Below are positions 1 through 64,000 of a stretch of DNA of 64,000 bases, in pieces. Under the pieces are notes generated by a model. That model worked only from the letters and a program-made list of their open reading frames with translations. It was not told the origin of the DNA and did not search any database. The stretch is from Microbacteriaceae bacterium (GTDB lineage: Bacteria; Actinomycetota; Actinomycetes; Actinomycetales; Microbacteriaceae), in contig JAIXWK010000002.1 in assembly GCA_027491295.1 (NCBI GenBank), positions 246,032-310,031 on the forward strand, in the 5' to 3' direction. A program made the position numbers and the translations under genes. Every line of letters starts with the position of its first letter. Positions within the stretch are counted from its first letter, which is position 1.

Positions 1-1254
1 CCAACAGAAGAAGCGGCAGCACTAACTGGTGAACTGCTCATCTGGGACACAGGAATTCTAGGAAAAGACGCATCGGATGATCCATACGCCGACAAAGCAT
101 TCCTTAACCAAATGGGTGTGGAGTTCGAGGAAGCAAACCCGGGCGTCACAGTAACCATCGTTCAGCAGGGTGGCGACATCTCCTCTAACGCCGCCGCGTT
201 CCAAGCTGCAGCAATTGCAGGAACCGGTCCTGACATTCGAGTTCAGTACGCAGGTGGGCCAACCACTTCGTTCGCTGACTTCTTCGAAGACCTAGACCCT
301 CTGCTACCGAAGGACATGCTCGACTCGATGGCTGGACAGTACGTCAACCGTGAAGGCTTTTCTTCTGACGGAAGACTTCTCGGTATGACCTACGGTGCTG
401 GAAACCTATTTGTTGTTTTCCAGAACGCAGATGTCCTAAAGGAAGCTGGCATTGACCCAAGCGTTAAGCCTGCGACTTGGGAAGCTCTGGTTGCAAACGC
501 AAAGCAGATCTCCGACAAGACCGACAAGAACGGTTTCTACACCGGAAACTTGGAAGGCTACCCTGGCGCATGGTTCATCTCGAACATGGTTGGTGGCGAG
601 CTAGGTCAGACTGCCTTCACTGACATGTACAGCGGCAAGATTCCAGTTGACGACCCAGCAATGTTGAAGGCCTACCAGGCATTCGCCGACTGGGGTAAGA
701 GTGGAGTCAACAACCCAGATGCCGCGCAGGTAACTGCCGGTGGTCAGGGCTTCGTTGCTGGTGAAGCTGGTTACTACCTCGTTGGTAGCTGGGAGAACAA
801 CGGCATGACCGAAGCGTTTGGTGAAGACGGTCCAGTAACGTCATTCTTCATTCCAACGCTAGAGGGTGCCAAGTTCTCGAAGATTGGTTCGGGTGGTCCT
901 GAGATCGCACTATCAATCACCAAGGCAAGCAAGAACAAGGCACTCGCAGCAGAGTTCCTGAAGTTCATTGCACGCCCAGAGCACCAGGACCGCTTCGTTG
1001 AGATCTACCAGACTCAGGGTTCAAACCACAAAGACGGAGACTCTTCGTTTATCAAGAACCCAAGACTCAAGGAGCAGTTCGAGCAGCTAGCACAGTCAAC
1101 CGATGGCATCACCTTTGCCTTCGACAGTGTTATGCCACAGGCAACAATTGACCTGTTCTACAGGGTCAATGCCGGTGTCTTCAGCGGTGCTATAACGCCC
1201 GCCGATGCAGTGGCACAGCTCAAAGCTTCCTACGAGCAAGAGACTGGCAAGTAG
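1..1254 (+). CDS. ABC sugar transporter substrate-binding protein (5' end cut by window)
   Basis: The frame is open from base 1, so the start codon, signal peptide and expected lipobox lie left of the window; 417 residues are visible. The protein reads as a family-1 extracellular solute-binding protein (MalE/UgpB type): an early strand ELLIWDTG, then a region with FEEANPGVTV typical of the first lobe, and a late segment with FLKFIARPEHQDRF, where sugar-binding proteins carry conserved helices. It would deliver an oligosaccharide or glycoside to the two permeases encoded just downstream. The ligand cannot be read from the sequence; the neighbouring glycosidases suggest galactose- or mannose-containing compounds. 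Family assignment is confident, specificity is not. Confidence 0.9.
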   Translation, partial: PTEEAAALTGELLIWDTGILGKDASDDPYADKAFLNQMGVEFEEANPGVTVTIVQQGGDISSNAAAFQAAAIAGTGPDIRVQYAGGPTTSFADFFEDLDPLLPKDMLDSMAGQYVNREGFSSDGRLLGMTYGAGNLFVVFQNADVLKEAGIDPSVKPATWEALVANAKQISDKTDKNGFYTGNLEGYPGAWFISNMVGGELGQTAFTDMYSGKIPVDDPAMLKAYQAFADWGKSGVNNPDAAQVTAGGQGFVAGEAGYYLVGSWENNGMTEAFGEDGPVTSFFIPTLEGAKFSKIGSGGPEIALSITKASKNKALAAEFLKFIARPEHQDRFVEIYQTQGSNHKDGDSSFIKNPRLKEQFEQLAQSTDGITFAFDSVMPQATIDLFYRVNAGVFSGAITPADAVAQLKASYEQETGK

Positions 1255-1271
1255 TAAGTTAGAACCAAAGT

Positions 1272-1306
1272 CTGAAGGCTGGGAGATTTACTCTCCCAGC
1301 CTTCAG
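1272..1306 (+). terminator. Intergenic hairpin between binding protein and permeases
   Basis: A perfect 14-bp inverted repeat (arms 1272-1285 and 1293-1306, 7-nt loop) sits 17 nt after the binding-protein stop codon. It is not followed by a T-run, so it is probably not a full rho-independent terminator. Hairpins at this position in binding-protein operons (as in malE-malF) act as partial terminators or 3' RNA stabilisers that make the binding protein more abundant than the permeases. That role is inferred here from position and structure. Confidence 0.7.
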
Positions 1307-1332
1307 GCTCACTATTCACAAAGAAGTGGATT

Positions 1333-2190
1333 ATGAGGCAATCAAAGTTAGTCGGAACCCTCGCGGTACTTCCCAGCTTCGTAATCGTGGCTGGGTTTAT
1401 GGCGTTCCCGGTTATGTTTGCGTTTTACATTTCGTTCACGAAAACCAACGGCCTGACATACGACTGGCGCGGCCTTGACAACTACATCGCAATCTTCAGC
1501 GACCCGATTGTTCACCAGGTCTTTCTCAACAACTTCAAGTTCTTGATTTCAGTTCCGCTGGTTATCTTTTCCGCACTGGTCTGTTCCATTCTGCTTTTTG
1601 AGCAGTTCAAGGGATGGAAGTTCTTCCGAGTAATTTTCTTTCTTCCAAACGTTTTATCCGTGGCCGTAATCGGTCTGATCTTTAGAAATGCGTTTGGCTA
1701 CGACGGAGCTGTAAACCAGTTTCTAGGATTGTTTGGCAATGAGCCGATGCAGTTCTTCATCGACTCGAATTACAGCATTTTAATCATCATTCTGGCTCTG
1801 GTCTGGTCTGGCTTCGGCTATCAGTCACTCTTGCTTCTCGCCGGTCTAACCTCTATCAACCCCGCAGTCTTCGAAGCTGCGGCCATCGACGGCGCGGGAT
1901 GGTGGCGCAGACTCTGGTCGATCACATTGCCGAACATTCGAAAAGTACTCGGCTTCGTGTTTATCATCAACATTCTTTACACCTTCGCCTCGCTGTTTGG
2001 TTTCGTCTTTGTGATAACCGCTGGAGGTCCTGGCTATGAGACAACCACGATCGACTTCTTGGTTTACCTGCGAGCCTTCTCGAGCAACAACTTGGGTTCG
2101 GGCGCCGCTCTAGCGGTGCTGCTCTTCTTCTTTATCGGTCTGTTGACACTGCTGCAGAACCGCGTGTTCAAGCTACAAAAGGACGACTAG
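1333..2190 (+). CDS. ABC sugar transporter permease, MalF/UgpA type
   Basis: This is a 285-residue integral membrane protein with about six hydrophobic segments. It carries the EAA loop that docks the ATPase (EAAAIDGAGWWRRLWSITLP, around residue 180). It is the first permease of a CUT1 carbohydrate importer and pairs with the next gene. The ATG at 1333 follows the intergenic hairpin and is preceded by an AAGAAG-like sequence. The stop codon is separated from the next start by a single base, so translation of the two permeases is probably coupled. No ATPase gene is visible; CUT1 systems in actinobacteria commonly share a housekeeping MsiK-type ATPase encoded elsewhere. Confidence 0.92.
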   Translation: MRQSKLVGTLAVLPSFVIVAGFMAFPVMFAFYISFTKTNGLTYDWRGLDNYIAIFSDPIVHQVFLNNFKFLISVPLVIFSALVCSILLFEQFKGWKFFRVIFFLPNVLSVAVIGLIFRNAFGYDGAVNQFLGLFGNEPMQFFIDSNYSILIIILALVWSGFGYQSLLLLAGLTSINPAVFEAAAIDGAGWWRRLWSITLPNIRKVLGFVFIINILYTFASLFGFVFVITAGGPGYETTTIDFLVYLRAFSSNNLGSGAALAVLLFFFIGLLTLLQNRVFKLQKDD

Positions 2191-2191
2191 C

Positions 2192-3034
2192 ATGTCTGAT
2201 TCGATCAGCTCAAGACTTACACCGCGCGCCAAGTGGCCCATTTTCATCGGTATGTGCTTGGTTGCGGCGACCATCATCTACCCGCTGTTCTTTGTGGTGG
2301 TTACCTCGCTGCGCAGCAACGTCGACTATAAGCGTGACCCTTTTGGTCTGCCAGTTGACTGGACAGTAACGAACTACATCGAACTTTGGGACGAATACGG
2401 TGTCGGTCGCGCATTTTTGAACAGCCTTTTTGTTTCGACGAGCGCTGTTGCGGTGATTCTGATTCTCGCGACTTTGGCGGGGTATGCCCTTGCCAAGCTT
2501 CCGGTCTTTGGCAGCAAGTTCTTCACCGCGACCTTCGTCTCGGTAATGCTGCTCCCAGGTCCGGTGCTAATCATTCCTATCTATTTGGTGCTGGCTCGAT
2601 TGGGCATCGTCGGTGACTATTCCGGCTTGATTCTGGTTTATGTCGCCACCGGTTTGCCTTTTGCCATCTTCTTTCTCACCCTCACTTTCAAGGCCATCCC
2701 AGATGAGCTGCTTGAGGCAGCAAGAGTTGACGGAGCCGGCTTCTTTAGAACGCTCTGGTCGATTGTTGGGCCAATGGGAGCTTCGGGAATTGCGACTTTG
2801 GCTGTGCTGCAGTTCCTTGGCACTTGGAACGAACTGATCTTTGCGCTGATTCTGGTTCCTGACGCGCAGATGAGGTTGCTCACACCGACACTGGCAACAA
2901 TCGGAAAGCGCTTCGTTAGCGATCAGCCGCTAACCTCAGCGGGTCTTTTCATAAGCGCTCTGGTTCCGCTGCTGCTACTCACCTTCGCGTCGAAGTACAT
3001 CATGCGAGGACTGCAGGTTGGCCTAAGCCGCTAG
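2192..3034 (+). CDS. ABC sugar transporter permease, MalG/UgpE type
   Basis: This is a 280-residue membrane protein with about six transmembrane helices and an EAA loop ([20 protein letters not shown], around residue 176). It is the second permease of the importer. A Shine-Dalgarno-like AAGGACG lies in the end of the preceding gene, one base separating stop and start. Its TAG stop is part of a CTAG tetranucleotide that also serves as the reverse-strand stop of the convergent ThuA-like gene, so no terminator can lie between the two units. Confidence 0.92.
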
Positions 3035-3768
3035 TTCTTTTCGATCCAGCCATCCGGGTGGAAAGTTGCATCGATAGGTTCGGAGCGAACAATTGGCTTC
3101 GCCCAAAGAACGCCGTTTGCCAAAACCTTTCCGATTTCCCTCTGGTGGTAGACCGGATAATCCTGGTCACCAGGTGAGAAGTAGAAAACCTTGCCCAGTC
3201 CGCGTCGCCAGGTTGCGCCAGATCTAAACACTTCACCGCCGGTGAAGCTCGAGATGAAAATCAGCTCGTCCGGGGTTGGAATATCGAAGAACTCGCCATA
3301 CATCTCTTGCAACGGAATAACAATCGGGTCGGGAAGGCCCTGCGTAATCGGGTGACTTGGGTTGACGTTCCATACCAGCTCGCGATCTTTAGAGCTGCGC
3401 CATCTGAGCGAACAGGTTGTGCCCATTAGCTTTTTAAAGATTTTCGAATAGTGCGCAGAGTGCAAGACAATCAAGCCCATGCCGCCCAAGACGGCGTCGT
3501 AAACGCGCTGCACAACCTCGTCGCTAACCCTCGGGTGTGCCTCGTGGCCCCACCACATCAGAACATCGGTTCGGTCGAGCACCGCTTGGGTTAGGCCGTG
3601 TTCAGGCTCGTCCAGCGTGGCGGTCGCTACTTCGACAGCGCTACCGAGTTCGTTTTCCAAAAGGGCCTTGATTGCGCCGTGCATTCCATTCGGGTAAATC
3701 TTTGCCGGCACAGAGTCGGTCTGCTGCTCGTGGATGTTTTCGTTCCAGATTGTGACTCTGAGTGTCAT
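3031..3768 (-). CDS. ThuA-like domain protein (trehalose-utilisation family)
   Basis: This is a 245-residue cytosolic protein of the ThuA family, which has a class-I glutamine-amidotransferase-like flavodoxin fold. Recognisable stretches are [10 protein letters not shown] (about residue 91), [11 protein letters not shown] (about 118), HPITQGLP (about 160) and [18 protein letters not shown] near the C terminus. In Sinorhizobium and Agrobacterium ThuA works with ThuB, a Gfo/Idh/MocA dehydrogenase that makes 3-keto-trehalose and related 3-keto-disaccharides. Here too the upstream gene is a Gfo/Idh/MocA oxidoreductase, with a TAATG stop/start overlap implying coupled translation. A role in processing 3-keto glycosides is an inference from family and neighbourhood. 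Confidence 0.85.
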
Positions 3769-4874
3769 TAGAGAGTTACCTCTTTCCCGGCTTTAGCCGA
3801 TCTGTACATGGCGTCAATAATGGCCGTGCGGTGCAGAGCGTAATCGCCGGCGTGTGAGGCAAAATCGCCAGAGACGACGTGTTCGATGAACTCGTTAATG
3901 ACGGCCAGGTGTCCCTCGCCGGTAGACGAAACCTTCGGTTTGCGAGTGTATTGCTTGCCATTTTCGTTGCCGAATAGGCTCAACGTGTTCTCTGTTGCAT
4001 ATCTCGGAATGAAAATTCTTAGTCCCGAATCAACGCCCAAGAGTTCGAATGAAATGTCTTCATCGTCAACCGCGTGAGCAGCCCAGGTAATCTCTAGTGC
4101 CACCGATGATCCATCATTGAGTCTCAGCAGCGCGCTGCAGAGGTCTTCGACCTGAAACTCGCCCGCACTGCCCTGCGTGTAGTTTGAGTTATCCATGGCG
4201 CCGTAGCCGGCTCGGCCAAGTTCACCGTAGGTGACCGCACTGACCGCAACCACTCGAGGCTCCCCCAACATGTAGAAAAGTGAATCGATGATGTGCGGGC
4301 CAAGATCGATGGCCGCACCGCCACCGGCCAGGTTGGCCGAGGTGAACCAAGACGTCAAGCCAGGAATACCTGCTCGTCTCTTCCAACTAATTCTTGAGTG
4401 ATAGACGCGACCGAGCTTGCCCGAGGCAACTAATTCCCTAGCCATGCCTATGTCTGCTCGGCGACGATAGTTGAAAGCAACTTCAAGAATGCGATTATTT
4501 GCCTTTGCTGCTTCCACCATTTCTTCGGCCTGCTCGGCGGTTATCGCTAGCGGCTTTTCGCAGAAGACGTGCTTGCCGGCATTGAGGGCTGCGACGGCAA
4601 TCGGATGGTGCAGAGCGTTTGGGGTGGCAATGCTGATTATGTCTATGGTTGGATCATCAACCAGCTCTTGCCAATCAGCTGCCGTCTTTTCAACGTTGAA
4701 CTCTTTGGCAAGTGCGGCCAACCGCTCCAACTCTTTTCCGGCTATTGCGGCAAGAACGGTCTGCGGGTTTTGATAAAAGGCCTTCATGTGCGCTGTTCCC
4801 ATGCCGAGACCAACCACCGCCGCTCGCAACTTGGGTGCTTCTGCAGTCAAAATTAGCTCCTTAGAGTTAGACAT
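3768..4874 (-). CDS. Gfo/Idh/MocA family NAD(P)-dependent oxidoreductase
   Basis: This 368-residue protein has an N-terminal Rossmann fold with GLGMGTAH (residues 22-29), the family signature EKP at residues 106-108 (CEKPLA), and a C-terminal alpha/beta domain with the catalytic [13 protein letters not shown] Asp/His segment. Members oxidise or reduce hydroxyls of sugars, inositols and glycosides with a tightly held nicotinamide. It is the first gene of a two-gene reverse operon with the ThuA-like protein and is divergent from the glycosidase operon, with a 143-bp shared upstream region. The pairing mirrors ThuB-ThuA, so glycoside 3-dehydrogenase activity is plausible but not proven. Confidence 0.9.
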
Positions 4875-4984
4875 CGTCTATAGCTACATGTTAGAGCGAG
4901 TAGCGATTAATGCTTATCATCATACCATTAGGACTGATATCGACCTCAGGAACATCAATTTTCTATGCCCAAAAAAACCTAATG

Positions 4985-4990
4985 TATGAT
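4985..4990 (+). promoter_or_regulatory. Possible -10 box of the glycosidase operon
   Basis: TATGAT at this position lies 27 nt before the GH36 start codon and would place transcription start near 4997, just ahead of the Shine-Dalgarno sequence GAAAGGG (5001-5007). I see no convincing -35 hexamer. The 143-bp divergent region around it is AT-rich and must hold the control sites of both units, but I found no clear LacI-type operator. Confidence 0.35.
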
Positions 4991-5017
4991 GTTTATGAAC
5001 GAAAGGGTGTCCTTACG

Positions 5018-7054
5018 ATGAAGTTTCGACTCCAAGCCTCATCTGATGCGTCGCCCTTACTTAATCTCCTGCTCGGCTCAGATTCGATCAGCAGCTCGAT
5101 ACCTTTTAGAGCCGCACTAGCCGGCCAAGAAATTGACCTTACAGCTTCAGTTCGCCTGAATTGCAAAGACTCTTCTGCATCTGCCACCGCAGAGACACAG
5201 GGCTTGCAATTCGACTGGCAGGCAGTGCAACTTTCGGACCAGGCGGTCTGGGAGTTCAAGTTGACGGCCAAAAACAAAAGCTCAGCCCCGATCTCGATTT
5301 CAAGGCTCGACAGCGCTGCACTAGCGCTAAAGGGTGAGGTGTGGCACGTTGAGTCTTTTGCATCTGCCTGGGGGGATGAGTTTCGACCAAAGACCGTGAC
5401 AACCCAGCACGACTCATTCTTCGGAGTTCGCTCGGGAAGGTCCTCGCATGGCGAGAGCCCGATCGTTTACTTCGTCAGAGAGTCTGACGGCTACACCGTG
5501 GTAGTTTCGCCGGCCTGGAGCGGAAATTGGCATATCGACGTTCTAGCCGGCGCGCACATCAGTGCTGGTATTTCAACCTGGAACCTAAACGTACTGTTGG
5601 CGCCAGAAGAAACTCTAGAGGCTCCGAGTGTGATTGTTGCTGCAGCGCAGAGCAAAGAGTTGGCTCAGCGAAACTTGCAAGCAGCAATTCGCGACAATTG
5701 GCTGCCTCGAACTAAATTGACCGATGCGATTCCTATTGAGTGGAATCACTGGTGGCCCTATGAAGATGCTGAAGTGACTCAAGATGTAATCATCGAGAAC
5801 GCAACCCTTGCCCAGCACATGGCAATCGACGCGATTGTTGTTGATGCCGGTTGGTTTGGTGAATCAAAGTTAGACACCAACTGGACAGACCTGCGCGGTG
5901 ACTGGGCTAGCGTCAACCTCGCCCGATTTCCTGACGGCCTAGAAAAACTTGGTGCGGCTATCTTGGAAAAGGGAATGTCGCCAGGGATTTGGATTGAACT
6001 TGAGGCCGTTGGTGCTAAATCTGAGTTGCGAAAAACTAACCCAGAAGCAATGGCTCGTGATGACAGCGGGCTTCGGCCAGACCCTTCATACCGGGTTGGC
6101 ACAGTTTCGCTAGACCAAAGCGATCCGGGCTTTCTTGGCTATGTTTGCCTGGGTTCGCCCGAGGGCTGGTCACACACCTACAACTCGGTGAAGAACGTGG
6201 TCTCGGCAATGCAAGCGCGCTGGCTGAAGATGGACTTCAACATCGATCCTGGGTTCGGTTGCACTCGAACTGATCACGGTCACGGTGCCGGGGATGGACT
6301 GTTGCGACACTACGAGGGTCTCTACAAACTGCTCGATCAAATTCGGGCCGACTTCCCCCAGCTATTGATTGAGGCTTGCTCCTCGGGTGGCTTACGAGTC
6401 GATCTTGGTCTTGCAAAACACGTTCACTGTTTCTTCTTGAGTGATCCCGACTACACCGAGCATCACCTGCAGGTGCTCTGGGGTTCGGCTCACATGCTGC
6501 CACCGCTTGCGATTCTTCACTGGCCATGGTCTTGGTGGAGAAACGACTACGGGCCTTCGCAACTCGACTGGATGAATGTCGAGGTAGAAACCTTCGACGT
6601 GATTATGAGAGCCGCTATGTTCCATCGTCTTGGAGTCAGTTATCCGTTGCCAAAGTTGCCCGCCCGGCTCAGTCAGCGGCTGGGATATCACTTGCAAATC
6701 TTTAGAGATCACATAGCTCCGGTTCTGCCAACAGCCAATTTGGTTTCACTCACCGATTCGCCGTTGCGTGGAAACAGAGGCGAGAGGAACTCCGCCTGGC
6801 AGCTAACCGCAAACCTGAACAGTGAAGATGAGGTGCATCTAGTGATGTCGCTGAAGCTAGATAGCTCGGCGCCATCGGCTGAATTTAGACCCACACAGCT
6901 AGATGAAAACCGACACTATGTGGTTGTCGACCTAGAGACCAAAAACACATCGACCGCGCTTGGAAAGCTACTAAACGCCGATTTGCTATCAGGTCTTGCT
7001 GGCGGCAAGAATTCTTGGATCGTGGAGATTCGACCAGAGGGAGCAAAGCGCTAA
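5018..7054 (+). CDS. Alpha-galactosidase, glycoside hydrolase family 36
   Basis: This is a 678-residue GH36 enzyme: an N-terminal beta-sandwich, a (beta/alpha)8 barrel beginning near WNHWWPYEDAEV, and a C-terminal beta domain. The nucleophile is D406 in WLKMDFN. The acid/base is D476 in FLSDPDYTEHH, which follows the conserved EACSSGG segment. GH36 enzymes release terminal alpha-galactose with retention. The start chosen is the ATG preceded by GAAAGGG with a 10-nt spacer; an ATG 108 nt upstream is in frame but has no ribosome site. No signal peptide is present, so it acts on imported sugars. It leads a five-gene operon and its stop overlaps the next start (TAATG). Confidence 0.88.
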   Translation: MKFRLQASSDASPLLNLLLGSDSISSSIPFRAALAGQEIDLTASVRLNCKDSSASATAETQGLQFDWQAVQLSDQAVWEFKLTAKNKSSAPISISRLDSAALALKGEVWHVESFASAWGDEFRPKTVTTQHDSFFGVRSGRSSHGESPIVYFVRESDGYTVVVSPAWSGNWHIDVLAGAHISAGISTWNLNVLLAPEETLEAPSVIVAAAQSKELAQRNLQAAIRDNWLPRTKLTDAIPIEWNHWWPYEDAEVTQDVIIENATLAQHMAIDAIVVDAGWFGESKLDTNWTDLRGDWASVNLARFPDGLEKLGAAILEKGMSPGIWIELEAVGAKSELRKTNPEAMARDDSGLRPDPSYRVGTVSLDQSDPGFLGYVCLGSPEGWSHTYNSVKNVVSAMQARWLKMDFNIDPGFGCTRTDHGHGAGDGLLRHYEGLYKLLDQIRADFPQLLIEACSSGGLRVDLGLAKHVHCFFLSDPDYTEHHLQVLWGSAHMLPPLAILHWPWSWWRNDYGPSQLDWMNVEVETFDVIMRAAMFHRLGVSYPLPKLPARLSQRLGYHLQIFRDHIAPVLPTANLVSLTDSPLRGNRGERNSAWQLTANLNSEDEVHLVMSLKLDSSAPSAEFRPTQLDENRHYVVVDLETKNTSTALGKLLNADLLSGLAGGKNSWIVEIRPEGAKR

Positions 7055-10000
7055 TGCACCAAGGAACCAAAGCCGTTGAAGAGAGACTGGATCGATTCTT
7101 TAGGGACAAGATTCAGCCGGCGATTTACCGCGATCACGTTGCGCTTTCGATAACGGCTTGGCAGGCGCCGCGCGAACCCGTGCCATTCGCGGAGGCGACC
7201 ACTCAGCAATACGAAGCTGTCGACCTAGGTTGGCGGTTCGGTCGAGCTTGGTCGACAATTTGGTTGAAGGTCTCGGGCTCGATTCCAGAAAGCTGGAGCA
7301 CTAGCCAAGAAGGTTCACTGGCCGCCGAAATCGTGATCGATTTTGGCTACAACACATCTCGCTCGGGCTTTCAGGCCGAAGCCCTGGCCTACGACCTAGC
7401 CGGCAAGCCGATTAAGGCCATAGCGCCAAAAAACTCTTGGTTGCCCTGGTCTTACGCCAACAAAAAGGTCGAGTTCTACCTTGAAGTTGCAGCGAACCCC
7501 GATGTCGCCGGCGAATACACATTTGAACCGACAACGCTTGGAGACTGGGATACCGCTTCTGAGCAGCCGCTTTATGAACTGAAGAAACTGCACCTCGCGC
7601 AAAGAGATATCGAGGTCTGGGAGTTAGCTCAAGACATCTTCACCCTGCGCGGCCTCATGGTTAGCCTGCCACAGGACAGCACCCGAAGACATTTGATCAC
7701 TCGTGCCATCGAGGACATGCTCGATGCGATCGATCCGAGCGACGTTTCTGGCTCTGCGAGTGCGGCAAGAGGGAAACTGACCGCCGTGCTGAGTTCACCG
7801 GCAAGCGCTTCAAGTCACCGCATTATCGCAACCGGTCACGCGCATATCGACTCGGCATGGTTATGGCCAATTCGAGAAACTGTTCGCAAGTGTGCCAGGA
7901 CCTTTAGCAACGTTCTCAGCCTGATGGATGAGCATGACGACTTCATCTTTTCGGCGTCTTCTGCCCAGCACTATAAGTGGATCAAAGATCACTACCCAAG
8001 CGTTTTCGAAGGCATCAAGAAGCGCGTGGTGAGTGGTCAATGGAAACCGGTCGGCGGCATGTGGGTCGAGTGTGACGGAAACATGCCCGGCTCTGAAGCG
8101 ATGGTTAGACAGTTTGTTTACGGGCAAAAGTTTTTTCAGGAGAACTTTGCAATGCACGCGCGCGAAGCCTGGTTGCCAGATTCTTTTGGTTACTCGGGTT
8201 CACTCCCGCAGATTGTTACCCAGTCGGGCATTAGTGCTTTTCTAAGTCAGAAGATGTCGTGGAACCAGGTCAATCGCATGCCGCACCACACCTTCTGGTG
8301 GGAAGGCATCGATGGCACAAGAGTCTTCTCACACTTCCCCTCGGCAGACACCTACATCTCTGAACTCTCGGGTGAAGAGTTGGCTCACGCTGAGAGGAAC
8401 TTCTCTGAAAAGGGTCGCGCATCAATTTCGCTCGTGCCATTTGGCTGGGGCGATGGCGGCGGCGGACCAACCCGCGAAATGATTGCCGCGGCTTACCGCA
8501 CCGGCGATCTCGAGGGTTCGCCAAAGGTGTCTATGGGGACGGCCGATGAGTTCTTCGCCCAGGCTCGAAGCGAGTATGCCAATGCTCCGGTCTGGCGCGG
8601 CGAGATGTATCTCGAACTGCACCGCGGGGTGTTGACCTCACAGCACAGGACCAAGCAGGGCAACCGTCGCAACGAGGGACTGCTTCGAGAGGCCGAGCTT
8701 TGGGCGAGCTATGCAAACCTCAAGGCGGGCATTACCTACCCAAGCGACAAGTTTGAAGAGATTTGGCAGAGCATTCTGCTGATGCAGTTCCACGACATTT
8801 TGCCTGGCACCGCTATCGCTTGGGTTTACAAAGAGGTTGAGAATCGGCATGCCGAGATCACCGGCGAGCTGCTCGAGATTATCAACTCATCGCTCAGCGC
8901 TTTGGCAAACGACCCATCAGCCGCTGCGGCGACTCAGACATTGACAGCGAATGCGATGTCGGTTGCGCGAAATGGTGTTGCTGGGCTTGGCTTAGGCACA
9001 CCGAGCAAACTAGCCAGGGCGACTTCAATCGTTGAGCAGGACGAATTTGTAGTTCTCGAGAACGAAGAGTTGCGCGTGCGAGTTGATAAATCGGGTCGCA
9101 TTGTGTCTCTGTTGTCTTTGGCAACAAATCGCGAGGCAATTGCACCGGGTATCCCCGCAAACGAGTTGCACCTGCACAATGACAACCCAACGCGCTGGGA
9201 TGCTTGGGACATCGACGAACACTACCGAAACTCAAAGCAGGTGTTAGACGCTGTTGATCAGTTCGATGTTAGACAGCAAGCCGATGGCAGCGCGGTTATT
9301 CAAACCAAGCGAGTGCTTCGCTCTGCCTCGCAAAATGCCAGCACGATTGTGCAAACCATTCGACTCGAGCCGGGCGCAAAGTCAATCGACATCGGTTTGG
9401 AAATTGATTGGCACGAGAGCGAGAAAATGCTCAAGCTCGCTTTTCCGATTGACATTCACGCAGAAGAAGTCGCGGCAGAAACGCAGTTCGGTTTCGTCAA
9501 GCGCCCAACTCACGAAAACACAAGTTGGGATTTTGCCCGCTTCGAGTCCTGCCAGCACAAGTATCTGTATTTGAACGAGAAAGACTGGGGAGTTGCGATT
9601 GCCAACGACTCAACCTACGGATTTGACGTTCAACGAACCACCGAGGCCAACGGTGCAACAGTCACCAGCGTGCGTTTCTCACTGCTGCGCTCAACCAAGT
9701 TTCCAGACCCGGAAGCCGATCAGGGTGTGCACACGATGAATTTCAAGCTTCGCCCTGCGGCGACAATCGAAGATGCGGTGAGCCTGGGTTACGACCTAAA
9801 CAACCCAGCGCGTCAGGTGCAGGGCAACCGAATAGTAGCGCCACTGGTGAATAGTTCTGCCGACCATGTAGTTGTCGAGACTGTGAAACTTGCCGAGGAT
9901 GGCAGCGGTGACCTGATCGTGAGGCTCTATGAGTCGACGGGCGGTCGAGCCGACAGTCGAATCAGCTTTGCCGGGGTCGCCGAAGAGATTTGGCTTACCG

Positions 10001-10113
10001 ATTTCTTGGAGCTGCCAACCTCATCCGATCGGATCGCCGGTGACGCTATTGACTTGCAATTTAGGCCTTTTCAGGTGATCACACTGCGAGTTTCAGGACT
10101 CAAAATTGACTAG
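7054..10113 (+). CDS. Class II alpha-mannosidase, glycoside hydrolase family 38
   Basis: This is a 1019-residue cytosolic GH38 enzyme of usual length. Visible motifs are GHAHIDSAWLWP with the zinc ligands H264 and D266, the nucleophile D376 in AWLPDSFGYSG, and H580 in QFHDILPG, all in GH38 order. The remainder is the long beta-rich C-terminal half. It removes alpha-linked mannose, or related sugars, from oligosaccharides. The chosen ATG overlaps the GH36 stop (TAATG) and has GAGGGAG upstream; an in-frame start 39 nt earlier lies inside GH36. The family is broad, so the linkage cleaved is unknown. Confidence 0.9.
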   Translation: MHQGTKAVEERLDRFFRDKIQPAIYRDHVALSITAWQAPREPVPFAEATTQQYEAVDLGWRFGRAWSTIWLKVSGSIPESWSTSQEGSLAAEIVIDFGYNTSRSGFQAEALAYDLAGKPIKAIAPKNSWLPWSYANKKVEFYLEVAANPDVAGEYTFEPTTLGDWDTASEQPLYELKKLHLAQRDIEVWELAQDIFTLRGLMVSLPQDSTRRHLITRAIEDMLDAIDPSDVSGSASAARGKLTAVLSSPASASSHRIIATGHAHIDSAWLWPIRETVRKCARTFSNVLSLMDEHDDFIFSASSAQHYKWIKDHYPSVFEGIKKRVVSGQWKPVGGMWVECDGNMPGSEAMVRQFVYGQKFFQENFAMHAREAWLPDSFGYSGSLPQIVTQSGISAFLSQKMSWNQVNRMPHHTFWWEGIDGTRVFSHFPSADTYISELSGEELAHAERNFSEKGRASISLVPFGWGDGGGGPTREMIAAAYRTGDLEGSPKVSMGTADEFFAQARSEYANAPVWRGEMYLELHRGVLTSQHRTKQGNRRNEGLLREAELWASYANLKAGITYPSDKFEEIWQSILLMQFHDILPGTAIAWVYKEVENRHAEITGELLEIINSSLSALANDPSAAAATQTLTANAMSVARNGVAGLGLGTPSKLARATSIVEQDEFVVLENEELRVRVDKSGRIVSLLSLATNREAIAPGIPANELHLHNDNPTRWDAWDIDEHYRNSKQVLDAVDQFDVRQQADGSAVIQTKRVLRSASQNASTIVQTIRLEPGAKSIDIGLEIDWHESEKMLKLAFPIDIHAEEVAAETQFGFVKRPTHENTSWDFARFESCQHKYLYLNEKDWGVAIANDSTYGFDVQRTTEANGATVTSVRFSLLRSTKFPDPEADQGVHTMNFKLRPAATIEDAVSLGYDLNNPARQVQGNRIVAPLVNSSADHVVVETVKLAEDGSGDLIVRLYESTGGRADSRISFAGVAEEIWLTDFLELPTSSDRIAGDAIDLQFRPFQVITLRVSGLKID

Positions 10114-13042
10114 CCAGGTCGGCAAAACGATGATTCAACCACTGGAAAGTAGAGATCCGGGTTGGAACACCCTGCCACCCCGAGCTGCGCTTAGGACTGA
10201 CGCCGCGACCACCAACCTCAACGGAATGTGGCGTTTTCGCTGGCTGCCTCGGGTTGTTGACGCAAGCTCGGCACCAAAGTTTGACCATGGTCACAACGAA
10301 CTCATTCCGGTGCCGGCAAGTTTCGTCATGCCGCACCTCGACAAGTTTCTGAAGCAACCCCACGGTCTTCCTAGCTACACCAACGTCAACTACCCCTTTG
10401 CAATCGACCCTCCTTACCCACCAGATCGCAATGGCGTCGGTGAGTATCAGTGTGAAGTTAGCTGGGATGTGCCGCCGACTAGCGCGGTCCTGAGATTTGA
10501 CGGTATCGAGGGTGCTGCCGATATCTGGTGGAACGATGAATATCTGGGCTCTGTTCGAGGCAGTCGTCTACCGAGCGAATTTGATATCAGCGGTCGCGCA
10601 AAGACAAACAACACCCTCACGCTGCGCGTCTACACTTTCAGCGCCGCGTCATATCTTGAAGATCAAGATGAATGGTGGCTGCCGGGAATCATCCGTGACG
10701 TTTCGGTAATCGCTCGCCCAAAGGTTTCAATCGAAGATGTTGCCGTCGAAGCCGACTGGATTAACGGAGCAGCCAAACTTCGCGTGCGAGTGAAGACAAG
10801 CATTGCCGGCAGTGCAGTGAGCATGCAGCTGGTTGAAACCGATACGACTTTGCAGCACGATCAAATTGCCACAATCGAAGCAGCAAAGCCCTGGACGGCC
10901 GAAACGCCAAACCTCTATACGTTGCGGGTTAGCACTTCAATTGACAGTCAAGCCGGTGAAACCGTTGAGATAAAAGTCGGATTCAGAACCGTTGTAATTC
11001 AGGGAACAGTCTTTACCGTGAACAATGTGCCGATTCAACTTCGTGGAGTCAACCGACACGAACACCACCCGCTATATGGCCGCGCTGTCGACGAAGACAC
11101 GGTGCGCAAAGAGTTGGCGCTTATGAAGCGCAGCAACATCAACGCGATTCGAACTTCGCACTATCCGCCATCGACTTTACTGCTGGATTTGGCAGACGAA
11201 ATGGGTTTCTGGGTCATCGATGAGTGCGATCTTGAAACCCACGGATTTGGAAACGTTGGGTGGGTCGACAACCCAACCGACGACCCAAAATGGGAAGCCG
11301 CGATTGTTGACCGAGCGGTTCGCATGGTTCAGCGTGATAAGAATCACGCGTGCATCATCATGTGGTCGCTTGGTAATGAGGCCGGGGTTGGCCGCAATTT
11401 AGGTTCGATGGCCAAGGCTATGAAGTTGATTGACGGCTCAAGACCGCTGCACTACGAGGGTGACCAAGACTGCGAGCACGTTGATGTGTGGAGCATGATG
11501 TATCCGCCGGTCTCTCACGTTGAGCAAGTTGGTCTCGGCACAGAAGAGCCGCTCGAAGACCCAACGCTTGATGCACGCAGAAGAAACATGCCATTCGTGC
11601 TCTGCGAATATGCTCACGCCATGGGAACCGGTCCGGGTGGCCTAACCGAGTACCAAGAACAGTTCGACAAACACCCTCGACTCATGGGTGGGTTTATTTG
11701 GGAGTGGTTAGAGCACGGCATCACAACAATCGAGAACGGCATCACTAAAACCAATTACGGTGGTGACTTCGGTGAACCACTTCACGACGGGAACTTTGTG
11801 ATTGACGGGCTCGTTAGTTCAACTCGCGAACCGCGCGCTGGGTTGCTCGACTTGGCCGCGGTTTACACCCCGGTATCGCTGAGCTTGAACGACTCGGGTT
11901 CAGAACTCACCATGATCAGCCGACTCGACTTCATGGACACTTCGCACCTGAGTTTGCAGTGGAAGATTGAAAGCGAAAACAAAACTGTCGGCTCTGGCGT
12001 CATCTCCTACCAACCTCTCACCGCACGTGAAACCAGAGTTCTACGTTTGCCTGAGGAGGTTTCTGCAGGGCTAAAGCAGAACACCGGATTGCTAACGGTT
12101 TGGCTCGCAAACGAAACAGCGAGCTGGGCAATTCCAGCAGGCTGGGTTGTTGCAAGCGCGCAGTGTGTTTCATCCAAAGGCGCATTGCAAGAATCACCGG
12201 TAGCTCATTCGTCTCACTCGCTTTCTGAAGTTCTTGAAATTTGCAGAGAAACCGGAAGACCGGTTCGCATCGGCGAAACCCCTGTGGCCGATTGGGCAAT
12301 CAGCCTGTGGCGAGCACCGACTGACAACGACCTCAGAACCGCATGGCGAGAAGCCGCGTTTCCGGCCGCCGCCGAACGCTGGCGACTATTGGGTCTCGAC
12401 CGGCTAGTTTCCCGCCTGGTTTCGATTGAGCAGGTCAGCGAAAGTCAAATAGCGGTAAAGACTCGGGTAGGCGCTGCCGCCACTAACGCCGCCGTCGACT
12501 GCACCTACACCTGGACCATGCAGCCAACCGGTCTCGAGCTCAAGCTCGATGCGATTATCAATGAGCACTGGCCGGAAACTTGGCCTTCGCACTGGGCTAG
12601 AGCGGGCGTCGAGTTCACAATCTCGACCCCTTCAGATTCCGCTGTGCACTGGTTTGGTAAAGGGCCTTCGCCCGCCTACCCAGACACCGGGCAGGGCTCT
12701 AGGCTCGGCTGGTTCTCGTCGACCATCGAGGATTTGCAAGAGCGCACCGTGAGGCCGCAGGAGTCGAGCCGCCGGGCATCGGTATCTTCGGTTCAAATCG
12801 CTAACTCGCTCAAGGCCAGGTTCTTCTCGCCGGTCGGGCTAACCATCAGACCTTGGTCGCCATACCAAGTTGCTAAGACTTCGCACGATCACTTCTTAGG
12901 CGCGAGCTCGACCGCACACATTGTGTTCGACTTCGCCTGCTCTGGGGTTGGCACAGCCGCCTGCGGCCCCGGCGTCTTACCAAAGTACCAACTGCCCGCT
13001 CAGAACTTCTCGGGCCAAGTTTTGTTTGAGTTTGCAAGCTAA
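10106..13042 (+). CDS. lacZ: Beta-galactosidase, glycoside hydrolase family 2 (LacZ type)
   Basis: This protein of about 978 residues has the LacZ domain series: sugar-binding jelly roll, immunoglobulin-like domains, TIM barrel and a C-terminal beta-galactosidase small-chain domain (starting near LWRAPTDNDLR). The acid/base is E425 in WSLGNEAG and the nucleophile is E501 in CEYAHAMG; RGVNRHEHHP and RTSHYPP are also canonical. The TTG at 10106 overlaps the GH38 end by 8 nt with AGGA seven bases upstream; an ATG at 10130 is an equally possible start (970 residues). No signal peptide is seen. Beta-galactosidase is the most likely activity, though GH2 relatives with other specificities exist. Confidence 0.9.
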   Translation: MTSQVGKTMIQPLESRDPGWNTLPPRAALRTDAATTNLNGMWRFRWLPRVVDASSAPKFDHGHNELIPVPASFVMPHLDKFLKQPHGLPSYTNVNYPFAIDPPYPPDRNGVGEYQCEVSWDVPPTSAVLRFDGIEGAADIWWNDEYLGSVRGSRLPSEFDISGRAKTNNTLTLRVYTFSAASYLEDQDEWWLPGIIRDVSVIARPKVSIEDVAVEADWINGAAKLRVRVKTSIAGSAVSMQLVETDTTLQHDQIATIEAAKPWTAETPNLYTLRVSTSIDSQAGETVEIKVGFRTVVIQGTVFTVNNVPIQLRGVNRHEHHPLYGRAVDEDTVRKELALMKRSNINAIRTSHYPPSTLLLDLADEMGFWVIDECDLETHGFGNVGWVDNPTDDPKWEAAIVDRAVRMVQRDKNHACIIMWSLGNEAGVGRNLGSMAKAMKLIDGSRPLHYEGDQDCEHVDVWSMMYPPVSHVEQVGLGTEEPLEDPTLDARRRNMPFVLCEYAHAMGTGPGGLTEYQEQFDKHPRLMGGFIWEWLEHGITTIENGITKTNYGGDFGEPLHDGNFVIDGLVSSTREPRAGLLDLAAVYTPVSLSLNDSGSELTMISRLDFMDTSHLSLQWKIESENKTVGSGVISYQPLTARETRVLRLPEEVSAGLKQNTGLLTVWLANETASWAIPAGWVVASAQCVSSKGALQESPVAHSSHSLSEVLEICRETGRPVRIGETPVADWAISLWRAPTDNDLRTAWREAAFPAAAERWRLLGLDRLVSRLVSIEQVSESQIAVKTRVGAAATNAAVDCTYTWTMQPTGLELKLDAIINEHWPETWPSHWARAGVEFTISTPSDSAVHWFGKGPSPAYPDTGQGSRLGWFSSTIEDLQERTVRPQESSRRASVSSVQIANSLKARFFSPVGLTIRPWSPYQVAKTSHDHFLGASSTAHIVFDFACSGVGTAACGPGVLPKYQLPAQNFSGQVLFEFAS

Positions 13043-13059
13043 TCGAAAGGGGAAGTCAA

Positions 13060-14319
13060 GTGAGTCACTACAGAGAAATCGAAACCGGTGTTGAAAACAT
13101 CGTGGTTCGCCTGCACCAAACTGAACGCCAACTTTTCGGCAGTTTTATCGACTGCAACATGTCGACAGCCTGGGTTGGGGACAGGTTCAGAATCTTTCCC
13201 GGCAAGTACGGCGAAGACCCGGTGTGGGGTGACGGCAACGAACTCAAGTTTGGCGAAGGGTCAACGGTGAGCGAGACTTTTGCGCTTCCTCCTCAGGCTT
13301 TTGTGCGCCCGGATCTTCCTAAGGTTGTAAAGCCGGAGGAAGAGGGTTTGCACGGAGCCGTGTGGTTCGAGAGCATCTACCAATCACCGCATGATGCATC
13401 GGGCAGAACCCTCTACTCGCTTTATCACAACGAGAACTATCCGAGCACTTTGCTTTACAAGCCTGAAACCGGCGAGGGCATGAGCGATGACAACTGGCCG
13501 CCCGGACTCCTGGGTGACTCTTCGATTCAAGCCGCACCAAGAATCGGAATCATGAAGTCGCTCGATGGTGGCGACAGTTGGAGGAACCTCGGAATCATTC
13601 TCGAAGACAGAAACGATCGAATGATCAGACTTCCGATCAACAAGAACTACTGTTTCCCCGGTGGAGTGGGTGATCCGAGTGCCATTGCAAACGGAGAGTA
13701 CCTGTATGTGTTCTTCGGCGAGTATGCCTACCCCGGACCCTTCTCACCTGAGACCTGGTCTTCAGCCGAAGAAGCATCCGGCCAATGTGTGAGCGTGGGC
13801 CGCATCGCAATCGCAGACTTAGACAATCCAGAAAAGAAGGCCAAGCGCTGGGATGGCAAGGGTTTCAACGCAGATTGGAACGGAATCGGTCAGCCTATTA
13901 GGTCGCTGCAGATTGCCGCTGAAGATGGTGGTGGCGGTGTTTCTCAGGGCGATGAGCTTTACTACTGGGGCCCTTCGGTGAGTTGGAATGATGAGATTCA
14001 GTGCTGGGTAATGATGCTGGGTCGAGTAGACGGCCCATTCTGGGTTGGCGGCAAGCTCTACATGAGCATCAACCCCAACAGGGATCTGGGAGAGGCAGAC
14101 AATTCGCAGAAGTGGTCTACCCCGGTTGAGATCGTCGATCGACCTGGCCACACCCTTTGGTACCCGTCGCTACAACCGGACGACTCCGAAGAGTCGCTGG
14201 CGAAAAAGCGCACGTGCCTCAACCTTGGAAAGTTCTCGAAGCTATGGTTTAAAGATATGGCCGGTGACCAGCACTTGTATCTGAGTGACTACATCGTCGA
14301 GTTTGCAAGGAGGGCCTAG
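13060..14319 (+). CDS. Unrecognised Asp-box/beta-propeller-like protein of the glycosidase operon
   Basis: I do not recognise this 419-residue protein. It has no signal peptide or membrane segment and is rich in aromatic and acidic residues. It contains one clear Asp-box (SLDGGDSW, about residue 168), the short motif repeated in sialidases and other beta-propeller glycosidases, plus several blade-like segments (YLYVFFGEYAYPGP, YYWGPSVSWND, WVMMLGRVDGPFW). A propeller glycoside hydrolase or lyase is a reasonable guess, given that it lies between LacZ and an oxidoreductase. The GTG start has GAAAGGGGAAG upstream. The stop directly abuts the next start, so it is co-translated with the operon. 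Catalytic residues cannot be assigned. Confidence 0.6.
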   Translation: MSHYREIETGVENIVVRLHQTERQLFGSFIDCNMSTAWVGDRFRIFPGKYGEDPVWGDGNELKFGEGSTVSETFALPPQAFVRPDLPKVVKPEEEGLHGAVWFESIYQSPHDASGRTLYSLYHNENYPSTLLYKPETGEGMSDDNWPPGLLGDSSIQAAPRIGIMKSLDGGDSWRNLGIILEDRNDRMIRLPINKNYCFPGGVGDPSAIANGEYLYVFFGEYAYPGPFSPETWSSAEEASGQCVSVGRIAIADLDNPEKKAKRWDGKGFNADWNGIGQPIRSLQIAAEDGGGGVSQGDELYYWGPSVSWNDEIQCWVMMLGRVDGPFWVGGKLYMSINPNRDLGEADNSQKWSTPVEIVDRPGHTLWYPSLQPDDSEESLAKKRTCLNLGKFSKLWFKDMAGDQHLYLSDYIVEFARRA

Positions 14320-15009
14320 GTGTCGCAATCTGTCAAACGCACCGCACTTATCACCGGAGGCATGAGCGGTCTCGGTGCGGCTGCCGCAACTCGACTCCGG
14401 GCAGAAGGTGTAAAGGTGTTTACCGTTGACATAGCTGCCGGAGCTGATTTTCAAATCGACGTAACTGACCATGAAGCGGTGGCTAACCTACCAAAGCAAT
14501 TGCCGCATATCGACATTCTGATTACTTCGGCAGGAATCGTCGGGCCAAACATCCCGCTGCTACAAACAACCGAAGAGCAGTGGAAGTCAGTTTTTGAAAT
14601 CAACGTTCTCGGCACAGCATCGTTCATAAAGGCGTTTGCCCCATCAATGGTTGAAAATGGCTGGGGTCGAATCGTCACCTTCGCGAGCATGGCCGCCAAG
14701 GATGGAAATCCAAACCTGTCGATTTACTCAGCAACGAAAGCCGCAGTCGTTGCGCTCACGAAGTCAGTCGGAAAAGAACTTGCAACCACCGGTGTGCTTG
14801 TCAACACGATTGCACCGGCTGTTATCGAGACGCCGATGAACAAGGACACCTCTAGCGAAGTGCTCGAGCGATTGACCTCGCTGATTCCGATGAAGCGAAT
14901 TGGTAAGGCTGAAGAAGTGGCCGAGCTAGTTGCCTGGTTGTGTTCAGACAAAGTCAGTTTCTCAACCGGTGCTGTCTATGACATCAGTGGCGGTCGCGCT
15001 ACCTACTAG
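14320..15009 (+). CDS. Short-chain dehydrogenase/reductase (SDR)
   Basis: This is a 229-residue classical SDR with the nucleotide motif TGGMSGLG (residues 12-19), the NAG-equivalent TSAGI, the catalytic Ser in TFASMAA, the YSATK active-site Tyr/Lys, and the family's C-terminal GAVYDISGG. Such enzymes interconvert sugar or polyol hydroxyl and keto groups with NAD(P). The GTG start abuts the preceding stop with AAGGAGGG upstream. It is the last gene of the glycosidase operon, and its TAG stop is shared within CTAG with the convergent Gfo/Idh/MocA gene. A role in oxidising a released sugar or reducing a keto-sugar is inferred. Confidence 0.88.
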   Translation: MSQSVKRTALITGGMSGLGAAAATRLRAEGVKVFTVDIAAGADFQIDVTDHEAVANLPKQLPHIDILITSAGIVGPNIPLLQTTEEQWKSVFEINVLGTASFIKAFAPSMVENGWGRIVTFASMAAKDGNPNLSIYSATKAAVVALTKSVGKELATTGVLVNTIAPAVIETPMNKDTSSEVLERLTSLIPMKRIGKAEEVAELVAWLCSDKVSFSTGAVYDISGGRATY

Positions 15010-16097
15010 CGAATCTCGACCCAGGCGCCCTGCGCCGCCGAAAGCAGCACGGCTTCGGTGAGCACCGCGGCGCGAGTACCATCTTCGAATACCGGCAGTC
15101 CGCTTGGTGACTGGCCTTTCAATGCCTGCTCGACATCGCGCATAAACGACACAAACGCGTCGAAGTAGCCCTCGGGATGACCAGCGGGCAAAGCGGTCAG
15201 TCTCTTGACATCGGCAGAAAGCAATGCTGGATCTCGCATGATTGTGCGGCTGCCATCCTGCAGGCCAATCCAAAGGCTCTCGGGGGTTTCCTGGTCGAAA
15301 CGAAGAGACTCCGAGGTGCCGTGCAGCTCGACCGAAAGGCCATTCTTGTGCCCGGCAGCAACCTGAGAGACCATGAGGCTAACCGAGCCACCGCCGTCCA
15401 ACCTGGCCAAAACCATAGCGATGTCCTCGGTAGATACTTTTTGTGCTGCTCTAGTCGAGTGTGCTGTGTCGATGGTTGCCACCAGTTTCACAATTCGCTG
15501 GCCCGAAATGAACTCAATCAAGTCGCAGAGGTGAATGCCGATGTCGGCAAATGCCCTTGACGCTCCGCCCGATTGCTCTGCAACTCGCCAGTTTGTATCA
15601 TTCGCATTCAAGAGCCAATCTTGCAGGTACTCGCCTTTGATGCTCAGCACCCGACCAAGGCTTCCAGACTGAACCCGGCTTCTGGCCTCTCTGACCATCG
15701 GATGGTACCGGTAGACGAAAGGGATAGCTCCCACTAACCCAAGCTCTCGAGCTTGCTTGGCCAATTTATTCGCGTCGGCAGCTGTTGTAGCCAGCGGCTT
15801 TTCGCAGACGACGTGTTTGCCGGCAGCTAGCGCGCGCTCAGTTAGTTCAACGTGGGAACTGTTTGGCGTGAGAATGTGAACAAGATTTACAGATTCGTCG
15901 GCTAGCAACTCTTCGTAAATCGAGTAATAGTTCTCGATCGCAAGTTCTTGCGCAGCGAGCTTGCTCTTTTCCGGGCTAGACGACAAGATTCCGCGCATCG
16001 TGATTCCCGCAGCGCGTAATGCTCTCGAGTGAACGCGACCCATAAATCCCGCACCCACGAGTGCGGCGACAACCCTAGTTTTTTCGGTCTGACTCAC
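15006..16097 (-). CDS. Gfo/Idh/MocA family oxidoreductase (second copy)
   Basis: This has an N-terminal Rossmann domain with VGAGFMG, the EKP signature in CEKPLAT (about residues 99-101), and a catalytic-domain segment FADIGIHLCDLIEF. I chose the GTG at 16097 because it makes a GTGA overlap with the stop of the upstream gene (363 residues); an ATG 18 nt upstream would give 369. Neither has a strong ribosome site, which suggests translational coupling. It is the last gene of a three-gene reverse operon with another oxidoreductase and a TIM-barrel protein. The substrate is unknown; sugars or glycosides are most likely from context. Confidence 0.88.
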   Translation of the reverse strand: MSQTEKTRVVAALVGAGFMGRVHSRALRAAGITMRGILSSSPEKSKLAAQELAIENYYSIYEELLADESVNLVHILTPNSSHVELTERALAAGKHVVCEKPLATTAADANKLAKQARELGLVGAIPFVYRYHPMVREARSRVQSGSLGRVLSIKGEYLQDWLLNANDTNWRVAEQSGGASRAFADIGIHLCDLIEFISGQRIVKLVATIDTAHSTRAAQKVSTEDIAMVLARLDGGGSVSLMVSQVAAGHKNGLSVELHGTSESLRFDQETPESLWIGLQDGSRTIMRDPALLSADVKRLTALPAGHPEGYFDAFVSFMRDVEQALKGQSPSGLPVFEDGTRAAVLTEAVLLSAAQGAWVEIR

Positions 16098-17200
16098 TGG
16101 CCCACGCTGTTCCATGGATTGAAACCAACATCAACCAACTCTGGAGATTTGGTAGTCGATTCGATTTTCACGTTTTTGCCTGAAGTCGCGGCCTCTTCGA
16201 GTGCTTGCATAACCTCAACCACGTGAGCAGCGAGCTCAATGTCGGCCCTGGGACGCTTACCCTGAGCAATTGCGTGGATCATGTCGATAACGCCAACACC
16301 GCGCTGCATGACTTCGCCCACGCATTCAATCTCTTCAGGCTCCCGACTGCCTGTGTCAATTCTGAAAAGTTGAAGCGATCCGTAGTGCATGTTTGGATCA
16401 GGCATAACCAGCGAACCCTCGGTGCCGTGAATCTCAAGGATTCCTTCTCTAGGCCTTGCGGTGTCGAAGCTGAAACTGCTCTGCGCGGTTTCGCCACCTG
16501 AGAAGTCAATCAGCGCTATCACGTTGGTTGGCACTTCAATCGGAAACTTTTCGCCTTGCCTTGGCCCAGAGCCGACAACTCCGAAGTCGCGTGCCTGTGA
16601 TGAGCGAGCCACGACCTGAGACACCGGACCCAGGGCGCAAACCAGCGCAGTCAAATAGTAAGGACCCATGTCAAAGATTGGCCCGCCGCCTTTGGCATAC
16701 AGAAAGTCAGGGTTGGGGTGCCAACTCTCGGGCCCGCAAACTTCGAAAGCGGTGGTCGCGCCGGTGACCTTGCCGATTCTGCCTTCTCTGATCAATCGCA
16801 ATCCCGTTTGAATGCCGGGACCGAGAAAAGTGTCGGGCGCACAGCCCACCTCTCGACCACTTTGTTTGGCCTGCTGCCTGATTCGTCCGGCAGCCAGCTT
16901 GTCCAGCGCCAGTGGCTTCTCGCTCCACACGTGCTTACCGGCCTTCAGCGCGGCAACGGTTACCTGCTCGTGCGCCTTGGGAATCGTCAAATTGACAATC
17001 AGCTCGATGTCATCACGCGCCAGCAACTGTTCGGGCGTGCCAAAACTTGCAATTCCATATTGCTTTGCTCGTTGCTCGCTGCGGGAGACATCTAGATCGG
17101 AAACCATCTCAACCGAGACAGAATTCGCCTTGGTTAGGTTCTCCAGATACTGTTCACTGATGACACCGGCACCAATTAGGCCAATCTTCATTGCGGTCAT
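16094..17200 (-). CDS. Gfo/Idh/MocA family oxidoreductase (third copy)
   Basis: This 368-residue protein has the Rossmann motif GLIGAGVIS (residues 7-15), EKP at 94-96 (SEKPLA), and GGPIFDMGPYYLTAL in the catalytic domain, where a Tyr replaces the usual His after the Asp. This sets it apart from the two other Gfo/Idh/MocA proteins of the island, so it may use a different substrate or run in the opposite redox direction. The ATG start overlaps the upstream isomerase stop (TGATG); a second ATG three codons later is possible. Having three divergent members in one island is notable. Confidence 0.88.
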   Translation of the reverse strand: MTAMKIGLIGAGVISEQYLENLTKANSVSVEMVSDLDVSRSEQRAKQYGIASFGTPEQLLARDDIELIVNLTIPKAHEQVTVAALKAGKHVWSEKPLALDKLAAGRIRQQAKQSGREVGCAPDTFLGPGIQTGLRLIREGRIGKVTGATTAFEVCGPESWHPNPDFLYAKGGGPIFDMGPYYLTALVCALGPVSQVVARSSQARDFGVVGSGPRQGEKFPIEVPTNVIALIDFSGGETAQSSFSFDTARPREGILEIHGTEGSLVMPDPNMHYGSLQLFRIDTGSREPEEIECVGEVMQRGVGVIDMIHAIAQGKRPRADIELAAHVVEVMQALEEAATSGKNVKIESTTKSPELVDVGFNPWNSVGQ

Positions 17201-17940
17201 CAGTTGAACCCTTTCTCTTTGAGATAGTTCAGCGAACCGGCGACACCCTCGAAAATGTCACCATTGTATTCATCGAATTCGACAACCAGACGAGCGCTTG
17301 GCGCTTGGCTTGCGCACGCCAAAACATCAACCGATCCTTTCCCCAGAGAAACCTGGTCCTTCACATGCCCATCCATCGGTGCGTCCTTTGCGTGAAGTGC
17401 AACAACGCGACCATCCAGCTCTTTCAAAACATCAAGCGGGTCAATGTTGGCGACCTGACACCAGAACAAATCAATCTCAAAGACGACATCTTGCGAAACC
17501 ATGCTCGCGAGAGCCAACAGCGCAGGCACTCCGCGAACTTCGTTTCTCAACTCATGGTCATGATTGTGATAACCAATCTTGATTCCGTGCGGCGCAGCCA
17601 GCTCGGCTGCAGCCGACAGCTGATCAGCTAGCCGCAGAATACTTGATTCGCTCTGAAAGATTTCCTCCGGTTGATACGGGTCAATCAAAACAGTCGTGCC
17701 CAGTTCGACGGCTGCCTTGATTGCCGCTTCGGGATTTAGCAAAACATCACCGTGAGCGGTTGGAGCGGCCAGGCCGGCGTTAGAAAGTGCCGTGCTCAAT
17801 TTGTTCAGATTTGCTGGCAGCCCAAAGGGTTCAACAGCACGAAAACCTAACTCTGCCAGGCGGGCCAGCGTGCCGTCGAAGTCACGCTCGAGCTGGTCTC
17901 GAACTGTCCAAAGCTGAATCGAATTCTCTGGTCTTGCCAC
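17200..17940 (-). CDS. Sugar phosphate isomerase/epimerase-like TIM-barrel protein
   Basis: This 246-residue protein belongs to the xylose-isomerase-like / AP-endonuclease-2 superfamily. Likely metal-binding stretches are GYHNHDHE, FEIDLFW, ALHAKD and VVEFDEYNGD, the usual Glu-Asp-His-Glu set. Members include isomerases, epimerases and the subunits that open 3-keto C- or O-glycosides. The GTG start has GAAAGAG ten bases upstream. It leads the three-gene reverse operon with two Gfo/Idh/MocA oxidoreductases, the partnership seen in 3-keto-glycoside pathways. Family membership is well supported; the reaction is inferred. Confidence 0.85.
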   Translation of the reverse strand: MARPENSIQLWTVRDQLERDFDGTLARLAELGFRAVEPFGLPANLNKLSTALSNAGLAAPTAHGDVLLNPEAAIKAAVELGTTVLIDPYQPEEIFQSESSILRLADQLSAAAELAAPHGIKIGYHNHDHELRNEVRGVPALLALASMVSQDVVFEIDLFWCQVANIDPLDVLKELDGRVVALHAKDAPMDGHVKDQVSLGKGSVDVLACASQAPSARLVVEFDEYNGDIFEGVAGSLNYLKEKGFN

Positions 17941-18089
17941 CTGACACGCTCTTTCGAATCTGGTACTTCCCCAATTTTATGACGAAAGCAAATTCATGAG
18001 ATGCACTAATCGGGCACGACATTGAAATTCGCTGACTCGTTGCTTCTTACCAATGACGAAACCCAGCCATCTAGGAAGACGCTGAGCTT

Positions 18090-18165
18090 TGGTGCGCTTG
18101 GAGGGACTCGAACCCCCAACCTTCTGATCCGTAGTCAGATGCTCTATCCGTTGAGCTACAAACGC
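18090..18165 (-). tRNA. tRNA-Arg (anticodon ACG), CCA encoded
   Basis: The reverse strand folds as a complete cloverleaf. The acceptor stem GCGTTTG/CAAGCGC has one G-T pair, the anticodon stem TCTGA/TCAGA encloses loop CTACGGA with anticodon ACG, and the T arm has GGGGG and TTCGAGT. The discriminator A at 18093 is followed by genomically encoded CCA (18090-18092). The A34 of ACG is normally deaminated to inosine by TadA. Confidence 0.95.
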
Positions 18166-18232
18166 TTGGGTAACGATGGAAGAGTCTATCCGATTTCTGC
18201 AATTAGCAAATGCCCAAGATTGGTGTGTAGAG

Positions 18233-18324
18233 CGGAGACGAGAGGATTTGAACCTCCGAGGGGCTTTTAAAACCCCTACCTCATTAGCAGTGAGGCGCAC
18301 TCGACCGGGCTATGCGACGTCTCC
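18233..18324 (-). tRNA. tRNA-Ser (anticodon GCT)
   Basis: This is a class II tRNA with a long variable arm. Acceptor stem GGAGACG/CGTCTCC, anticodon stem CCTCA/TGAGG with loop CTGCTAA (anticodon GCT), and T-loop TTCAAAT are visible. Discriminator G73 is present. CCA is not encoded, unlike the two neighbouring tRNA genes. Confidence 0.95.
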
Positions 18325-18367
18325 AAGTAGCCGCATTAGCCTACTAGGAATTTGGGCTTTGGGAAAA

Positions 18368-19564
18368 CTAGTTTGAGCAGCTCTTGACCGAAGCGTTGGT
18401 GCCCTGCGCCCACTCCGGAAGGGCTTCCTCGCTTGCGGTAGCGCCGGTTCCGGCAGTTGGTTCGCTAGCTGGCGCGGACTCCTCCGCCACCACAGCCCCG
18501 GCTCCTGGGTTCGCTTCCTCTAGGACCAAAGGCTCGTCCTGGGCAATGCGATCAAAGAGCAACTGAGCTTGGTCTTGAATGACCGCTACGCGACCCGCAT
18601 AAGTGCCCTTGAGGCTATAAACCGGGAGCTTGAGGAAGGTGATCTTGTCTAGGTCTACGTCGTTCACTTCTCTTGCCATGCCCAAGATCACACCGATCTC
18701 GGTGAGGCTGTTGGAAAGTGTCATGTTCTCAAGGGCGGCGGTGCCGAGCTTGAGCATGGTGAATGGGTTGGTTAGTGCGCCCTCGTCCTTGAGCTTTCTC
18801 ACCAGTGAGGTTAGGAAAACCTGCTGGTTAGAAATACGAGAGAGGTCAGAGCCATCGCCAACGCCGTGACGGGTTCGTAAGAAGGCCAAAGCCTGCTCGC
18901 CAATCAGGGTGTGTTCACCGGCTTCGAGATAGAGCTGGGTGTAGTCGTCCTTGATAGGTTCGGCAACACAAACAGTTACGCCACCAACGGCCTCGCTCAT
19001 CGCGATAACGCCCTTGAAGTCGATCATCGCAAGGTATGGGATCTTTACACCGGTTAGCTTTTGAACAGTCAGCAGCGTGCAGGCAGGGCCACCGGTGTTC
19101 ATGGTCGCGTTGATCTGAACCATGTCACGTGCCGAGTACTTCTCCCCGCCCTCAGGGTTTGGGCACTCTGGGACCGAGACCATTAGGTCTCTTGGGAAAG
19201 AGAGCGCAACCGCATTTTTGCGGTCTGCAGAAACGTGCAAAAGAATGATTACGTCGGCAAGTGCATTACCTGCCGGGCCGTATGAAGTCTTGCCCTGGCC
19301 CACTCGAGTATCAGAACCGATTACCAAAACATTGATTGGGCCGTTGATTTCCTCGGCGGTAGGAGGGGCAAAGGTTTCACCATCGGTTGAGTAAACATCG
19401 ATACCCGAGGCATTTAGCTGGCTCACTAGATATACGTAGCCGCCACCGACCGCAGCAACGCCTAAACCGGCGACAACAACCATAGAAATTAGGAGTTTGG
19501 TGAGCCAACCGCGTCGCCTTGGGCGGCGCTGATCTTCGGGAAAAATGAATTCGGGCTGGGTCAC
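18368..19564 (-). CDS. LytR-CpsA-Psr (LCP) family cell-wall glycopolymer transferase
   Basis: This 398-residue protein has a basic cytosolic N terminus, one transmembrane helix (about residues 23-48), an extracellular LCP domain and an acidic Ala/Pro/Thr-rich tail. LCP hallmarks are NVLVIGSDTR, ADVIILLH, SFPRDLMV, the Arg-rich LRTRHGVGDGSDLSRISNQQ and VGGVTVCV. These enzymes attach teichoic acid, arabinogalactan or other glycopolymers from polyprenyl phosphate to peptidoglycan. The GTG start is preceded at 6 nt by TAGACT and has no ribosome site, suggesting a leaderless mRNA. Two tRNA-Ser genes flank it. Confidence 0.92.
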   Translation of the reverse strand: MTQPEFIFPEDQRRPRRRGWLTKLLISMVVVAGLGVAAVGGGYVYLVSQLNASGIDVYSTDGETFAPPTAEEINGPINVLVIGSDTRVGQGKTSYGPAGNALADVIILLHVSADRKNAVALSFPRDLMVSVPECPNPEGGEKYSARDMVQINATMNTGGPACTLLTVQKLTGVKIPYLAMIDFKGVIAMSEAVGGVTVCVAEPIKDDYTQLYLEAGEHTLIGEQALAFLRTRHGVGDGSDLSRISNQQVFLTSLVRKLKDEGALTNPFTMLKLGTAALENMTLSNSLTEIGVILGMAREVNDVDLDKITFLKLPVYSLKGTYAGRVAVIQDQAQLLFDRIAQDEPLVLEEANPGAGAVVAEESAPASEPTAGTGATASEEALPEWAQGTNASVKSCSN

Positions 19565-19570
19565 TTGAAA

Positions 19571-19576
19571 AGTCTA
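19571..19576 (-). promoter_or_regulatory. -10 box TAGACT, leaderless layout, LCP gene
   Basis: On the reverse strand TAGACT is followed by 6 nt and then the GTG start, so the expected transcription start coincides with the start codon. No Shine-Dalgarno sequence is present. Confidence 0.55.
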
Positions 19577-19607
19577 GGGATTAATTGCTGATAGTGGGCT
19601 AGGAAAA

Positions 19608-19695
19608 TGGCGGAGGCCGTGGGATTCGAACCCACGAGACATTGCTGTCCACTGGTTTTCAAGACCAGCTCCATCGGCCGCTCGGACAGACCTCC
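19608..19695 (-). tRNA. tRNA-Ser (anticodon TGA), CCA encoded
   Basis: This is a class II cloverleaf. Acceptor stem GGAGGTC/GGCCTCC, anticodon stem CTGGT/ACCAG around CTTGAAA (anticodon TGA), a long variable arm, and T arm GTGGG TTCGAAT CCCAC are visible. Discriminator G (19611) is followed by encoded CCA (19608-19610) and a TTTT run that may help termination. Confidence 0.95.
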
Positions 19696-19712
19696 GCGGG
19701 CAAGTTTAGTGG

Positions 19713-20543
19713 TTAATCTAAGAATTTGAGACCCTCAAGTGCCTCTAGCACCTGAGCTACACCGTCTTGATCGACCGCTGCGGTGACGGCAGTGGCCTCA
19801 AGCTTTACTTCTTCTGGAGCCTGGCCCATCGCATAGGCGTAACCACCCATTGACCTGGCCCAGCGGAACATTTCGATGTCATTGCGACCATCACCCATAA
19901 CCAAGGTGCGCTCGCCCGGAATCTGGTACTGCTGGCGCAATTGCTCCAGCGCATGGCCCTTGTCGATGCCCTTTGGTGCGATATCTAACCAAGCGGTATA
20001 GCCAATAGCGTAAGAAACCGACTGCAAACCAACCTTGGCCATAAGGCCTAGGAACTGATCGACATCGTGGTCTGGAGAAAGCACAACCACTCTAGAGACC
20101 GGGTGCTCCATAAGTTCCGAGAGCGGGGCTTCGCGATTGTCATCGCCAAGCGCGTAAGAGGGGAAAGGCTTGTGGAATCGGTAGCTGCCGTCGGCATGCT
20201 CAACGGCGAAGTGGGCGTTTGGCAAGTGCTCGATTAGCTCGGTCAAAACCTCGGATGGATCAAAAGTCTTCACATCGTGCATCGCATAGCCGCGCGGGTG
20301 ATCATCTTCAAAACGAATGGTGACCGCTCCGTTGGAGCAAACCGAGTGGTTTAGAGATACCCCTAGGTCTTTGATTACCGGATAGGCATTTGCTGCAGCC
20401 CTGCCGGTTGCAATCACAACCTCGTGACCAAGAGCGCGAACACGTGAAACTTGCTCAACTACACGCTTTGAAAGAAAACCGTCATCGTGCACCAAAGTGC
20501 CATCGATATCGATGCCGATAAGCCAGGGTTCGAAAGCTGCCAT
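19713..20543 (-). CDS. HAD-superfamily hydrolase, Cof type
   Basis: This 276-residue protein has the HAD motifs in order: GIDIDGTL (nucleophile D12, acid/base D14), VVIATGRA, KGIDKGHAL (motif III Lys) and LVMGDGRNDIEMF (motif IV acids). The C2-type cap between motifs II and III places it with Cof/YbiV-like phosphatases acting on sugar phosphates or other small phosphoesters. It lies 3 nt downstream of serS on the same strand and is surely in its operon; this serS-HAD pairing recurs in actinobacteria. The natural substrate is unknown. Confidence 0.9.
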   Translation of the reverse strand: MAAFEPWLIGIDIDGTLVHDDGFLSKRVVEQVSRVRALGHEVVIATGRAAANAYPVIKDLGVSLNHSVCSNGAVTIRFEDDHPRGYAMHDVKTFDPSEVLTELIEHLPNAHFAVEHADGSYRFHKPFPSYALGDDNREAPLSELMEHPVSRVVVLSPDHDVDQFLGLMAKVGLQSVSYAIGYTAWLDIAPKGIDKGHALEQLRQQYQIPGERTLVMGDGRNDIEMFRWARSMGGYAYAMGQAPEEVKLEATAVTAAVDQDGVAQVLEALEGLKFLD

Positions 20544-20546
20544 GGG

Positions 20547-21812
20547 CTAGTGCTTAGGCACAATCTTTTCGACGCCACCGAGGTATGGACGAAGTGCCTT
20601 AGGAATTACCACCGAACCGTCTTCCTGCTGGTGGTTCTCCAAAATTGCAACCAACCATCTGGTGGTGGCCAAGGTGCCGTTTAGCGTGGCCGCAGTCTTT
20701 GGCTTGCCATTTTCATCGCGGTAGCGAGTGTTTAGTCTGCGCGCCTGGAAGGTGGTGCAGTTTGAGGTGGAAGTCAATTCGCGATAGGTGCCCTGGGTAG
20801 GAACCCACGCTTCAACGTCATACTTTCTGGCAGCTGAGGAGCCTAGGTCTCCGGCTGCAACATCAATCACTCGGTAAGGGAGCTCACACTTCTGCAGCAT
20901 CTGCTCCTGCCACTGCAATAGGCGAGCGTGCTCGGCCTCTGCCTCTTCTGGCTTGCAGTAGCTGAACATCTCGAGTTTGTTGAACTGGTGAACACGCAAA
21001 ATGCCGCGGTTGTCCTTACCGGCTGCTCCGGCTTCGCGGCGGTAACAGGTTGACCAACCGGCATAGCGCATTGGCTCGTCAAGGCTGTCAAGAATCTCAT
21101 CGCGGTGGTAACCGGCAAGAGCTACTTCGCTGGTTCCGGTGAGATACAAATCATCTGCCGGCAGGTAGTAGATCTCATCGGCGTGCTCGCCTAGGAAACC
21201 AGTGCCCTGCATTACCTCTGGCTTGACCAAAGTAGGTGTAATCAAAGCGGTGAAGCCAGCTTCGGATGCTTGCTCTAACGCAAGCTGCATCATCGCAAGC
21301 TCCAGGCGAGCCCCCCAACCTTTTAGGAAGTAGAAGCGAGAGCCTGAGATTTTCACACCGCGCTCGATGTCGATGACATCTAGCAGTTCACCTAGTTCTG
21401 CGTGATCTCTTGGTTCGAAGCTGAAGGTTGGGATGGTGCCGACCTCTTTGACCAGAACGAAGTTCTCTTCGCCACCGGCTGGCACATTCTCGTTTACGAC
21501 GTTCTCGATCTTGAGGAGGATCTTGGTCAGCTCTTCGTCCGCAGCATTAGCAGCGGCATCCGCAGCCTTGACGGCAACTGCCATCTCTTGGCCTTGAGCA
21601 ACAAGTGCTGCCTTTTCTTCTTTTGGAGCGGAGGCGACTAGCTTGCCGTGCTGGTTTTGAGCAGCACGAAGTCTTTCGAATTCAGCGAGCGCCGAACGCT
21701 TGTCGAGGTCTAATTTCACTGCCTGATCGACTAGCGATACATCGGCTCCGCGCGCCACTTGGGAGGCCCGAATCGCCTCTGGCTGCTCTCTTAAAAGATT
21801 GATGTCAATCAC
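20547..21812 (-). CDS. serS: Seryl-tRNA synthetase
   Basis: This 421-residue class II synthetase charges tRNA-Ser; two of its substrates are encoded within 3.5 kb. An N-terminal coiled-coil arm (about residues 27-105) binds the long variable arm. The catalytic core has motif 2 in [21 protein letters not shown] and motif 3-type [13 protein letters not shown] and [16 protein letters not shown] chose the GTG at 21812 (protein beginning [12 protein letters not shown], the usual N terminus); an upstream in-frame start would run into the divergent lipid kinase. TAGGCT seven bases ahead of the GTG suggests a leaderless transcript. Confidence 0.96.
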
Positions 21813-21819
21813 GGCCTCA

Positions 21820-21825
21820 AGCCTA
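21820..21825 (-). promoter_or_regulatory. -10 box TAGGCT, leaderless layout, serS
   Basis: TAGGCT on the reverse strand lies 7 nt before the serS GTG. A divergent TATAAC at 21831-21836 on the forward strand could serve the lipid kinase, so the two promoters would be almost back to back. Confidence 0.5.
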
Positions 21826-21860
21826 CCTTCTATAACGCTTAGGCTTGGGGAGTGCAGAAC

Positions 21861-22793
21861 ATGGCGGTAATCTTCCACCCCTCGAAAATCACGAGGGCAA
21901 AAATCGAGGCTGCGTTCTCAAAAGCAGGTTTTGTAAACCTGAGCTACTTCCCCTCGGATAACAAAACTGGTGGCTTGAAGGCAACAAAAAAGGCAATCGA
22001 GGCTGGCGCCACCCACATCATTGTTGCCGGCGGCGACGGCACGGTCAGAGCATGCGTGCAGGCAGTCTTCGAAGAAGAAGCGCCCGTCTCGTTGGGGCTA
22101 GTCCCAATTGGCACCGGCAACATCCTGGCAAGAAACCTAAAGCTGCCAATTACCAACCTCGATAAGTGCATCCGCCGGGCGGTGATTGGCGATGTCTATG
22201 AGATCGACCTTGGAGTTGCCAAGGCAATCAACCAACACGGCGAACTCACCAAGTTCTATTTCACCGGAATTGCCGGCATTGGGATGGACGCCAGGATCAT
22301 GCAGCGCACACTTCCAGAACTCAAAAGACGAGTCGGTTGGATTGCCTATATAGAAGGTGGCTTTAGATCACTACCGATGAAGTTTGAAAAGTTTGAGGTG
22401 CTGGTCGATGACTTCTCTCCTAGAACCCTCAAGAGCTACTCGATTCTGATCGGCAATGCCGGTTGGCTTCCCGGCCAGATCTCGATGATGCCGGATGCTC
22501 GGTTGGATGACGGCAAGTTAGATGTTGCGGCAATTGGACCGCGAAAGATTTGGGATTGGGTCGACTTCATCGCTCGCGTGACCTGGCAGAACAAAGTTGT
22601 AAGGCCATTGGCGCTAGGGCGTAAGTGGATGGACCAAACCGCCAACCTAAAGACGATTGAGAACCTTGGTGGTGCACGCATTCGAGTCAAGCCTCACAAC
22701 CTCAGCCCACTGCAGTTGGATGGCGATGTAATCGGCGAGGTGCTGGAAGTTGACTTCAGCTTGAAACACCGGGTTCTCAAGATTCGACTCTGA
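21861..22793 (+). CDS. Diacylglycerol kinase-family lipid kinase
   Basis: This 310-residue protein has the DagK catalytic fold. The phosphate/ATP loop AGGDGT (residues 56-61) follows strand HIIVA, and [11 protein letters not shown] is the second conserved nucleotide-site motif. It phosphorylates diacylglycerol or a similar lipid at the inner membrane face. The ATG at 21861 has GGGGAG eight bases upstream; a GTG nine bases earlier is in frame but overlaps that site. It is divergent from serS, with a possible TATAAC -10 at 21831-21836. The precise lipid substrate is not readable. Confidence 0.9.
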
Positions 22794-22795
22794 TG

Positions 22796-22809
22796 TTCCC
22801 CTAGGGGAA
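22796..22809. repeat. Perfect 14-bp palindrome upstream of the two-component genes
   Basis: TTCCCCTAGGGGAA begins 2 nt after the lipid-kinase stop and ends 44 nt before the response-regulator start. It is too short and lacks a T-tract for a terminator. A dimeric DNA-binding protein, perhaps the encoded response regulator itself, could bind here. Confidence 0.5.
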
Positions 22810-22853
22810 TGTGGTTATCCGCATGGATTGCAGTTAGCTGGCATTGTTATTGC

Positions 22854-23495
22854 ATGGCAATTGGATTGAAAATTCTCGCTGTTGATGACGAGCCTTTAGT
22901 ACTTACTCTGCTTAGCGAAACCTTGAGGACCCAAGGCCATGAGGTAACGACCGCGACCGATGCCGCGACTGCGAAAAAAGCCTGCAGCGGCTTTGATCCG
23001 GACCTTGCGATTCTCGATGTTGACCTGGGTAGCGGACCTGACGGTTTTGATCTAGCAACCTCGCTAAAACACTCCAGCCCAACCCTTGCAATCCTGTTTC
23101 TAACCAACGTTGCCGAGCCGCGATTAGCCGGTAAGTCTGTGAAGAGTTTGCCTGCCGGTTACGGATACCTCTTGAAGTCCAACCTCGGTGACAGCAATTT
23201 CCTAAACGCCGCAATCATCGGTGTTGCTCGCGGAGCGGGCAAGCAGTTCAGGGAAAACCTCGAATCAGGCAACACCCTGCACAACCTAAGTCGCTCTCAG
23301 CTCCAAGTGGTTCAGCTTTTGGCCATGGGTAAGTCAAACGAAGAAATCGCTCAAATTAGAAACACCACAATTAGAGCGGTTCGCCTGATTTTGGTGCGAG
23401 CATTCAAGGCGATGGGCATCTCCGAACAGGGTGGTCCTGAGCGTCGAGTTCAGGCTGCAATTCAATACCTAAAGGCCACTGGCTTCTCTAGATGA
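22854..23495 (+). CDS. Response regulator with LuxR-type helix-turn-helix
   Basis: This protein of about 213 residues has a receiver domain (AVDDEP acidic pocket, phospho-acceptor D55 in LAILDVDLGS, conserved Lys in GYLLKSNL) and a C-terminal LuxR/NarL-like HTH (SRSQLQVVQLLAMGKSNEEIA). The HTH departs from consensus in its recognition region. The start is uncertain: ATG 22854 begins a normal receiver, but no good ribosome site is visible, and an in-frame ATG at 22809 exists. It overlaps the following kinase by ATGA, so the two form a two-component system. The signal and regulon are unknown; the palindrome upstream may be a target. Confidence 0.85.
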   Translation: MAIGLKILAVDDEPLVLTLLSETLRTQGHEVTTATDAATAKKACSGFDPDLAILDVDLGSGPDGFDLATSLKHSSPTLAILFLTNVAEPRLAGKSVKSLPAGYGYLLKSNLGDSNFLNAAIIGVARGAGKQFRENLESGNTLHNLSRSQLQVVQLLAMGKSNEEIAQIRNTTIRAVRLILVRAFKAMGISEQGGPERRVQAAIQYLKATGFSR

Positions 23496-25288
23496 CCTCC
23501 GAAGCAATTAGAAGTCCTGCGGCTGTGACCGTGCTGGGTTTTATTCGGGCCCTTACCGAACACATGGGAAGGCTAAATCTTCGATCTCCTTGGATTTGGG
23601 GATCGATTCTCTTTTTTCAGGCCTCCAGTATTCTTGCTTATGACCTAGGTTCCCGAGAGGTAGCCAATCCCAATGCTGTGGTGTTAGTCGCGGCATCATT
23701 TATTGGTTACTGGCTCCTCTATCCCATTCTGATTGTGATTGTTGACGCTGCTCCATCTGGAGCGCGCTGGGGGTGGGTGGGTCTTGGCTTGCTCATTATG
23801 GGAACTAGCCGCGGCTACCTGCTAGAAAATGTCTTCACGGTTTCCCCGGCCGAGGCTTGGGATTTGTATCTTCAGCGTCTCCCTGGCGACATCACTGTCG
23901 CCTTGATTACTTTGATCGCGATGTCGGAGCTTATGTACTCCACCAATCGCCACCTAGCTGCCATGTCAAAACTTACTCAAGCAAACGAAACCCTGCTCGA
24001 GAGTCGAAAAGCAATCAGCTACAAGGCGAGCTCGACAGAGAAGAGCCTTCGCAAAATGGCGCAGAGCGCACTGCTTGGAGAACTGGACAGAATCAAAGAT
24101 CACCTCTCAAAGGCAAGCCGCAAGGAAGAGATTCGCTTAGTGGCCGATGAGATTCGAGAGTTGATCACCAACCAGGTCCGGCCACTTAGCCGCAAACTCA
24201 GGGACCGACTTGATGATTTAACCGTCACCAAAGAGCTCACGGTGATTCGCAAACCACTCAGGTTTGGCAGACCGAACACCGTTCATGCCGTTGAGGACAC
24301 CCGAGTGGTGGGTACCTATCTTTTGGCAATGCCAAATATTTTGTTCACAATTAATTCGCTCTCCACGCCATTGGTTACGTTGGCAGCCTTTGCAGCCAGC
24401 CTGGCAATCATTCCGATCGGCTTGGGTTTGCGAAAACTGGTCTCGTATATTCCGCTGCGTTCTTGGTTCTCGAACTGGCTGGCAATGACTGCGATTTTGT
24501 TTATCGCCTATCTGCCGCTGCAACGAACCACCTTCTACTTCATCGACGGTCATCCGGACCTTATGCAGGTCCGGACATCTGGCATTGGGGTGTTCATGTT
24601 TGTGGGCGTATCAATCACGCTCTGGCGCGCAATTGAGCGAAGCAGAGAGCGGATTGAGGGTGAGTTGTCCGGCTTGAATCTAGAACTCACCCGCAGCGAA
24701 ACAATCGTTGAGCAGCAAATTTGGCTTGCACAAAAGAAGTGGGCATACCTGGTTCACGGAACTGTGCAGGGTGCTCTAACGGTTGCAGCCTCGAGGCTCC
24801 AGCTGGCAAACCAAGACAGCCCCGCAGATGTGAAACAGATTCTCAAAGAACTAGACAAGGCAGTAGTTGCGCTAAAGGGAGATTGGCCTCAAGAGCAGCC
24901 ATTTTCGAAGTTGGTGAAAGAAACTCAAGAAACTTGGTCAGGTGTTCTGAGCATGGAATTGGTCATCGACAAATCTGCCAAGGTGCTGCTGGAGAATTCG
25001 ACCACGGCTCGATGCGCATCCGAAATCATCAAGGAGCTTGCGGGTAATGCCTACCGGCACGGCAAGGCAAAACACTTATTTGTTTCCCTCGGCAAAAACG
25101 CCGACGGTGACCTCTGGCTCAAAGCCAGTAACGACGGAGCTCCATTGACCGCAGAGGTAAACGGCTTGGGTTCGGCTCTGTTTACCGACCTAACGATGAC
25201 TTGGTCGATCTCCGAAGATGCCCATGGTGTCAATTTTGAGGCGGTATTGCCTGGGGTTTATCCCTTGAGCGAGTCCAACCAGTCCTGA
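23492..25288 (+). CDS. Divergent membrane histidine kinase partner of the LuxR-type regulator
   Basis: This 598-residue protein has two hydrophobic blocks (about residues 30-155 and 265-385), each followed by a charged helical, coiled-coil-like region. A DHp-like segment WAYLVHGTVQGAL has the candidate phospho-His H422. A C-terminal HATPase contains N519 in KELAGNAYRHG and a short G-box region. HisKA_3 kinases usually have His-Asp here; this one has His-Gly, so its phosphatase or kinase behaviour may differ. It overlaps the regulator by ATGA. Its 3' end overlaps pheA on the other strand by 31 nt. The duplicated membrane module suggests an in-membrane signal. Confidence 0.8.
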   Translation: MTSEAIRSPAAVTVLGFIRALTEHMGRLNLRSPWIWGSILFFQASSILAYDLGSREVANPNAVVLVAASFIGYWLLYPILIVIVDAAPSGARWGWVGLGLLIMGTSRGYLLENVFTVSPAEAWDLYLQRLPGDITVALITLIAMSELMYSTNRHLAAMSKLTQANETLLESRKAISYKASSTEKSLRKMAQSALLGELDRIKDHLSKASRKEEIRLVADEIRELITNQVRPLSRKLRDRLDDLTVTKELTVIRKPLRFGRPNTVHAVEDTRVVGTYLLAMPNILFTINSLSTPLVTLAAFAASLAIIPIGLGLRKLVSYIPLRSWFSNWLAMTAILFIAYLPLQRTTFYFIDGHPDLMQVRTSGIGVFMFVGVSITLWRAIERSRERIEGELSGLNLELTRSETIVEQQIWLAQKKWAYLVHGTVQGALTVAASRLQLANQDSPADVKQILKELDKAVVALKGDWPQEQPFSKLVKETQETWSGVLSMELVIDKSAKVLLENSTTARCASEIIKELAGNAYRHGKAKHLFVSLGKNADGDLWLKASNDGAPLTAEVNGLGSALFTDLTMTWSISEDAHGVNFEAVLPGVYPLSESNQS

Positions 25289-26181
25289 GCAGACTGATAC
25301 GCCTTGTTGGCGTTATTACCCTCGTGCACAGATTCGTTCTTGTCAGCCCTCGGGTATGAGCCCAGGAAAATGACGTTTGGTGAAAAACGGTGCAACCCCA
25401 TTAGCGCTTCGGCAATTGCCTGGTCGTCGATGTGACCCTGCGCGTCGATGTTGAAACGGTATCGACCAAAACGATCGCCGACTGGGCGAGATTCAATTCG
25501 AGAAAGATTCACGCCTCGAGCAGCAAACTGCTCCAGCATTTCAAGTAGCCCACCCGGACGGTCATCCGGTAGCTCAACAATCACGCTGGTCTTGTCAAAG
25601 CCGGTTCTCGCAGTTGGCTTAGCGGATCTTCCAACCTCAAGAAAGCGAGTTTGCGCATTCTTGTTCTCACCGATGTCGCTAGCTAGTGTCACCAACCCAT
25701 ACATCCCGGCTGCTCCCGGAGCGGCAATTGCTGCATCCGCGGTGCTGCCGGAAACTGTGTTCTTAGCCGCCGCTGCGGTTGAAGAGGTTGGGATGTGAGA
25801 GTGGTTTGGGATTTTCTCCTGAAGCCACTTCCTCGATTGCGCGTAGGCAACCGGGTGGGTGTAAACAACTTCGATGGAATCCAAGGTGGTTCCAGGAGAT
25901 GCCATCAAATCGAAGGTCACTGGCACTAGGTACTCACCAAAAATCTGCACGCCAGCAGTACTTGCCAAAGCATCCATAGTGGCGGATACGCCACCCTCTA
26001 GGGAGTTCTCAATTGGGACAACTGCGCGGTTGGCGTTATTGGCTAACACGGCATCAAGTGCCTCACGTACGCTACCCACCGCAATAAAGCTGGCCGCGTC
26101 AGCTCCGGTTAGCTGCTTGGCAGCCATCTCGGTGAAGGTGCCGGCAGGGCCTAGGAAGGCAATCTTTAGTGGGTTAGACAT
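25258..26181 (-). CDS. pheA: Prephenate dehydratase
   Basis: This 307-residue monofunctional enzyme converts prephenate to phenylpyruvate in phenylalanine synthesis. The N terminus has AFLGPAGTFTE and the catalytic TRF motif lies in AQTRFLEVG. The C-terminal ACT domain (VIVELPDDRPGGLLEML, with ESRP in LSRIESRPVG) binds phenylalanine for feedback control. TAATCT lies 6 nt before the ATG, so the mRNA may be leaderless, although GAGG also sits just ahead of the start. Location near serS is common in actinobacteria. Confidence 0.95.
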   Translation of the reverse strand: MSNPLKIAFLGPAGTFTEMAAKQLTGADAASFIAVGSVREALDAVLANNANRAVVPIENSLEGGVSATMDALASTAGVQIFGEYLVPVTFDLMASPGTTLDSIEVVYTHPVAYAQSRKWLQEKIPNHSHIPTSSTAAAAKNTVSGSTADAAIAAPGAAGMYGLVTLASDIGENKNAQTRFLEVGRSAKPTARTGFDKTSVIVELPDDRPGGLLEMLEQFAARGVNLSRIESRPVGDRFGRYRFNIDAQGHIDDQAIAEALMGLHRFSPNVIFLGSYPRADKNESVHEGNNANKAYQSAQDWLDSLKG

Positions 26182-26187
26182 GCCTCA

Positions 26188-26193
26188 AGATTA
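26188..26193 (-). promoter_or_regulatory. -10 box TAATCT, leaderless layout, pheA
   Basis: TAATCT on the reverse strand is separated from the pheA ATG by 6 nt (TGAGGC). A -35 element is not evident. Confidence 0.5.
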
Positions 26194-26303
26194 GGGCAGA
26201 TAGGCCATAAGCGACAGCAAAGGGATTGTGGTTAGTTGGCCATAGACCACACAGCGCCTCAAGATAGCTATACCTTTTTGTTAGAGACGTAAACGAGGAT
26301 GCA

Positions 26304-27929
26304 ATGCACGAGCGAGCCGGGAAGCCTGCCAGAGCTTCAGATTTGGTAGACATTGCCAAGTTGACTGCCGCCTACTTTGAGCTAAAACCAGATGTTTCGG
26401 TGCCGGAACAGAAGGTCACCTTTGGCACCTCAGGTCACCGCGGTAGTTCATTCAATACCTCTTTCAACGAGCAGCACATCCTGGCCATCACCCAGGCAAT
26501 CGTCGAATACCGAAGCTCGCAAGGGATAGGCGGACCCATCTATATCGGTCGAGACACCCATGCGCTGAGTGAACCAGCTCAGCAATCTGTTCTTGAAGTT
26601 CTGGCCGGAAACGATGTCCTAGCTCTCATCGATTCGCACAATGGCTACACCCCAACCCCTGCCGTCTCGGTTGCAATCATCGATCACAACTCGCAGCTGC
26701 CTCACGGCAGCGACCGGCAGGCCGATGGCATTGTCATCACCCCAAGTCATAACCCGCCGCAGGACGGCGGCATCAAATACAACCCACCTCACGGTGGCCC
26801 AGCTGACTCTGACGCCACCGGTTGGATTGCCAATCGCGCCAACGAACTTATTCGCAATGGCCTCATTGAAGTAAAGCGCAAGGCTCCAAATGCGCACCAC
26901 TTTGATTTCCGAGAAAACTACGTTTCCCAACTTGATCAGGTTCTAAAACTCAGCCACATCTCTGATGCTGGGATTCGAATTGGTGCCGACCCGCTAGGCG
27001 GGGCATCGGTGGACTACTGGCCACTTATTGCAGAGCGCTATCGCCTCAACCTGGAAGTTATAAACCCAAAGGTCGACTACCAGTTTGGCTTTATGAGCCT
27101 GGACTGGGATGGCAAGATTCGCATGGACTGCTCCTCTCCATTTGCGATGGCGTCACTCATTGAGAACAAGACCAACTACGACATCTCGACGGGAAATGAC
27201 GCGGACGCAGATCGCCACGGCATCGTGACCTCGGACTCGGGACTGATGAACCCCAACCACTTCTTGGTGGCTTCGATTGACTACCTATTTAGAGCCCGTG
27301 ATGGCTGGGACGAAGAATCAGCGGTTGGTAAAACCATGGTTTCCTCATCCCTGATAGATCGAGTGGTTGAGGCATCAGGTAGGAAACTGCTCGAGGTGCC
27401 GGTTGGCTTTAAGTGGTTCGTCGCAGGTTTATCCAATGGCTCTTTGGGCTTCGGTGGTGAGGAATCCGCAGGTGCTTCGTTCCTTCGACTAAATGGTCAA
27501 CCCTGGTCAACCGACAAGGATGGTTTGATCATGTGCCTATTGGCTGCAGAGATCGAAGCGGTCACCGGCTCAAGTCCATCAGAGCGTTATGCAGAGATAG
27601 CTCGAGAATTTGGTGAGCCGCACTACAGAAGAGTCGATGCTCCTGCCAACCTGTCCCAAAAAGCCTTGCTCGCCAAACTAGGCGCAGACGATGTAACCGC
27701 CGATGAGCTTGCAGGAGAGCAGATCATCAAGATCGAAGCTGCAGCCAGTTCCGGCGGTGCACTTGGTGGCATAAAGGTTTCAACCAATACAGCCTGGTTC
27801 GCAGCAAGACCATCGGGCACAGAAGACGTCTACAAAATCTATGGTGAGTCATTCAAGGGAGAGCAACATCTCGAACAGGTTTTGAAGCAGGCTCAGTTGC
27901 TAGTGGATGAGGCAGTTTCTTCTAAGTAG
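26304..27929 (+). CDS. pgm: Phosphoglucomutase (alpha-D-glucose phosphate-specific)
   Basis: This 541-residue phosphohexomutase interconverts glucose 1- and 6-phosphate, linking sugar catabolism to glycogen and cell-wall precursors. The phosphoserine is S148 in VITPSHNPPQDGG, metal-binding aspartates lie in DADADR (299-304), the sugar loop is GFGGEESAG, and the phosphate loop is RPSGTEDVYKIY near the C terminus. GAGG lies just upstream of the ATG, with TATACC about 35 nt ahead as a weak -10. The 3' end overlaps the convergent carboxypeptidase gene by 37 nt. Confidence 0.95.
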   Translation: MHERAGKPARASDLVDIAKLTAAYFELKPDVSVPEQKVTFGTSGHRGSSFNTSFNEQHILAITQAIVEYRSSQGIGGPIYIGRDTHALSEPAQQSVLEVLAGNDVLALIDSHNGYTPTPAVSVAIIDHNSQLPHGSDRQADGIVITPSHNPPQDGGIKYNPPHGGPADSDATGWIANRANELIRNGLIEVKRKAPNAHHFDFRENYVSQLDQVLKLSHISDAGIRIGADPLGGASVDYWPLIAERYRLNLEVINPKVDYQFGFMSLDWDGKIRMDCSSPFAMASLIENKTNYDISTGNDADADRHGIVTSDSGLMNPNHFLVASIDYLFRARDGWDEESAVGKTMVSSSLIDRVVEASGRKLLEVPVGFKWFVAGLSNGSLGFGGEESAGASFLRLNGQPWSTDKDGLIMCLLAAEIEAVTGSSPSERYAEIAREFGEPHYRRVDAPANLSQKALLAKLGADDVTADELAGEQIIKIEAAASSGGALGGIKVSTNTAWFAARPSGTEDVYKIYGESFKGEQHLEQVLKQAQLLVDEAVSSK

Positions 27930-28729
27930 AACTCAGCCGGAGCAAAGCCCCAAAAATCCTCTAGTGTCTTCATTCCAGTTTTGGAATACGTTGACGCAAG
28001 TTGCACACCGACGTACCTCAGGTGCCACGGTTCATATGTGTAACCGGTGATCGAGGTGGTGTCCTTCTCGTATCGGATTATGAATCCGTATTTCCAAGCG
28101 TTTGCAGCCAACCACTTTCCACCATCCGTATCGCCAAAGCACTGCATAATGGCGCAGCCCTGTTCGGGAACCGATACGTCTGCTGCTAGCCCGGTTTGGT
28201 GTTCGGAGTGCCCGGCCTTTGCCGCTCGAGCCAATGCGCCTTCAAGGCCATACTGACTGGCCTTGGAGTTGAACAGCTCCGCTTGATATTTATAAGAGCG
28301 GAATGCGGAGTTTACGAAGAGCTTGCCCGCGCCTTCGGCTCTCATGGCTTTGGCTAAATCTTCCAGGGCAGTCGCTGCCTGATCAGCTAGCTGCAAGCCA
28401 CGCGAGTTATCTAGGTTCTTGGAACTTTCAATATCTCTTAGGTTCAAGGGCTGGTATTCCAATGGTTGCAGCGGACGCTGCTTGTTTACCACCACAAGGT
28501 CTGAGCCACCGAACTTTGTGGCAAGTCTGGTTTGGTGATATGAAGCCATTGCCAGTTGAGTCTTAGGAACAGCTGCCATCTGACGTTCACTGATAGCTTG
28601 CTCCACGAGTTCATGGCTTGGCGCAAATGCCCCGGGCTGCAGTACGAAGGCGAGTCCCAGGCCAAGCAGCACAATAGGAGGAACAAACACAAAGAGTGGG
28701 TTCCGAACTAGAGGTCTAGACTGTGGCAC
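27893..28729 (-). CDS. D-alanyl-D-alanine carboxypeptidase, VanY/M15B family
   Basis: The protein has an N-terminal membrane anchor (PLFVFVPPIVLLGLGLAFV), a linker, then an M15B peptidase domain: SAFRSYKYQ, the zinc motif SEHQTGLAADV (His and Asp ligands) and EPWHLRYVG with the catalytic Glu and third His. It trims D-Ala from peptidoglycan stem peptides outside the cell. I chose the GTG at 28729 (278 residues) because TAGGGT lies 7 nt upstream. Longer in-frame versions would run over the divergent MFS gene and add an unlikely N terminus. Confidence 0.88.
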   Translation of the reverse strand: MPQSRPLVRNPLFVFVPPIVLLGLGLAFVLQPGAFAPSHELVEQAISERQMAAVPKTQLAMASYHQTRLATKFGGSDLVVVNKQRPLQPLEYQPLNLRDIESSKNLDNSRGLQLADQAATALEDLAKAMRAEGAGKLFVNSAFRSYKYQAELFNSKASQYGLEGALARAAKAGHSEHQTGLAADVSVPEQGCAIMQCFGDTDGGKWLAANAWKYGFIIRYEKDTTSITGYTYEPWHLRYVGVQLASTYSKTGMKTLEDFWGFAPAEFYLEETASSTSN

Positions 28730-28736
28730 GAGTACC

Positions 28737-28742
28737 ACCCTA
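28737..28742 (-). promoter_or_regulatory. -10 box TAGGGT, leaderless layout, VanY-type gene
   Basis: TAGGGT on the reverse strand is followed by 7 nt and the GTG at 28729. The same bases could in part act as a ribosome site (AGGGTGG), so leadered translation from a farther promoter is not excluded. Confidence 0.45.
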
Positions 28743-28757
28743 AAACTTGGAGTCCAA

Positions 28758-30440
28758 TTGCCCACTAAATCAAGGCGGGAAGCCGCAAAACAAGCTGCAC
28801 AATCAGGAGAAATGACTCCGAGGCAGATTTGGCTGGTTTTGATTGGGCTGATGTCGGGAATGTTCCTGGCGGCTTTGGACCAGTCGGTGGTTGGCGCTGC
28901 GATGCGCACCATCGCTGATGACCTTGATGGCCTATCTCTCCAGGCTTGGGCTACCACCGCCTATTTGATCACCTCAACGGTGTCGACTCCGATTTACGGC
29001 AAGCTAGGCGACCTTTTTGGTAGGCGCCCGCTGTTCCTAGTTGCGATTCTGATTTTTGTTATTGGTTCGGTTACCACCGGATTCGCCACCACCATGTATG
29101 AGCTTGCAGCCTTTAGAGCACTGCAGGGAATTGGTGCCGGTGGTTTGTTCTCGCTGGCATTGACCATCGTTGCGGACATTGTCCCGCCACGCGAGAGGGC
29201 CAAGTACCAGGGCCTATTCCTGGCGGTATTTGGTTCTTCTTCACTACTGGGTCCGGTTGTTGGCGGAACGTTCGCCGGCATTGGTCAGATCTTGTGGATC
29301 GATGGTTGGCGCTGGGTGTTCCTAATCAACCTTCCGGTTGGAATCATTTCGCTAATCATGGTGACGGTGTTCCTGCATGTTCCTCACACACCTAAGCAGC
29401 AGCGAATCGACTGGTGGGGAGCGGTAACGATCATCTTCGCAACCGTGCCACTGCTATTGGTTGCCGAACAGGGTCGCGAGTGGGGTTGGGGGTCACCGCT
29501 TTCGATTGCGATGTATGTAGTTGGAGTTGCCGGAATCATTTCCTTCATCACCATCGAAAAAAAGATGGGCGATTCCGCTCTGATTCCTCTGTCGCTTTTC
29601 AAGAACCAAACCTTTGCAAGAACCCAGATTCTCGGTGTGATTATCGGTGTCGGAATGTTCGGCGGAATGATTGTGCTCCCGCTAATCATCCAGATCATCT
29701 ATGGCGTATCACCAACCATGGTTGGTTTCATGATGCTGCCGATGGTCTTTGGAATGATGACCGCTACCATCACCGCCGGTCGCATTACCTCTAAGACTGG
29801 CAAGTACAGAATCTTCTTCAACACCGGAACCGCAACGCTAACCATTGGCTACCTGTACATGGTGCTTCTTCTAAGAGCCGACACTCCCCTATGGGTTTTG
29901 GCAATTGGAATGGTCTTGATCGGTCTAGGTCTTGGTCAGTTAATGCAGACCACCATGGTCGCCAGCCAGAATGCGGTAGAGGCCAAGGACATTGGCGTGG
30001 CAACTTCCTCTGCCACATTCTTTAGGCAGATGGGTGGCACCTTCGGTGTTGCAATCTTTATGTCGATTCTGTTCTCACAGGTAGTGGGCAAGATTCAGGC
30101 AGCCTTTGAAACCACCGAGGTGAAGAATGGTTTTGCAGAAGCACTGCAGGACCCAGATGTTATGGCAAACCAGGCAAATGCTGGAATCTTGGAGGTTCTA
30201 AAGTCCGGACCTTCTGGGGCAGAAGGCATCACCAATGACAGCTCCTTCCTAATCGGAGCGGATGATCGCTTGACGCTACCATTCCGAATGGGATTCGTTG
30301 ACAGCTCATTGACAGTGTTTATGTTGGCAGCTGTGTTTATCGCTATCGCCTTTATCATCAGCTGGTTCATCAAGGAGATCCCACTGCGTCAAAAGAGTGC
30401 CGCTCAGGAGGCAGCTGAGGCTGCCGCTGCGGCCCACTAA
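28758..30440 (+). CDS. MFS drug exporter, DHA2 (EmrB/QacA) family, 14 TM
   Basis: This 560-residue protein has about 14 hydrophobic segments. It shows MFS motif A (GKLGDLFGRRPLF), motif D1 (LDQSVVGAAMRTIADD) and antiporter motif C (GPVVGGTFAG), the pattern of proton-driven drug or metabolite exporters. The TTG start has GGAG five bases upstream; an internal ATG at 28812 with AGGAG is a shorter option that would lose 18 polar residues. Transported compounds cannot be inferred. The thiamine riboswitch begins about 20 nt after its stop, with no clear terminator between. Confidence 0.92.
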   Translation: MPTKSRREAAKQAAQSGEMTPRQIWLVLIGLMSGMFLAALDQSVVGAAMRTIADDLDGLSLQAWATTAYLITSTVSTPIYGKLGDLFGRRPLFLVAILIFVIGSVTTGFATTMYELAAFRALQGIGAGGLFSLALTIVADIVPPRERAKYQGLFLAVFGSSSLLGPVVGGTFAGIGQILWIDGWRWVFLINLPVGIISLIMVTVFLHVPHTPKQQRIDWWGAVTIIFATVPLLLVAEQGREWGWGSPLSIAMYVVGVAGIISFITIEKKMGDSALIPLSLFKNQTFARTQILGVIIGVGMFGGMIVLPLIIQIIYGVSPTMVGFMMLPMVFGMMTATITAGRITSKTGKYRIFFNTGTATLTIGYLYMVLLLRADTPLWVLAIGMVLIGLGLGQLMQTTMVASQNAVEAKDIGVATSSATFFRQMGGTFGVAIFMSILFSQVVGKIQAAFETTEVKNGFAEALQDPDVMANQANAGILEVLKSGPSGAEGITNDSSFLIGADDRLTLPFRMGFVDSSLTVFMLAAVFIAIAFIISWFIKEIPLRQKSAAQEAAEAAAAAH

Positions 30441-30444
30441 GACC

Positions 30445-30450
30445 TATACT
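30445..30450 (+). promoter_or_regulatory. -10 box TATACT of the thiamine-transport operon
   Basis: TATACT lies just before the TPP element and would start transcription near 30457, immediately upstream of the aptamer. No clear -35 hexamer is visible in the end of the MFS gene. Confidence 0.5.
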
Positions 30451-30459
30451 TTTTACTAC

Positions 30460-30560
30460 ACGGGAGTTCGGTAAACCGGACTGAGAGGAAGACTAGCTAG
30501 TCTTCGACCGTCGAACCTGATATGGGTAATGCCAGCGCAGGGAGACACCTCAAACCCGTG
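30460..30560 (+). promoter_or_regulatory. TPP (thiamine pyrophosphate) riboswitch
   Basis: The THI-box core is clear: GGGAG, then CTGAGAGG (30481-30488), a variable hairpin built on AAGACTAG/CTAGTCTT, ACCTGAT (30515-30521), and GGGTAATGCCAGCG plus AGGGAG at the 3' end. CACGGG at the 5' edge is complementary to CCCGTG at 30555-30560, which could close or switch the fold just ahead of the ribosome site GGAAAGG (30571-30577). Control of translation initiation is therefore likely, as usual for actinobacterial TPP switches; no terminator hairpin with a T-run is seen. Confidence 0.95.
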
Positions 30561-30583
30561 CCTAACTTATGGAAAGGCACGAC

Positions 30584-31537
30584 ATGAAAAAACTAGTTAT
30601 CGCAACGATTGCGGCGCTGCTACTGACCGGCTGCGCAGCTGCCCCTGCGGAGAAAATCGAGCTTGTCAGACTTGCAACCCACGACTCGTTCTACATCAGC
30701 GACGAGCAGATTGCAGAGTTTGAAGAGTCAACCGGTTACCAACTCGAGGTCATCGCGCTCGGCGACACCGGAAGCCTAACTAACAAACTTGTTCTGACTC
30801 AAAATGCACCGATTGCGGATGTGGTCTATGGCATCGACAACACCTTTGCGTCGGTCGCGCTAGAGAACAACGTGGTTCGAGATCTCAAACAGGTCAATTA
30901 CGGCGACGTCTGCTTCAACTACGACATCCAGTGGTTTGAGCAGAACAACATTCAGCCTCCAACCAGCTGGCGCGATCTTGGTCAAAGCAAGTACAAAGAC
31001 CTGGTTGTGATTCCTAATCCGAACCTCTCCTCCCCTGGCATGGCTTTTCTAATAACGACCTACGCTGGCTTTGAGACCAAAGCCGAGGTGTTCGCCTACT
31101 GGCGTTCACTGCGTGACAACGGGCTCAAAACTACAAGCAGTTGGACCGACGCGTACTTCACTGATTTCACTCGTTACGGAGGAACCAGGCCAATCGTGCT
31201 CAGCTATGCAAGTTCCCCTGCAGCCGAGATCAAGGATGGTAAGCCTCAGTCCAAAGCATTGCTCAAAGAGTGCTTCAGACAATACGAATACGCAGGCCTT
31301 GTTGAGGGTGGAGCTAACGCTGCGGGTGGTCAAGCTCTAATTGACTTCATGCTCGCTCCGAGTTTCCAGGAGTCATTGCCTTGGAACATGTTCGTTTACC
31401 CAAACCAAGGGGTTGCCATCCCAGCCGAGTTTGAACAATTTGCACCACCGGCTGAAAGTGTTATTGGTGGAGACCTCGACTTTGCAGCTAATCGCGAACG
31501 CTGGCTAACAGACTGGTCAGACGTTTTTGACAACTAG
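30584..31537 (+). CDS. thiB: Thiamine ABC transporter substrate-binding lipoprotein
   Basis: This 317-residue lipoprotein has a signal peptide ending in the lipobox LLTGC. The mature protein is a type-II binding protein of the ThiB/TbpA family, with IADVVYGIDN, VPICSY-like strands and LVEGGANAAGGQALIDFML late in the chain. It captures thiamine outside the membrane. The ATG at 30584 is preceded by GGAAAGG at an ideal distance; an upstream in-frame start overlaps that site. The TPP riboswitch directly upstream confirms the thiamine role. It overlaps thiP by 11 nt. Confidence 0.92.
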   Translation: MKKLVIATIAALLLTGCAAAPAEKIELVRLATHDSFYISDEQIAEFEESTGYQLEVIALGDTGSLTNKLVLTQNAPIADVVYGIDNTFASVALENNVVRDLKQVNYGDVCFNYDIQWFEQNNIQPPTSWRDLGQSKYKDLVVIPNPNLSSPGMAFLITTYAGFETKAEVFAYWRSLRDNGLKTTSSWTDAYFTDFTRYGGTRPIVLSYASSPAAEIKDGKPQSKALLKECFRQYEYAGLVEGGANAAGGQALIDFMLAPSFQESLPWNMFVYPNQGVAIPAEFEQFAPPAESVIGGDLDFAANRERWLTDWSDVFDN

Positions 31538-32945
31538 CCTCGAGCTGCTTTCAACCACAGCGATCATCGCGGTGGCAAGTTCACTGCTGTCTGTGGCTTT
31601 TGGTATTCCATTTGGAAACTGGCTCAGATCGCTAAATCCAAAAACTGGGCGACTGGTAGCCGCTGTAACGCTCGTGCCATTTCTACTTCCGCCCTTTCTA
31701 GTTGGACTTGCCTTCGAGGGAGTTTTTGGGGCGGCTGAGTTAAATTCCAATTTGGGAATGTTACTGATCATCGCGGCACACGTGTTTATGAACTTTGGTT
31801 TCGTTGGGAAAGTGTTTGCGGCTACAACCATTGACTCGGAACAGGTTGAGTCTGCGCGACTTGCTGGAGCGAGTGACCGGCAAATCAGACTTCGCATTGA
31901 GCTTCCACAACAGCGTCAAGGCATTACCGCAGCAGCGCTGTTGGTTGCCCTTTACTCAGCGACAAGTTTTGGTCTGGTTGTGACCCTGGGAGCAGGCAAG
32001 GTCAAAACTCTAGAGACTGAGATTGCGGTTGCCGCTCTGCAGAATCTTGATCTAAACCTGGCCGCCACTTTTGCGGTCTTACAGACACTGCTCACGATTG
32101 CAATGTTCTTACTTTCGAGAGTGGTTGGTGGAGCTCCGACCGCTTTGGACGAAATAGCACCTTCGCTGATTCAGCCCAATCGCTTCGAAAAGGTACTGGG
32201 TGTGTTGCTGAGTGGAGCAGTGCTGATTGCAATTGCAGTTGTTGTGTCCAGAGCCTTGGAGGGGGAGGGGTTGCTGCAGAACCTGTCTAACCTCTCCACC
32301 AAGGGTGAACGCAATGTGCTGAACATCACTGTTCTAGAAGCCGGCGTCAATAGCCTCCGGAATGCTGCAGTGGTGATGCTGGTCTCGGTACCTCTTGCTT
32401 ATATGCTTGCAAGCCGCAGGCGTCCATCCAGCTGGGTACTTATTCCGATTGGCATTTCCCCGGTTGTTGTTGGATTAGCAACTCTTGCGTTAGTTGGCTA
32501 CCTGCCTAGAGTTCTCACGAGTTCGTGGGTTTTACTTCCACTAGTCCAAGTGCTGTTCGCTCTTCCAGTGGCATTCCAAATTCTCCGCCCTGCGAGGATG
32601 GGCATTGACCCAGAGCTTTTGGAGGCGAGTCGCATGGATGGCGCTAGCAAACTTCAAACCATGCGGATGATCGAGCTACCACTTCTAAAGAAAAGCTTTA
32701 CGCTCGCAATCACATTTAGCGCCATGGTTTCCATTGGTGAATTTGGTGCTGCAAGTTTCCTAGCGTTCGGTTCAAACGAAACTTTGCCAATTGTGATGTT
32801 CAAGCTGCTTGGTCGTCCCGGTGCAGAGAATCTTGGAATGGCTATGACGGTTGCCGCAATCTACATTCTTTTAGCGGCATACGTTATTTGGTTTAGCTTG
32901 AAACCAACTCGAAAGCAACACCGTTATTTGCCAATCGCTCTGTAA
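31527..32945 (+). CDS. thiP: Thiamine ABC transporter permease (fused two-domain)
   Basis: This 472-residue protein has about 12 transmembrane segments in two homologous halves, each with an EAA loop (ESARLAGASDRQIRLRIELP and EASRMDGASKLQTMRMIELP). That is the ThiP/FbpB layout. It starts at a TTG inside the end of thiB with only a weak ribosome site, so coupling is likely. No ThiQ ATPase follows; the next gene is convergent. The ATPase must be elsewhere or shared. Its 3' end overlaps the methyltransferase on the other strand by 53 nt. Confidence 0.9.
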   Translation: MTTSLELLSTTAIIAVASSLLSVAFGIPFGNWLRSLNPKTGRLVAAVTLVPFLLPPFLVGLAFEGVFGAAELNSNLGMLLIIAAHVFMNFGFVGKVFAATTIDSEQVESARLAGASDRQIRLRIELPQQRQGITAAALLVALYSATSFGLVVTLGAGKVKTLETEIAVAALQNLDLNLAATFAVLQTLLTIAMFLLSRVVGGAPTALDEIAPSLIQPNRFEKVLGVLLSGAVLIAIAVVVSRALEGEGLLQNLSNLSTKGERNVLNITVLEAGVNSLRNAAVVMLVSVPLAYMLASRRRPSSWVLIPIGISPVVVGLATLALVGYLPRVLTSSWVLLPLVQVLFALPVAFQILRPARMGIDPELLEASRMDGASKLQTMRMIELPLLKKSFTLAITFSAMVSIGEFGAASFLAFGSNETLPIVMFKLLGRPGAENLGMAMTVAAIYILLAAYVIWFSLKPTRKQHRYLPIAL

Positions 32946-33732
32946 TAACTTTGATTGAGTCCGTGCTCTGATCAATAGTTATGAATCGGCGTCCGAACTT
33001 TGCCGCGACGGCTGCCGTGGTTCCAGATCCTCCAAAGAAATCCAAAACCAAGTCACCTGGTTTTGAACTGGCCATGATTATCCTGCGGAGAATACCTTCG
33101 GGTTTCTGAGTCGGGTATCCGGTTTTCTCTTTGCCGGTTGGTGACACGATGGTGTGCCACCAGACATCGGTTGGCAGCTTGCCGCGCTCCGCCTTTTCCT
33201 TTGTGACAAGTCCTGGTGCCATGTATGGCTCACGATCTACCTCTTGGGAGTTGAAGTAGTAAGTCTTCGGGTTTTTCACGTAGACCAGAATGTTGTCGTG
33301 CTTGGCTGGCCAGCGCGACTTGGAACGTGCTCCATAGTCGTAGGCCCAGATGATCTCGTTTAGAAAGCTCTCCCTGCCAAAAAGGGCATCGAGCAAAACC
33401 TTGGCGTAGTGGGACTCTCGATAGTCGAGGTGCAGGTAGAGGGTGCCGGTATCAGAAAGTAGTCGCCAACTCTCTTCAAGTCTTGGCTCTAGAAACGCCC
33501 AGTAGTCGGCGAACTCATCGTCGTAACTTAGAACCTTGGATACGACCTGCTCGTAGCGTTTTCCCTGAAAACCAACCCGACCCGACTCGCTAACCCGTGA
33601 GGTGCGATTGGTGCGAACTTGCTCGCGACCGGTGTTGAAGGGTGGGTCGATGTAAATCAACTGCACAGACTCACTCGGCATCGACTTGAGATGCTCGAGG
33701 TTATCCCCCATGATTACTAAGTTGCCAGTCAC
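32893..33732 (-). CDS. Orphan site-specific DNA methyltransferase (beta-class, N6-A/N4-C)
   Basis: The catalytic motif IV DPPFNTG (about residue 29) comes before the SAM-binding motif I DFFGGSGTTA near the C terminus, which is the beta-class order shared with CcrM-type enzymes. The intervening target-recognition part contains KTGYPTQKPEGILRRII, typical for the family. No restriction enzyme or specificity subunit is adjacent, so it looks like a regulatory or housekeeping methylase. I chose the GTG at 33732 (279 residues), with TAATCT 7 nt upstream; an in-frame start at 33771 would extend into the divergent gene. Target sequence unknown. Confidence 0.85.
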   Translation of the reverse strand: MTGNLVIMGDNLEHLKSMPSESVQLIYIDPPFNTGREQVRTNRTSRVSESGRVGFQGKRYEQVVSKVLSYDDEFADYWAFLEPRLEESWRLLSDTGTLYLHLDYRESHYAKVLLDALFGRESFLNEIIWAYDYGARSKSRWPAKHDNILVYVKNPKTYYFNSQEVDREPYMAPGLVTKEKAERGKLPTDVWWHTIVSPTGKEKTGYPTQKPEGILRRIIMASSKPGDLVLDFFGGSGTTAAVAAKFGRRFITIDQSTDSIKVITERLANNGVAFELVSS

Positions 33733-33739
33733 GAGGGAA

Positions 33740-33745
33740 AGATTA
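33740..33745 (-). promoter_or_regulatory. -10 box TAATCT, leaderless layout, methyltransferase gene
   Basis: TAATCT on the reverse strand lies 7 nt before the GTG at 33732. It overlaps the ribosome-site region (GAGGGAAAG, 33733-33741) of the divergent acetyltransferase gene. Confidence 0.45.
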
Positions 33746-33750
33746 ACAGC

Positions 33751-34083
33751 ATGAGCGCAAAAGTGGTTCACAAGCCTGAAGACAGTCGCTTCGAGATTTA
33801 CCTCGAGGACCAGCGCATTGGACTAATGGACTACGAACAAGTCGACTCTGAGATTCGCCTCACCCACACCGAGGTTGACCCAGCTCACCAGCGCAAGAAC
33901 TTTGCGGCCATCTTGCTTCGAGAGTCACTGGACACAATTCGCCACGAGAACATGGGCAAGGTTGTCCCTATTTGCTCGTACACCGTGACATACATGGATA
34001 AGCACCCTGAGACTCAGGACCTACTGCTCAACCCAATTGAAGATGCAATTGCCGCTTGCCGTTGGCCAGGGGCTAAGCCTTAG
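33751..34083 (+). CDS. Small GNAT-type N-acetyltransferase (YjdJ/COG2388-like)
   Basis: This 110-residue protein has a minimal acetyl-CoA-binding fold, with HTEVDPAHQRKNFAAILLRESLDTIR matching strand 4 and helix 3 of GNATs and a C-terminal VPICSYTVTYMDKHPE typical of this short family. GAGGGAAAG lies nine bases before the ATG. The substrate is unknown. Its TAG stop overlaps the reverse-strand TAA stop of the thioesterase within a TTAG tetranucleotide. Confidence 0.85.
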   Translation: MSAKVVHKPEDSRFEIYLEDQRIGLMDYEQVDSEIRLTHTEVDPAHQRKNFAAILLRESLDTIRHENMGKVVPICSYTVTYMDKHPETQDLLLNPIEDAIAACRWPGAKP

Positions 34084-34631
34084 TCCCAAGTACTTGGAGC
34101 TGGCTCTTTTCCTTTAGGGAGCTGGCAACTACTTGCCCAATCGATAACCCACTGCGGAAGTTTTGGTTCAACGCCTGGCCATCCGCCGGATCCGTCCATA
34201 ACTTCTTTTGGTGTTACAACACCCCAGCTGCGCTTTAGGAACCTACCGCGCATGATTGCTCGGGCATAGATCTCACCATTTCTGACAAAGCGCTGCTCCA
34301 TGAAATAAGCGACCTCGTCCCAACCAATCACTCTGGTTTCGATGTCGAACTTTTGCCACGGTTCTAAAGACTTGCGGTAGCTAATGGTGGAGTTCACAAC
34401 GATCGGATACCAACCGAGCTTCTGCCACTTCTGCCAGAAGCCGGTTCTAAGTCCCTGGTCATATCGACCTAGGTCCATCAGAGTAAGAAACACGCCATTG
34501 TTCATGTGGCGATAGATATCTAGGTCAGTTGGCCAAACGCGAAAAGACGTGGTGGACACCTCGTCGATTCTCAGCTTTGATCTGCTTCTCCACGTAAGCA
34601 TTACGTAGAGAATTCGGAACCAGAGTTTCAC
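34080..34631 (-). CDS. Acyl-CoA thioesterase-like hotdog protein
   Basis: This protein of about 183 residues has a hotdog-fold signature: FRVWPTDLDIYRHMNNGVFLTLMDLGRYD, corresponding to the 4HBT active-site region with Asp and the HMNN loop, and later strands TRVIGWDEVAYFMEQRFV. It probably hydrolyses an acyl-CoA or acyl-ACP. The GTG at 34631 forms a GTGA overlap with the upstream peptidase stop, favouring it over an in-frame start 33 nt earlier. The substrate is not readable. Confidence 0.82.
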   Translation of the reverse strand: MKLWFRILYVMLTWRSRSKLRIDEVSTTSFRVWPTDLDIYRHMNNGVFLTLMDLGRYDQGLRTGFWQKWQKLGWYPIVVNSTISYRKSLEPWQKFDIETRVIGWDEVAYFMEQRFVRNGEIYARAIMRGRFLKRSWGVVTPKEVMDGSGGWPGVEPKLPQWVIDWASSCQLPKGKEPAPSTWD

Positions 34632-36592
34632 CAGATCACAACGCGCTTGGCTGGGTCCAGCCAAAGTGCATCAGACTCGGTGGTCTGGTAGGTCTCGTGG
34701 AAAAGGTCCAGGTTCTTGACCACCTGGTTCACACGGAATTCTGGTGGTGAGTGCGGGTCAGTTGCCAAACGCTGGATCGCGATCTCATCGCGAGCCTTAG
34801 TTCTCCAGCACTGGGACCAAGCCATCAAGAAGCGCTCGGCTGCACTCATGCCATCGATGACCGGTGGCTGGGCGCCATTGAGTGAAATGAGGTAAGCCTT
34901 CCAGCCGATGCTTAGGCCACCGAGGTCTCCAATGTTCTCACCGATAGTGAGCTCACCGTTTACCTTGTAGCTGTCGTCCAACTCAGTTGGGCTCAGCTCG
35001 CTGTACTGGTCGATTAGCGACTTGGTGCGCTCTTCGAATGCCGCACGGTCTGCCTCGGTCCACCAAGAGACAAGCTTTCCGTCTCCGTCATACTTCGAAC
35101 CCTGGTCATCAAAACCGTGTCCGATCTCGTGACCAATAACGCCGCCGATGCCGCCGAAGTTCATCGCATCATCAGCCTCTGGGGAGAAGAACGGTGGCTG
35201 CAAGATTGCTGCCGGGAACACGATTTCGTTTAGGCCCGGGTTGTAGTAGGCGTTTACGGTCTGCGGAGTCATGTGCCACTCATCGCGATCGATTGGTGCA
35301 CCAATCTTGTTGGCGTGGTAGTCAAACTCCCAGCTGGAAACGTTTCTTACGTTGCCCACCAAATCATCGCGAGAGATCTGGATTGCTGAGTAGTCCTTCC
35401 ACTTGTCTGGGTAACCAATCTTTGGAGTGAACTTAGATAGCTTCTCCAAAGCCCTGACCTTGGTCTCTTCGGTCATCCAGTCCAGAGCGGTAATGCTCTG
35501 GCGGTAAGCCTCGGTTAGGTGACCGACCAAAACTTCCATCTTCTGCTTGGACGATGCTGGGAAGTTCTTCTCAACATAGATCTGTCCAACGGCCTCACCT
35601 AGGCTGCCCTCAACCAAGCCAACGGCACGCTTCCAGCGTGGGCGGTTCACTGGCTGGCCGGTTAGCTTGGTGCCGTAGAAAGCAAAACGCTCTTCGACAA
35701 ATCCTGAGCTTAGGTATGGGGCGTAGGAGCGAACTAGAACCCAGCTGAGCCAAAGCTTCCAGGCATCTAGGTGCTCGTCTGCAAGTAGGTCTTCGATGCC
35801 TTCGAAGAAGGATGGCATCATCACTACATTCCAATCGAGTAATGAACTCTTCAGTCCTGCACCCGCGAGGTATTCATCCCAGAGAATCTTTTTGTTTAGA
35901 GCCTTCAGCCCCGCTAGGTCTTTAAGGTTGTAGGTCTTCTCTGCCTCGCGAGATTCAACGCGGCTCCAGTGGTGCTTGGCGATCTTGGCTTCAAGATCGT
36001 AGATGACCTGCGCTGCCTCAATTGCTTCGGTTGCCGACCAACCGGCAAGCATCAGCATGCGGGAAATGTGAGGGACGTACTCAGTGCGAATGTCTTCGTA
36101 CTTTTCGTCGGTGTAGTACTCCTTGTCAGGAAGGCCAATGCCACCCTGATACATATGCACTAGGTAGCGCTCTGGGTTGCCAGCATCGTTGTCCACGTAG
36201 CTACCCCAAATACCAGGTAGCCCCTCGCGCTCAAAAACACCGAGCAGGTTGAACAGGTCCTTACGGTCCGAAATCGCAGAGATGCGGCCCAGACCGTCCT
36301 GCATTGGCTCAGCACCTAGCTTCTCAATTCGGTCCTCATCCAAGAAGGATGCGTAAAGGTCACCGATCTGCTGTGCGACGCCAGGCTTTGGGTTGGCGGC
36401 GGCCTCTTCGAGAACCTTTTTGACAGCCAGCTCGGAATCATCGCGCAGGATCATGAAGCTGCCGTAGACAGCTTGATCTTCTGGGATAGGGGTGTTTTCC
36501 AGCCACTGACCATTGACGTGCCTAAAGAGGTCGTCCTGCGGGCGGATGTTGTGATTTAGTTCGGCTTTATCAAGCCCAGGCTTCATTGACAT
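34628..36592 (-). CDS. M13-family zinc metallopeptidase (PepO/neprilysin type)
   Basis: This 654-residue protein has the M13 zinc site HEIGH (H488, E489, H492) and the third ligand region GENIGDLGG (E552, with D556), and a C-terminal substrate/zinc-domain motif FRVNQVVKNLDLFHETY. No signal peptide or membrane anchor is present, so it should be cytosolic, like other bacterial PepO-type oligopeptidases. TAGACT lies 6 nt before the ATG; a second ATG two codons later is possible. It is the first gene of a unit with the thioesterase. Confidence 0.93.
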   Translation of the reverse strand: MSMKPGLDKAELNHNIRPQDDLFRHVNGQWLENTPIPEDQAVYGSFMILRDDSELAVKKVLEEAAANPKPGVAQQIGDLYASFLDEDRIEKLGAEPMQDGLGRISAISDRKDLFNLLGVFEREGLPGIWGSYVDNDAGNPERYLVHMYQGGIGLPDKEYYTDEKYEDIRTEYVPHISRMLMLAGWSATEAIEAAQVIYDLEAKIAKHHWSRVESREAEKTYNLKDLAGLKALNKKILWDEYLAGAGLKSSLLDWNVVMMPSFFEGIEDLLADEHLDAWKLWLSWVLVRSYAPYLSSGFVEERFAFYGTKLTGQPVNRPRWKRAVGLVEGSLGEAVGQIYVEKNFPASSKQKMEVLVGHLTEAYRQSITALDWMTEETKVRALEKLSKFTPKIGYPDKWKDYSAIQISRDDLVGNVRNVSSWEFDYHANKIGAPIDRDEWHMTPQTVNAYYNPGLNEIVFPAAILQPPFFSPEADDAMNFGGIGGVIGHEIGHGFDDQGSKYDGDGKLVSWWTEADRAAFEERTKSLIDQYSELSPTELDDSYKVNGELTIGENIGDLGGLSIGWKAYLISLNGAQPPVIDGMSAAERFLMAWSQCWRTKARDEIAIQRLATDPHSPPEFRVNQVVKNLDLFHETYQTTESDALWLDPAKRVVIW

Positions 36593-36598
36593 GCACCT

Positions 36599-36604
36599 AG
36601 TCTA
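36599..36604 (-). promoter_or_regulatory. -10 box TAGACT, leaderless layout, M13 peptidase gene
   Basis: TAGACT on the reverse strand lies 6 nt before the ATG at 36592. It stands only 17 bp from the divergent -10 of trhO, so the two promoters must overlap. Confidence 0.55.
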
Positions 36605-36621
36605 TGGCGGTTGCGCGGGGC

Positions 36622-36627
36622 TAAACT
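36622..36627 (+). promoter_or_regulatory. -10 box TAAACT, leaderless layout, trhO
   Basis: TAAACT is followed by 6 nt and then the trhO ATG at 36634. No ribosome site is visible between them. Confidence 0.55.
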
Positions 36628-36633
36628 TTGAAT

Positions 36634-37542
36634 ATGGCTCTCAACAAAATCATTCTTTACTACGGCTTTGCTCCGGTAGCAGACCCCAAGGCGGTAATGC
36701 TTTGGCAGAAGGCGCTTTGCGTATCGCTAAACCTAAAGGGCCGCATTCTGATCTCGGAGCACGGCATCAACGGCACCCTCGGTGGCGAGATGGAAGACCT
36801 AAAGAAATACAGCCGCGCGACCAAGGAATATCCAGGCTTTGGCAAGATCGACTTCAAATGGTCAGAGGGCACTGGAAACGATTTCCCAAGACTTAGCGTC
36901 AAGGCAAGAAAAGAGCTGGTTGCTTTCACCACCCCAGACGAGATTCAGGTTGCCAAATCCGGCGTTGTAAACGGCGGCAAGCACCTAAAGCCACACCAGG
37001 TAAACCAGTTAGTTGAAGAGCGCGGCGATGAGGTTGTGTTCTTCGATGGTCGAAACGCATTCGAAGCGAAAATTGGCAAGTTCAAAAACGCCATCGTTCC
37101 TGATGTTCAGACCACCCACGACTTCATCTCAGAGCTTGAGAGCGGCAAGTATGACCACCTCAAGGACAAGCCAATTGTCACCTACTGCACCGGTGGCATT
37201 CGCTGCGAGATTCTCTCTGCGGTAATGATCAACCGCGGTTTCCAAGAGGTCTACCAAATTGAAGGCGGCATTGTTCGCTATGGCGAGCGCTTCCGCGACA
37301 AGGGTCTTTGGGAAGGTTCGCTGTATGTCTTTGACGGACGCATGAACGTTGACTTCTCAGACGAGGCAAAAACCATTGGTGTCTGCGAGTGCTGCGGCGG
37401 TGGAACCAAGGAATTTAGAAACTGCCAAAACCTAGGCTGCAAGGACCTGGTTCTTTTGTGTGACAGCTGCAACGAAGACCCTGCGAACCTTGTCTGCAAG
37501 CCAACCCACACCAGGGGTAAAAAGCTTCAAGAAGTTGGCTAA
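36634..37542 (+). CDS. trhO: tRNA uridine(34) hydroxylase, rhodanese family
   Basis: This 302-residue protein is of the YceA/TrhO family, which catalyses oxygen-dependent 5-hydroxylation of U34 in tRNA. An N-terminal acylphosphatase-like domain ([16 protein letters not shown]) precedes a rhodanese domain with the active cysteine C185 in [12 protein letters not shown]-terminal Cys-rich region ([23 protein letters not shown]) probably binds zinc. The ATG was chosen over a TTG 6 nt earlier because of the TAAACT spacing. Transcription ends at the strong palindromic terminator downstream. Confidence 0.93.
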
Positions 37543-37553
37543 TAGCCAAAAAG

Positions 37554-37589
37554 AAACCCCGCAGCTACCTAGGTAGCTGCGGGGTTTTT
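37554..37589. terminator. Bidirectional rho-independent terminator
   Basis: A perfectly self-complementary 34-nt stretch (37554-37587) with the GC-rich arm ACCCCGCAGCTACC is flanked by an A-run on the left and T5 on the right. It therefore works on both strands, ending trhO and the convergent exported-protein gene. It is the only strong terminator seen between convergent genes in the window. Confidence 0.92.
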
Positions 37590-37616
37590 CTTAGGAGAAT
37601 TTCGAACAATTAGTTC

Positions 37617-38231
37617 TTAGCGACGCGGTCCGTGACCCTTGCCGCCTTTGCCCTTGTGGCCATCGCGCTTACCGTGACCGGCTTCATCGCGAGGACCGAC
37701 TGGGTGGTCAGCCGCAACAGTCGCACTGTAGGCAACTGTCAACGCTCGTGAAGAGGTGACGGTAGCTACTCCGGCGTCAGAGACATTTACGGTCACCAAG
37801 ATTGCGGCAGTTCCATCAGATGGGTAGAGCGCGTACTTCGAGGTGCCCGCAACATCTGCCGGGAAACCCAAGGTGGCGGTCAGGGTAGTTCCAGAAATTA
37901 CTGGTTCCGCTGCCCCGCGGTCAGGCCTTACCCCAATGCGCTTTCCACCGGTTGATGGCTCAGAAGCTGGAACCGCAGTTGCGCTAGCCGAGAGCTTGTA
38001 GGCCGTGAAGTAAGCCCCGTGGCTTGCCTGGTGAGAAGAAGTGACGGTGGTTGGGATTCCGGTAATGGTGGCACTAACCGTTGCGTGTGCGTGGTCCTGC
38101 TCCAAGTGGCCAACCGATGCAGAGCTGGACGAGCTTGTGCGATCGTGCGCTGCAGCTGGAAGCGATGCAACCGCAACTCCGGCAAGCAAAGTGGCTGCTG
38201 CTGCGATGGCGATTTTTGATTTTGTATTCAT
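37617..38231 (-). CDS. Exported small protein with basic His/Gly/Lys-rich tail, function unknown
   Basis: I do not recognise this 204-residue protein. It has a signal peptide (MNTKSKIAIAAAATLLAGVAVASLPAAAH) with an AAAH-type cleavage site, a Ser-rich stretch, then repetitive Thr/Ala/Val beta-like segments. It ends in a very basic, glycine-, histidine- and lysine-rich tail of about 25 residues. The tail could bind metal, nucleic acid or acidic wall polymers. The ATG has AGGAT close upstream; an in-frame upstream start is unlikely. There are no cysteines or sorting signal. Confidence 0.75.
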   Translation of the reverse strand: MNTKSKIAIAAAATLLAGVAVASLPAAAHDRTSSSSSASVGHLEQDHAHATVSATITGIPTTVTSSHQASHGAYFTAYKLSASATAVPASEPSTGGKRIGVRPDRGAAEPVISGTTLTATLGFPADVAGTSKYALYPSDGTAAILVTVNVSDAGVATVTSSRALTVAYSATVAADHPVGPRDEAGHGKRDGHKGKGGKGHGPRR

Positions 38232-38359
38232 TTCGATCCTGTCTGTTAGGGACAATTCCGAAGATATTCACATTTTGAAAACGAAGTTGGAAAAGCCAGT
38301 ATCCCTGCACCAAACTGCCAGCTGGTTCTCAGAGATGAGAGTTGTCTGGGAGTTACCTG

Positions 38360-38986
38360 TTAGAGAAAGCGCCAGCGCTTGAGTTCCCAACCAAATTTGA
38401 TTGAAAGCAAGCGAACCAAAATAATCAATCCGCTACCAGCCAAAAGCGTGATGGTGGTTGGAACCGACAGCGCATCCAGGAGCACAACAACCCAGCCACC
38501 GGCAAAGGCGATTACGGCATATGGCTGGTGATCGTGGAAGGCTCTTGGCACTTCGTTCACGAGCACATCTCTAAAGACACCACCGACCACGGCGGTGATG
38601 ACACCCATGAGGACTGAAACCAAGGGGCTGCTGCCTAATTCAAGGGCGATGTGGGTTCCACCGGCGGTAAAGATTCCAAGTCCAATTGCGTCTGGAACCA
38701 GGATTGCTCGCTCGGTGAGCTCCATGTGGCGAGAGCGGAAGAAGAATGGCATGGCGATTGAGATGCCAATAAGAGCCCAAACCCAAAACTCTTGCTCGAC
38801 CCAGAAAAATGGCTTGCGCTCTAAAAGCACATCTCTGAGGGTTCCGCCACCGAAGGCGGTCACAAAGGAAACCATCACAACACCAACCAGATCAAAGTGC
38901 TTTCTGGCAGCTTCAATCACACCGGAGAGTGCGAATGCGATAACGCCGAGCACCTCTAGGGCAATCACGAATGAGTTGAGGGTCAA
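38360..38986 (-). CDS. UPF0126/TRIC-like membrane protein (YicG family)
   Basis: This 208-residue protein has about seven transmembrane helices in two repeats, each holding a glycine-rich motif next to an Arg-Asp pair (FGGGTLRDVLL and VGGVFRDVL). This is the family signature of prokaryotic TRIC-type cation channels and their YicG relatives. The TTG at 38986 was chosen because AGGAGA sits at good spacing; the longer in-frame start at 39106 adds a non-membrane, low-quality leader. It lies divergently next to the FHA/kinase cluster. Ion specificity is unknown. Confidence 0.88.
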   Translation of the reverse strand: MTLNSFVIALEVLGVIAFALSGVIEAARKHFDLVGVVMVSFVTAFGGGTLRDVLLERKPFFWVEQEFWVWALIGISIAMPFFFRSRHMELTERAILVPDAIGLGIFTAGGTHIALELGSSPLVSVLMGVITAVVGGVFRDVLVNEVPRAFHDHQPYAVIAFAGGWVVVLLDALSVPTTITLLAGSGLIILVRLLSIKFGWELKRWRFL

Positions 38987-39132
38987 GGTATCTCCTGTTG
39001 GTGCCGAAGGCTGGAGAAACCAAAAGCCTCGGGGCTTGTAACGAGTTGAGAGATTAGCAGAGAAATAAGCCCGCGGTAAGGGGTGGGTCGGTAGACTTAC
39101 CCCCACTGCTAAAGATGGTGAGAGCGGGCTAA

Positions 39133-39801
39133 TTGAGCTTTCTAGACAAGGTTGAAAAGCGCATTGAGACGGGCATTGGCTCTGTCTTTGCGCGTCTGAG
39201 CAAAGCCGAATTGCAGCCTGTTGAACTCACCCAGGCAATTCGCTCAACCATGGATCAGGCTGCCGCTGCGGTGGCTCAAGACCGAGTGCTAGTACCCCAC
39301 ATTTATAAGATTTTGATTTCGCCAATCGACCTCCCAAGAATTACCTCTGGGATTCTCAGTGCTGTGCAGCTAGAGGTAGCGAAATACGCCGCCAAGCAGG
39401 GCTACCGACTAGCCAGCAATCTGGAACTGCAGCTTGCCCCTGACCACCACGTGCCACGCGGTCAGGTCAAGGTTGGTTATGCGTTGCTCAACAAATCCGT
39501 CAGCTGGATGCCTGCGCTGATTGTTGATGGCAAGCGAATCTCGCTGAAAACCGGTGTGACAACCGTGGGCCGCGAAGATGTGGCAGATATTGCTATTGAT
39601 GACCGTGGTCTGAGCCGTATTCACTTTGAAATTGCTTGGAACGGCGAGGTCGCTGCAATCAGAGACCGCCAGTCCACCAACGGAACCTTTGTTGATGACG
39701 CCCGAATCTCGGAGGTAGTGCTTCGATCCGGCAATGTGATCAAGGCTGGCCGAAGTGAATTTGAATTCGAACTCAGTGCGAATGCGCAGGTGGATGGATG
39801 A
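39133..39801 (+). CDS. fhaA: FhaA-like protein: DUF3662 plus FHA domain
   Basis: This 222-residue protein has an N-terminal DUF3662 domain (LDKVEKRIETGIGSVFARL) and a C-terminal FHA phosphothreonine-binding domain with GREDVADIAI, LSRIHFEI and STNGTFVD. Mycobacterial FhaA is over 500 residues because of a long disordered linker; here the linker is nearly absent. It binds phosphorylated partners of the PknA/B kinases, including MviN-type flippases, in cell-wall control. The TTG start has GAGAGCGGG upstream and TAGACT earlier as a possible -10. It is the first gene of the seven-gene envelope cluster. Confidence 0.9.
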   Translation: MSFLDKVEKRIETGIGSVFARLSKAELQPVELTQAIRSTMDQAAAAVAQDRVLVPHIYKILISPIDLPRITSGILSAVQLEVAKYAAKQGYRLASNLELQLAPDHHVPRGQVKVGYALLNKSVSWMPALIVDGKRISLKTGVTTVGREDVADIAIDDRGLSRIHFEIAWNGEVAAIRDRQSTNGTFVDDARISEVVLRSGNVIKAGRSEFEFELSANAQVDG

Positions 39802-40298
39802 GTGAACTAGCACTTTTTTTGGTCCGAATCGGCTTTGTTGCAGTGCTTTGGATCTTTATCCTCAGCCTGCTCTCGGTTATTCGTGCTGACCTTTACGGTC
39901 GCCGCGTAATAAGCAAGATTGCCAGGCAGAATGCCCCAGCTCTCGCCGGAGGCGGTTCGGTTGCCGGATCGGTTGCGAGCCTTGGCCTCGAAGATGGTGA
40001 GGTCTTTGACCCTTCCCAGATTGCAATGCTCACCGGCAGGACAGCTGGCACCTCAATCGACATCGCGGGTAAGCGGGAACTTCTAATCGGTAGAGGTGCA
40101 ACCTGTGATGTTGTGATCTCGGATGAGTTCGCTTCGAACATGCACTCCAAGTTGGTTTTGGTTGGTGAAGACTGGGTGCTGCAGGATCTGAATTCAACCA
40201 ACGGCACCTACCTAGACGGCAGAAAAGTAACCACCCCGGCAACCATTGGCCAGGGTGCAACCATTCGAATTGGCACCACTACCTTCGAGTTGAGGTAA
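39798..40298 (+). CDS. fhaB: FhaB-like membrane FHA-domain protein
   Basis: This 166-residue protein has an N-terminal transmembrane helix (LALFLVRIGFVAVLWIFILSLLSVI) and a C-terminal FHA domain with GRGATCDVVI, FASNMHSKLVL and STNGTYLDG. In actinobacteria FhaB (FipA) links Ser/Thr-kinase signalling to septum formation. ATGA overlap with fhaA indicates coupled translation; pstP follows 6 nt later. Confidence 0.92.
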   Translation: MSELALFLVRIGFVAVLWIFILSLLSVIRADLYGRRVISKIARQNAPALAGGGSVAGSVASLGLEDGEVFDPSQIAMLTGRTAGTSIDIAGKRELLIGRGATCDVVISDEFASNMHSKLVLVGEDWVLQDLNSTNGTYLDGRKVTTPATIGQGATIRIGTTTFELR

Positions 40299-40304
40299 CT
40301 AGCG

Positions 40305-41555
40305 GTGGCGGTTAAATCCATCTCCTATGCGGCTAGCGATATTGGCAAGCACCGCAGTTCAAATCAGGACTCTGGTTATGCCGGTTACCAACTGTTCTTC
40401 GTGGCCGATGGCATGGGTGGCCATGCCGGAGGAGACATAGCTTCCGCTATTTCCTCACAGCGCATTGCGCTGACCGATGCTCGCTACGAGAGTGCCGAGG
40501 AAGCAATTGAATCGATTCGCACCGGAATCCTAGAAGCCAACGGCATGCTGGCTGCGACCGTGTCAGAACACCCAGAGCTTGAAGGCATGGGAACCACATT
40601 CTCTGGAATGCTGCTGCACGGCTCTCAAATCATTACCGCCCACATTGGTGACTCGAGAATCTACCGAGCTCGAGATGGCGAAGTCACTCAAATCACCGCA
40701 GATCACACCTTCGTTCAAAAGCTTGTTGACCTTGGTCGAATCACCCCTGAGGAAGCCCTGGTTCACCCACGTCGTAGCGTTTTGATGCGCGTTTTGGGAG
40801 ATGTCTCCGGAGAGCCAGAGATCGACATTGCCCTGCACGATGCACTGCCTGGTGATCGCTGGTTGATCTGCAGTGATGGGCTATGCGGTGTGGTGCCAGA
40901 CAGCGTGATGAATCGCATTCTCACCTCAAGAATTCCAACCGAAGAGGTAGCTGAGCTTTTGGTTGGCGAGGCACTGGAGTTTGGTGCTCCGGACAACGTC
41001 ACAGTCGTGATTGTTGACCTGGTGCGTCCTGCCACCAATTTGGAATTTGAACCCGGTGCTCACTTTGTGGGTTCTGCAGCCAAAGAGGTAATAATCGAAG
41101 AGCGCAAGGGTGGCAAGATCCTGCGACTGTTCTCGCCTCGCAGCTTGCTCGACCTACTCCAAGCCCCAGAAGATCCAACTCAGTACGCACCTGAGTCTGA
41201 GGAGCTTTTGAACAAGATCCTCTCGGAGACCAGGCGCAAGATCCGTTGGCGCTCTTTCCGCATTGTTGCCAGCTGGTTCTTGGTGGCTGGCTTGCTTGCC
41301 GGCATGGGTGCAGTTGCCTACCAGTACACCCAGACTCGCTACTACGTCGATGTTTACCAGGGACAGGTCACTATCTTCCAGGGCATCCGCGAGTCCCTAG
41401 GTCCATGGAAATTCTCCAAGCCATACCTGGTGAGCGAGATTCAATTGGATGAGCTTGCCCCTTTCCAGCAAACCCTGATCGAACGCTCCATTTCTGCCGA
41501 GTCCCTTGAGGATGCCGAGCGCATCATCTCGCAGCTGCGGGAGATTAATCGATGA
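40305..41555 (+). CDS. pstP: PP2C-type serine/threonine phosphatase
   Basis: This 416-residue membrane phosphatase is the antagonist of PknA/PknB. The PPM catalytic domain has SNQDSGYAG, ADGMGGHAGGD, HIGDSRIYR, ICSDGL and PDNVTVVIVDL, the Mn/Mg-binding motifs in order. A transmembrane helix near residue 315-337 is followed by a short extracytoplasmic tail. The GTG start follows fhaB closely, and ATGA overlap couples it to rodA. Confidence 0.95.
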   Translation: MAVKSISYAASDIGKHRSSNQDSGYAGYQLFFVADGMGGHAGGDIASAISSQRIALTDARYESAEEAIESIRTGILEANGMLAATVSEHPELEGMGTTFSGMLLHGSQIITAHIGDSRIYRARDGEVTQITADHTFVQKLVDLGRITPEEALVHPRRSVLMRVLGDVSGEPEIDIALHDALPGDRWLICSDGLCGVVPDSVMNRILTSRIPTEEVAELLVGEALEFGAPDNVTVVIVDLVRPATNLEFEPGAHFVGSAAKEVIIEERKGGKILRLFSPRSLLDLLQAPEDPTQYAPESEELLNKILSETRRKIRWRSFRIVASWFLVAGLLAGMGAVAYQYTQTRYYVDVYQGQVTIFQGIRESLGPWKFSKPYLVSEIQLDELAPFQQTLIERSISAESLEDAERIISQLREINR

Positions 41556-42916
41556 GTAACGTCTCCCTAACCACGGCGATTCCGATGCTGCTTAAGGCAG
41601 TGCCAAGGTCAAGAAACTTTGAGGCGGTTTTGCTGTTCTGGGTGGCGGGCATTAATGCCTTCGCACTGGCTCAGGTGCAGCTAGCGGTTTTGCAAAAGAT
41701 GAGCTGGGACATGCTTTTCTACTGGGCCCCGCCTGCGATCGCAGCCGGCATTGTGCACTACATCCTTCGTAAGCACGCGGTTGGTGCAGATGGTTTGATG
41801 CTGCCACTGGCATACCTGCTAAATGGTTTGGGCATCGCCATGATTTACCGGCTGGACCTTGCCGAGATAAGCAGGGGCGGCATTGAGATCTATGCCGATC
41901 GCCAGGTTTGGCTGACCTGCTTTGCGATGATCGTGGCTGCCGTTGTGGTGCGACTGGTTCCAAACCACCTGGTGCTCAGGCGTTATCCATACCTCGCCGG
42001 AGCAATGGCGGTGTTTCTACTGATGCTGCCTGCAGCACCGGTGATTGGCAAGACCATAAATGGTGCAACGCTCTGGGTTGGAGTTGGAGAGCTCTCATTC
42101 CAGCCCGGTGAGGTTGCAAAGATTTTGCTGGCAATCTTCTTTGCCGGTTACCTGGTTTCCAAAAAAGACACCCTGAGTGAAATTGGTTCGCGCCTTCTGT
42201 TTATGAAGGTCCCTAGGGCTAAAGACCTCGGTCCAATCCTGTTGTTCTGGGCTGCATCACTTGGCGTGCTGGTTTTGCAGCGCGATCTTGGAACCTCAAT
42301 TTTGTACTTCGGTTTGTTCCTGGTGATGATCTACACCGCAACCGGCAGAGCGTTCTACGTTGGTGCGGGATTGACCATGATGGTTACCGGTGCCCTGGTT
42401 GCATCGAGAGTTTTTGACTATGTCGGCAGAAGGTTTGACGCCTGGCTAGATCCATTTGCGGCAGAGAACTACAACGCGGCCGGCGGCAGCTACCAGCTGG
42501 TGCAGGCACTTTTTGGCATGGCGAATGGCGATGTGATTGGAACTGGTTTGGGTGGCGGTTTCCCGCAGCTAATCCCGCTGGCGGAATCTGACTTCATCTT
42601 GGCCGCAATGGGAGAAGAGCTCGGACTTGCAGGGTTATTTGCGATCCTCGCGGTTTACCTGCTCTTGGTTTACCGAGGCTTGCGCATTTCCAATAGCCAC
42701 CCGGATGACTTCTCGAGACTGTTGGCAATTGGCCTCAGCTTTGTGATTGGCCTACAGCTTTTCGTGGTGGCATCCGGTGTGATGGGCCTATTGCCAATGA
42801 CCGGTCTCACCACTCCATTTATGGCCGCCGGTGGCTCATCACTGGTTGCGAACTGGGTAATCATCGCGCTGCTACTTAGAATCTCCGACTCGTCATTGAA
42901 GCGAGTGGGTGCATGA
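41552..42916 (+). CDS. rodA: FtsW/RodA/SpoVE-family peptidoglycan glycosyltransferase
   Basis: This 454-residue SEDS protein has 10-12 membrane helices. Conserved parts are FQPGEVAKILLAIFFAGYL, the catalytic-Asp region around QRDLGTSILYFGLF, YQLVQALFGMANGDVIGTGLGGG, and TGLTTPFMAAGGSS. It polymerises lipid II together with the class B PBP encoded next. The gene order (pstP-rodA-pbpA-pknA-pknB) identifies it as the actinobacterial RodA of this cluster. ATGA overlaps link it to both neighbours. Confidence 0.95.
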   Translation: MSNVSLTTAIPMLLKAVPRSRNFEAVLLFWVAGINAFALAQVQLAVLQKMSWDMLFYWAPPAIAAGIVHYILRKHAVGADGLMLPLAYLLNGLGIAMIYRLDLAEISRGGIEIYADRQVWLTCFAMIVAAVVVRLVPNHLVLRRYPYLAGAMAVFLLMLPAAPVIGKTINGATLWVGVGELSFQPGEVAKILLAIFFAGYLVSKKDTLSEIGSRLLFMKVPRAKDLGPILLFWAASLGVLVLQRDLGTSILYFGLFLVMIYTATGRAFYVGAGLTMMVTGALVASRVFDYVGRRFDAWLDPFAAENYNAAGGSYQLVQALFGMANGDVIGTGLGGGFPQLIPLAESDFILAAMGEELGLAGLFAILAVYLLLVYRGLRISNSHPDDFSRLLAIGLSFVIGLQLFVVASGVMGLLPMTGLTTPFMAAGGSSLVANWVIIALLLRISDSSLKRVGA

Positions 42917-44364
42917 ACAAACAGATCAGAAGGGTGGGGCTAGCGCTAACCGCGATGTTCCTTGCGCTTTTTGCGATGGCAAGTTCGATCCAGGTGCTCA
43001 GAAGCGCTGACCTCTATAAGGACAGCCGCAACGTTCGTGCTTCCTATGAAACCTATAAGACTCAGCGCGGAGACATTTTGGTTGACGGGGTGCCGGTAGT
43101 TGAAAGCATTCCGGTCAACGATGCCTATCGCTTCAACCGTGAATATGCCTCCGTGCTCTACAGCCCGGTGATTGGTTACTTCTCACTTTTCTCCGGTGCC
43201 GATGGCATCGAACGATCAATGAATAGCTATCTCTCTGGGCAGTCTTCAGCACAGTTTTTTGAGCAGATCAACGCGCTACTGGATGGCAAGCCAGTAACCG
43301 GAGCCGCCGTTGAGCTAACCATTGACGCAGACGTTCAGCGTGCTGCCTGGGATGCGCTTGGAAACCGTAAGGGTGCCGTGGTTGCCATAGAGCCTGCCAC
43401 CGGTCGCATTTTGGCCATGGTCTCAAAGCCCACCTTCGATGCCAACATGCTGGCCGCCCACCTATATGGTCCGGTGACCGATGCCTACACGACCTACAGC
43501 GAAGACGAAGATAAGCCGCTTATCAACCGCGCTATCGCCGGCGATCTCTACCACCCCGGCTCGACCTTTAAGTTGGTAGTCGCAGCCGCAGCTTTGGAAT
43601 CTGGCCAGTACACCGTAACCAGTGAGTTTGAAAATCTGCAGCGCTATCGACTGCCAAGAACCTTCAGCTTTGTTGAGAATAGCTCCGGCTCCACCTGTGG
43701 CAAGGGTGAGACCGTCACCTTGGAAACCGCACTCATCAAATCCTGCAACGTGCCATTCGCGATGTTGGCTGTAGCGCTTGGTGAGCAGCGCATTCGCGCT
43801 CAGGCCGAACTTATGGGCTTTGGCAGCGCGCTGGATATCCCACTCTCGGTCACCCCGAGCATCTACCCGGAGAACCTTGAAGACTCCCAGGTTGCACTCA
43901 CCGGGTTTGGACAGTTCGATGTTCGAGTCACCCCCTTGCAGATGGCGATGGTCTCCGCATCCATTGCCAATCAGGGTGTGCTGATGAGACCGCAGCTCAT
44001 TGATTTGGTGGTTGCCTCAAACCTAAACGTGCTTAGCCAGCCGGAGCCGGTGGTGCTCTCCTCGCCGATGTCGAAGCTAACCGCCGGGTTCCTTACCCGC
44101 ATGATGGTTGACTCGGTGAACTCTGGTGCCGCTACCCGCGCCCAGATCGAAGGTGTTGCGGTAGCCGGTAAGACCGGAACCGCAGAGAACGGCATCAACG
44201 ACCCTTACACGCTGTGGTTCACCGGCTTTGCCCCTGCTGAAGCCCCAAGAGTTGCGGTTGCAGTAGTCATTGAAGACGGCGGCGGTGCAGGGCAAAGCGG
44301 CACCGGAAACCAACTTGCTGCTCCGATTGCACGCCTGGTAATTGAGGCGGTGCTGAAGAAATGA
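42913..44364 (+). CDS. pbpA: Class B penicillin-binding protein (transpeptidase)
   Basis: This 483-residue protein has an N-terminal signal anchor ([22 protein letters not shown]), a dimerisation region, and a transpeptidase domain. The catalytic motifs are S217-TFK, S277-C-N and K420-T-G. It cross-links peptidoglycan beside RodA. Overlaps of ATGA on both sides show tight operon packing. Length is typical for the PbpA family. Confidence 0.95.
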
Positions 44365-45779
44365 AGCCCTCGGTGGGACAGCTCTACGGTGATCGTTACC
44401 GCCTGCAACTTCGCATTGCCATCGGTGGCATGGGTGAGGTTTGGCAAGCTGAAGATGAGCTAATTCTGCGTCAGGTCGCCATCAAGATTCTCAAAGAGGA
44501 GTACCTCGGCGACCCACTATTCCTTGAGCGCTTCCGCACCGAGGCTAAGAGTGCTGCTCTGGTTGAGCACGAGGGCATTGCAAATATCTTTGACTATGGC
44601 GAGGACTCGGGCAGTGCCTTCCTGGTTATGGAGCTGGTTCCGGGTGAATCACTCTCGAGGCTTTTAGAGCGCGAGAAGAAACTCTCCGAAGAAAAGGTTT
44701 TGGACATCATTGCCCAGACCTGCAGGGCACTTGGTGCTGCACACTCCCGAGGCCTAGTTCACAGAGACATCAAGCCCGGCAATTTGTTGATTACCCCAGA
44801 CGGCAAGGTAAAGATCACCGACTTTGGTATTGCTCGCGTTGGCGACCAGGTGCCGCTTACCAAGACCGGCCAGGTCATGGGAACCGTCCAGTACCTAGCT
44901 CCCGAGCAGGCAACCGGCAAGACTTCGACACCTGCTACCGACCTCTACTCGCTCGGAGTGGTTGCCTATGAGGCACTTGCCGGAAAGCGTCCATTTACCG
45001 GCGAAAACCAGATGGCTATCGCGATGGCACACATCAATGAAATGCCTCCAGCACTGCCAGAAACCATTGATCCACGGGTTCAGAACCTTGTGCTGAGCTG
45101 TCTTGCAAAGAAGCCCTCCCAGCGTCCGGAGTCGGCAACCTCATTGGCAATTCGTGCCGAGGCACTGCTTCGTGAAAAGCGCAAGCCAGGATTTAGGGCC
45201 AGCACCTCGACAGAGACCAGCTACATCGAGCAAAGCATCACCGAGGTAATTCCAACCGACACCGCACCGCTACCGCGAGCGCCGATTGTCTGGCCATGGC
45301 TTGCCACCGTTGGACTACTGGGCATAACCGCGATTGTGGTGATTGTTGCGATCCTTTCGGATCCAAACACCGAGAACATGCCGACTCAGACTCCAACCAG
45401 CACCGAGCAAACCACTCCATCCGAGAGTGCGACTGTGAGTGAGGTGGCAACCGAGTCACCAGAGGCAACCAGTGAGCTGATTCTTAGATCGGACATCATC
45501 GGTGAGAACCTCAGCATCGTTACCGCTCGCCTGGCGGAATTGGGCATGCGGGTAAACGCAATTCCAGGCATGGAGGTTGAGGCCGGTAGCTCACAGGCGA
45601 GAACCGTCTATGCAGTTTCTCCAACCGGAAACATAACAATCGGCAGTGTTATCGACGTTACCTATTACGTGGAGAAGGTCGAGGAGTCACCGGTTGTGAT
45701 TCCAGAACCAGGAACCACAGAGTCTTCGACTATCTCGGATCCGGCACCCGCGCCTACCGAGGAGGGTTCGCAAGGGTAA
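44361..45779 (+). CDS. pknA: Serine/threonine protein kinase PknA-like, with a PASTA-like C-terminal domain
   Basis: This 472-residue kinase has a Gly-rich loop (IGGMGEVW), ATP lysine K42, catalytic D136 in [14 protein letters not shown], and APEQATGK. A Thr/Ser/Pro-rich juxtamembrane segment and a transmembrane helix (around residue 313) lead to an extracellular stretch of about 65 residues that reads as one divergent PASTA domain ([20 protein letters not shown]). Mycobacterium PknA lacks PASTA domains. It controls growth and division by phosphorylating wall enzymes. ATGA overlap with pbpA. Confidence 0.93.
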
Positions 45780-45824
45780 TCAGACTGTGACCGAGTCCTG
45801 CCAAGGACTTCGGCTTAGAAAAAC

Positions 45825-45830
45825 TAAACT
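45825..45830 (+). promoter_or_regulatory. Possible -10 box TAAACT of pknB
   Basis: TAAACT lies 23 nt before the pknB TTG and would start transcription near 45837, upstream of the ribosome site GAAAGAG. This suggests pknB has its own promoter within the cluster, in the only gap larger than a few bases (74 nt) between its genes. Confidence 0.4.
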
Positions 45831-45853
45831 GTGGCGAGGTAGAAAGAGCTATT

Positions 45854-47626
45854 TTGACTGAGAACGAAAGACTGATTGCCGGCCGTTACCGGATGGGGCA
45901 GTTAGTGGGCCGTGGCGGCATGGCCGAGGTTTACGAGGGTTACGACACTCGCCTCGGACGCACTGTCGCAATCAAACTTCTCAAGTCTGACCTTGCCAAT
46001 GACGCCAGCTTTGAATCTAAATTCCGCCAGGAGGCGCAGGCCTCTGCTCGCATGGCACACCCAACCATTGTTAGGGTCTACGACGCCGGCGAAGAAGAGA
46101 CTACGGACGAAAACGGCAATCCTCGCAAAACCCCATACATCATCATGGAACTGGTTCGCGGTCGCCTACTTCGGGAATTAATTCACGAAGGTGGCGTAGC
46201 TCCGGAGCAGGCAGTTCGCTACATCGGCGGTATCTTGACCGCCCTTGAGGTTTCCCACCGCGCCGGCGTTGTTCACCGCGACATCAAGCCAGCTAACGTG
46301 ATGATCGGCGATGGTGACTCGGTCAAGGTGATGGACTTTGGCATCGCCAGGGCGATTTCCGATAACTCAGCGACCCAGGCTGCCACCGCGGGAATCATTG
46401 GCACCGCACAGTATTTCTCCCCGGAGCAAGCTCGCGGCGAAGCGGTAGATGGTCGCACCGACCTTTACTCAACCGGCGTGATTCTCTATGAGCTACTCGC
46501 CGGTCGTCCGCCATTTACGGGCGAGAGCGCTGTTTCGGTTGCCTACCAGCACGTTTCTGAGGCGGTTGTGCCACCAAGTCAATTCAACCCACGAGTCAGC
46601 GAAGAACTTGACCAGGTCGTCCTGCGAGCGATGGCAAAAGATCGTGCCGATCGTTTCCAGAGTGCGGAAGAATTCCGCGAGCACCTTTTAGCTGCTGCCA
46701 ATGGTCAAAGCGCCCCTATCCCGGTTGTCCCAGCGGTTGTGGCAGCACCTGAAACCGAGCTTTTGGTATCACCAACCACCGTTCTTACATCAAGCACCGA
46801 TGGGCTTGACCTGATCGACGGTTTTGAAACCGTGCCAAGTCAAACCGTCCAGACCGTCACCACAACCAAGATAAACGCTGGTGTGCTGTGGGGTCTTGGA
46901 ACCGGTGTGCTGGTTATCTTGGTGGGACTGCTGTTCTGGGTCATGAACCTAGGCGGAGCAGGAACCCCAATTAACCCAGGCTCCGGCATCACGGTTTCTA
47001 GCGTTGAGGGTTCACTCTACGATGACGCGGCAGCCACCTTGGCAGCCCAAGATCTCTTGGTTCTAAGGGTTTACGAGAAGAGCGACACGATTCCAGAGGG
47101 CGTTGTTATTCGCCAGGAGCCTGCCGCTGGAACTCAGGTTTCGCCTAATACCCCGGTCACTCTCTACGTCTCAAGCGGCGCTACCGAGGTGATGGTCCCA
47201 AGTTTGGTTGGCCAAACCGAAGCGTCTGCGGTTGCCATGATCGGGGCTCAGGGATTGACGGTTGGCACTATTACGGTCGTTTCCAGTGCCAATGTCCCAG
47301 AGGGCACCGTTATTGCTTCTGACCCGGTAGCTAACTCCAAGTTGCCACTTGGTTCGATCGTGAACCTGGTGCTCTCGGATGGAACCGTGCAGATTCCAGA
47401 TGTTAGAAACCTAGATGTGGTGGAGGCGAGGAACATCCTCACCGCCCCAACCATTGGCTACACGGTTTCGATTGAGACCCTGGATGGCCCAACCTGTGCC
47501 GGTCAGATCGGAAACATCGTGCTGGACCAGTCAGTTCCTGCCGGTCAAGCTCCGCAAATGCAGAGCATCATCTTGTATGTGGAGTGCATCGTTGACCCGG
47601 TTGTAGATCCAGGAACTGGAAACTAG
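45854..47626 (+). CDS. pknB: PASTA-domain serine/threonine protein kinase
   Basis: This 590-residue kinase has VGRGGMAEVY, ATP lysine K41, catalytic D143 in HRDIKPAN, DFGIAR, and FSPEQARGE. A transmembrane helix (about 350-370) separates it from three PASTA repeats of about 65 residues that bind peptidoglycan fragments; the third contains two cysteines (GPTCAG and YVEC). PknB in Mycobacterium has four repeats. The TTG start has GAAAGAG upstream. Its stop shares CTAG with the convergent trpG. Confidence 0.95.
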   Translation: MTENERLIAGRYRMGQLVGRGGMAEVYEGYDTRLGRTVAIKLLKSDLANDASFESKFRQEAQASARMAHPTIVRVYDAGEEETTDENGNPRKTPYIIMELVRGRLLRELIHEGGVAPEQAVRYIGGILTALEVSHRAGVVHRDIKPANVMIGDGDSVKVMDFGIARAISDNSATQAATAGIIGTAQYFSPEQARGEAVDGRTDLYSTGVILYELLAGRPPFTGESAVSVAYQHVSEAVVPPSQFNPRVSEELDQVVLRAMAKDRADRFQSAEEFREHLLAAANGQSAPIPVVPAVVAAPETELLVSPTTVLTSSTDGLDLIDGFETVPSQTVQTVTTTKINAGVLWGLGTGVLVILVGLLFWVMNLGGAGTPINPGSGITVSSVEGSLYDDAAATLAAQDLLVLRVYEKSDTIPEGVVIRQEPAAGTQVSPNTPVTLYVSSGATEVMVPSLVGQTEASAVAMIGAQGLTVGTITVVSSANVPEGTVIASDPVANSKLPLGSIVNLVLSDGTVQIPDVRNLDVVEARNILTAPTIGYTVSIETLDGPTCAGQIGNIVLDQSVPAGQAPQMQSIILYVECIVDPVVDPGTGN

Positions 47627-48261
47627 TTAGTTTCAATCCTTGGGCTAAGTGACTTAGCTTTTTCGATCGCGCCGGTCTCGCCTAGAGTCGCAAGCCAATT
47701 GGCAAGCATTTGATAGCCGCCCTCGGTCATAACCGATTCTGGGTGAAACTGGACGCCGTAAATTGGCTTAGAAACATGCTGCAGGCTCATAATCACGCCG
47801 GAATCGGTGTGGCCGGTGATCTTTAGATCTGCCGGAACGGTGTCTGAGACCACCGCAAGCGAGTGGTAGCGGGTGGCACTAAATCCCTGCGGCAAACCTT
47901 TGAAAATAGTGCTGTCCTGGTGATTGATCTTGGAGATCTTGCCGTGCATCAATTCCGGTGCGCTTTTCACCGTTGCCCCCATGGCCTCGGCAATTGCCTG
48001 GTGACCCAGGCAAACTCCAAATACCGGGTAGTTGTTTTCCAGAGCGAATTTTACGGTTGGGATAGAAAGGCCAGCATCAGCGGGGGTTCCCGGTCCCGGA
48101 GAAATCAAAACCGCATCGAATCTGGCCAATAGTGCTGGCAATTCGGCTTCGGTGACAGCATCGTTTCGAACGACCTCGGTCTGAGCACCCAGCTGCTGCA
48201 AATAGCCATTGAGCGTGTAGACAAAACTGTCGTAGTTGTCGAGCACCAAAATCCGGACCAT
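47623..48261 (-). CDS. trpG: Class I glutamine amidotransferase subunit (TrpG/PabA)
   Basis: This 212-residue amidotransferase supplies ammonia to anthranilate or aminodeoxychorismate synthase. The triad is C84 in FGVCLGHQA, H173 and E175 in QFHPESV; DNYDSF and LISPGPGTP are typical. In most actinobacteria this gene sits next to pknB and is annotated TrpG, but a folate (PabA) or dual role is equally possible because no synthase subunit is adjacent. Confidence 0.92.
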   Translation of the reverse strand: MVRILVLDNYDSFVYTLNGYLQQLGAQTEVVRNDAVTEAELPALLARFDAVLISPGPGTPADAGLSIPTVKFALENNYPVFGVCLGHQAIAEAMGATVKSAPELMHGKISKINHQDSTIFKGLPQGFSATRYHSLAVVSDTVPADLKITGHTDSGVIMSLQHVSKPIYGVQFHPESVMTEGGYQMLANWLATLGETGAIEKAKSLSPRIETN

Positions 48262-48307
48262 AGTCCCAATAGCCTAACTTGAGTCAGCGAGAAGCGTTTC
48301 GAGGTTA

Positions 48308-48313
48308 TAAACT
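48308..48313 (+). promoter_or_regulatory. -10 box TAAACT, leaderless layout, crgA
   Basis: TAAACT is followed by 6 nt and the crgA ATG at 48320. No ribosome site lies between. Confidence 0.55.
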
Positions 48314-48319
48314 TCTGGC

Positions 48320-48595
48320 ATGCCTGAATCAACTTCACGTCGTAAGCCAGCTCCGAAGAAGGAAGCTGTTCGTCCAGCCATCGTTAGCGATGAGCAGGAA
48401 GAAAACCCAACCTGGTACAAGATCACCATGTTCGGCCTTATGGTCGTGGGTTTGGTCTGGATTCTAATTTTCTACATTTCAAGCGCGCAGTACCCGCTTG
48501 GTAGCGCAACTTTCCTTGATCTAAGCAACTGGAACATCTTGATCGGTTTCGGCATCGCCATGATTGGCTTTGTTATGACCACCAAGTGGAAGTAA
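48320..48595 (+). CDS. crgA: Cell division protein CrgA
   Basis: This 91-residue protein has a charged N terminus and two transmembrane helices (MFGLMVVGLVWILIFYISS and WNILIGFGIAMIGFVMTT) ending in TKWK, which is the CrgA family pattern. It is a septal scaffold interacting with FtsZ, FtsQ and FtsI in actinobacteria. Its position beside the pknB cluster is conserved. Its TAA stop directly abuts the reverse-strand stop of the rhomboid gene with no intervening base. Confidence 0.94.
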   Translation: MPESTSRRKPAPKKEAVRPAIVSDEQEENPTWYKITMFGLMVVGLVWILIFYISSAQYPLGSATFLDLSNWNILIGFGIAMIGFVMTTKWK

Positions 48596-49243
48596 CTAGA
48601 TCCACTCTTGAATGCGCCACAGCGTAAGCACCACTAGCGCTGCGATCACCAAAACCACACCCAGCACTTGGGCGACCTTCTGATTTGGACGCCTAGTTCC
48701 GGCATACACCGAGGCAATTGCCAATCCGGTGACCAAGCCTCCTAGGTGACCCTCCCAGGAGATTCCCGAGACGAAGAAGCCCATCGAGAAGTTGATGGCG
48801 ATAAGTAAGAAAATCTGGGTTGGATTTCCGCCAATTGAGCGGATCACCACAAAGAACGCACCCATTAGGCCAAACAGTGCTCCCGATGCACCAACCACCG
48901 GGGTTTGTGGGTCAGAGAGCAGCAATACCGCCACCGAACCACCAAAGATCGAGATCAAATACAGCGCCAAAAAGCGCAGTTTCCCAAGCATTGGCTCAAG
49001 CTGCTGCCCAAAGATCCAGATGGCATAGGAGTTCAAAAGAATATGCCAGGGGCTGTTCCAGTCGTGGACAAAGCCCGATGTAATCATGCGCCAAGGTTCC
49101 CAAGGCGTAAACAGTGGCGCGTAGAAGAACTGATTAGTGAATAGATACCCCAGCGGGGATATCTGTCCCAGCCAAATCAAGACATTGATAACCAGCAACA
49201 GGCTGGTTATCGGAGCTTTTCTAGCTGCTAGGCGAAAGGCCAA
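48596..49243 (-). CDS. Rhomboid-family intramembrane serine protease
   Basis: This 215-residue protein has six or so membrane helices. The catalytic pair is S120 in VGASGALFG and H167 in WEGHLGGL; the first-helix-loop WR and HILLN motifs are also present. It cleaves membrane proteins within the bilayer. The TTG start lies directly after the ppiA stop (TAATTG), with AAAAGG at proper spacing, so it is translated from the ppiA transcript. Confidence 0.92.
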   Translation of the reverse strand: MAFRLAARKAPITSLLLVINVLIWLGQISPLGYLFTNQFFYAPLFTPWEPWRMITSGFVHDWNSPWHILLNSYAIWIFGQQLEPMLGKLRFLALYLISIFGGSVAVLLLSDPQTPVVGASGALFGLMGAFFVVIRSIGGNPTQIFLLIAINFSMGFFVSGISWEGHLGGLVTGLAIASVYAGTRRPNQKVAQVLGVVLVIAALVVLTLWRIQEWI

Positions 49244-49774
49244 TTAGACCTTTTCGATGGTGATTGACTCGATAACCACGTCGTCCAGCGGACGGTCGCG
49301 ACCGTCGGTGGCAACCATTCCAATCTTGTCGACTACCTTGCGGCTGTCCTCGTCCACCACGTCACCGAATACGGTGTGCTTGCCGTGCAACCAGGTGGTT
49401 GGGGCAACGGTGATAAAGAACTGTGAACCGTTGGTGCCAGGACCTGCGTTTGCCATTGCTAGCTTGTATGGCTCCTGGAAAGTAAGTTCGGAGTGAATCT
49501 CATCACCGAACTGGTAGCCAGGTCCGCCCATGCCGGTGCCGGTTGGGTCGCCACCTTGAAGCATGAAGCCTTCGATCACGCGGTGGAAGATTACGCCGTC
49601 ATAAAGCGGCTTTCCGGTGTGGGTCTCGCCGGTGCGTGGGTCTTTCCACTCAATGGCGCCGGTGGCTAGGCCTTCGAAGTTGGCCACGGTCTTTGGGGCG
49701 TGTAGACCGAATAGGTTTACCTTGATTACGCCGTGGTTGGTGTGCAGGGTTGCTACTGAAGTGTGAGAAGTCAT
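49244..49774 (-). CDS. ppiA: Cyclophilin-type peptidyl-prolyl cis-trans isomerase
   Basis: This 176-residue cytosolic cyclophilin has [22 protein letters not shown], the catalytic Arg region, followed by [24 protein letters not shown]. It speeds proline isomerisation during folding. It is the usual member of the actinobacterial pknB neighbourhood and is transcribed with the rhomboid protease. No signal peptide. Confidence 0.95.
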
Positions 49775-49810
49775 TAGTCAATTCTGCCATGTGAGAGGCG
49801 CATAACCAGC

Positions 49811-49816
49811 TAAGTT
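49811..49816 (+). promoter_or_regulatory. -10 box TAAGTT, leaderless layout, SDR gene
   Basis: TAAGTT lies 7 nt before the ATG at 49824. The intervening GGAAACT could act weakly as a ribosome site, so this case is less clear than the others. Confidence 0.4.
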
Positions 49817-49823
49817 GGAAACT

Positions 49824-50639
49824 ATGAGCAATGTCGCCATCATCACCGGAGCCGGTTCAGGCTTTGGCCTAGGTCTCGCAAAAGAGCTAACCCAAAGAGG
49901 TTGGATTGTCTATGCCACCGACCGAGATTCGGTAGCCCTAGAAAAAGCCAAAGAGTTTGGTGCCACTGCCAGGCGCATGGATGTCACTAACCGAGCAGAT
50001 GTTGATGCCGTTGTGAAAGAAGCTATCGCGGATCACGGTCGAATCGACCTGATGGTCGCTAATGCCGGCTACGGCAACTTCTCCTCGGTTGAAGAAACCA
50101 CCCCTGAGGAAGTTAGAAGAATCTTTGAGGTCAATGTCTTTGGCGTCGAGAACTCAATCCGCGCGGTGCTGCCTCAAATGCGTAAGCAGCGCTCTGGCCG
50201 AATCATCATGACCACCTCGGTGGTGGGGCATGTTTCGCTCGCTGGATTGGGCTGGTATGCCGCAACCAAGCACGCCATCAAGGCGGTTGCCAATGCGCTT
50301 CGTCAGGAAACCCGGTGGCTTGGGATCCGAGTCAGCACGGTGGAACCGGGAACCTCAAAGACCAACTTTGGTGCGGTGGCCTTTGGGCTACTGGAGTCTG
50401 GTCGTGCAGTTGGCGATTACGACAGGGTGATGGCTGGGCTCAATAAGTGGCTCGGCGGGCTCTACCGAATCTCCCCGGGACCAAACAAGACCATAAAGAC
50501 CATGGCAAGAGCAGCTACCGCTCGCTGGCCAAAAGCTCACTATCCGGTTTCCTGGGATGTTCGAGCCCTAAAGCTGGTCTTCTACATAATGCCTAGAAGC
50601 TGGCTAGACGGGTTCGTGCTGTGGCTAGCAAAACACTAG
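49824..50639 (+). CDS. Short-chain dehydrogenase/reductase
   Basis: This 271-residue SDR has TGAGSGFG in the cofactor site, NAGYG, a catalytic Ser in TTSVVG, and YAATK as the Tyr/Lys pair. The rest of the chain is longer than FabG types and ends with a hydrophobic, aromatic segment (LVFYIMPRSWLDGFVLWL), as in membrane-associated SDRs acting on lipids or retinol-like compounds. The ATG was chosen over a TTG 9 nt earlier. The substrate is unknown. Confidence 0.88.
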   Translation: MSNVAIITGAGSGFGLGLAKELTQRGWIVYATDRDSVALEKAKEFGATARRMDVTNRADVDAVVKEAIADHGRIDLMVANAGYGNFSSVEETTPEEVRRIFEVNVFGVENSIRAVLPQMRKQRSGRIIMTTSVVGHVSLAGLGWYAATKHAIKAVANALRQETRWLGIRVSTVEPGTSKTNFGAVAFGLLESGRAVGDYDRVMAGLNKWLGGLYRISPGPNKTIKTMARAATARWPKAHYPVSWDVRALKLVFYIMPRSWLDGFVLWLAKH

Positions 50640-51001
50640 GTAGAAGAATCGGCGCGCTTATTGTCGCCGCACTGTTTTTGACCTCAGGCGTGCTGCACCT
50701 GGTAAACCCTTCAGCATTTGTTTGGCTAATGCCGCCTTGGTTGCCGCTGCAAACCGAACTTATTGTGATTTCCGGGGTGATGGAGCTAGCCGCAGCGATT
50801 GGTTTGATCCTCAAGCAGCGCTGGGCTCCGCTACTCACAATCCTGACGCTCTTGGCGGTGTGGCCAGCAAACTGGTGGTTTGCGATCGACAGTCTTACTA
50901 CCAACCCAGACATTGCACTAATTGCCTGGTTACGATTGCCGCTTCAGCTACCGCTTTTGTGGTTCGCCTGGAAAGCTCCGGTCACCAAACCCACCCGGTA
51001 G
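50621..51001 (+). CDS. DoxX-like small membrane protein
   Basis: This 126-residue protein has four hydrophobic helices and the DoxX/DoxD-like pattern FLTSGVLHLVNPSAF, ISGVMELAAAIGL. Function is undefined; relatives are linked with redox or quinone processes. The GTG start lies inside the end of the SDR gene (19-nt overlap), so translation is coupled and the two products may act together. Confidence 0.78.
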   Translation: MASKTLGRRIGALIVAALFLTSGVLHLVNPSAFVWLMPPWLPLQTELIVISGVMELAAAIGLILKQRWAPLLTILTLLAVWPANWWFAIDSLTTNPDIALIAWLRLPLQLPLLWFAWKAPVTKPTR

Positions 51002-51049
51002 CTTGAAGCCAGCTGCTCTGTTGGGTCTTGTAGCCGGGGGCATTTCCTA

Positions 51050-51304
51050 TTAGTAGTGATGTTTGCAGGCCATCACAATTACGGACTCTGGCGTCACCCG
51101 ATACACCAATCGGTGCTCCAAAGTGATCCTGCGAGACCAGATCTCCTCCGCAAAACCTCGTAATTGCTCTGGTTTACCAATGCCGGATCTTGGATTTCTT
51201 AGGGCATCATCCAAAAGCTTGTTTATCCGCACCAAGGTCTTGCGATCGTTTGACAGCCACCACAAATACTCTTCCCAGGCAGCTGGGTCAAAGGCAAGCT
51301 GCAC
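51050..51304 (-). CDS. yoeB: YoeB-family mRNA interferase toxin
   Basis: This 84-residue toxin has the same length as E. coli YoeB and keeps the key residues at the same positions: E46 (GKPEQL), R65 (EHRLVYRV), H83 and Y84 at the C terminus (CKHHY), plus the WSRRI block. It cleaves mRNA at the ribosomal A site. The GTG start overlaps the antitoxin stop (TAGTG), so synthesis is coupled to the antitoxin. Confidence 0.95.
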   Translation of the reverse strand: MQLAFDPAAWEEYLWWLSNDRKTLVRINKLLDDALRNPRSGIGKPEQLRGFAEEIWSRRITLEHRLVYRVTPESVIVMACKHHY

Positions 51305-51576
51305 TACTCGCCCTTGGCCAGTGCATGAAGCTCGGCCATGGTGACGACCTTGTAGTCACCCTTTCTGGAGCGTTCGAGGCTCTCGAGCAGCGCCTTGGCA
51401 TTGGCTGGCGAGGAAAAGAGGTGGTGGAATTCCCTAAGGCTGCGAAGCTCGGCTTCGTTCACGAGCACTACTGAGCCGGATCGGGTTGTTATCTCTATGC
51501 CGCCGGTCTCATCGGCAAGCACGGCCTTGACGTGCTGAAAGAGGTTTTGCCGAAATGCGGTCAGCGAGATAGCCAT
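51304..51576 (-). CDS. yefM: YefM-family antitoxin
   Basis: This 90-residue protein has the Phd/YefM N-terminal DNA-binding fold (ISLTAFRQNLFQHVKAV, then IEITTRSGSVVLVNEAELRSL) and an acidic, flexible C-terminal toxin-binding region. It neutralises YoeB and represses the operon with it. AGGA lies ten bases before the ATG, and two GTAC-core operator half-sites lie directly upstream. Confidence 0.93.
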   Translation of the reverse strand: MAISLTAFRQNLFQHVKAVLADETGGIEITTRSGSVVLVNEAELRSLREFHHLFSSPANAKALLESLERSRKGDYKVVTMAELHALAKGE

Positions 51577-51588
51577 GGGGTTTCCTAA

Positions 51589-51606
51589 CGTACGTGATTA
51601 TGTACG
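51589..51606. promoter_or_regulatory. Candidate YefM-YoeB operator
   Basis: Two GTAC-centred palindromes (CGTACG at 51589-51594 and TGTACG at 51601-51606) are spaced 12 bp centre to centre, just upstream of yefM. E. coli YefM binds two palindromes with TGTACA cores about one helical turn apart, so this arrangement fits autoregulation. Confidence 0.7.
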
Positions 51607-51706
51607 CATATTAGCTTTGAAGTGAATTGCTGGCTAGGGCTTTACCTATTCTGTGGACAACTGCTTTGTTGCTAGCATTCCTAAGGCACAAGGCAAAGGT
51701 GAGTTC

Positions 51707-52897
51707 TTGCACATAGCGATCTTTATGGATCAGCATCCGATGAGCCTGGGTGGGGTACAGACCTCGGTCAGGCTGCAGCGCAGGTTCTTGGCACGCGCAG
51801 GGGTTGAGGTAACCGTCTTCGCACCAAAGTCCGCCAATGCGCTGCCGGATGACGACACCATCGTCTTGCCTTCCAGAAGACTCAGCCCGGATGGCGAATA
51901 CTCTGCGGTGTGGGATATGGAAGAGGCTTACGAGGTTGCCGAAGCGGTCTTTGCTCAGCAGAAGTTTGACCTAATCCACCTGCAGGGCGATTTTGCAGCT
52001 GCCGCTATTTCACTTGCTCTTGCCAAAAAGCACAATATTCCGCTGATCCACCATGCCCACACCAACATCGACGTGGTGCTGGAGCGCATTATCGGTAAGC
52101 GTCTGAACGCCCGATTGTTTAGTTTCGCCGCCAAAAAATACTGCGAGGTCTCCGGTCAGCCAAAACAGGTCGCGAAGGATGGCTGGGAGTACATGGCTAT
52201 CACCTATCCCCACGCCGACCTGGTTATGGCGCCAAGTTTCCACTTCGCAAAAACCATCGAAGAGCACGGCATTGCCCACAATGTCACCGTGATGCTCAAC
52301 GGGGTTGACGATGACTCGGTAGCAGGGCTCAAGCGCCAAACCGAAAGCCCCAACAAGCCAATTAGGTTTATTTGGGCCGGACGATTTCTTAGAGAGAAGC
52401 GTCTTTTGCAGACCATTCGGGCGTTCAAAAGGGCAAACCTGGATGCCGAGCTGGTTATCTACGGCACGGGAGCGCTAGAAACTCCGGCCAAGAGCCTGGT
52501 TAGAACCCTGAGACTTGGTCACAAAGTCACCTTCTACGGTCGCGTGGATCGCGAAGAGATGCTGCAGGCATTTGCCGATGCAGACGTGGTGTTGCAAACC
52601 TCAATCGGCTTTGAAACCCAGGGCATGACGGTCTTTGAGGCAGCAGCCTTTGGCACCCCAGCGCTTTGCTGCGATAGACGTGTTGCGGGAGAGCTAAGGC
52701 CCGGTCACTGGTGGGTAACCGGGGATGAAAGTATCGAGGCGTTAGCTATCAGCATGAAAGAAGCTTTTGCGGACGTGGCTTCGGGAAACAACCACCGCGG
52801 TGACGGTGAGGATAACTCTTGGCTGCTGCAGTCAAAGCTCACCGAGCGCATGCTCGAAATCTACAAAGAGCAGATCAGGCTGAAGTCCGCTTCTTAA
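51707..52897 (+). CDS. GT4-family glycosyltransferase
   Basis: This 396-residue GT-B enzyme has an N-terminal acceptor domain (HIAIFMDQHPMSLGGVQTSV) and a C-terminal donor domain with FIWAGRFLREKRLLQTIRAF and the family motif GFETQGMTVFEAAAFGTPAL, the EX7E-like site. Relatives transfer glucose or mannose to lipids or polysaccharides. The TTG at 51707 has AAAGGTGAG upstream and begins exactly at the first beta strand; an in-frame GTG at 51653 lacks a ribosome site. Its end overlaps the convergent O-antigen-ligase-like gene by 23 nt. Confidence 0.87.
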   Translation: MHIAIFMDQHPMSLGGVQTSVRLQRRFLARAGVEVTVFAPKSANALPDDDTIVLPSRRLSPDGEYSAVWDMEEAYEVAEAVFAQQKFDLIHLQGDFAAAAISLALAKKHNIPLIHHAHTNIDVVLERIIGKRLNARLFSFAAKKYCEVSGQPKQVAKDGWEYMAITYPHADLVMAPSFHFAKTIEEHGIAHNVTVMLNGVDDDSVAGLKRQTESPNKPIRFIWAGRFLREKRLLQTIRAFKRANLDAELVIYGTGALETPAKSLVRTLRLGHKVTFYGRVDREEMLQAFADADVVLQTSIGFETQGMTVFEAAAFGTPALCCDRRVAGELRPGHWWVTGDESIEALAISMKEAFADVASGNNHRGDGEDNSWLLQSKLTERMLEIYKEQIRLKSAS

Positions 52898-54179
52898 ACC
52901 AATCCAGCGGTGCTCGCAAAAGCTTGAGGCGCTTGGGTGTTCTACCCAGCGGTTCCAATTCCGCAAAAGGCTCACGGCTCTTGGTGGTTAGCAGCACCAG
53001 CAATACCCAGCTAATTTCAATCAGCAACCTGGATTCAGTCAAAGACTGGGCAGCGATAACTAGAAAACCAAAAAGTGGGAACAGATACAGCGGGTTGGTG
53101 TGGCGAACAGCCACTGCCCAAAGCCGGTTGAACCCCTGCATCATCAACCAGACCAAGAGCACCAAACCGGCGATGCCCAGCTGCAACCAAATATCCAAAA
53201 ATGCGTTGTGGGCCTGATACATCGGAACCTTGTTGATCACAATCAAGCCCTCGAAGGGTTCGACCCCCGGCACCCAGTAGCTAATCCAGCCCCAGCCCTC
53301 AAGCGGCTTCTCCCAAATCAGATTCAAAACCTCGCCCCAGATATAGAACCTGCCCGAGGCATCAGGGGAGCGACCGAGTAGGTCAAACAGCTCAGCCCGA
53401 TAGATCAAACCAAATACTGCAACGGCAACTAGAGCCCAGATGCCGTAGCCGTAGATTCGGTGACGCGTCGCCCGATCTCTTCCCTCAGAGAAAATTGCAA
53501 TCAGCGCTGCAAACGCAATTAGCGCAATCGCCAATGTCATGCCCGCGCTCTTGGCCAAAGCGGCCAGCAACACCGCCAGGATCAATGAGCTAAGCGGCAG
53601 GCTGCGCTTTTTGTGGGTAACGATGTATTCGACTAAGAACACCATGATGCCCAACACCGCGGTGAAGGCGAGCAGGTTGGCATTTCCCATGATGCCCTGG
53701 ATACGTTCACCGTCAAAGAGATTGCCCTGCGACCAAAGATAAGAAGCCGAAGGCGGCTCGTCGCCCTCGTAGTTTGGAAATATTGGCTTGATAGGGCCAA
53801 ATACCGCGGCCACCAGCTCGAAAAGCAGCGACGCCCCTAGAACAAATCTCAAGGTGTTAGCAAAGATGTTGAGTAGCTGCCGCCAACCGAATTGATTGGC
53901 TAGAAACAGCGCAAAGATCGTGGTTCCAATTTGAGCTGCCAGGGCAATCCCGGTGAAGCCGCGGTATTGACTCCAAATCAAACTCAACGCAATCAAAGCA
54001 AGCAGTAGCGCTAATGGCACCGGGACGCGCAGCAGCGTCTTACCGGGATTTCCGGCTAGCAAAGCAATCAGGGCGATAACTGCCCCAACACCAACGATGA
54101 CGGCCCAGCCACCCCAGCCAACGCTGTAGCGGACGGCATCGCCGGCCATGAGAATAAAAAGACCCGGGTAGGCAAGCAA
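52875..54179 (-). CDS. O-antigen ligase/polymerase-like (WaaL-type) membrane protein
   Basis: This protein of at least 434 residues has 10-12 membrane helices and one large extracytoplasmic loop between late helices (FDLLGRSPDASGRFYIWGEVLNLIWEKPLEGWGW, then AHNAFLDIWLQLGI), the Wzy_C/WaaL pattern of enzymes that join polysaccharide or glycan chains. The coordinates use the first canonical codon, TTG at 54179, which has no ribosome site. The frame stays open upstream to a strong AAAGGAGG (54263-54270) that is followed 5 nt later by an in-frame ATC at 54257, so the true protein is probably 26 residues longer. The glycan is unknown. Confidence 0.83.
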   Translation of the reverse strand: MLAYPGLFILMAGDAVRYSVGWGGWAVIVGVGAVIALIALLAGNPGKTLLRVPVPLALLLALIALSLIWSQYRGFTGIALAAQIGTTIFALFLANQFGWRQLLNIFANTLRFVLGASLLFELVAAVFGPIKPIFPNYEGDEPPSASYLWSQGNLFDGERIQGIMGNANLLAFTAVLGIMVFLVEYIVTHKKRSLPLSSLILAVLLAALAKSAGMTLAIALIAFAALIAIFSEGRDRATRHRIYGYGIWALVAVAVFGLIYRAELFDLLGRSPDASGRFYIWGEVLNLIWEKPLEGWGWISYWVPGVEPFEGLIVINKVPMYQAHNAFLDIWLQLGIAGLVLLVWLMMQGFNRLWAVAVRHTNPLYLFPLFGFLVIAAQSLTESRLLIEISWVLLVLLTTKSREPFAELEPLGRTPKRLKLLRAPLDWFKKRTSA

Positions 54180-54254
54180 AATGCCAAGTCGGTAGCGCTT
54201 AGCCCGGCCATCGAATGGAATTCGAATTGGCTGAGTAATAGGAATCGACGAGGT

Positions 54255-54270
54255 GATTGCTGCCTCCTTT
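54255..54270 (-). promoter_or_regulatory. Strong Shine-Dalgarno followed by an ATC codon (non-canonical start?)
   Basis: On the reverse strand AAAGGAGG (54263-54270) is followed by a 5-nt spacer and ATC (54255-54257), in frame with the O-antigen-ligase-like gene. No ATG, GTG or TTG occurs in any frame at suitable distance. The extended N terminus reads MTSSIPITQPIRIPFDGRAK if ATC initiates, a normal polar leader before the first membrane helix. Confidence 0.55.
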
Positions 54271-54288
54271 GGCTCCTAAAGAATACCT

Positions 54289-56409
54289 TTAGTGGCTAAG
54301 GCCCGCTTTTTCGTAGAGTCGCTTCATCCAGCGTGGTGCCCACCAGTTCAGCGAACCAAACAGGCGCATAAGTGCCGGCACCAGCAGAGCTCTCACAACG
54401 GTGGCATCCAACAGAATTGCAACCGCGATACCAAAACCGAGCATCTTCATGATGGAAACCCCGGAGGATGCGAACGCTCCGAAGGTGACTGCCAAGATAA
54501 ACGCTGCGGCAGTGATGATTCGCCCGGACCGCTGCAAACCATAGGCAACTGAGTTCACGGTGTTCATACCGGCATCATGCTGCTCCTTGATTCGCGAGAG
54601 CAAGAAGAGTTCATAGTCCATTGAAAGTCCGAAGGCCACCACACCGATCATCACCGTCGAGGACGTGTCAATGGTTCCGGTTACCGAATACTCACCTAAT
54701 AGCCACTGAAGATGGCCGTTTTGGAAGATCCAGGAGACCAGCCCCAGCGTCGCACCCAAGGACAGCACATTCAGCAGGATGGCCTTGAGCGGCAGAATCA
54801 CGCTGCCGGTAAAAAGGAATAGCAAAATCATCGTGCTGATGAATATCCACAGCGCGGCGATAGGCAATGCACCCTCGATGCCCTGCTGACTGTCGGTGTA
54901 GTAAGCAGACGAACCACCAACCAATACCTGATCCAGATCAGATCCCAAGGCTCTGATCTCAACGGTCTTGTCATAACCGGCTGGGCTTCTTGGCTCAACA
55001 TCCGAGATGGCAACAATGTGAGTCCAGTCGGTTACGGCATCACTTGGCATGACGTTTACGCGGACAATGTCTTCAACTTCAGAGAGGTCCTGAACATAGC
55101 GCTCAATTGCTGCGTCCGTGCCCTGAACCATAATCTCAACCGGGCTAGATTCCCTGCCCTCAAAGCGTTCTCTAAGCAGGTTCGAGGCAATCTGGGCCGG
55201 CGAATCAGCAGGCAAAACTCGGTCGTCCACCTGGCCGAAGGAGATGTTTGAGGACAGCGAGAACAGCGAGGCTAGGAACAGTAGCGATACGAATAGCACC
55301 GGTAGTGGCCTGCGCATGGTGAAGCGGGCGAGCTTCTCCCAGCCGCCCTTTTCCTTGGGTGCCAGATCGCGCTTGATAATGCGAAGGCTGTTGACCTTAT
55401 CGCCCATCAAGTTCAGTAGCGCCGGGACCGCGAGCGCCGCTCCAATGACCGCGATGATCACAACCGTAAAGCCCGCTAACGCGAAGGATTGTAGGAAGTA
55501 CTGCGGGAAGAATCCCATCGAAAGCATTACAACGGCAACAGTTAGTCCCGAGAACAGCACGGTCTTTCCGGCCGATGCGACGGTGTTGGTGACCGATTCA
55601 GGAACCGAGTTTCCCGCTGCCCGTTCCTCTCGGAAACGGTTCACCACCAAGAGGCTGTAGTCGATTCCAAGACCAAGTCCCAGGCCGGTAATCAGGTTTA
55701 GGGCAAAAATTGAAACATCGGTGAACTGGCTGGCTACATAGATCACAAAGAACGATCCGACAATTGCCAAGCCGCCCACCATCAGAGGTAGCGATGCGGC
55801 TGTTACCGAGCCAAAGACCAGAATTAGGAGGAACAGGACAACCGGAATCGCAATGGTCTCGGCCCTGATCAGATCGGCCTCGATGGTGTGGTTGATCTCT
55901 TTAGTGATGGCTTCAAAGCCGGCAAAGTGAACCTGTGCGCCCTGGTAATCACCGGTGTAGGTGTCAACCAGCTCCGCAACGATTGGGGCGTGTGGCACAG
56001 CGTTATCTAGGTCAACCAAGATGTAGATCAACTTGCCGTCCGTGGAGACCAAGGTTGATGGCATCCCCAGGGTGTAGTAGTTCAAAACCTCTTGGACGCC
56101 TTCGACATCGGCAAACTTGTTGGATAGCTCTTCAACTAGAGCAAAGTTCTCAAAACTGCCGTCGGCCTTTTGGGTGTCTGCGCGGGTTTCAAGATCAACC
56201 AAGACCACAACCTCTGCAGGGTCCTGGTCAAACTCGTCTCGCAGAATGTTGGCGACCTGTGTGGAGTCAGAGTTTGGATTGTCGTAACCGCCACCTTTTA
56301 GGTTGCCAAATGCCTGGAATCCCCAAACGCTGGATAGGACAATTAGGCCCACAAATCCAAATAGAAACAGCTTTGAGTGGGAGACAATGGCTTGGCCAAG
56401 ACGATGCAT
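54289..56409 (-). CDS. MMPL/RND-family membrane transporter
   Basis: This 706-residue protein has 11-12 membrane helices and two large extracytoplasmic loops (about residues 30-170 and 400-530). Motifs include LGLGLGIDYSLLVVNRFREE (first half) and VVAFGLSMDYELFLLSRIKEQ (second half), each with the Asp-Tyr pair that carries protons in MMPL proteins. Actinobacterial relatives export lipids, siderophores or wall precursors. AAAGG lies 6 nt before the ATG. The O-antigen-ligase-like gene follows 32 nt downstream. Confidence 0.92.
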   Translation of the reverse strand: MHRLGQAIVSHSKLFLFGFVGLIVLSSVWGFQAFGNLKGGGYDNPNSDSTQVANILRDEFDQDPAEVVVLVDLETRADTQKADGSFENFALVEELSNKFADVEGVQEVLNYYTLGMPSTLVSTDGKLIYILVDLDNAVPHAPIVAELVDTYTGDYQGAQVHFAGFEAITKEINHTIEADLIRAETIAIPVVLFLLILVFGSVTAASLPLMVGGLAIVGSFFVIYVASQFTDVSIFALNLITGLGLGLGIDYSLLVVNRFREERAAGNSVPESVTNTVASAGKTVLFSGLTVAVVMLSMGFFPQYFLQSFALAGFTVVIIAVIGAALAVPALLNLMGDKVNSLRIIKRDLAPKEKGGWEKLARFTMRRPLPVLFVSLLFLASLFSLSSNISFGQVDDRVLPADSPAQIASNLLRERFEGRESSPVEIMVQGTDAAIERYVQDLSEVEDIVRVNVMPSDAVTDWTHIVAISDVEPRSPAGYDKTVEIRALGSDLDQVLVGGSSAYYTDSQQGIEGALPIAALWIFISTMILLFLFTGSVILPLKAILLNVLSLGATLGLVSWIFQNGHLQWLLGEYSVTGTIDTSSTVMIGVVAFGLSMDYELFLLSRIKEQHDAGMNTVNSVAYGLQRSGRIITAAAFILAVTFGAFASSGVSIMKMLGFGIAVAILLDATVVRALLVPALMRLFGSLNWWAPRWMKRLYEKAGLSH

Positions 56410-56410
56410 T

Positions 56411-56439
56411 TATAACCTTTGATGAGTTCCAAAGTTATA
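56411..56439. repeat. Imperfect inverted repeat in the MMPL/esterase divergent region
   Basis: The arms TATAACCTTTG (56411-56421) and CAAAGTTATA (56430-56439) match except for one extra base. They cover the MMPL ribosome site and lie between the divergent starts, so they could be an operator for a TetR- or MarR-type repressor, or form a hairpin in the MMPL leader. No cognate regulator gene is adjacent. Confidence 0.45.
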
Positions 56440-56469
56440 CATTCGCATAATTAGTGAAATGATTCCTGA

Positions 56470-57591
56470 ATGGTCAGAAAACTCCAAGCCAGATCTATAG
56501 CTTTCTTCGTCATTTCAGGCATTGGCCTGATCACCGCGTGGGTATTCAATGGCCTCGCGGTCATGAACAACCAGGACTATCTCAAGGCCTGGTTTGGCAC
56601 CGCGGTGGACCTGGTGCTTTCAACCGACCTGTTGGTTGTGGCTGTGGCCGTGGCGATCTTCATGATCTACGAGGGTCAGCGCTTAGGCATGAAGCGAGTC
56701 TGGCTATACATCGCCCTGAGCGGTATCACCGCGATGGCCTTTACTTTCCCGCTGTTTCTAGCGATGCGCGATCGCAAGCTAATCGAGCAGCGCTTGGCAG
56801 GCGGCACTCTTGAGCGCTTTGATTTTGATGGCCACCGGGTCGAGGTTTGGGTGCCAAAAGACCTAAACCCAAAAACTCCACTGTTGGTAATACACGATGG
56901 TCGCAATATTTTTGATGAGCAGGATTCATCCACCGGTAAGACCTGGGAGGTAATCCCTGCGCTTCGCGATGAGGTTAGAAGCCCAGCACCAATAGTGGTT
57001 GCGGTCTGGGGGCAAAGCGATGACACCAGAATCAGAGAGCTTTCCCCGGAAAAGATTGTTCGTGACGACCTGGAGTTTTTCTGGCGTCACATGCCCGAGT
57101 CTTACCGAGCAACCGGCACCGAACCATTTGGTGATGCTTACGTCTCGCTACTAGCCGACGCGATTGTGCCGTTTGTTCTCGAGCGCTACGAAGTTGAGCA
57201 CTCGATTGACCGCACCGCCGTTATGGGTGCGAGCATGGGAGGTTTGATCTCGATGTATGCGCTTGGGCAAAGACCGGATGTCTTCGGAACTGCGATCTGC
57301 TTCTCGACCCACTGGATATTTGGCGAGGATCGAATGGTAAACGGCTTGGTGGCTCAGCTGCCAACACCGGGAGAACACAGGGTCTGGACCGACAGCGGCA
57401 CCATTGAGGTGGATCAGTACTACCCGCCATTTCACAAACTGGCAGAGCAGAAGCTAATTGAGAGGGGCTATGTCCCAGGAGATCAGCTAGTCACCAACAT
57501 CTACCCAAACACCGGTCACCACGAGAGTTACTGGGCTAGAAGGGTGGCAGATGCTCTGAACTGGTGGTTACGCTCTGGCCCCCGGACATAA
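56470..57591 (+). CDS. Esterase with N-terminal DUF2834-like membrane domain
   Basis: This 373-residue protein is a fusion. Residues 1-105 form three membrane helices resembling the DUF2834 module (VFNGLAVMNNQDYLKAWFGT). Residues 110-370 form an alpha/beta-hydrolase of the enterochelin-esterase/esterase-D type (PLLVIHDGRNIF, nucleophile S255 in GASMGG, H350/H351 in NTGHHESYW). The catalytic part is probably on one face of the membrane. It is divergent from the MMPL transporter; its own start lacks a clear ribosome site. The 3' end overlaps the helicase gene by 56 nt. Siderophore- or lipid-ester hydrolysis is speculative. Confidence 0.83.
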   Translation: MVRKLQARSIAFFVISGIGLITAWVFNGLAVMNNQDYLKAWFGTAVDLVLSTDLLVVAVAVAIFMIYEGQRLGMKRVWLYIALSGITAMAFTFPLFLAMRDRKLIEQRLAGGTLERFDFDGHRVEVWVPKDLNPKTPLLVIHDGRNIFDEQDSSTGKTWEVIPALRDEVRSPAPIVVAVWGQSDDTRIRELSPEKIVRDDLEFFWRHMPESYRATGTEPFGDAYVSLLADAIVPFVLERYEVEHSIDRTAVMGASMGGLISMYALGQRPDVFGTAICFSTHWIFGEDRMVNGLVAQLPTPGEHRVWTDSGTIEVDQYYPPFHKLAEQKLIERGYVPGDQLVTNIYPNTGHHESYWARRVADALNWWLRSGPRT

Positions 57592-58915
57592 ACCGAATCA
57601 CATCCTGATCCACCATCACATCAGCCATGGTTATGGCTCTTGTGAGGTAAAGGCCCTCTAGCGCGCGAACTCTGGAGAGAGCGACGTAGGTTTGACCAGG
57701 GGAAAACGCCCCGCGACCCATGTCAATCTGCACCTCGTCGTAGGTTTGACCTTGAGACTTGTGGATTGTCACCGCCCAAGCCAATCGCAGTGGAATCTGC
57801 TTGAACTCAGCCAAGGTAATCGGAACCAAGGTCTCTTTTAGCTTGCCGGAGGCCTCATCAAACTCTTCCTCGACCTCGTAGCGAATCTTTTCCCAAGTCG
57901 CTGGGCCAACATCAAACTGCTCGCCATCAACTTCGACGACCACAATGCCTGACTTTGGTAGATCAACCACGTGCCCGATGGTGCCATTGACCCAGCGCTT
58001 GATGGTGCCACCGGTCGGAGCCTTCATCATCGAGGAGTCATCGTTTTTGATAAACATCACCTGAGCCCCGACCTTGAGCTGCAGATCGGTCTCTGCCGGC
58101 AGCGTTCTGCCGAAGATCTTGGCGGCATCATCGGTGTAGCTAGCGCGGAAGTTCTTTGGTTCCTCGGCAATCAGGCTCATGCGCTGGGCGTTAACTTGGT
58201 TAACGGTGGCGTTGATTGTAGCTAGCTTGATCACATCGGCGTGTGGCGGGAACCTGTTTCCGGCCTGGTTTATGCGATTGAGCATCTCCTGGGTGACAGA
58301 TCCATCTCTAATCGCATTGAGAATCTCTTTGAACTCGGCATCTGACTGCCTGAATATCTCACCGAGTTCAAAACGCTCTAGGTCTGAGTTTCTCCAGACG
58401 TGAGCATCAAAGAACCAACCGGATTGGTAGTTCTCGGCCATGTATGCCCGCTCACTGGGGTCCTGCGGGGGCACTGGGGCTAATTGGTAAGGATCACCGA
58501 ACATCACCAACTGTGCGCCACCAAATGGCACACTGCGCTTTCCACGGGCAATTCGCAAGGCTCGGTCAATTGCATCCATCATGTCTGCCGAGACCATAGA
58601 CACCTCGTCGATGACCAACATGTCTAAAGCCTTCAGCACGTCTCTGGTGCGTCGATTTAGGTGCTTACCGATGTCGACCTCACCCAAGATCCCAAACGGG
58701 AAGGTGAAAAGCGAGTGGATGGTCACACCACCAACGTTTAGCGCTGCAACCCCGGTTGGCGCACAAACCGCAAAGCGCTTCTCGGAGTTGGCGGTTAGGT
58801 GAGAGAGCAGGGTCGATTTACCGGTTCCGGCGCGGCCGGTTACAAAGACGTGAGCATCGGTTTGCTCAATGTATTCAAATAGCGACTGCTGTTCGCCGGA
58901 TAGCTCAATGATCAT
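57536..58915 (-). CDS. PIF1/RecD-like superfamily 1B DNA helicase
   Basis: This 459-residue helicase has Walker A GRAGTGKST (27-35), CAPTGVAALN, Walker B VIDEVSM, GDPYQLAPV (motif III-type Gln), and the C-terminal TIHKSQGQTYDEV and YVALSRVRALEGLYL of motifs V-VI. It resembles actinobacterial and phage-related PIF1-like helicases that unwind DNA 5'-3' or resolve G-quadruplexes. It is the second gene after the CopD-CtaG fusion by orientation only: its own start overlaps that gene's stop (ATGA), so helicase is upstream and translationally coupled to it. Confidence 0.9.
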   Translation of the reverse strand: MIIELSGEQQSLFEYIEQTDAHVFVTGRAGTGKSTLLSHLTANSEKRFAVCAPTGVAALNVGGVTIHSLFTFPFGILGEVDIGKHLNRRTRDVLKALDMLVIDEVSMVSADMMDAIDRALRIARGKRSVPFGGAQLVMFGDPYQLAPVPPQDPSERAYMAENYQSGWFFDAHVWRNSDLERFELGEIFRQSDAEFKEILNAIRDGSVTQEMLNRINQAGNRFPPHADVIKLATINATVNQVNAQRMSLIAEEPKNFRASYTDDAAKIFGRTLPAETDLQLKVGAQVMFIKNDDSSMMKAPTGGTIKRWVNGTIGHVVDLPKSGIVVVEVDGEQFDVGPATWEKIRYEVEEEFDEASGKLKETLVPITLAEFKQIPLRLAWAVTIHKSQGQTYDEVQIDMGRGAFSPGQTYVALSRVRALEGLYLTRAITMADVMVDQDVIRFMSGGQSVTTSSEHLPPF

Positions 58916-60885
58916 CGGCGTTTGTCCTGTTTCTTTGCTCGCTCTTCGAGCATCTTGTTGTAATCCTCAACATCTTGGTTGCCACCGCGGTCAGATGCTC
59001 GATCTAGCCTGCGACGCTCTCGAACATCGCTCTGGTACCACTGGTAGACAACGACGAGGGTAATGATCAGGGTTGGAATCTCTCCCACGCCCCAGGCAAA
59101 TGCTCCGCCAACCGCTTGATCGGCAAGTGGGTCATCGCCCCAGGTTCGACCCATCGAGCCAAACCAGTCAGCAAGCAAAAGACTCTTCTCGTTCATAAGG
59201 CCTAAGCCAAAGAAGGCGTGGAAAGCCATGGTTCCGATTAGCAGCATCAGCTTCACCGGGAAAGGTGGCTTGTGTGGCTGGGGATCAACCCCCATTAGCG
59301 ACTGCACAAACAGGTAACCGGTAATCAAAAAATGCACGATCATCCACTGGTGCCCAAGGTGCTGCTCGGTGGCCCACCTAAATAGCGGCGTGTAGTAGAA
59401 CATCACCAACGACAGAGCAAAGTTGAGACCTGCAAACACCGGGTGGGAAATCAACCAGGCGTATGGAGTGTGAACCGCCCAAAGCGCCCACTCTCGCAAA
59501 CCCCTAGAGCCGTCGGTTCTAGGGGCTTGTGCTCTTGAAAGCAGTGTGACCGGAGCACCGGGCACCAGTAGCACCGGAATCAGCATGCTCAAGATCATGT
59601 GACCGACCATGTGAACCGAGAACAGATACTCCTGATAGGCATTTGGCGCTCCATTGGTGACATAAAGAAGCACCAACATACCTGCCACCCATGACAGAGT
59701 TCTCGCTACCGGCCACTTATCGCCTCGACTGTGCAGAATTCGTACGCCATTTAGGTAAAGCGCGATTGCAGTGAGCGAAACCGTAAGCCACAGGATGTCA
59801 ACATCCCAGACCGTAACCCAGGCAAGGTCGGTTAGTTCTGGCGGTAGCAGGTCCCCGGTCAGAATCTGAGCCGGGGTTAGCGCCTCGAACTGCTTTGGGT
59901 TTATTGGAGGAGCAGTCCTGGCAAGTGCGGTGGCAAGGCCAAGCGCAATTCCCATCACCGCAACCTCAATACCGACAACCCGGATAAAGCTCTTGGATCC
60001 GCTTTCGATGCTTCGAATCAAGCGAAGCCTGTGCCAAACGCCAAATAAACCGAGCAGAACCAAAACGGCAGCCTTTGCCAGCAACAGCAGCCCGTAGTTG
60101 GTTAGCAGGTCCGAAGGCTGATAGAGCCTAATGAATCCGCCGGTTAGACCAGAGATGGCAACAAAGATGAAGGCGAAGAGTGCCAGGGTTGAGTATCGCT
60201 TGATTAGCGCCAAGCGCTTTTGGGAATCGTCGAAGTAGATCGAATAGAGCGCAACCAAGCCACCGACCCAGACCGAGATGCCGACCAGGTGCATAAGCAT
60301 CGAGTTCACCGCAACCGCGTGACCGATGTCACTTGATGCGTGACCTGATTCGGCAAGTGGGTAAAGCCCAGCAATAGCAATGGCCGCGTTGACCGCGATC
60401 ATCCGACCCGAGGGGAACATGATGGTGCTCAGGCTGACAACAAAGGCGAAGCCCAGGTTCCAAGCCAGCAGTGTTCCGAGCTCAATCTCGCTGGCGAATA
60501 GCCACAGCCCCTGAGAGAACTCGGGTCCGTAGCTGATTGTGATACCAGCTGCAGATAGGTAGGTCATCACAAAGTAGCTGGCTGCGGACAGCAGCCAGAT
60601 AGCCGCTGACCAAGAGGCCAGGGGTTGTAGCCTGCGCTGCTGCTCGGGATTGGCTGCAAAGGCGGAGAAGACTAGAGAGCCGATGGTGATAGTCATGCTG
60701 AAGTTCATAATCAGCTTCACAATGGGTGTTCCCCAACGAACCACGGCACCTGGGTCCGAGAATTGACCAGGCAGAGCGCTCTGGGTCAGGACGACCGCAA
60801 TCAACACTGTAATTACAGCGGTCAGGGAGGCTGCGGCAAGAACTTGCAAAGATCTGCGGGCAATACTCGTTGATTTATCGCTCAC
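58912..60885 (-). CDS. CopD-CtaG fusion: copper transport and cytochrome oxidase assembly membrane protein
   Basis: This 657-residue protein has about 15 membrane helices. The N-terminal half is a CopD-like domain (HLVGISVWVGGLVALY); the C-terminal half is a CtaG/caa3-assembly-like domain (FSVHMVGHMILSMLIPVLLVPGAP, GYLFVQSLMGVDPQP, MAFHAFFGLGLMNEK) with several membrane His/Met residues that may bind copper. It probably imports or delivers copper for cytochrome c oxidase. The tail is charged and cytosolic. A TAGGGT 6 nt before the GTG suggests a leaderless transcript, even though the helicase gene overlaps its other end. Confidence 0.9.
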   Translation of the reverse strand: MSDKSTSIARRSLQVLAAASLTAVITVLIAVVLTQSALPGQFSDPGAVVRWGTPIVKLIMNFSMTITIGSLVFSAFAANPEQQRRLQPLASWSAAIWLLSAASYFVMTYLSAAGITISYGPEFSQGLWLFASEIELGTLLAWNLGFAFVVSLSTIMFPSGRMIAVNAAIAIAGLYPLAESGHASSDIGHAVAVNSMLMHLVGISVWVGGLVALYSIYFDDSQKRLALIKRYSTLALFAFIFVAISGLTGGFIRLYQPSDLLTNYGLLLLAKAAVLVLLGLFGVWHRLRLIRSIESGSKSFIRVVGIEVAVMGIALGLATALARTAPPINPKQFEALTPAQILTGDLLPPELTDLAWVTVWDVDILWLTVSLTAIALYLNGVRILHSRGDKWPVARTLSWVAGMLVLLYVTNGAPNAYQEYLFSVHMVGHMILSMLIPVLLVPGAPVTLLSRAQAPRTDGSRGLREWALWAVHTPYAWLISHPVFAGLNFALSLVMFYYTPLFRWATEQHLGHQWMIVHFLITGYLFVQSLMGVDPQPHKPPFPVKLMLLIGTMAFHAFFGLGLMNEKSLLLADWFGSMGRTWGDDPLADQAVGGAFAWGVGEIPTLIITLVVVYQWYQSDVRERRRLDRASDRGGNQDVEDYNKMLEERAKKQDKRR

Positions 60886-60891
60886 CTAACA

Positions 60892-60897
60892 ACCCTA
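60892..60897 (-). promoter_or_regulatory. -10 box TAGGGT, leaderless layout, CopD-CtaG gene
   Basis: TAGGGT on the reverse strand is followed by 6 nt and the GTG at 60885. The HU terminator lies just upstream, which makes an independent promoter here more likely. Confidence 0.55.
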
Positions 60898-60906
60898 AAC
60901 CTTGAG

Positions 60907-60942
60907 AATAGGAAAGCGGCGCCGGGTAAACCCGAGCGCCGC
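60907..60942 (-). terminator. Terminator hairpin of the HU gene
   Basis: On the reverse strand an 11-bp GC-rich stem (GCGGCGC-CGGG paired with CCCG-GCGCCGC, one bulged T, TTTA loop) is followed by TTTCCTATT. It lies 19 nt after the HU stop codon and ends before the CopD-CtaG promoter. Confidence 0.75.
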
Positions 60943-60961
60943 CTTCGAAGGTTTTTGCTAA

Positions 60962-61234
60962 TTACTTAACTGCAGCCTTTAGCTTGCTACCTGCAGATAC
61001 CTTTACGGTGTTTGCGGCAGCGATCTGGATGGTTGCGCCAGTCTGAGGGTTGCGGCCAGCGCGTGCTGCACGGCGACCCTTGTCAACGCTTAGGTAACCA
61101 GGAATGGTGACCTTGTCACCCTTCTTGATTGATGCACCAATGGTCTCAAACATTGCGTCGATAACGCGGCCTACGGCTGCCTGAGACTCACCAGTGTGCT
61201 TTGCAACTGCTGCTACGAGCTCGCTCTTGTTCAT
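60962..61234 (-). CDS. HU-family DNA-binding protein
   Basis: This 90-residue histone-like protein begins MNKSELVAAVAKHTGES, contains the IPGYLSVDKGRRAARAGRNPQTG beta-arm region (GRNPQTG is the family signature), and ends in a short Lys/Ala tail without the long basic extension of mycobacterial HupB. It bends and compacts DNA as a dimer. The ATG at 61234 has AGGAGG five bases upstream; a longer in-frame start is unlikely. A promoter and a terminator frame it as a single-gene unit. Confidence 0.96.
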   Translation of the reverse strand: MNKSELVAAVAKHTGESQAAVGRVIDAMFETIGASIKKGDKVTIPGYLSVDKGRRAARAGRNPQTGATIQIAAANTVKVSAGSKLKAAVK

Positions 61235-61274
61235 AATGTCCTCCTGGACGTTGTGGGACAGGATTGTCGGATTC

Positions 61275-61301
61275 AACCTAATGCCCTAAATCCCTTGTCA
61301 A
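61275..61301 (-). promoter_or_regulatory. Promoter of the HU gene
   Basis: On the reverse strand TTGACA (61296-61301) and TAGGTT (61275-61280) are separated by 15 bp, giving a leader of about 34 nt with the AGGAGG site. The -35 is a perfect consensus match; the spacer is short. Confidence 0.5.
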
Positions 61302-61449
61302 TGCTTATGTCTCGGCGTGTTGCATGCCGGCAAATAGCGACTTTTCCCCTAAATCTCGGGGATTTTGAAGTTTTGGAAGAAATTTGGAAAGTGTGATGTT
61401 AGTATTTATGAAAATTATTTCTAGCAATTTTTTTCTAGATAGGAACTAA

Positions 61450-62457
61450 GTGGACGTATCGGTAACCCTCTGGGCAGTAACCATTGGCCTAATCCTTTTG
61501 ATGCTGGCGGTAGATTTGTTCGCTCACCGCCATGCCAGCGTGATCTCGATCAAAGAAGCGGGGCTGTGGTCTGCGCTTTGGGTAACGCTTGGAATTGGAT
61601 TTGGCGTCTACCTCTGGTTTGACTTCGGTCCAGAAATCGGGCAGCAGTATTTCTCAGGCTTTGTGATTGAGAAATCGCTGGCGGTAGACAATGTCTTTAT
61701 CTGGGCCTTGATCTTCGCTGCCTTCAGCGTCCCTCGCGAGTACCAGCATCGCGTGCTGTTCTTAGGCGTGTTGGGAGCTTTGATCTTCCGCGGTTTGTTT
61801 ATCGCAGCGGGTGCTGTGTTGATCAAGAGCTTTGGCTGGATTCTTTATCTGTTCGCGGCGTTTTTGATCTACACCGGTATCAAGATGCTGATCGAACGTG
61901 ACAAGCACTTCAACCCCACTGAGTCCAAGTTCCTAAAGGGATTCCAAAAGCTGATCCCAACCACGGACCGCTACTACGGGCAGCGCCTCTTTATTCGCAA
62001 GGCCGGGGTGCTGATGGCAACCCCGCTTTTGGCTGTGCTGGCACTTGTGGAATTTACCGACATCATCTTTGCGGTTGATTCGATTCCGGCAATCTTCGCC
62101 GTCACCAGCGAGCCGTTTATTGTCTTCGCCGCTAACGCCTTTGCGCTTCTGGGGCTTAGGGCCATGTACTTCTTGCTTTCCGATCTGATTCACCGTTTTG
62201 TCTACCTAAAGGTCGGGTTGTCTTTCATCCTGGTTTGGGTGGGAATCAAGCTCGCATTACACGACGTAGTGAAGGTGCCGACACTTTTGTCTTTGGGCAT
62301 TATTGTTGCGATTATCGCAATTGCCATCATTGCTTCGCTTGTCAAGACCAAGGGCCAGGCACCCCACCCGGCCGAGGTGGAACCCAAGTTCTACTTTGAA
62401 AACGCCAGCGAAGAGGAGATTGCGCAACTAGATTCTGATGCCAGAAGGAAAAAATGA
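61450..62457 (+). CDS. TerC/Alx-family integral membrane protein
   Basis: This 335-residue protein has about nine membrane helices. It shows the TerC signatures EKSLAVDNVFIWALIF and LVEFTDIIFAVDSIPAIFAV, each with an Asp-Asn or Asp-Ser metal-site-like pair, and ends in a charged cytosolic tail. Relatives export manganese or help fold and metallate membrane proteins. The GTG has AGGA five bases upstream. The 215-bp gap from HU is AT-rich near the gene (61360-61449); I see no yybP-ykoY riboswitch there. It overlaps the next gene by ATGA. Confidence 0.9.
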   Translation: MDVSVTLWAVTIGLILLMLAVDLFAHRHASVISIKEAGLWSALWVTLGIGFGVYLWFDFGPEIGQQYFSGFVIEKSLAVDNVFIWALIFAAFSVPREYQHRVLFLGVLGALIFRGLFIAAGAVLIKSFGWILYLFAAFLIYTGIKMLIERDKHFNPTESKFLKGFQKLIPTTDRYYGQRLFIRKAGVLMATPLLAVLALVEFTDIIFAVDSIPAIFAVTSEPFIVFAANAFALLGLRAMYFLLSDLIHRFVYLKVGLSFILVWVGIKLALHDVVKVPTLLSLGIIVAIIAIAIIASLVKTKGQAPHPAEVEPKFYFENASEEEIAQLDSDARRKK

Positions 62458-62741
62458 TGAGTAGTAAGTGGACTTTCCTCTCGCACCACGCTCACGTTTT
62501 AATCGCGCTCTCCAACAACCCTGAGCTCACCATGGATGAGCTGGCCAAGATCGGTGGCATTACCACTCGCTCGGTGGTGAATGTTCTGAATGACCTGGTT
62601 GATGCCGGCTACCTCGCCAAGGAGCGTTCGGGCCGCAAGAACCACTACACAATCAACCTCGACTCCCCGCTTCGGCACCAGACCAGCGCTGATAGAAAAG
62701 TCGGCGACCTGATTGGTGCTCTGGGGCAAGTGCAGCACTGA
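62454..62741 (+). CDS. Small winged-helix transcriptional regulator
   Basis: This 95-residue protein is essentially one winged helix-turn-helix: helix 1 HAHVLIALSNNPELTM, recognition helix TTRSVVNVLNDLVDAGYL, wing KERSGRKNHYTI. It resembles the MarR/ArsR group reduced to its DNA-binding core, with no obvious ligand pocket or Cys metal site. It sits between the TerC-like gene and sbtA with ATGA and TGATG overlaps, so it is probably a local regulator of this operon, but no target site was identified. Confidence 0.85.
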   Translation: MMSSKWTFLSHHAHVLIALSNNPELTMDELAKIGGITTRSVVNVLNDLVDAGYLAKERSGRKNHYTINLDSPLRHQTSADRKVGDLIGALGQVQH

Positions 62742-63709
62742 TGCTGGACTCGGCACTGCAAAACCTCACCAGCGTTCCGGTTTTAGCCTTCGCGCTGGGA
62801 CTACTGGCGACCACCTTGAAGTCTGACCTCAGGCTCCCCGAACCGATCTACCAGGCAATCACCATCTACCTGCTGCTTGGTATTGGCATCAAAGGTGGGG
62901 TTGCGCTTAGCAAAACCAATCTTGATCAGGTACTGAGTCCACTTGTCGGCACCCTGCTACTAAGCGCAGCGGTTCCGATCCTGGCATTTTATGTCTTGCC
63001 GATTTTCGGCAAATATTCCAAAGATGACCGGGGTGCGCTGGCGGCTCACTACGGATCCACCTCGCTGGTCACCTTCACGGCAGCCCTGGTGTTTTTGGAG
63101 GGGCAACGCATTGAATTTGAGGGCTACCTTGTGAGCCTGCTTGCAGTAATGGAGATCCCGGGGATTTTGATTGGTTTGTGGCTCGCTAAAAGAGCGAGCT
63201 CCTCTGTTGTCGCTCTGGGTGAAAGCATGCGCGAGGTGCTGACCGGCAAGTCGCTGCTTCTGTTAGCTGGAGGTTTGGTTATCGGATTTTTCACCGGCGA
63301 AACCGGCTACACCCGTATTGAACCGTTCTTTGGTGGGCTCTTCACCGGAGTTTTGGCGCTATTCCTGTTGGAGCTTGGCATCGTTGCCGGTCGCAGACTA
63401 AGTGATCTCAAGGTCGGGGGCTGGGGGCTGGGGCTATTTGCAGTTTGCTTCCCGCTATTCGCCGGTTCGCTCGGTGTGATTACCGGGCAGCTCAGCGGCC
63501 TCAGCGTCGGAGGAGCAATGGTGCTGGGAGTACTGGCCGCTTCGGCCTCATACATCGCAGCTCCGGCAGCGGTGCGCTTGGCACTGCCAGAGGCAAGCCC
63601 CGGGCGCTACCTGACGGCAAGCCTGGGCTTTACCTTCCCATTCAATCTGGTGGTTGGCATTCCGCTTATGCTTTGGTTGAGCAGTTGGCTTGAAGGAGTT
63701 GGATTCTGA
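62741..63709 (+). CDS. sbtA: Sodium-dependent bicarbonate transporter SbtA family
   Basis: This 322-residue protein has about 10 membrane helices in two inverted repeats, with GIGIKGGVALSKTNL, AHYGSTSLVTFTAAL and SASYIAAPAAVRLALPEA, the substrate-site motifs of SbtA. In cyanobacteria SbtA is a high-affinity Na+/bicarbonate symporter. It starts at an ATG overlapping the regulator stop (TGATG) and overlaps the SbtB-like gene in the same way. The pairing supports the family call; bicarbonate as substrate in this heterotrophic-looking genome is likely but unproved. Confidence 0.9.
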   Translation: MLDSALQNLTSVPVLAFALGLLATTLKSDLRLPEPIYQAITIYLLLGIGIKGGVALSKTNLDQVLSPLVGTLLLSAAVPILAFYVLPIFGKYSKDDRGALAAHYGSTSLVTFTAALVFLEGQRIEFEGYLVSLLAVMEIPGILIGLWLAKRASSSVVALGESMREVLTGKSLLLLAGGLVIGFFTGETGYTRIEPFFGGLFTGVLALFLLELGIVAGRRLSDLKVGGWGLGLFAVCFPLFAGSLGVITGQLSGLSVGGAMVLGVLAASASYIAAPAAVRLALPEASPGRYLTASLGFTFPFNLVVGIPLMLWLSSWLEGVGF

Positions 63710-64000
63710 TGCTGGTAACAAGGAAGTTACTGACAGTTGTGGTTGAAGCATCGCTCGAGCAGCGAATTGGCAAAGACTTGCTGGCCGGCGGAGCCAAGGG
63801 CTTTACCGTCACAGGTGCACACGGTCAGGGCCCAAAGAACCAAAGGGCAGGCGATCTAGAGGGCGGCAACGTCAAGATCGAGAGCGTGGTAAACGAAGCC
63901 AGCCTTGCGGGAATCTTAGAAACTCTAGAAAAGAAGTACTTCCAGCACTACGCCTGCACGGTGTGGGTAACTGATGTTGAGGTATTGCGCGGGGATCGCT
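63709..64000 (+). CDS. sbtB: SbtB-like PII signalling protein (3' end cut by window)
   Basis: Ninety-seven residues are visible before the right edge, close to full SbtB length. The chain has a ferredoxin-like PII fold: MLVTRKLLTVVVEASLEQRIGKDLLAGGAKGFTV, a flexible T-loop-like segment rich in Gly/Lys/Gln/Arg (AHGQGPKNQRAG), then VKIESVVNEASLAGILETLEKKYF and YACTVWVTDVEVL. SbtB binds adenine nucleotides, including cAMP, and gates SbtA. The ATG overlaps the sbtA stop (TGATG). Whether the C-terminal CGPEG-type redox loop exists cannot be seen. Confidence 0.88.
   Translation, partial: MLVTRKLLTVVVEASLEQRIGKDLLAGGAKGFTVTGAHGQGPKNQRAGDLEGGNVKIESVVNEASLAGILETLEKKYFQHYACTVWVTDVEVLRGDR

Follow-up and report, generated by a model that had tools for sequence, protein, structure and literature searches.

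Why are genes for a TerC-family membrane protein and a very small winged-helix regulator (WH) packed together with an SbtA-SbtB pair at the end of the 64,000-nucleotide stretch of Microbacteriaceae DNA that we analyzed (the window)? Many heterotrophs are known to carry SbtA and DAB genes, and the function of TerC is debated. In the open-licence PubMed Central literature, we found no description of the control of SbtA or DAB in such heterotrophs, and no paper that ties a WH-type regulator to SbtA, DAB, or TerC. We suggest, with a probability of roughly three in four, that the operon is one local version of a broader circuit, so far undescribed, which regulates the supply of inorganic carbon at the level of transcription and has TerC as a member. 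Computation showed the operon itself, the conservation of its genes in shuffled arrangements, the exchange of SbtA for DabAB beside WH, the common palindrome, and the dependence of this palindrome on WH.

The gene calls gave four overlapping genes, all on the forward strand, with the junctions ATGA, TGATG, and TGATG along terC-wh-sbtA-sbtB. The first gene (61450 to 62457, GTG start) encodes a 335-aa TerC/Alx-type membrane protein, and the second (62454 to 62741) encodes WH, a 95-aa single-domain regulator. The third (62741 to 63709) encodes a 322-aa SbtA-family Na+/bicarbonate transporter homologue, and the fourth (63709 to 64000, cut by the window end) an SbtB-like PII protein. The complete sbtB was read in L020 (L020:3241-3537), where its end corresponds to window position 64005. 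Together with the family profiles, the calls and junctions bear out the four-gene overlapping operon of the initial annotation. No sigma-70-type promoter was found at 61250 to 61480. The TerC protein matched PF03741 at 179.9 bits and the Alx profile TIGR03718 at 393.8 bits, above the curated cut-off of 246.4. In 199 genomes of the family, its subfamily comprised 16 matches at 570 to 638 bits, and the next match scored 357. The window TerC is therefore a member of a WH-linked subfamily of its own, distinct from the housekeeping TerC.

WH is a minimal winged-helix regulator, as had been proposed. It matched PF12802 (MarR_2) at 43.1 bits (cut-off, 27) and PF01047 at 27.8 bits (cut-off, 24.6). The predicted structure is a winged helix (mean pLDDT, 78.5) with one C-terminal helix of low confidence (residues 83 to 94) and no separate ligand domain. 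MarR proteins are typically near 140 aa and have helices for dimerization and ligand binding; most of the PDB MarR chains among the structure matches had 131 to 153 aa. WH shares the PF12802 match with these regulators, but it departs from their typical length and helix make-up. Its predicted fold lies near small winged-helix DNA-binding proteins, with MarR proteins lower in the match list. W, T, F, and L residues and H12, H14, G60, Y65, R74, and H75 were invariant across 64 aligned WH relatives.

To see what accompanies WH, we searched the 199 family genomes and took a match above 90 bits as a strong WH. SbtA was present in 17 genomes. Of these, 14 encoded a strong WH that adjoined an SbtA gene, and a member of the distinct TerC subfamily lay beside it too in 9, in several orders and orientations. 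The SbtA genomes lacking WH were G012 (fragmented), G030, and G162. Of all loci read, the window alone had the exact order TerC>WH>SbtA>SbtB. The strict four-gene order, whose conservation had been set as a test of the initial interpretation, was rejected as a conserved unit because gene order varies among relatives. What did stand was the shuffled gene set, and WH is the common element of the shuffled loci.

The remaining strong WH genes point to a second uptake system. A strong WH was found in 27 genomes, 14 with SbtA, 10 with DabA, and 3 with neither. It was thus present in 24 of the 27 genomes with SbtA or DabA versus 3 of the 172 that have neither (Fisher p = 1.4e-24, with no correction for relatedness). 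In all 10 DabA genomes, WH adjoins the DAB/DAC carbon pump, which is unrelated to SbtA and absent from the window genome, and WH lay beside DabAB in 11 of 11 DabA loci. DabA (PF10070), DabB, and a PII-like partner were identified by Pfam; these loci have WH, a PII-like protein, and the palindrome described below in common with the SbtA loci. Under genus label g74, one genome (G137) has SbtA-WH-TerC, two (G074 and G189) have WH-DabAB with TerC elsewhere, and in the same-genus G157 SbtA, WH, and the subfamily TerC are all absent. SbtA and DabA occurred together in none of the 199 genomes, but mutual exclusion is not significant because 0.85 co-occurrences were expected. The proposed role of the locus in inorganic-carbon handling is supported mainly by this association of WH with the unrelated DAB pump.

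WH relatives of other phyla likewise adjoin SbtA, DabAB, TerC, or isocitrate dehydrogenase. Among the best 80 of 587 named WH relatives, with neighbors counted within 2 kb, single partners were TerC (18), SbtA (15), Dab (11), and isocitrate dehydrogenase (9), and paired partners were Dab plus TerC (3), SbtA plus TerC (1), and isocitrate dehydrogenase plus SbtA (1); 22 had none of these. The isocitrate dehydrogenase of L033 and L034 is of the monomeric type and was not counted as a promoter-sharing partner because it is convergent with SbtA. At the class level, the association was loose, with WH in 8 of 19 SbtA genomes versus 54 of 277 others.

Alx proteins have roles in alkaline pH and manganese. 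The locus could accordingly be a metal or pH stress operon, in which TerC/Alx and WH answer alkaline pH or manganese and SbtA is mainly a Na+-coupled carrier of a buffer anion. The Alx-subfamily membership of the window TerC and the rank of TerC as commonest single neighbor in the best-80 survey are what this reading would expect. Yet the 11 Dab loci of that survey have WH beside DabAB without TerC. A search of 9 loci, the window included, gave no yybP-ykoY riboswitch and no other RNA family but tRNA at the gathering threshold, so that a riboswitch upstream of TerC, which the names of models in this group would suggest, was rejected. WH itself contains no cysteine, and it scored 25.7 bits against the ArsR/SmtB metalloregulator profile NF033788, below the cut-off of 55. 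We therefore regard a stress operon as unlikely, and favor a circuit for inorganic-carbon supply.

Motif work on 136 regions began with a randomly seeded search of three sets, and a pooled matrix was started from the resulting consensus. We then ran discovery on four promoter groups separately, after removal of 14 near-duplicate loci; groups were assigned by hand, and a region may fall in two. All four groups yielded one palindrome, approximately ACATGAA-N6-TTCATGT, with log-likelihoods of 94, 155, 130, and 82; the highest values from shuffled data were 34 to 36 (12 dinucleotide shuffles per group; 60 seeds for real data, 40 for shuffles). All later site p values are from single-base shuffles, and motif counts are not independent because the loci are related. 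Cross-scans with the TerC matrix were the weakest, with hits at 1/50 or better in 4 of 19 Dab, 12 of 29 SbtA, and 6 of 11 isocitrate dehydrogenase (ICDH) regions.

We scanned the 250 bp upstream of SbtA with the Dab and ICDH matrices, which were never trained on SbtA promoters, and took the better p value of the two. At p ≤ 0.05, the palindrome was present in 12 of 14 loci with an adjoining WH versus 0 of 12 WH-less loci (from 11 genomes); at p ≤ 0.005, the counts were 6 of 14 versus 0 of 12. No site at p ≤ 0.05 was found upstream of SbtA in L026 or in L060, whose genome has WH elsewhere, and L067, with WH about 0.9 kb from SbtA, gave no site. Seven unlinked TerC genes were scanned as well. 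Two carried the palindrome in trans (L094, p < 0.002; L097, p = 0.002), and both of their genomes encode WH. Those of three WH-less genomes had no clear palindrome. The other two were borderline, with p = 0.03 by the TerC matrix and 0.40 to 0.54 by the pooled matrix; one of them (L099) is from a genome without a WH match. No common neighbor was recognized among the predicted genes of the orphan subfamily TerC loci L094 to L100. The link of TerC to inorganic carbon that the initial annotation had raised is thus supported by adjacency and by a common DNA site, which two genomes carry in trans as well.

Alternatively, WH may be a general small regulator that drifts beside many operons, with a palindrome that is only autoregulatory. 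Neighbors would then carry the palindrome because the intergenic region is common to both genes, and divergent pairs do have one promoter region in common. The class sample fits as well, since 46 of its 60 fetched WH loci are without named partners, yet many of these carry the palindrome; the best site upstream of WH reached p ≤ 0.005 in 31 of the 60. However, the partners are non-random and functionally related, namely SbtA, DabAB, isocitrate dehydrogenase, and, in 2 of the 46 loci, a beta-carbonic anhydrase divergent from WH. The palindrome also occurs upstream of TerC away from WH (L094 and L097), between WH and TerC (L029), and upstream of SbtA in L061, where WH is on another contig. Drift is therefore rather improbable in our judgment, and we retain the reading of WH as regulator of inorganic-carbon supply.

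In the window, the candidate operator TTATGAAAATTATTTCTAGC lies at 61406 to 61425 (no strand assigned), 24 bp before the TerC start codon, with its GAA-N6-TTC core at 61410 to 61421. The GAA-N6-TTC columns are identical across 9 aligned promoters, including that of the window. The site is weak, scoring 5.1 bits with the pooled matrix; its shuffle p was 0.019 with the SbtA-group matrix, whose training set contained that region, and ranged from 0.45 to 0.90 when the Dab, ICDH, and TerC matrices were used. By eye, a possible degenerate second copy is present at 61422 to 61440 (no strand assigned), where the relatives L030, L103, and L105 repeat GAA-N6-TTC after 15 bp. The tandem-site pattern, searched in four genomes of the genus, had no match in the window genome because the second copy is degenerate. 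It occurred at three places in G095, one of which (L247) coincides in position with the SbtA locus L030.

The window SbtA matched PF05982 at 359 bits (cut-off, 27), and it matched slr1512 in the PDB (7cye, E = 6.7e-29). The adjacent PII-like gene, joined by the TGATG overlap, recalls cyanobacterial slr1512-slr1513. Bicarbonate binding by slr1512 was modeled through the side chains of S114, Y140, S324, and S327 (PMC8352866). S108 and S270 of the window protein preserve S114 and S324, but Y140 and S327 are replaced by L134 and A273. In 33 aligned actinobacterial SbtA proteins, both serines were kept in 33, the leucine was found in 33, and the alanine in 29. Because two of the four side chains are replaced, bicarbonate stays a putative substrate. 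It is quite unlikely, in our view, that SbtA carries another small anion, such as formate or another carboxylate, and that the circuit serves that substrate or pH: the two replacements and the implication of a heterotroph SbtA-like protein, Shewanella SO_3758, in formate tolerance (PMC12093963) favor this, but the two serines are kept throughout, and WH also accompanies a carbonic anhydrase in 2 loci and DabAB, a family known for inorganic-carbon accumulation (PMC13144422).

SbtB matched PF00543 at 63.1 bits, and its best PDB match was TTHA0516 of Thermus (2cz4, E = 7.7e-21). A C-terminal CGPxGC redox loop is conserved in some SbtB homologues (PMC8352866), and the initial annotation had asked whether one lies beyond the window end. 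The completed protein has 98 aa and ends in EVLRGDRY; the loop is absent from it and from 11 of 11 aligned relatives, and the protein resembles Thermus TTHA0516 more than it does cyanobacterial SbtB. The regulators differ too. NdhR is the cyanobacterial repressor named in PMC10117731, whereas the window has a winged-helix regulator.

In the circuit that we propose, WH would bind ACATGAA-N6-TTCATGT through the GAA-N6-TTC core. It would control its own gene and the inorganic-carbon uptake system present in a given genome, be it SbtA (alone or with SbtB) or DabB-DabA together with a PII-like protein. The TerC-family protein would also be under WH, and isocitrate dehydrogenase may be a further partner in other phyla. 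In the window, the site before terC would put all of terC-wh-sbtA-sbtB under WH. We guess that this control is repression followed by relief, because the operator is close to the start codon. The signal may be low CO2 or bicarbonate, pH, or a metabolite. SbtA, restrained by SbtB, would bring in bicarbonate together with Na+, and carboxylases would draw on this bicarbonate when little CO2 is dissolved. TerC may correct a side effect of the low-CO2 uptake state, in pH or manganese balance.

If this is true, one small regulator and one DNA site stand beside two unrelated uptake systems, which would make it easier to learn when CO2 or bicarbonate is taken up by heterotrophs and would place TerC in an inorganic-carbon circuit. 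WH and its palindrome could then serve as a sequence marker for further inorganic-carbon genes, such as DUF6671. A bolder proposal, which is tentative and probably goes too far, is that WH is the first member of a class of one-domain regulators that spans several phyla and senses inorganic carbon itself or something close to it. The invariant H12, H14, R74, and H75 would form a putative anion or bicarbonate site, the regulon would have SbtA, DAB, carbonic anhydrase, isocitrate dehydrogenase, and TerC as interchangeable members, and TerC would be an unnoticed part of inorganic-carbon homeostasis. The earlier idea that the bicarbonate serves anaplerotic carboxylation is possible: PEP carboxylase had no match in the window genome, but a pyruvate-carboxylase-type domain, a beta-carbonic anhydrase, and a rhodopsin were found.

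Four genes of the window overlap, as the initial annotation had claimed. They encode TerC (61450-62457), a winged-helix regulator (WH, 62454-62741), SbtA (62741-63709) and SbtB (from 63709), and the overlaps are, in order, ATGA, TGATG and TGATG. Family searches upheld all four names. The end of SbtB, equivalent to position 64005, was seen in a longer version of the locus (L020), and the completed 98-aa protein lacks the CGPxGC redox loop considered in that annotation. Among solved structures, its top match is Thermus TTHA0516 (2cz4, E = 7.7e-21); cyanobacterial SbtB ranks lower, with a best E value of 6.3e-09. The modelled bicarbonate-site residues S114 and S324 are kept in SbtA, and Y140 and S327 are not. 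Y140 is replaced likewise in the other 32 aligned actinobacterial SbtA proteins, and S327 in most of them. The window genome (1.45 Mb, 3 contigs) encodes a beta-carbonic anhydrase, a rhodopsin and a pyruvate-carboxylase-type domain, and no PEP carboxylase was matched in it; therefore, a consumer of bicarbonate is plausible. A gene resembling an HU-type DNA-binding protein by eye (60962-61276) is divergent from TerC, and their common intergenic region holds a candidate operator. Genes that by eye resemble zur/znu zinc-uptake genes are convergent with SbtB just past the window end (L020:4484-7471) and with WH at a second locus (L201:526-3471).

SbtA is patchily distributed, occurring in 17 of 199 family genomes, and we read its gene neighborhoods in these. 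Judging by relatives that carry names, the family is probably Microbacteriaceae. Conservation of the four-gene order had been suggested as a check. The gene set does stay together, whereas order and orientation vary. Among the orders seen, the window has TerC>WH>SbtA>SbtB, L029 has WH>TerC>SbtA>SbtB, and L028 and L030 have WH>SbtA>SbtB. SbtA is divergent from TerC>WH, with no SbtB, in L023, L026 and L031-L034, and divergent from WH in L035, L036 and L021. L022 and L025 have SbtA-SbtB without WH. A gene set kept despite such changes is better evidence of a functional link than an order inherited once. Elsewhere, L073 and L074 carry a tandem pair of SbtA-family genes, in genomes of one genus label with no WH match, and the SbtA-family gene of L062 (G388:C13) contains an in-frame TAG.

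A TerC match of any kind is present in 190 of the 199 genomes. However, the SbtA-linked TerC forms a separate subfamily, with 16 matches at 570 to 638 bits to its own profile and the next at 357. This subfamily occurs in 10 of the 17 SbtA genomes, adjoining SbtA in 9, versus 6 of the 182 others (Fisher p = 5.9e-9). The genome G141 carries an ordinary-type TerC near SbtA and has its subfamily copy at another location. SulP-like transporters (by eye) adjoin the subfamily TerC of G078 (L099:3119-4891) and, at the G055 Dab locus, WH (L085:5091-6752).

The WH profile matched strongly (>90 bits; six weak matches of 27 to 32 bits were left out) in 27 of the 199 genomes, 14 of which are SbtA genomes. 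We read the WH loci in 12 of the other 13 (G028 was left out), and in 10 of these WH adjoins DabB-DabA-PII. Pfam upheld these assignments at two loci (DabA E = 7e-216 and 2.8e-214). DabA is found in 10 of the 199 genomes, and WH adjoins it in all 10, at 11 loci. WH is present in 24 of the 27 genomes with SbtA or DabA versus 3 of the 172 without (p = 1.4e-24, overstated since the genomes are related). SbtA and DabA never occur in the same genome (0/199), which by itself is not significant. Over 85 genera, SbtA is spread across 10 and DabA across 7. WH stands beside SbtA in some genomes and beside DabAB in others; thus, one regulator is the common companion of two unrelated systems for inorganic-carbon uptake, and this holds even inside a single genus label (g74: SbtA in G137, Dab in G074 and G189).

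We searched 136 upstream regions, taken from WH and from its partner genes, for palindromes. Similar 20-bp palindromes emerged from the SbtA-type, Dab-type and pooled sets. By group, the motifs were aCntGaAntatanTtCanGt for SbtA (29 regions, log-likelihood 155), ACacGaaAtnnaTttCgtGT for Dab (19 regions, 130), ananGAAGtataCTTCntnt for TerC without SbtA or Dab (15 regions, 94) and ACAtGaantnnanttCaTGT for isocitrate dehydrogenase (ICDH; 11 regions, 82). Shuffled controls of the four groups (12 dinucleotide shuffles each) reached at most 36. The matrix of one group detected sites in others, a region being counted if no more than 1 of its 50 shuffles scored as well. The best results came from the SbtA or Dab matrix on ICDH (10/11 regions) and the ICDH matrix on Dab (16/19), and the weakest from the TerC matrix on Dab (4/19). 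The window site (61406-61425) is weak by itself, but in an alignment its GAA and TTC columns agree with the promoters of eight relatives without exception.

We then scored SbtA upstream regions with the Dab-group and ICDH-group matrices, counting a hit with either. Where WH is beside SbtA, 12 of 14 loci had a site at p≤0.05 and 6 at p≤0.005. In genomes without WH, none of 12 loci had one at p≤0.05 (lowest p, 0.088). In two cases WH is elsewhere in the genome; L061 had a site and L060 had none. We also examined seven TerC genes of the subfamily that lie away from WH. L094 and L097, from genomes with WH beside Dab, had a clear site 143 bp upstream of TerC; L095, L098 and L096, from genomes with no WH match, had none upstream of TerC. 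Borderline cases were L099, from a genome without a WH match, and L100, whose genome has WH at another place. In 31 of 60 loci outside the training set, the region upstream of WH had its best site at p≤0.005, and many of these WH genes have no carbon neighbors. The palindrome, a candidate operator, therefore follows the regulator.

SbtA-like proteins (PMC10117731, PMC10030771) and DAB homologues (PMC13144422, PMC6689103) are already known in heterotrophs. In open-licence PubMed Central literature, we found no earlier description of the WH regulator and its site, and no link of TerC or ICDH to inorganic-carbon uptake. The system would be a winged-helix regulon whose content and reach are unusual. 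WH is predicted (mean pLDDT 78.5) to adopt a simple winged-helix fold with one additional helix at the C-terminus; no ligand domain is predicted. Across 64 relatives, the invariant residues of WH include W6, T7, F8, L9, H12, H14, G60, Y65, R74 and H75. We speculate that those at both domain ends could bind a ligand or make a dimer contact.

Scanning named genomes with the 27 WH sequences gave 587 loci, of which the best 80 were kept; therefore, this sample is biased towards the query. Counting neighbors up to 2 kb from WH, these best 80 had TerC in 18, SbtA in 15, Dab in 11, ICDH in 9, Dab with TerC in 3, SbtA with TerC in 1, ICDH with SbtA in 1, and none of these partners in 22. One of the 22, L152, does contain a monomeric ICDH. 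Record titles among the 80 include Planctomycetota, Myxococcota, Chloroflexi, Eremiobacterota and Acidobacteriota. TerC lies between DabAB and WH in L182 (Mycolicibacterium), and L161 (Bryobacteraceae) has ICDH>WH>SbtA. A more even, class-level sample weakens this picture; in it, WH was found in 62 of 296 genomes (71 matches, E≤1e-15). Of the 66 of these matches whose loci were read, 20 had a partner within 2 kb. Sixty loci were new to the analysis and gave 8 TerC, 5 Dab and 1 ICDH, and the other 6, which came from the earlier sets, all had SbtA. A beta-carbonic anhydrase, detected with the window genome's own as query, is divergent from WH in two more (L198:2726-3379 and L202:2558-3247; two genomes, one genus label). 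The remaining loci had no partner, many of them from one large-genome genus (g112). In this sample, WH occurred in 8 of 19 SbtA genomes versus 54 of 277 others. With so few partners and so loose an association with SbtA, the WH family extends beyond the proposed inorganic-carbon circuit. DUF6671 proteins, which are uncharacterized, accompany WH beside DabAB and also beside ICDH (L024:14297-15163, L125:3640-4419, L089:9388-9996 and others), and are candidates for a role in inorganic-carbon metabolism. The WH neighborhood is the same in a Comamonas sp. record and a Myxococcus record (L130 and L149), and the Comamonas label may be wrong.
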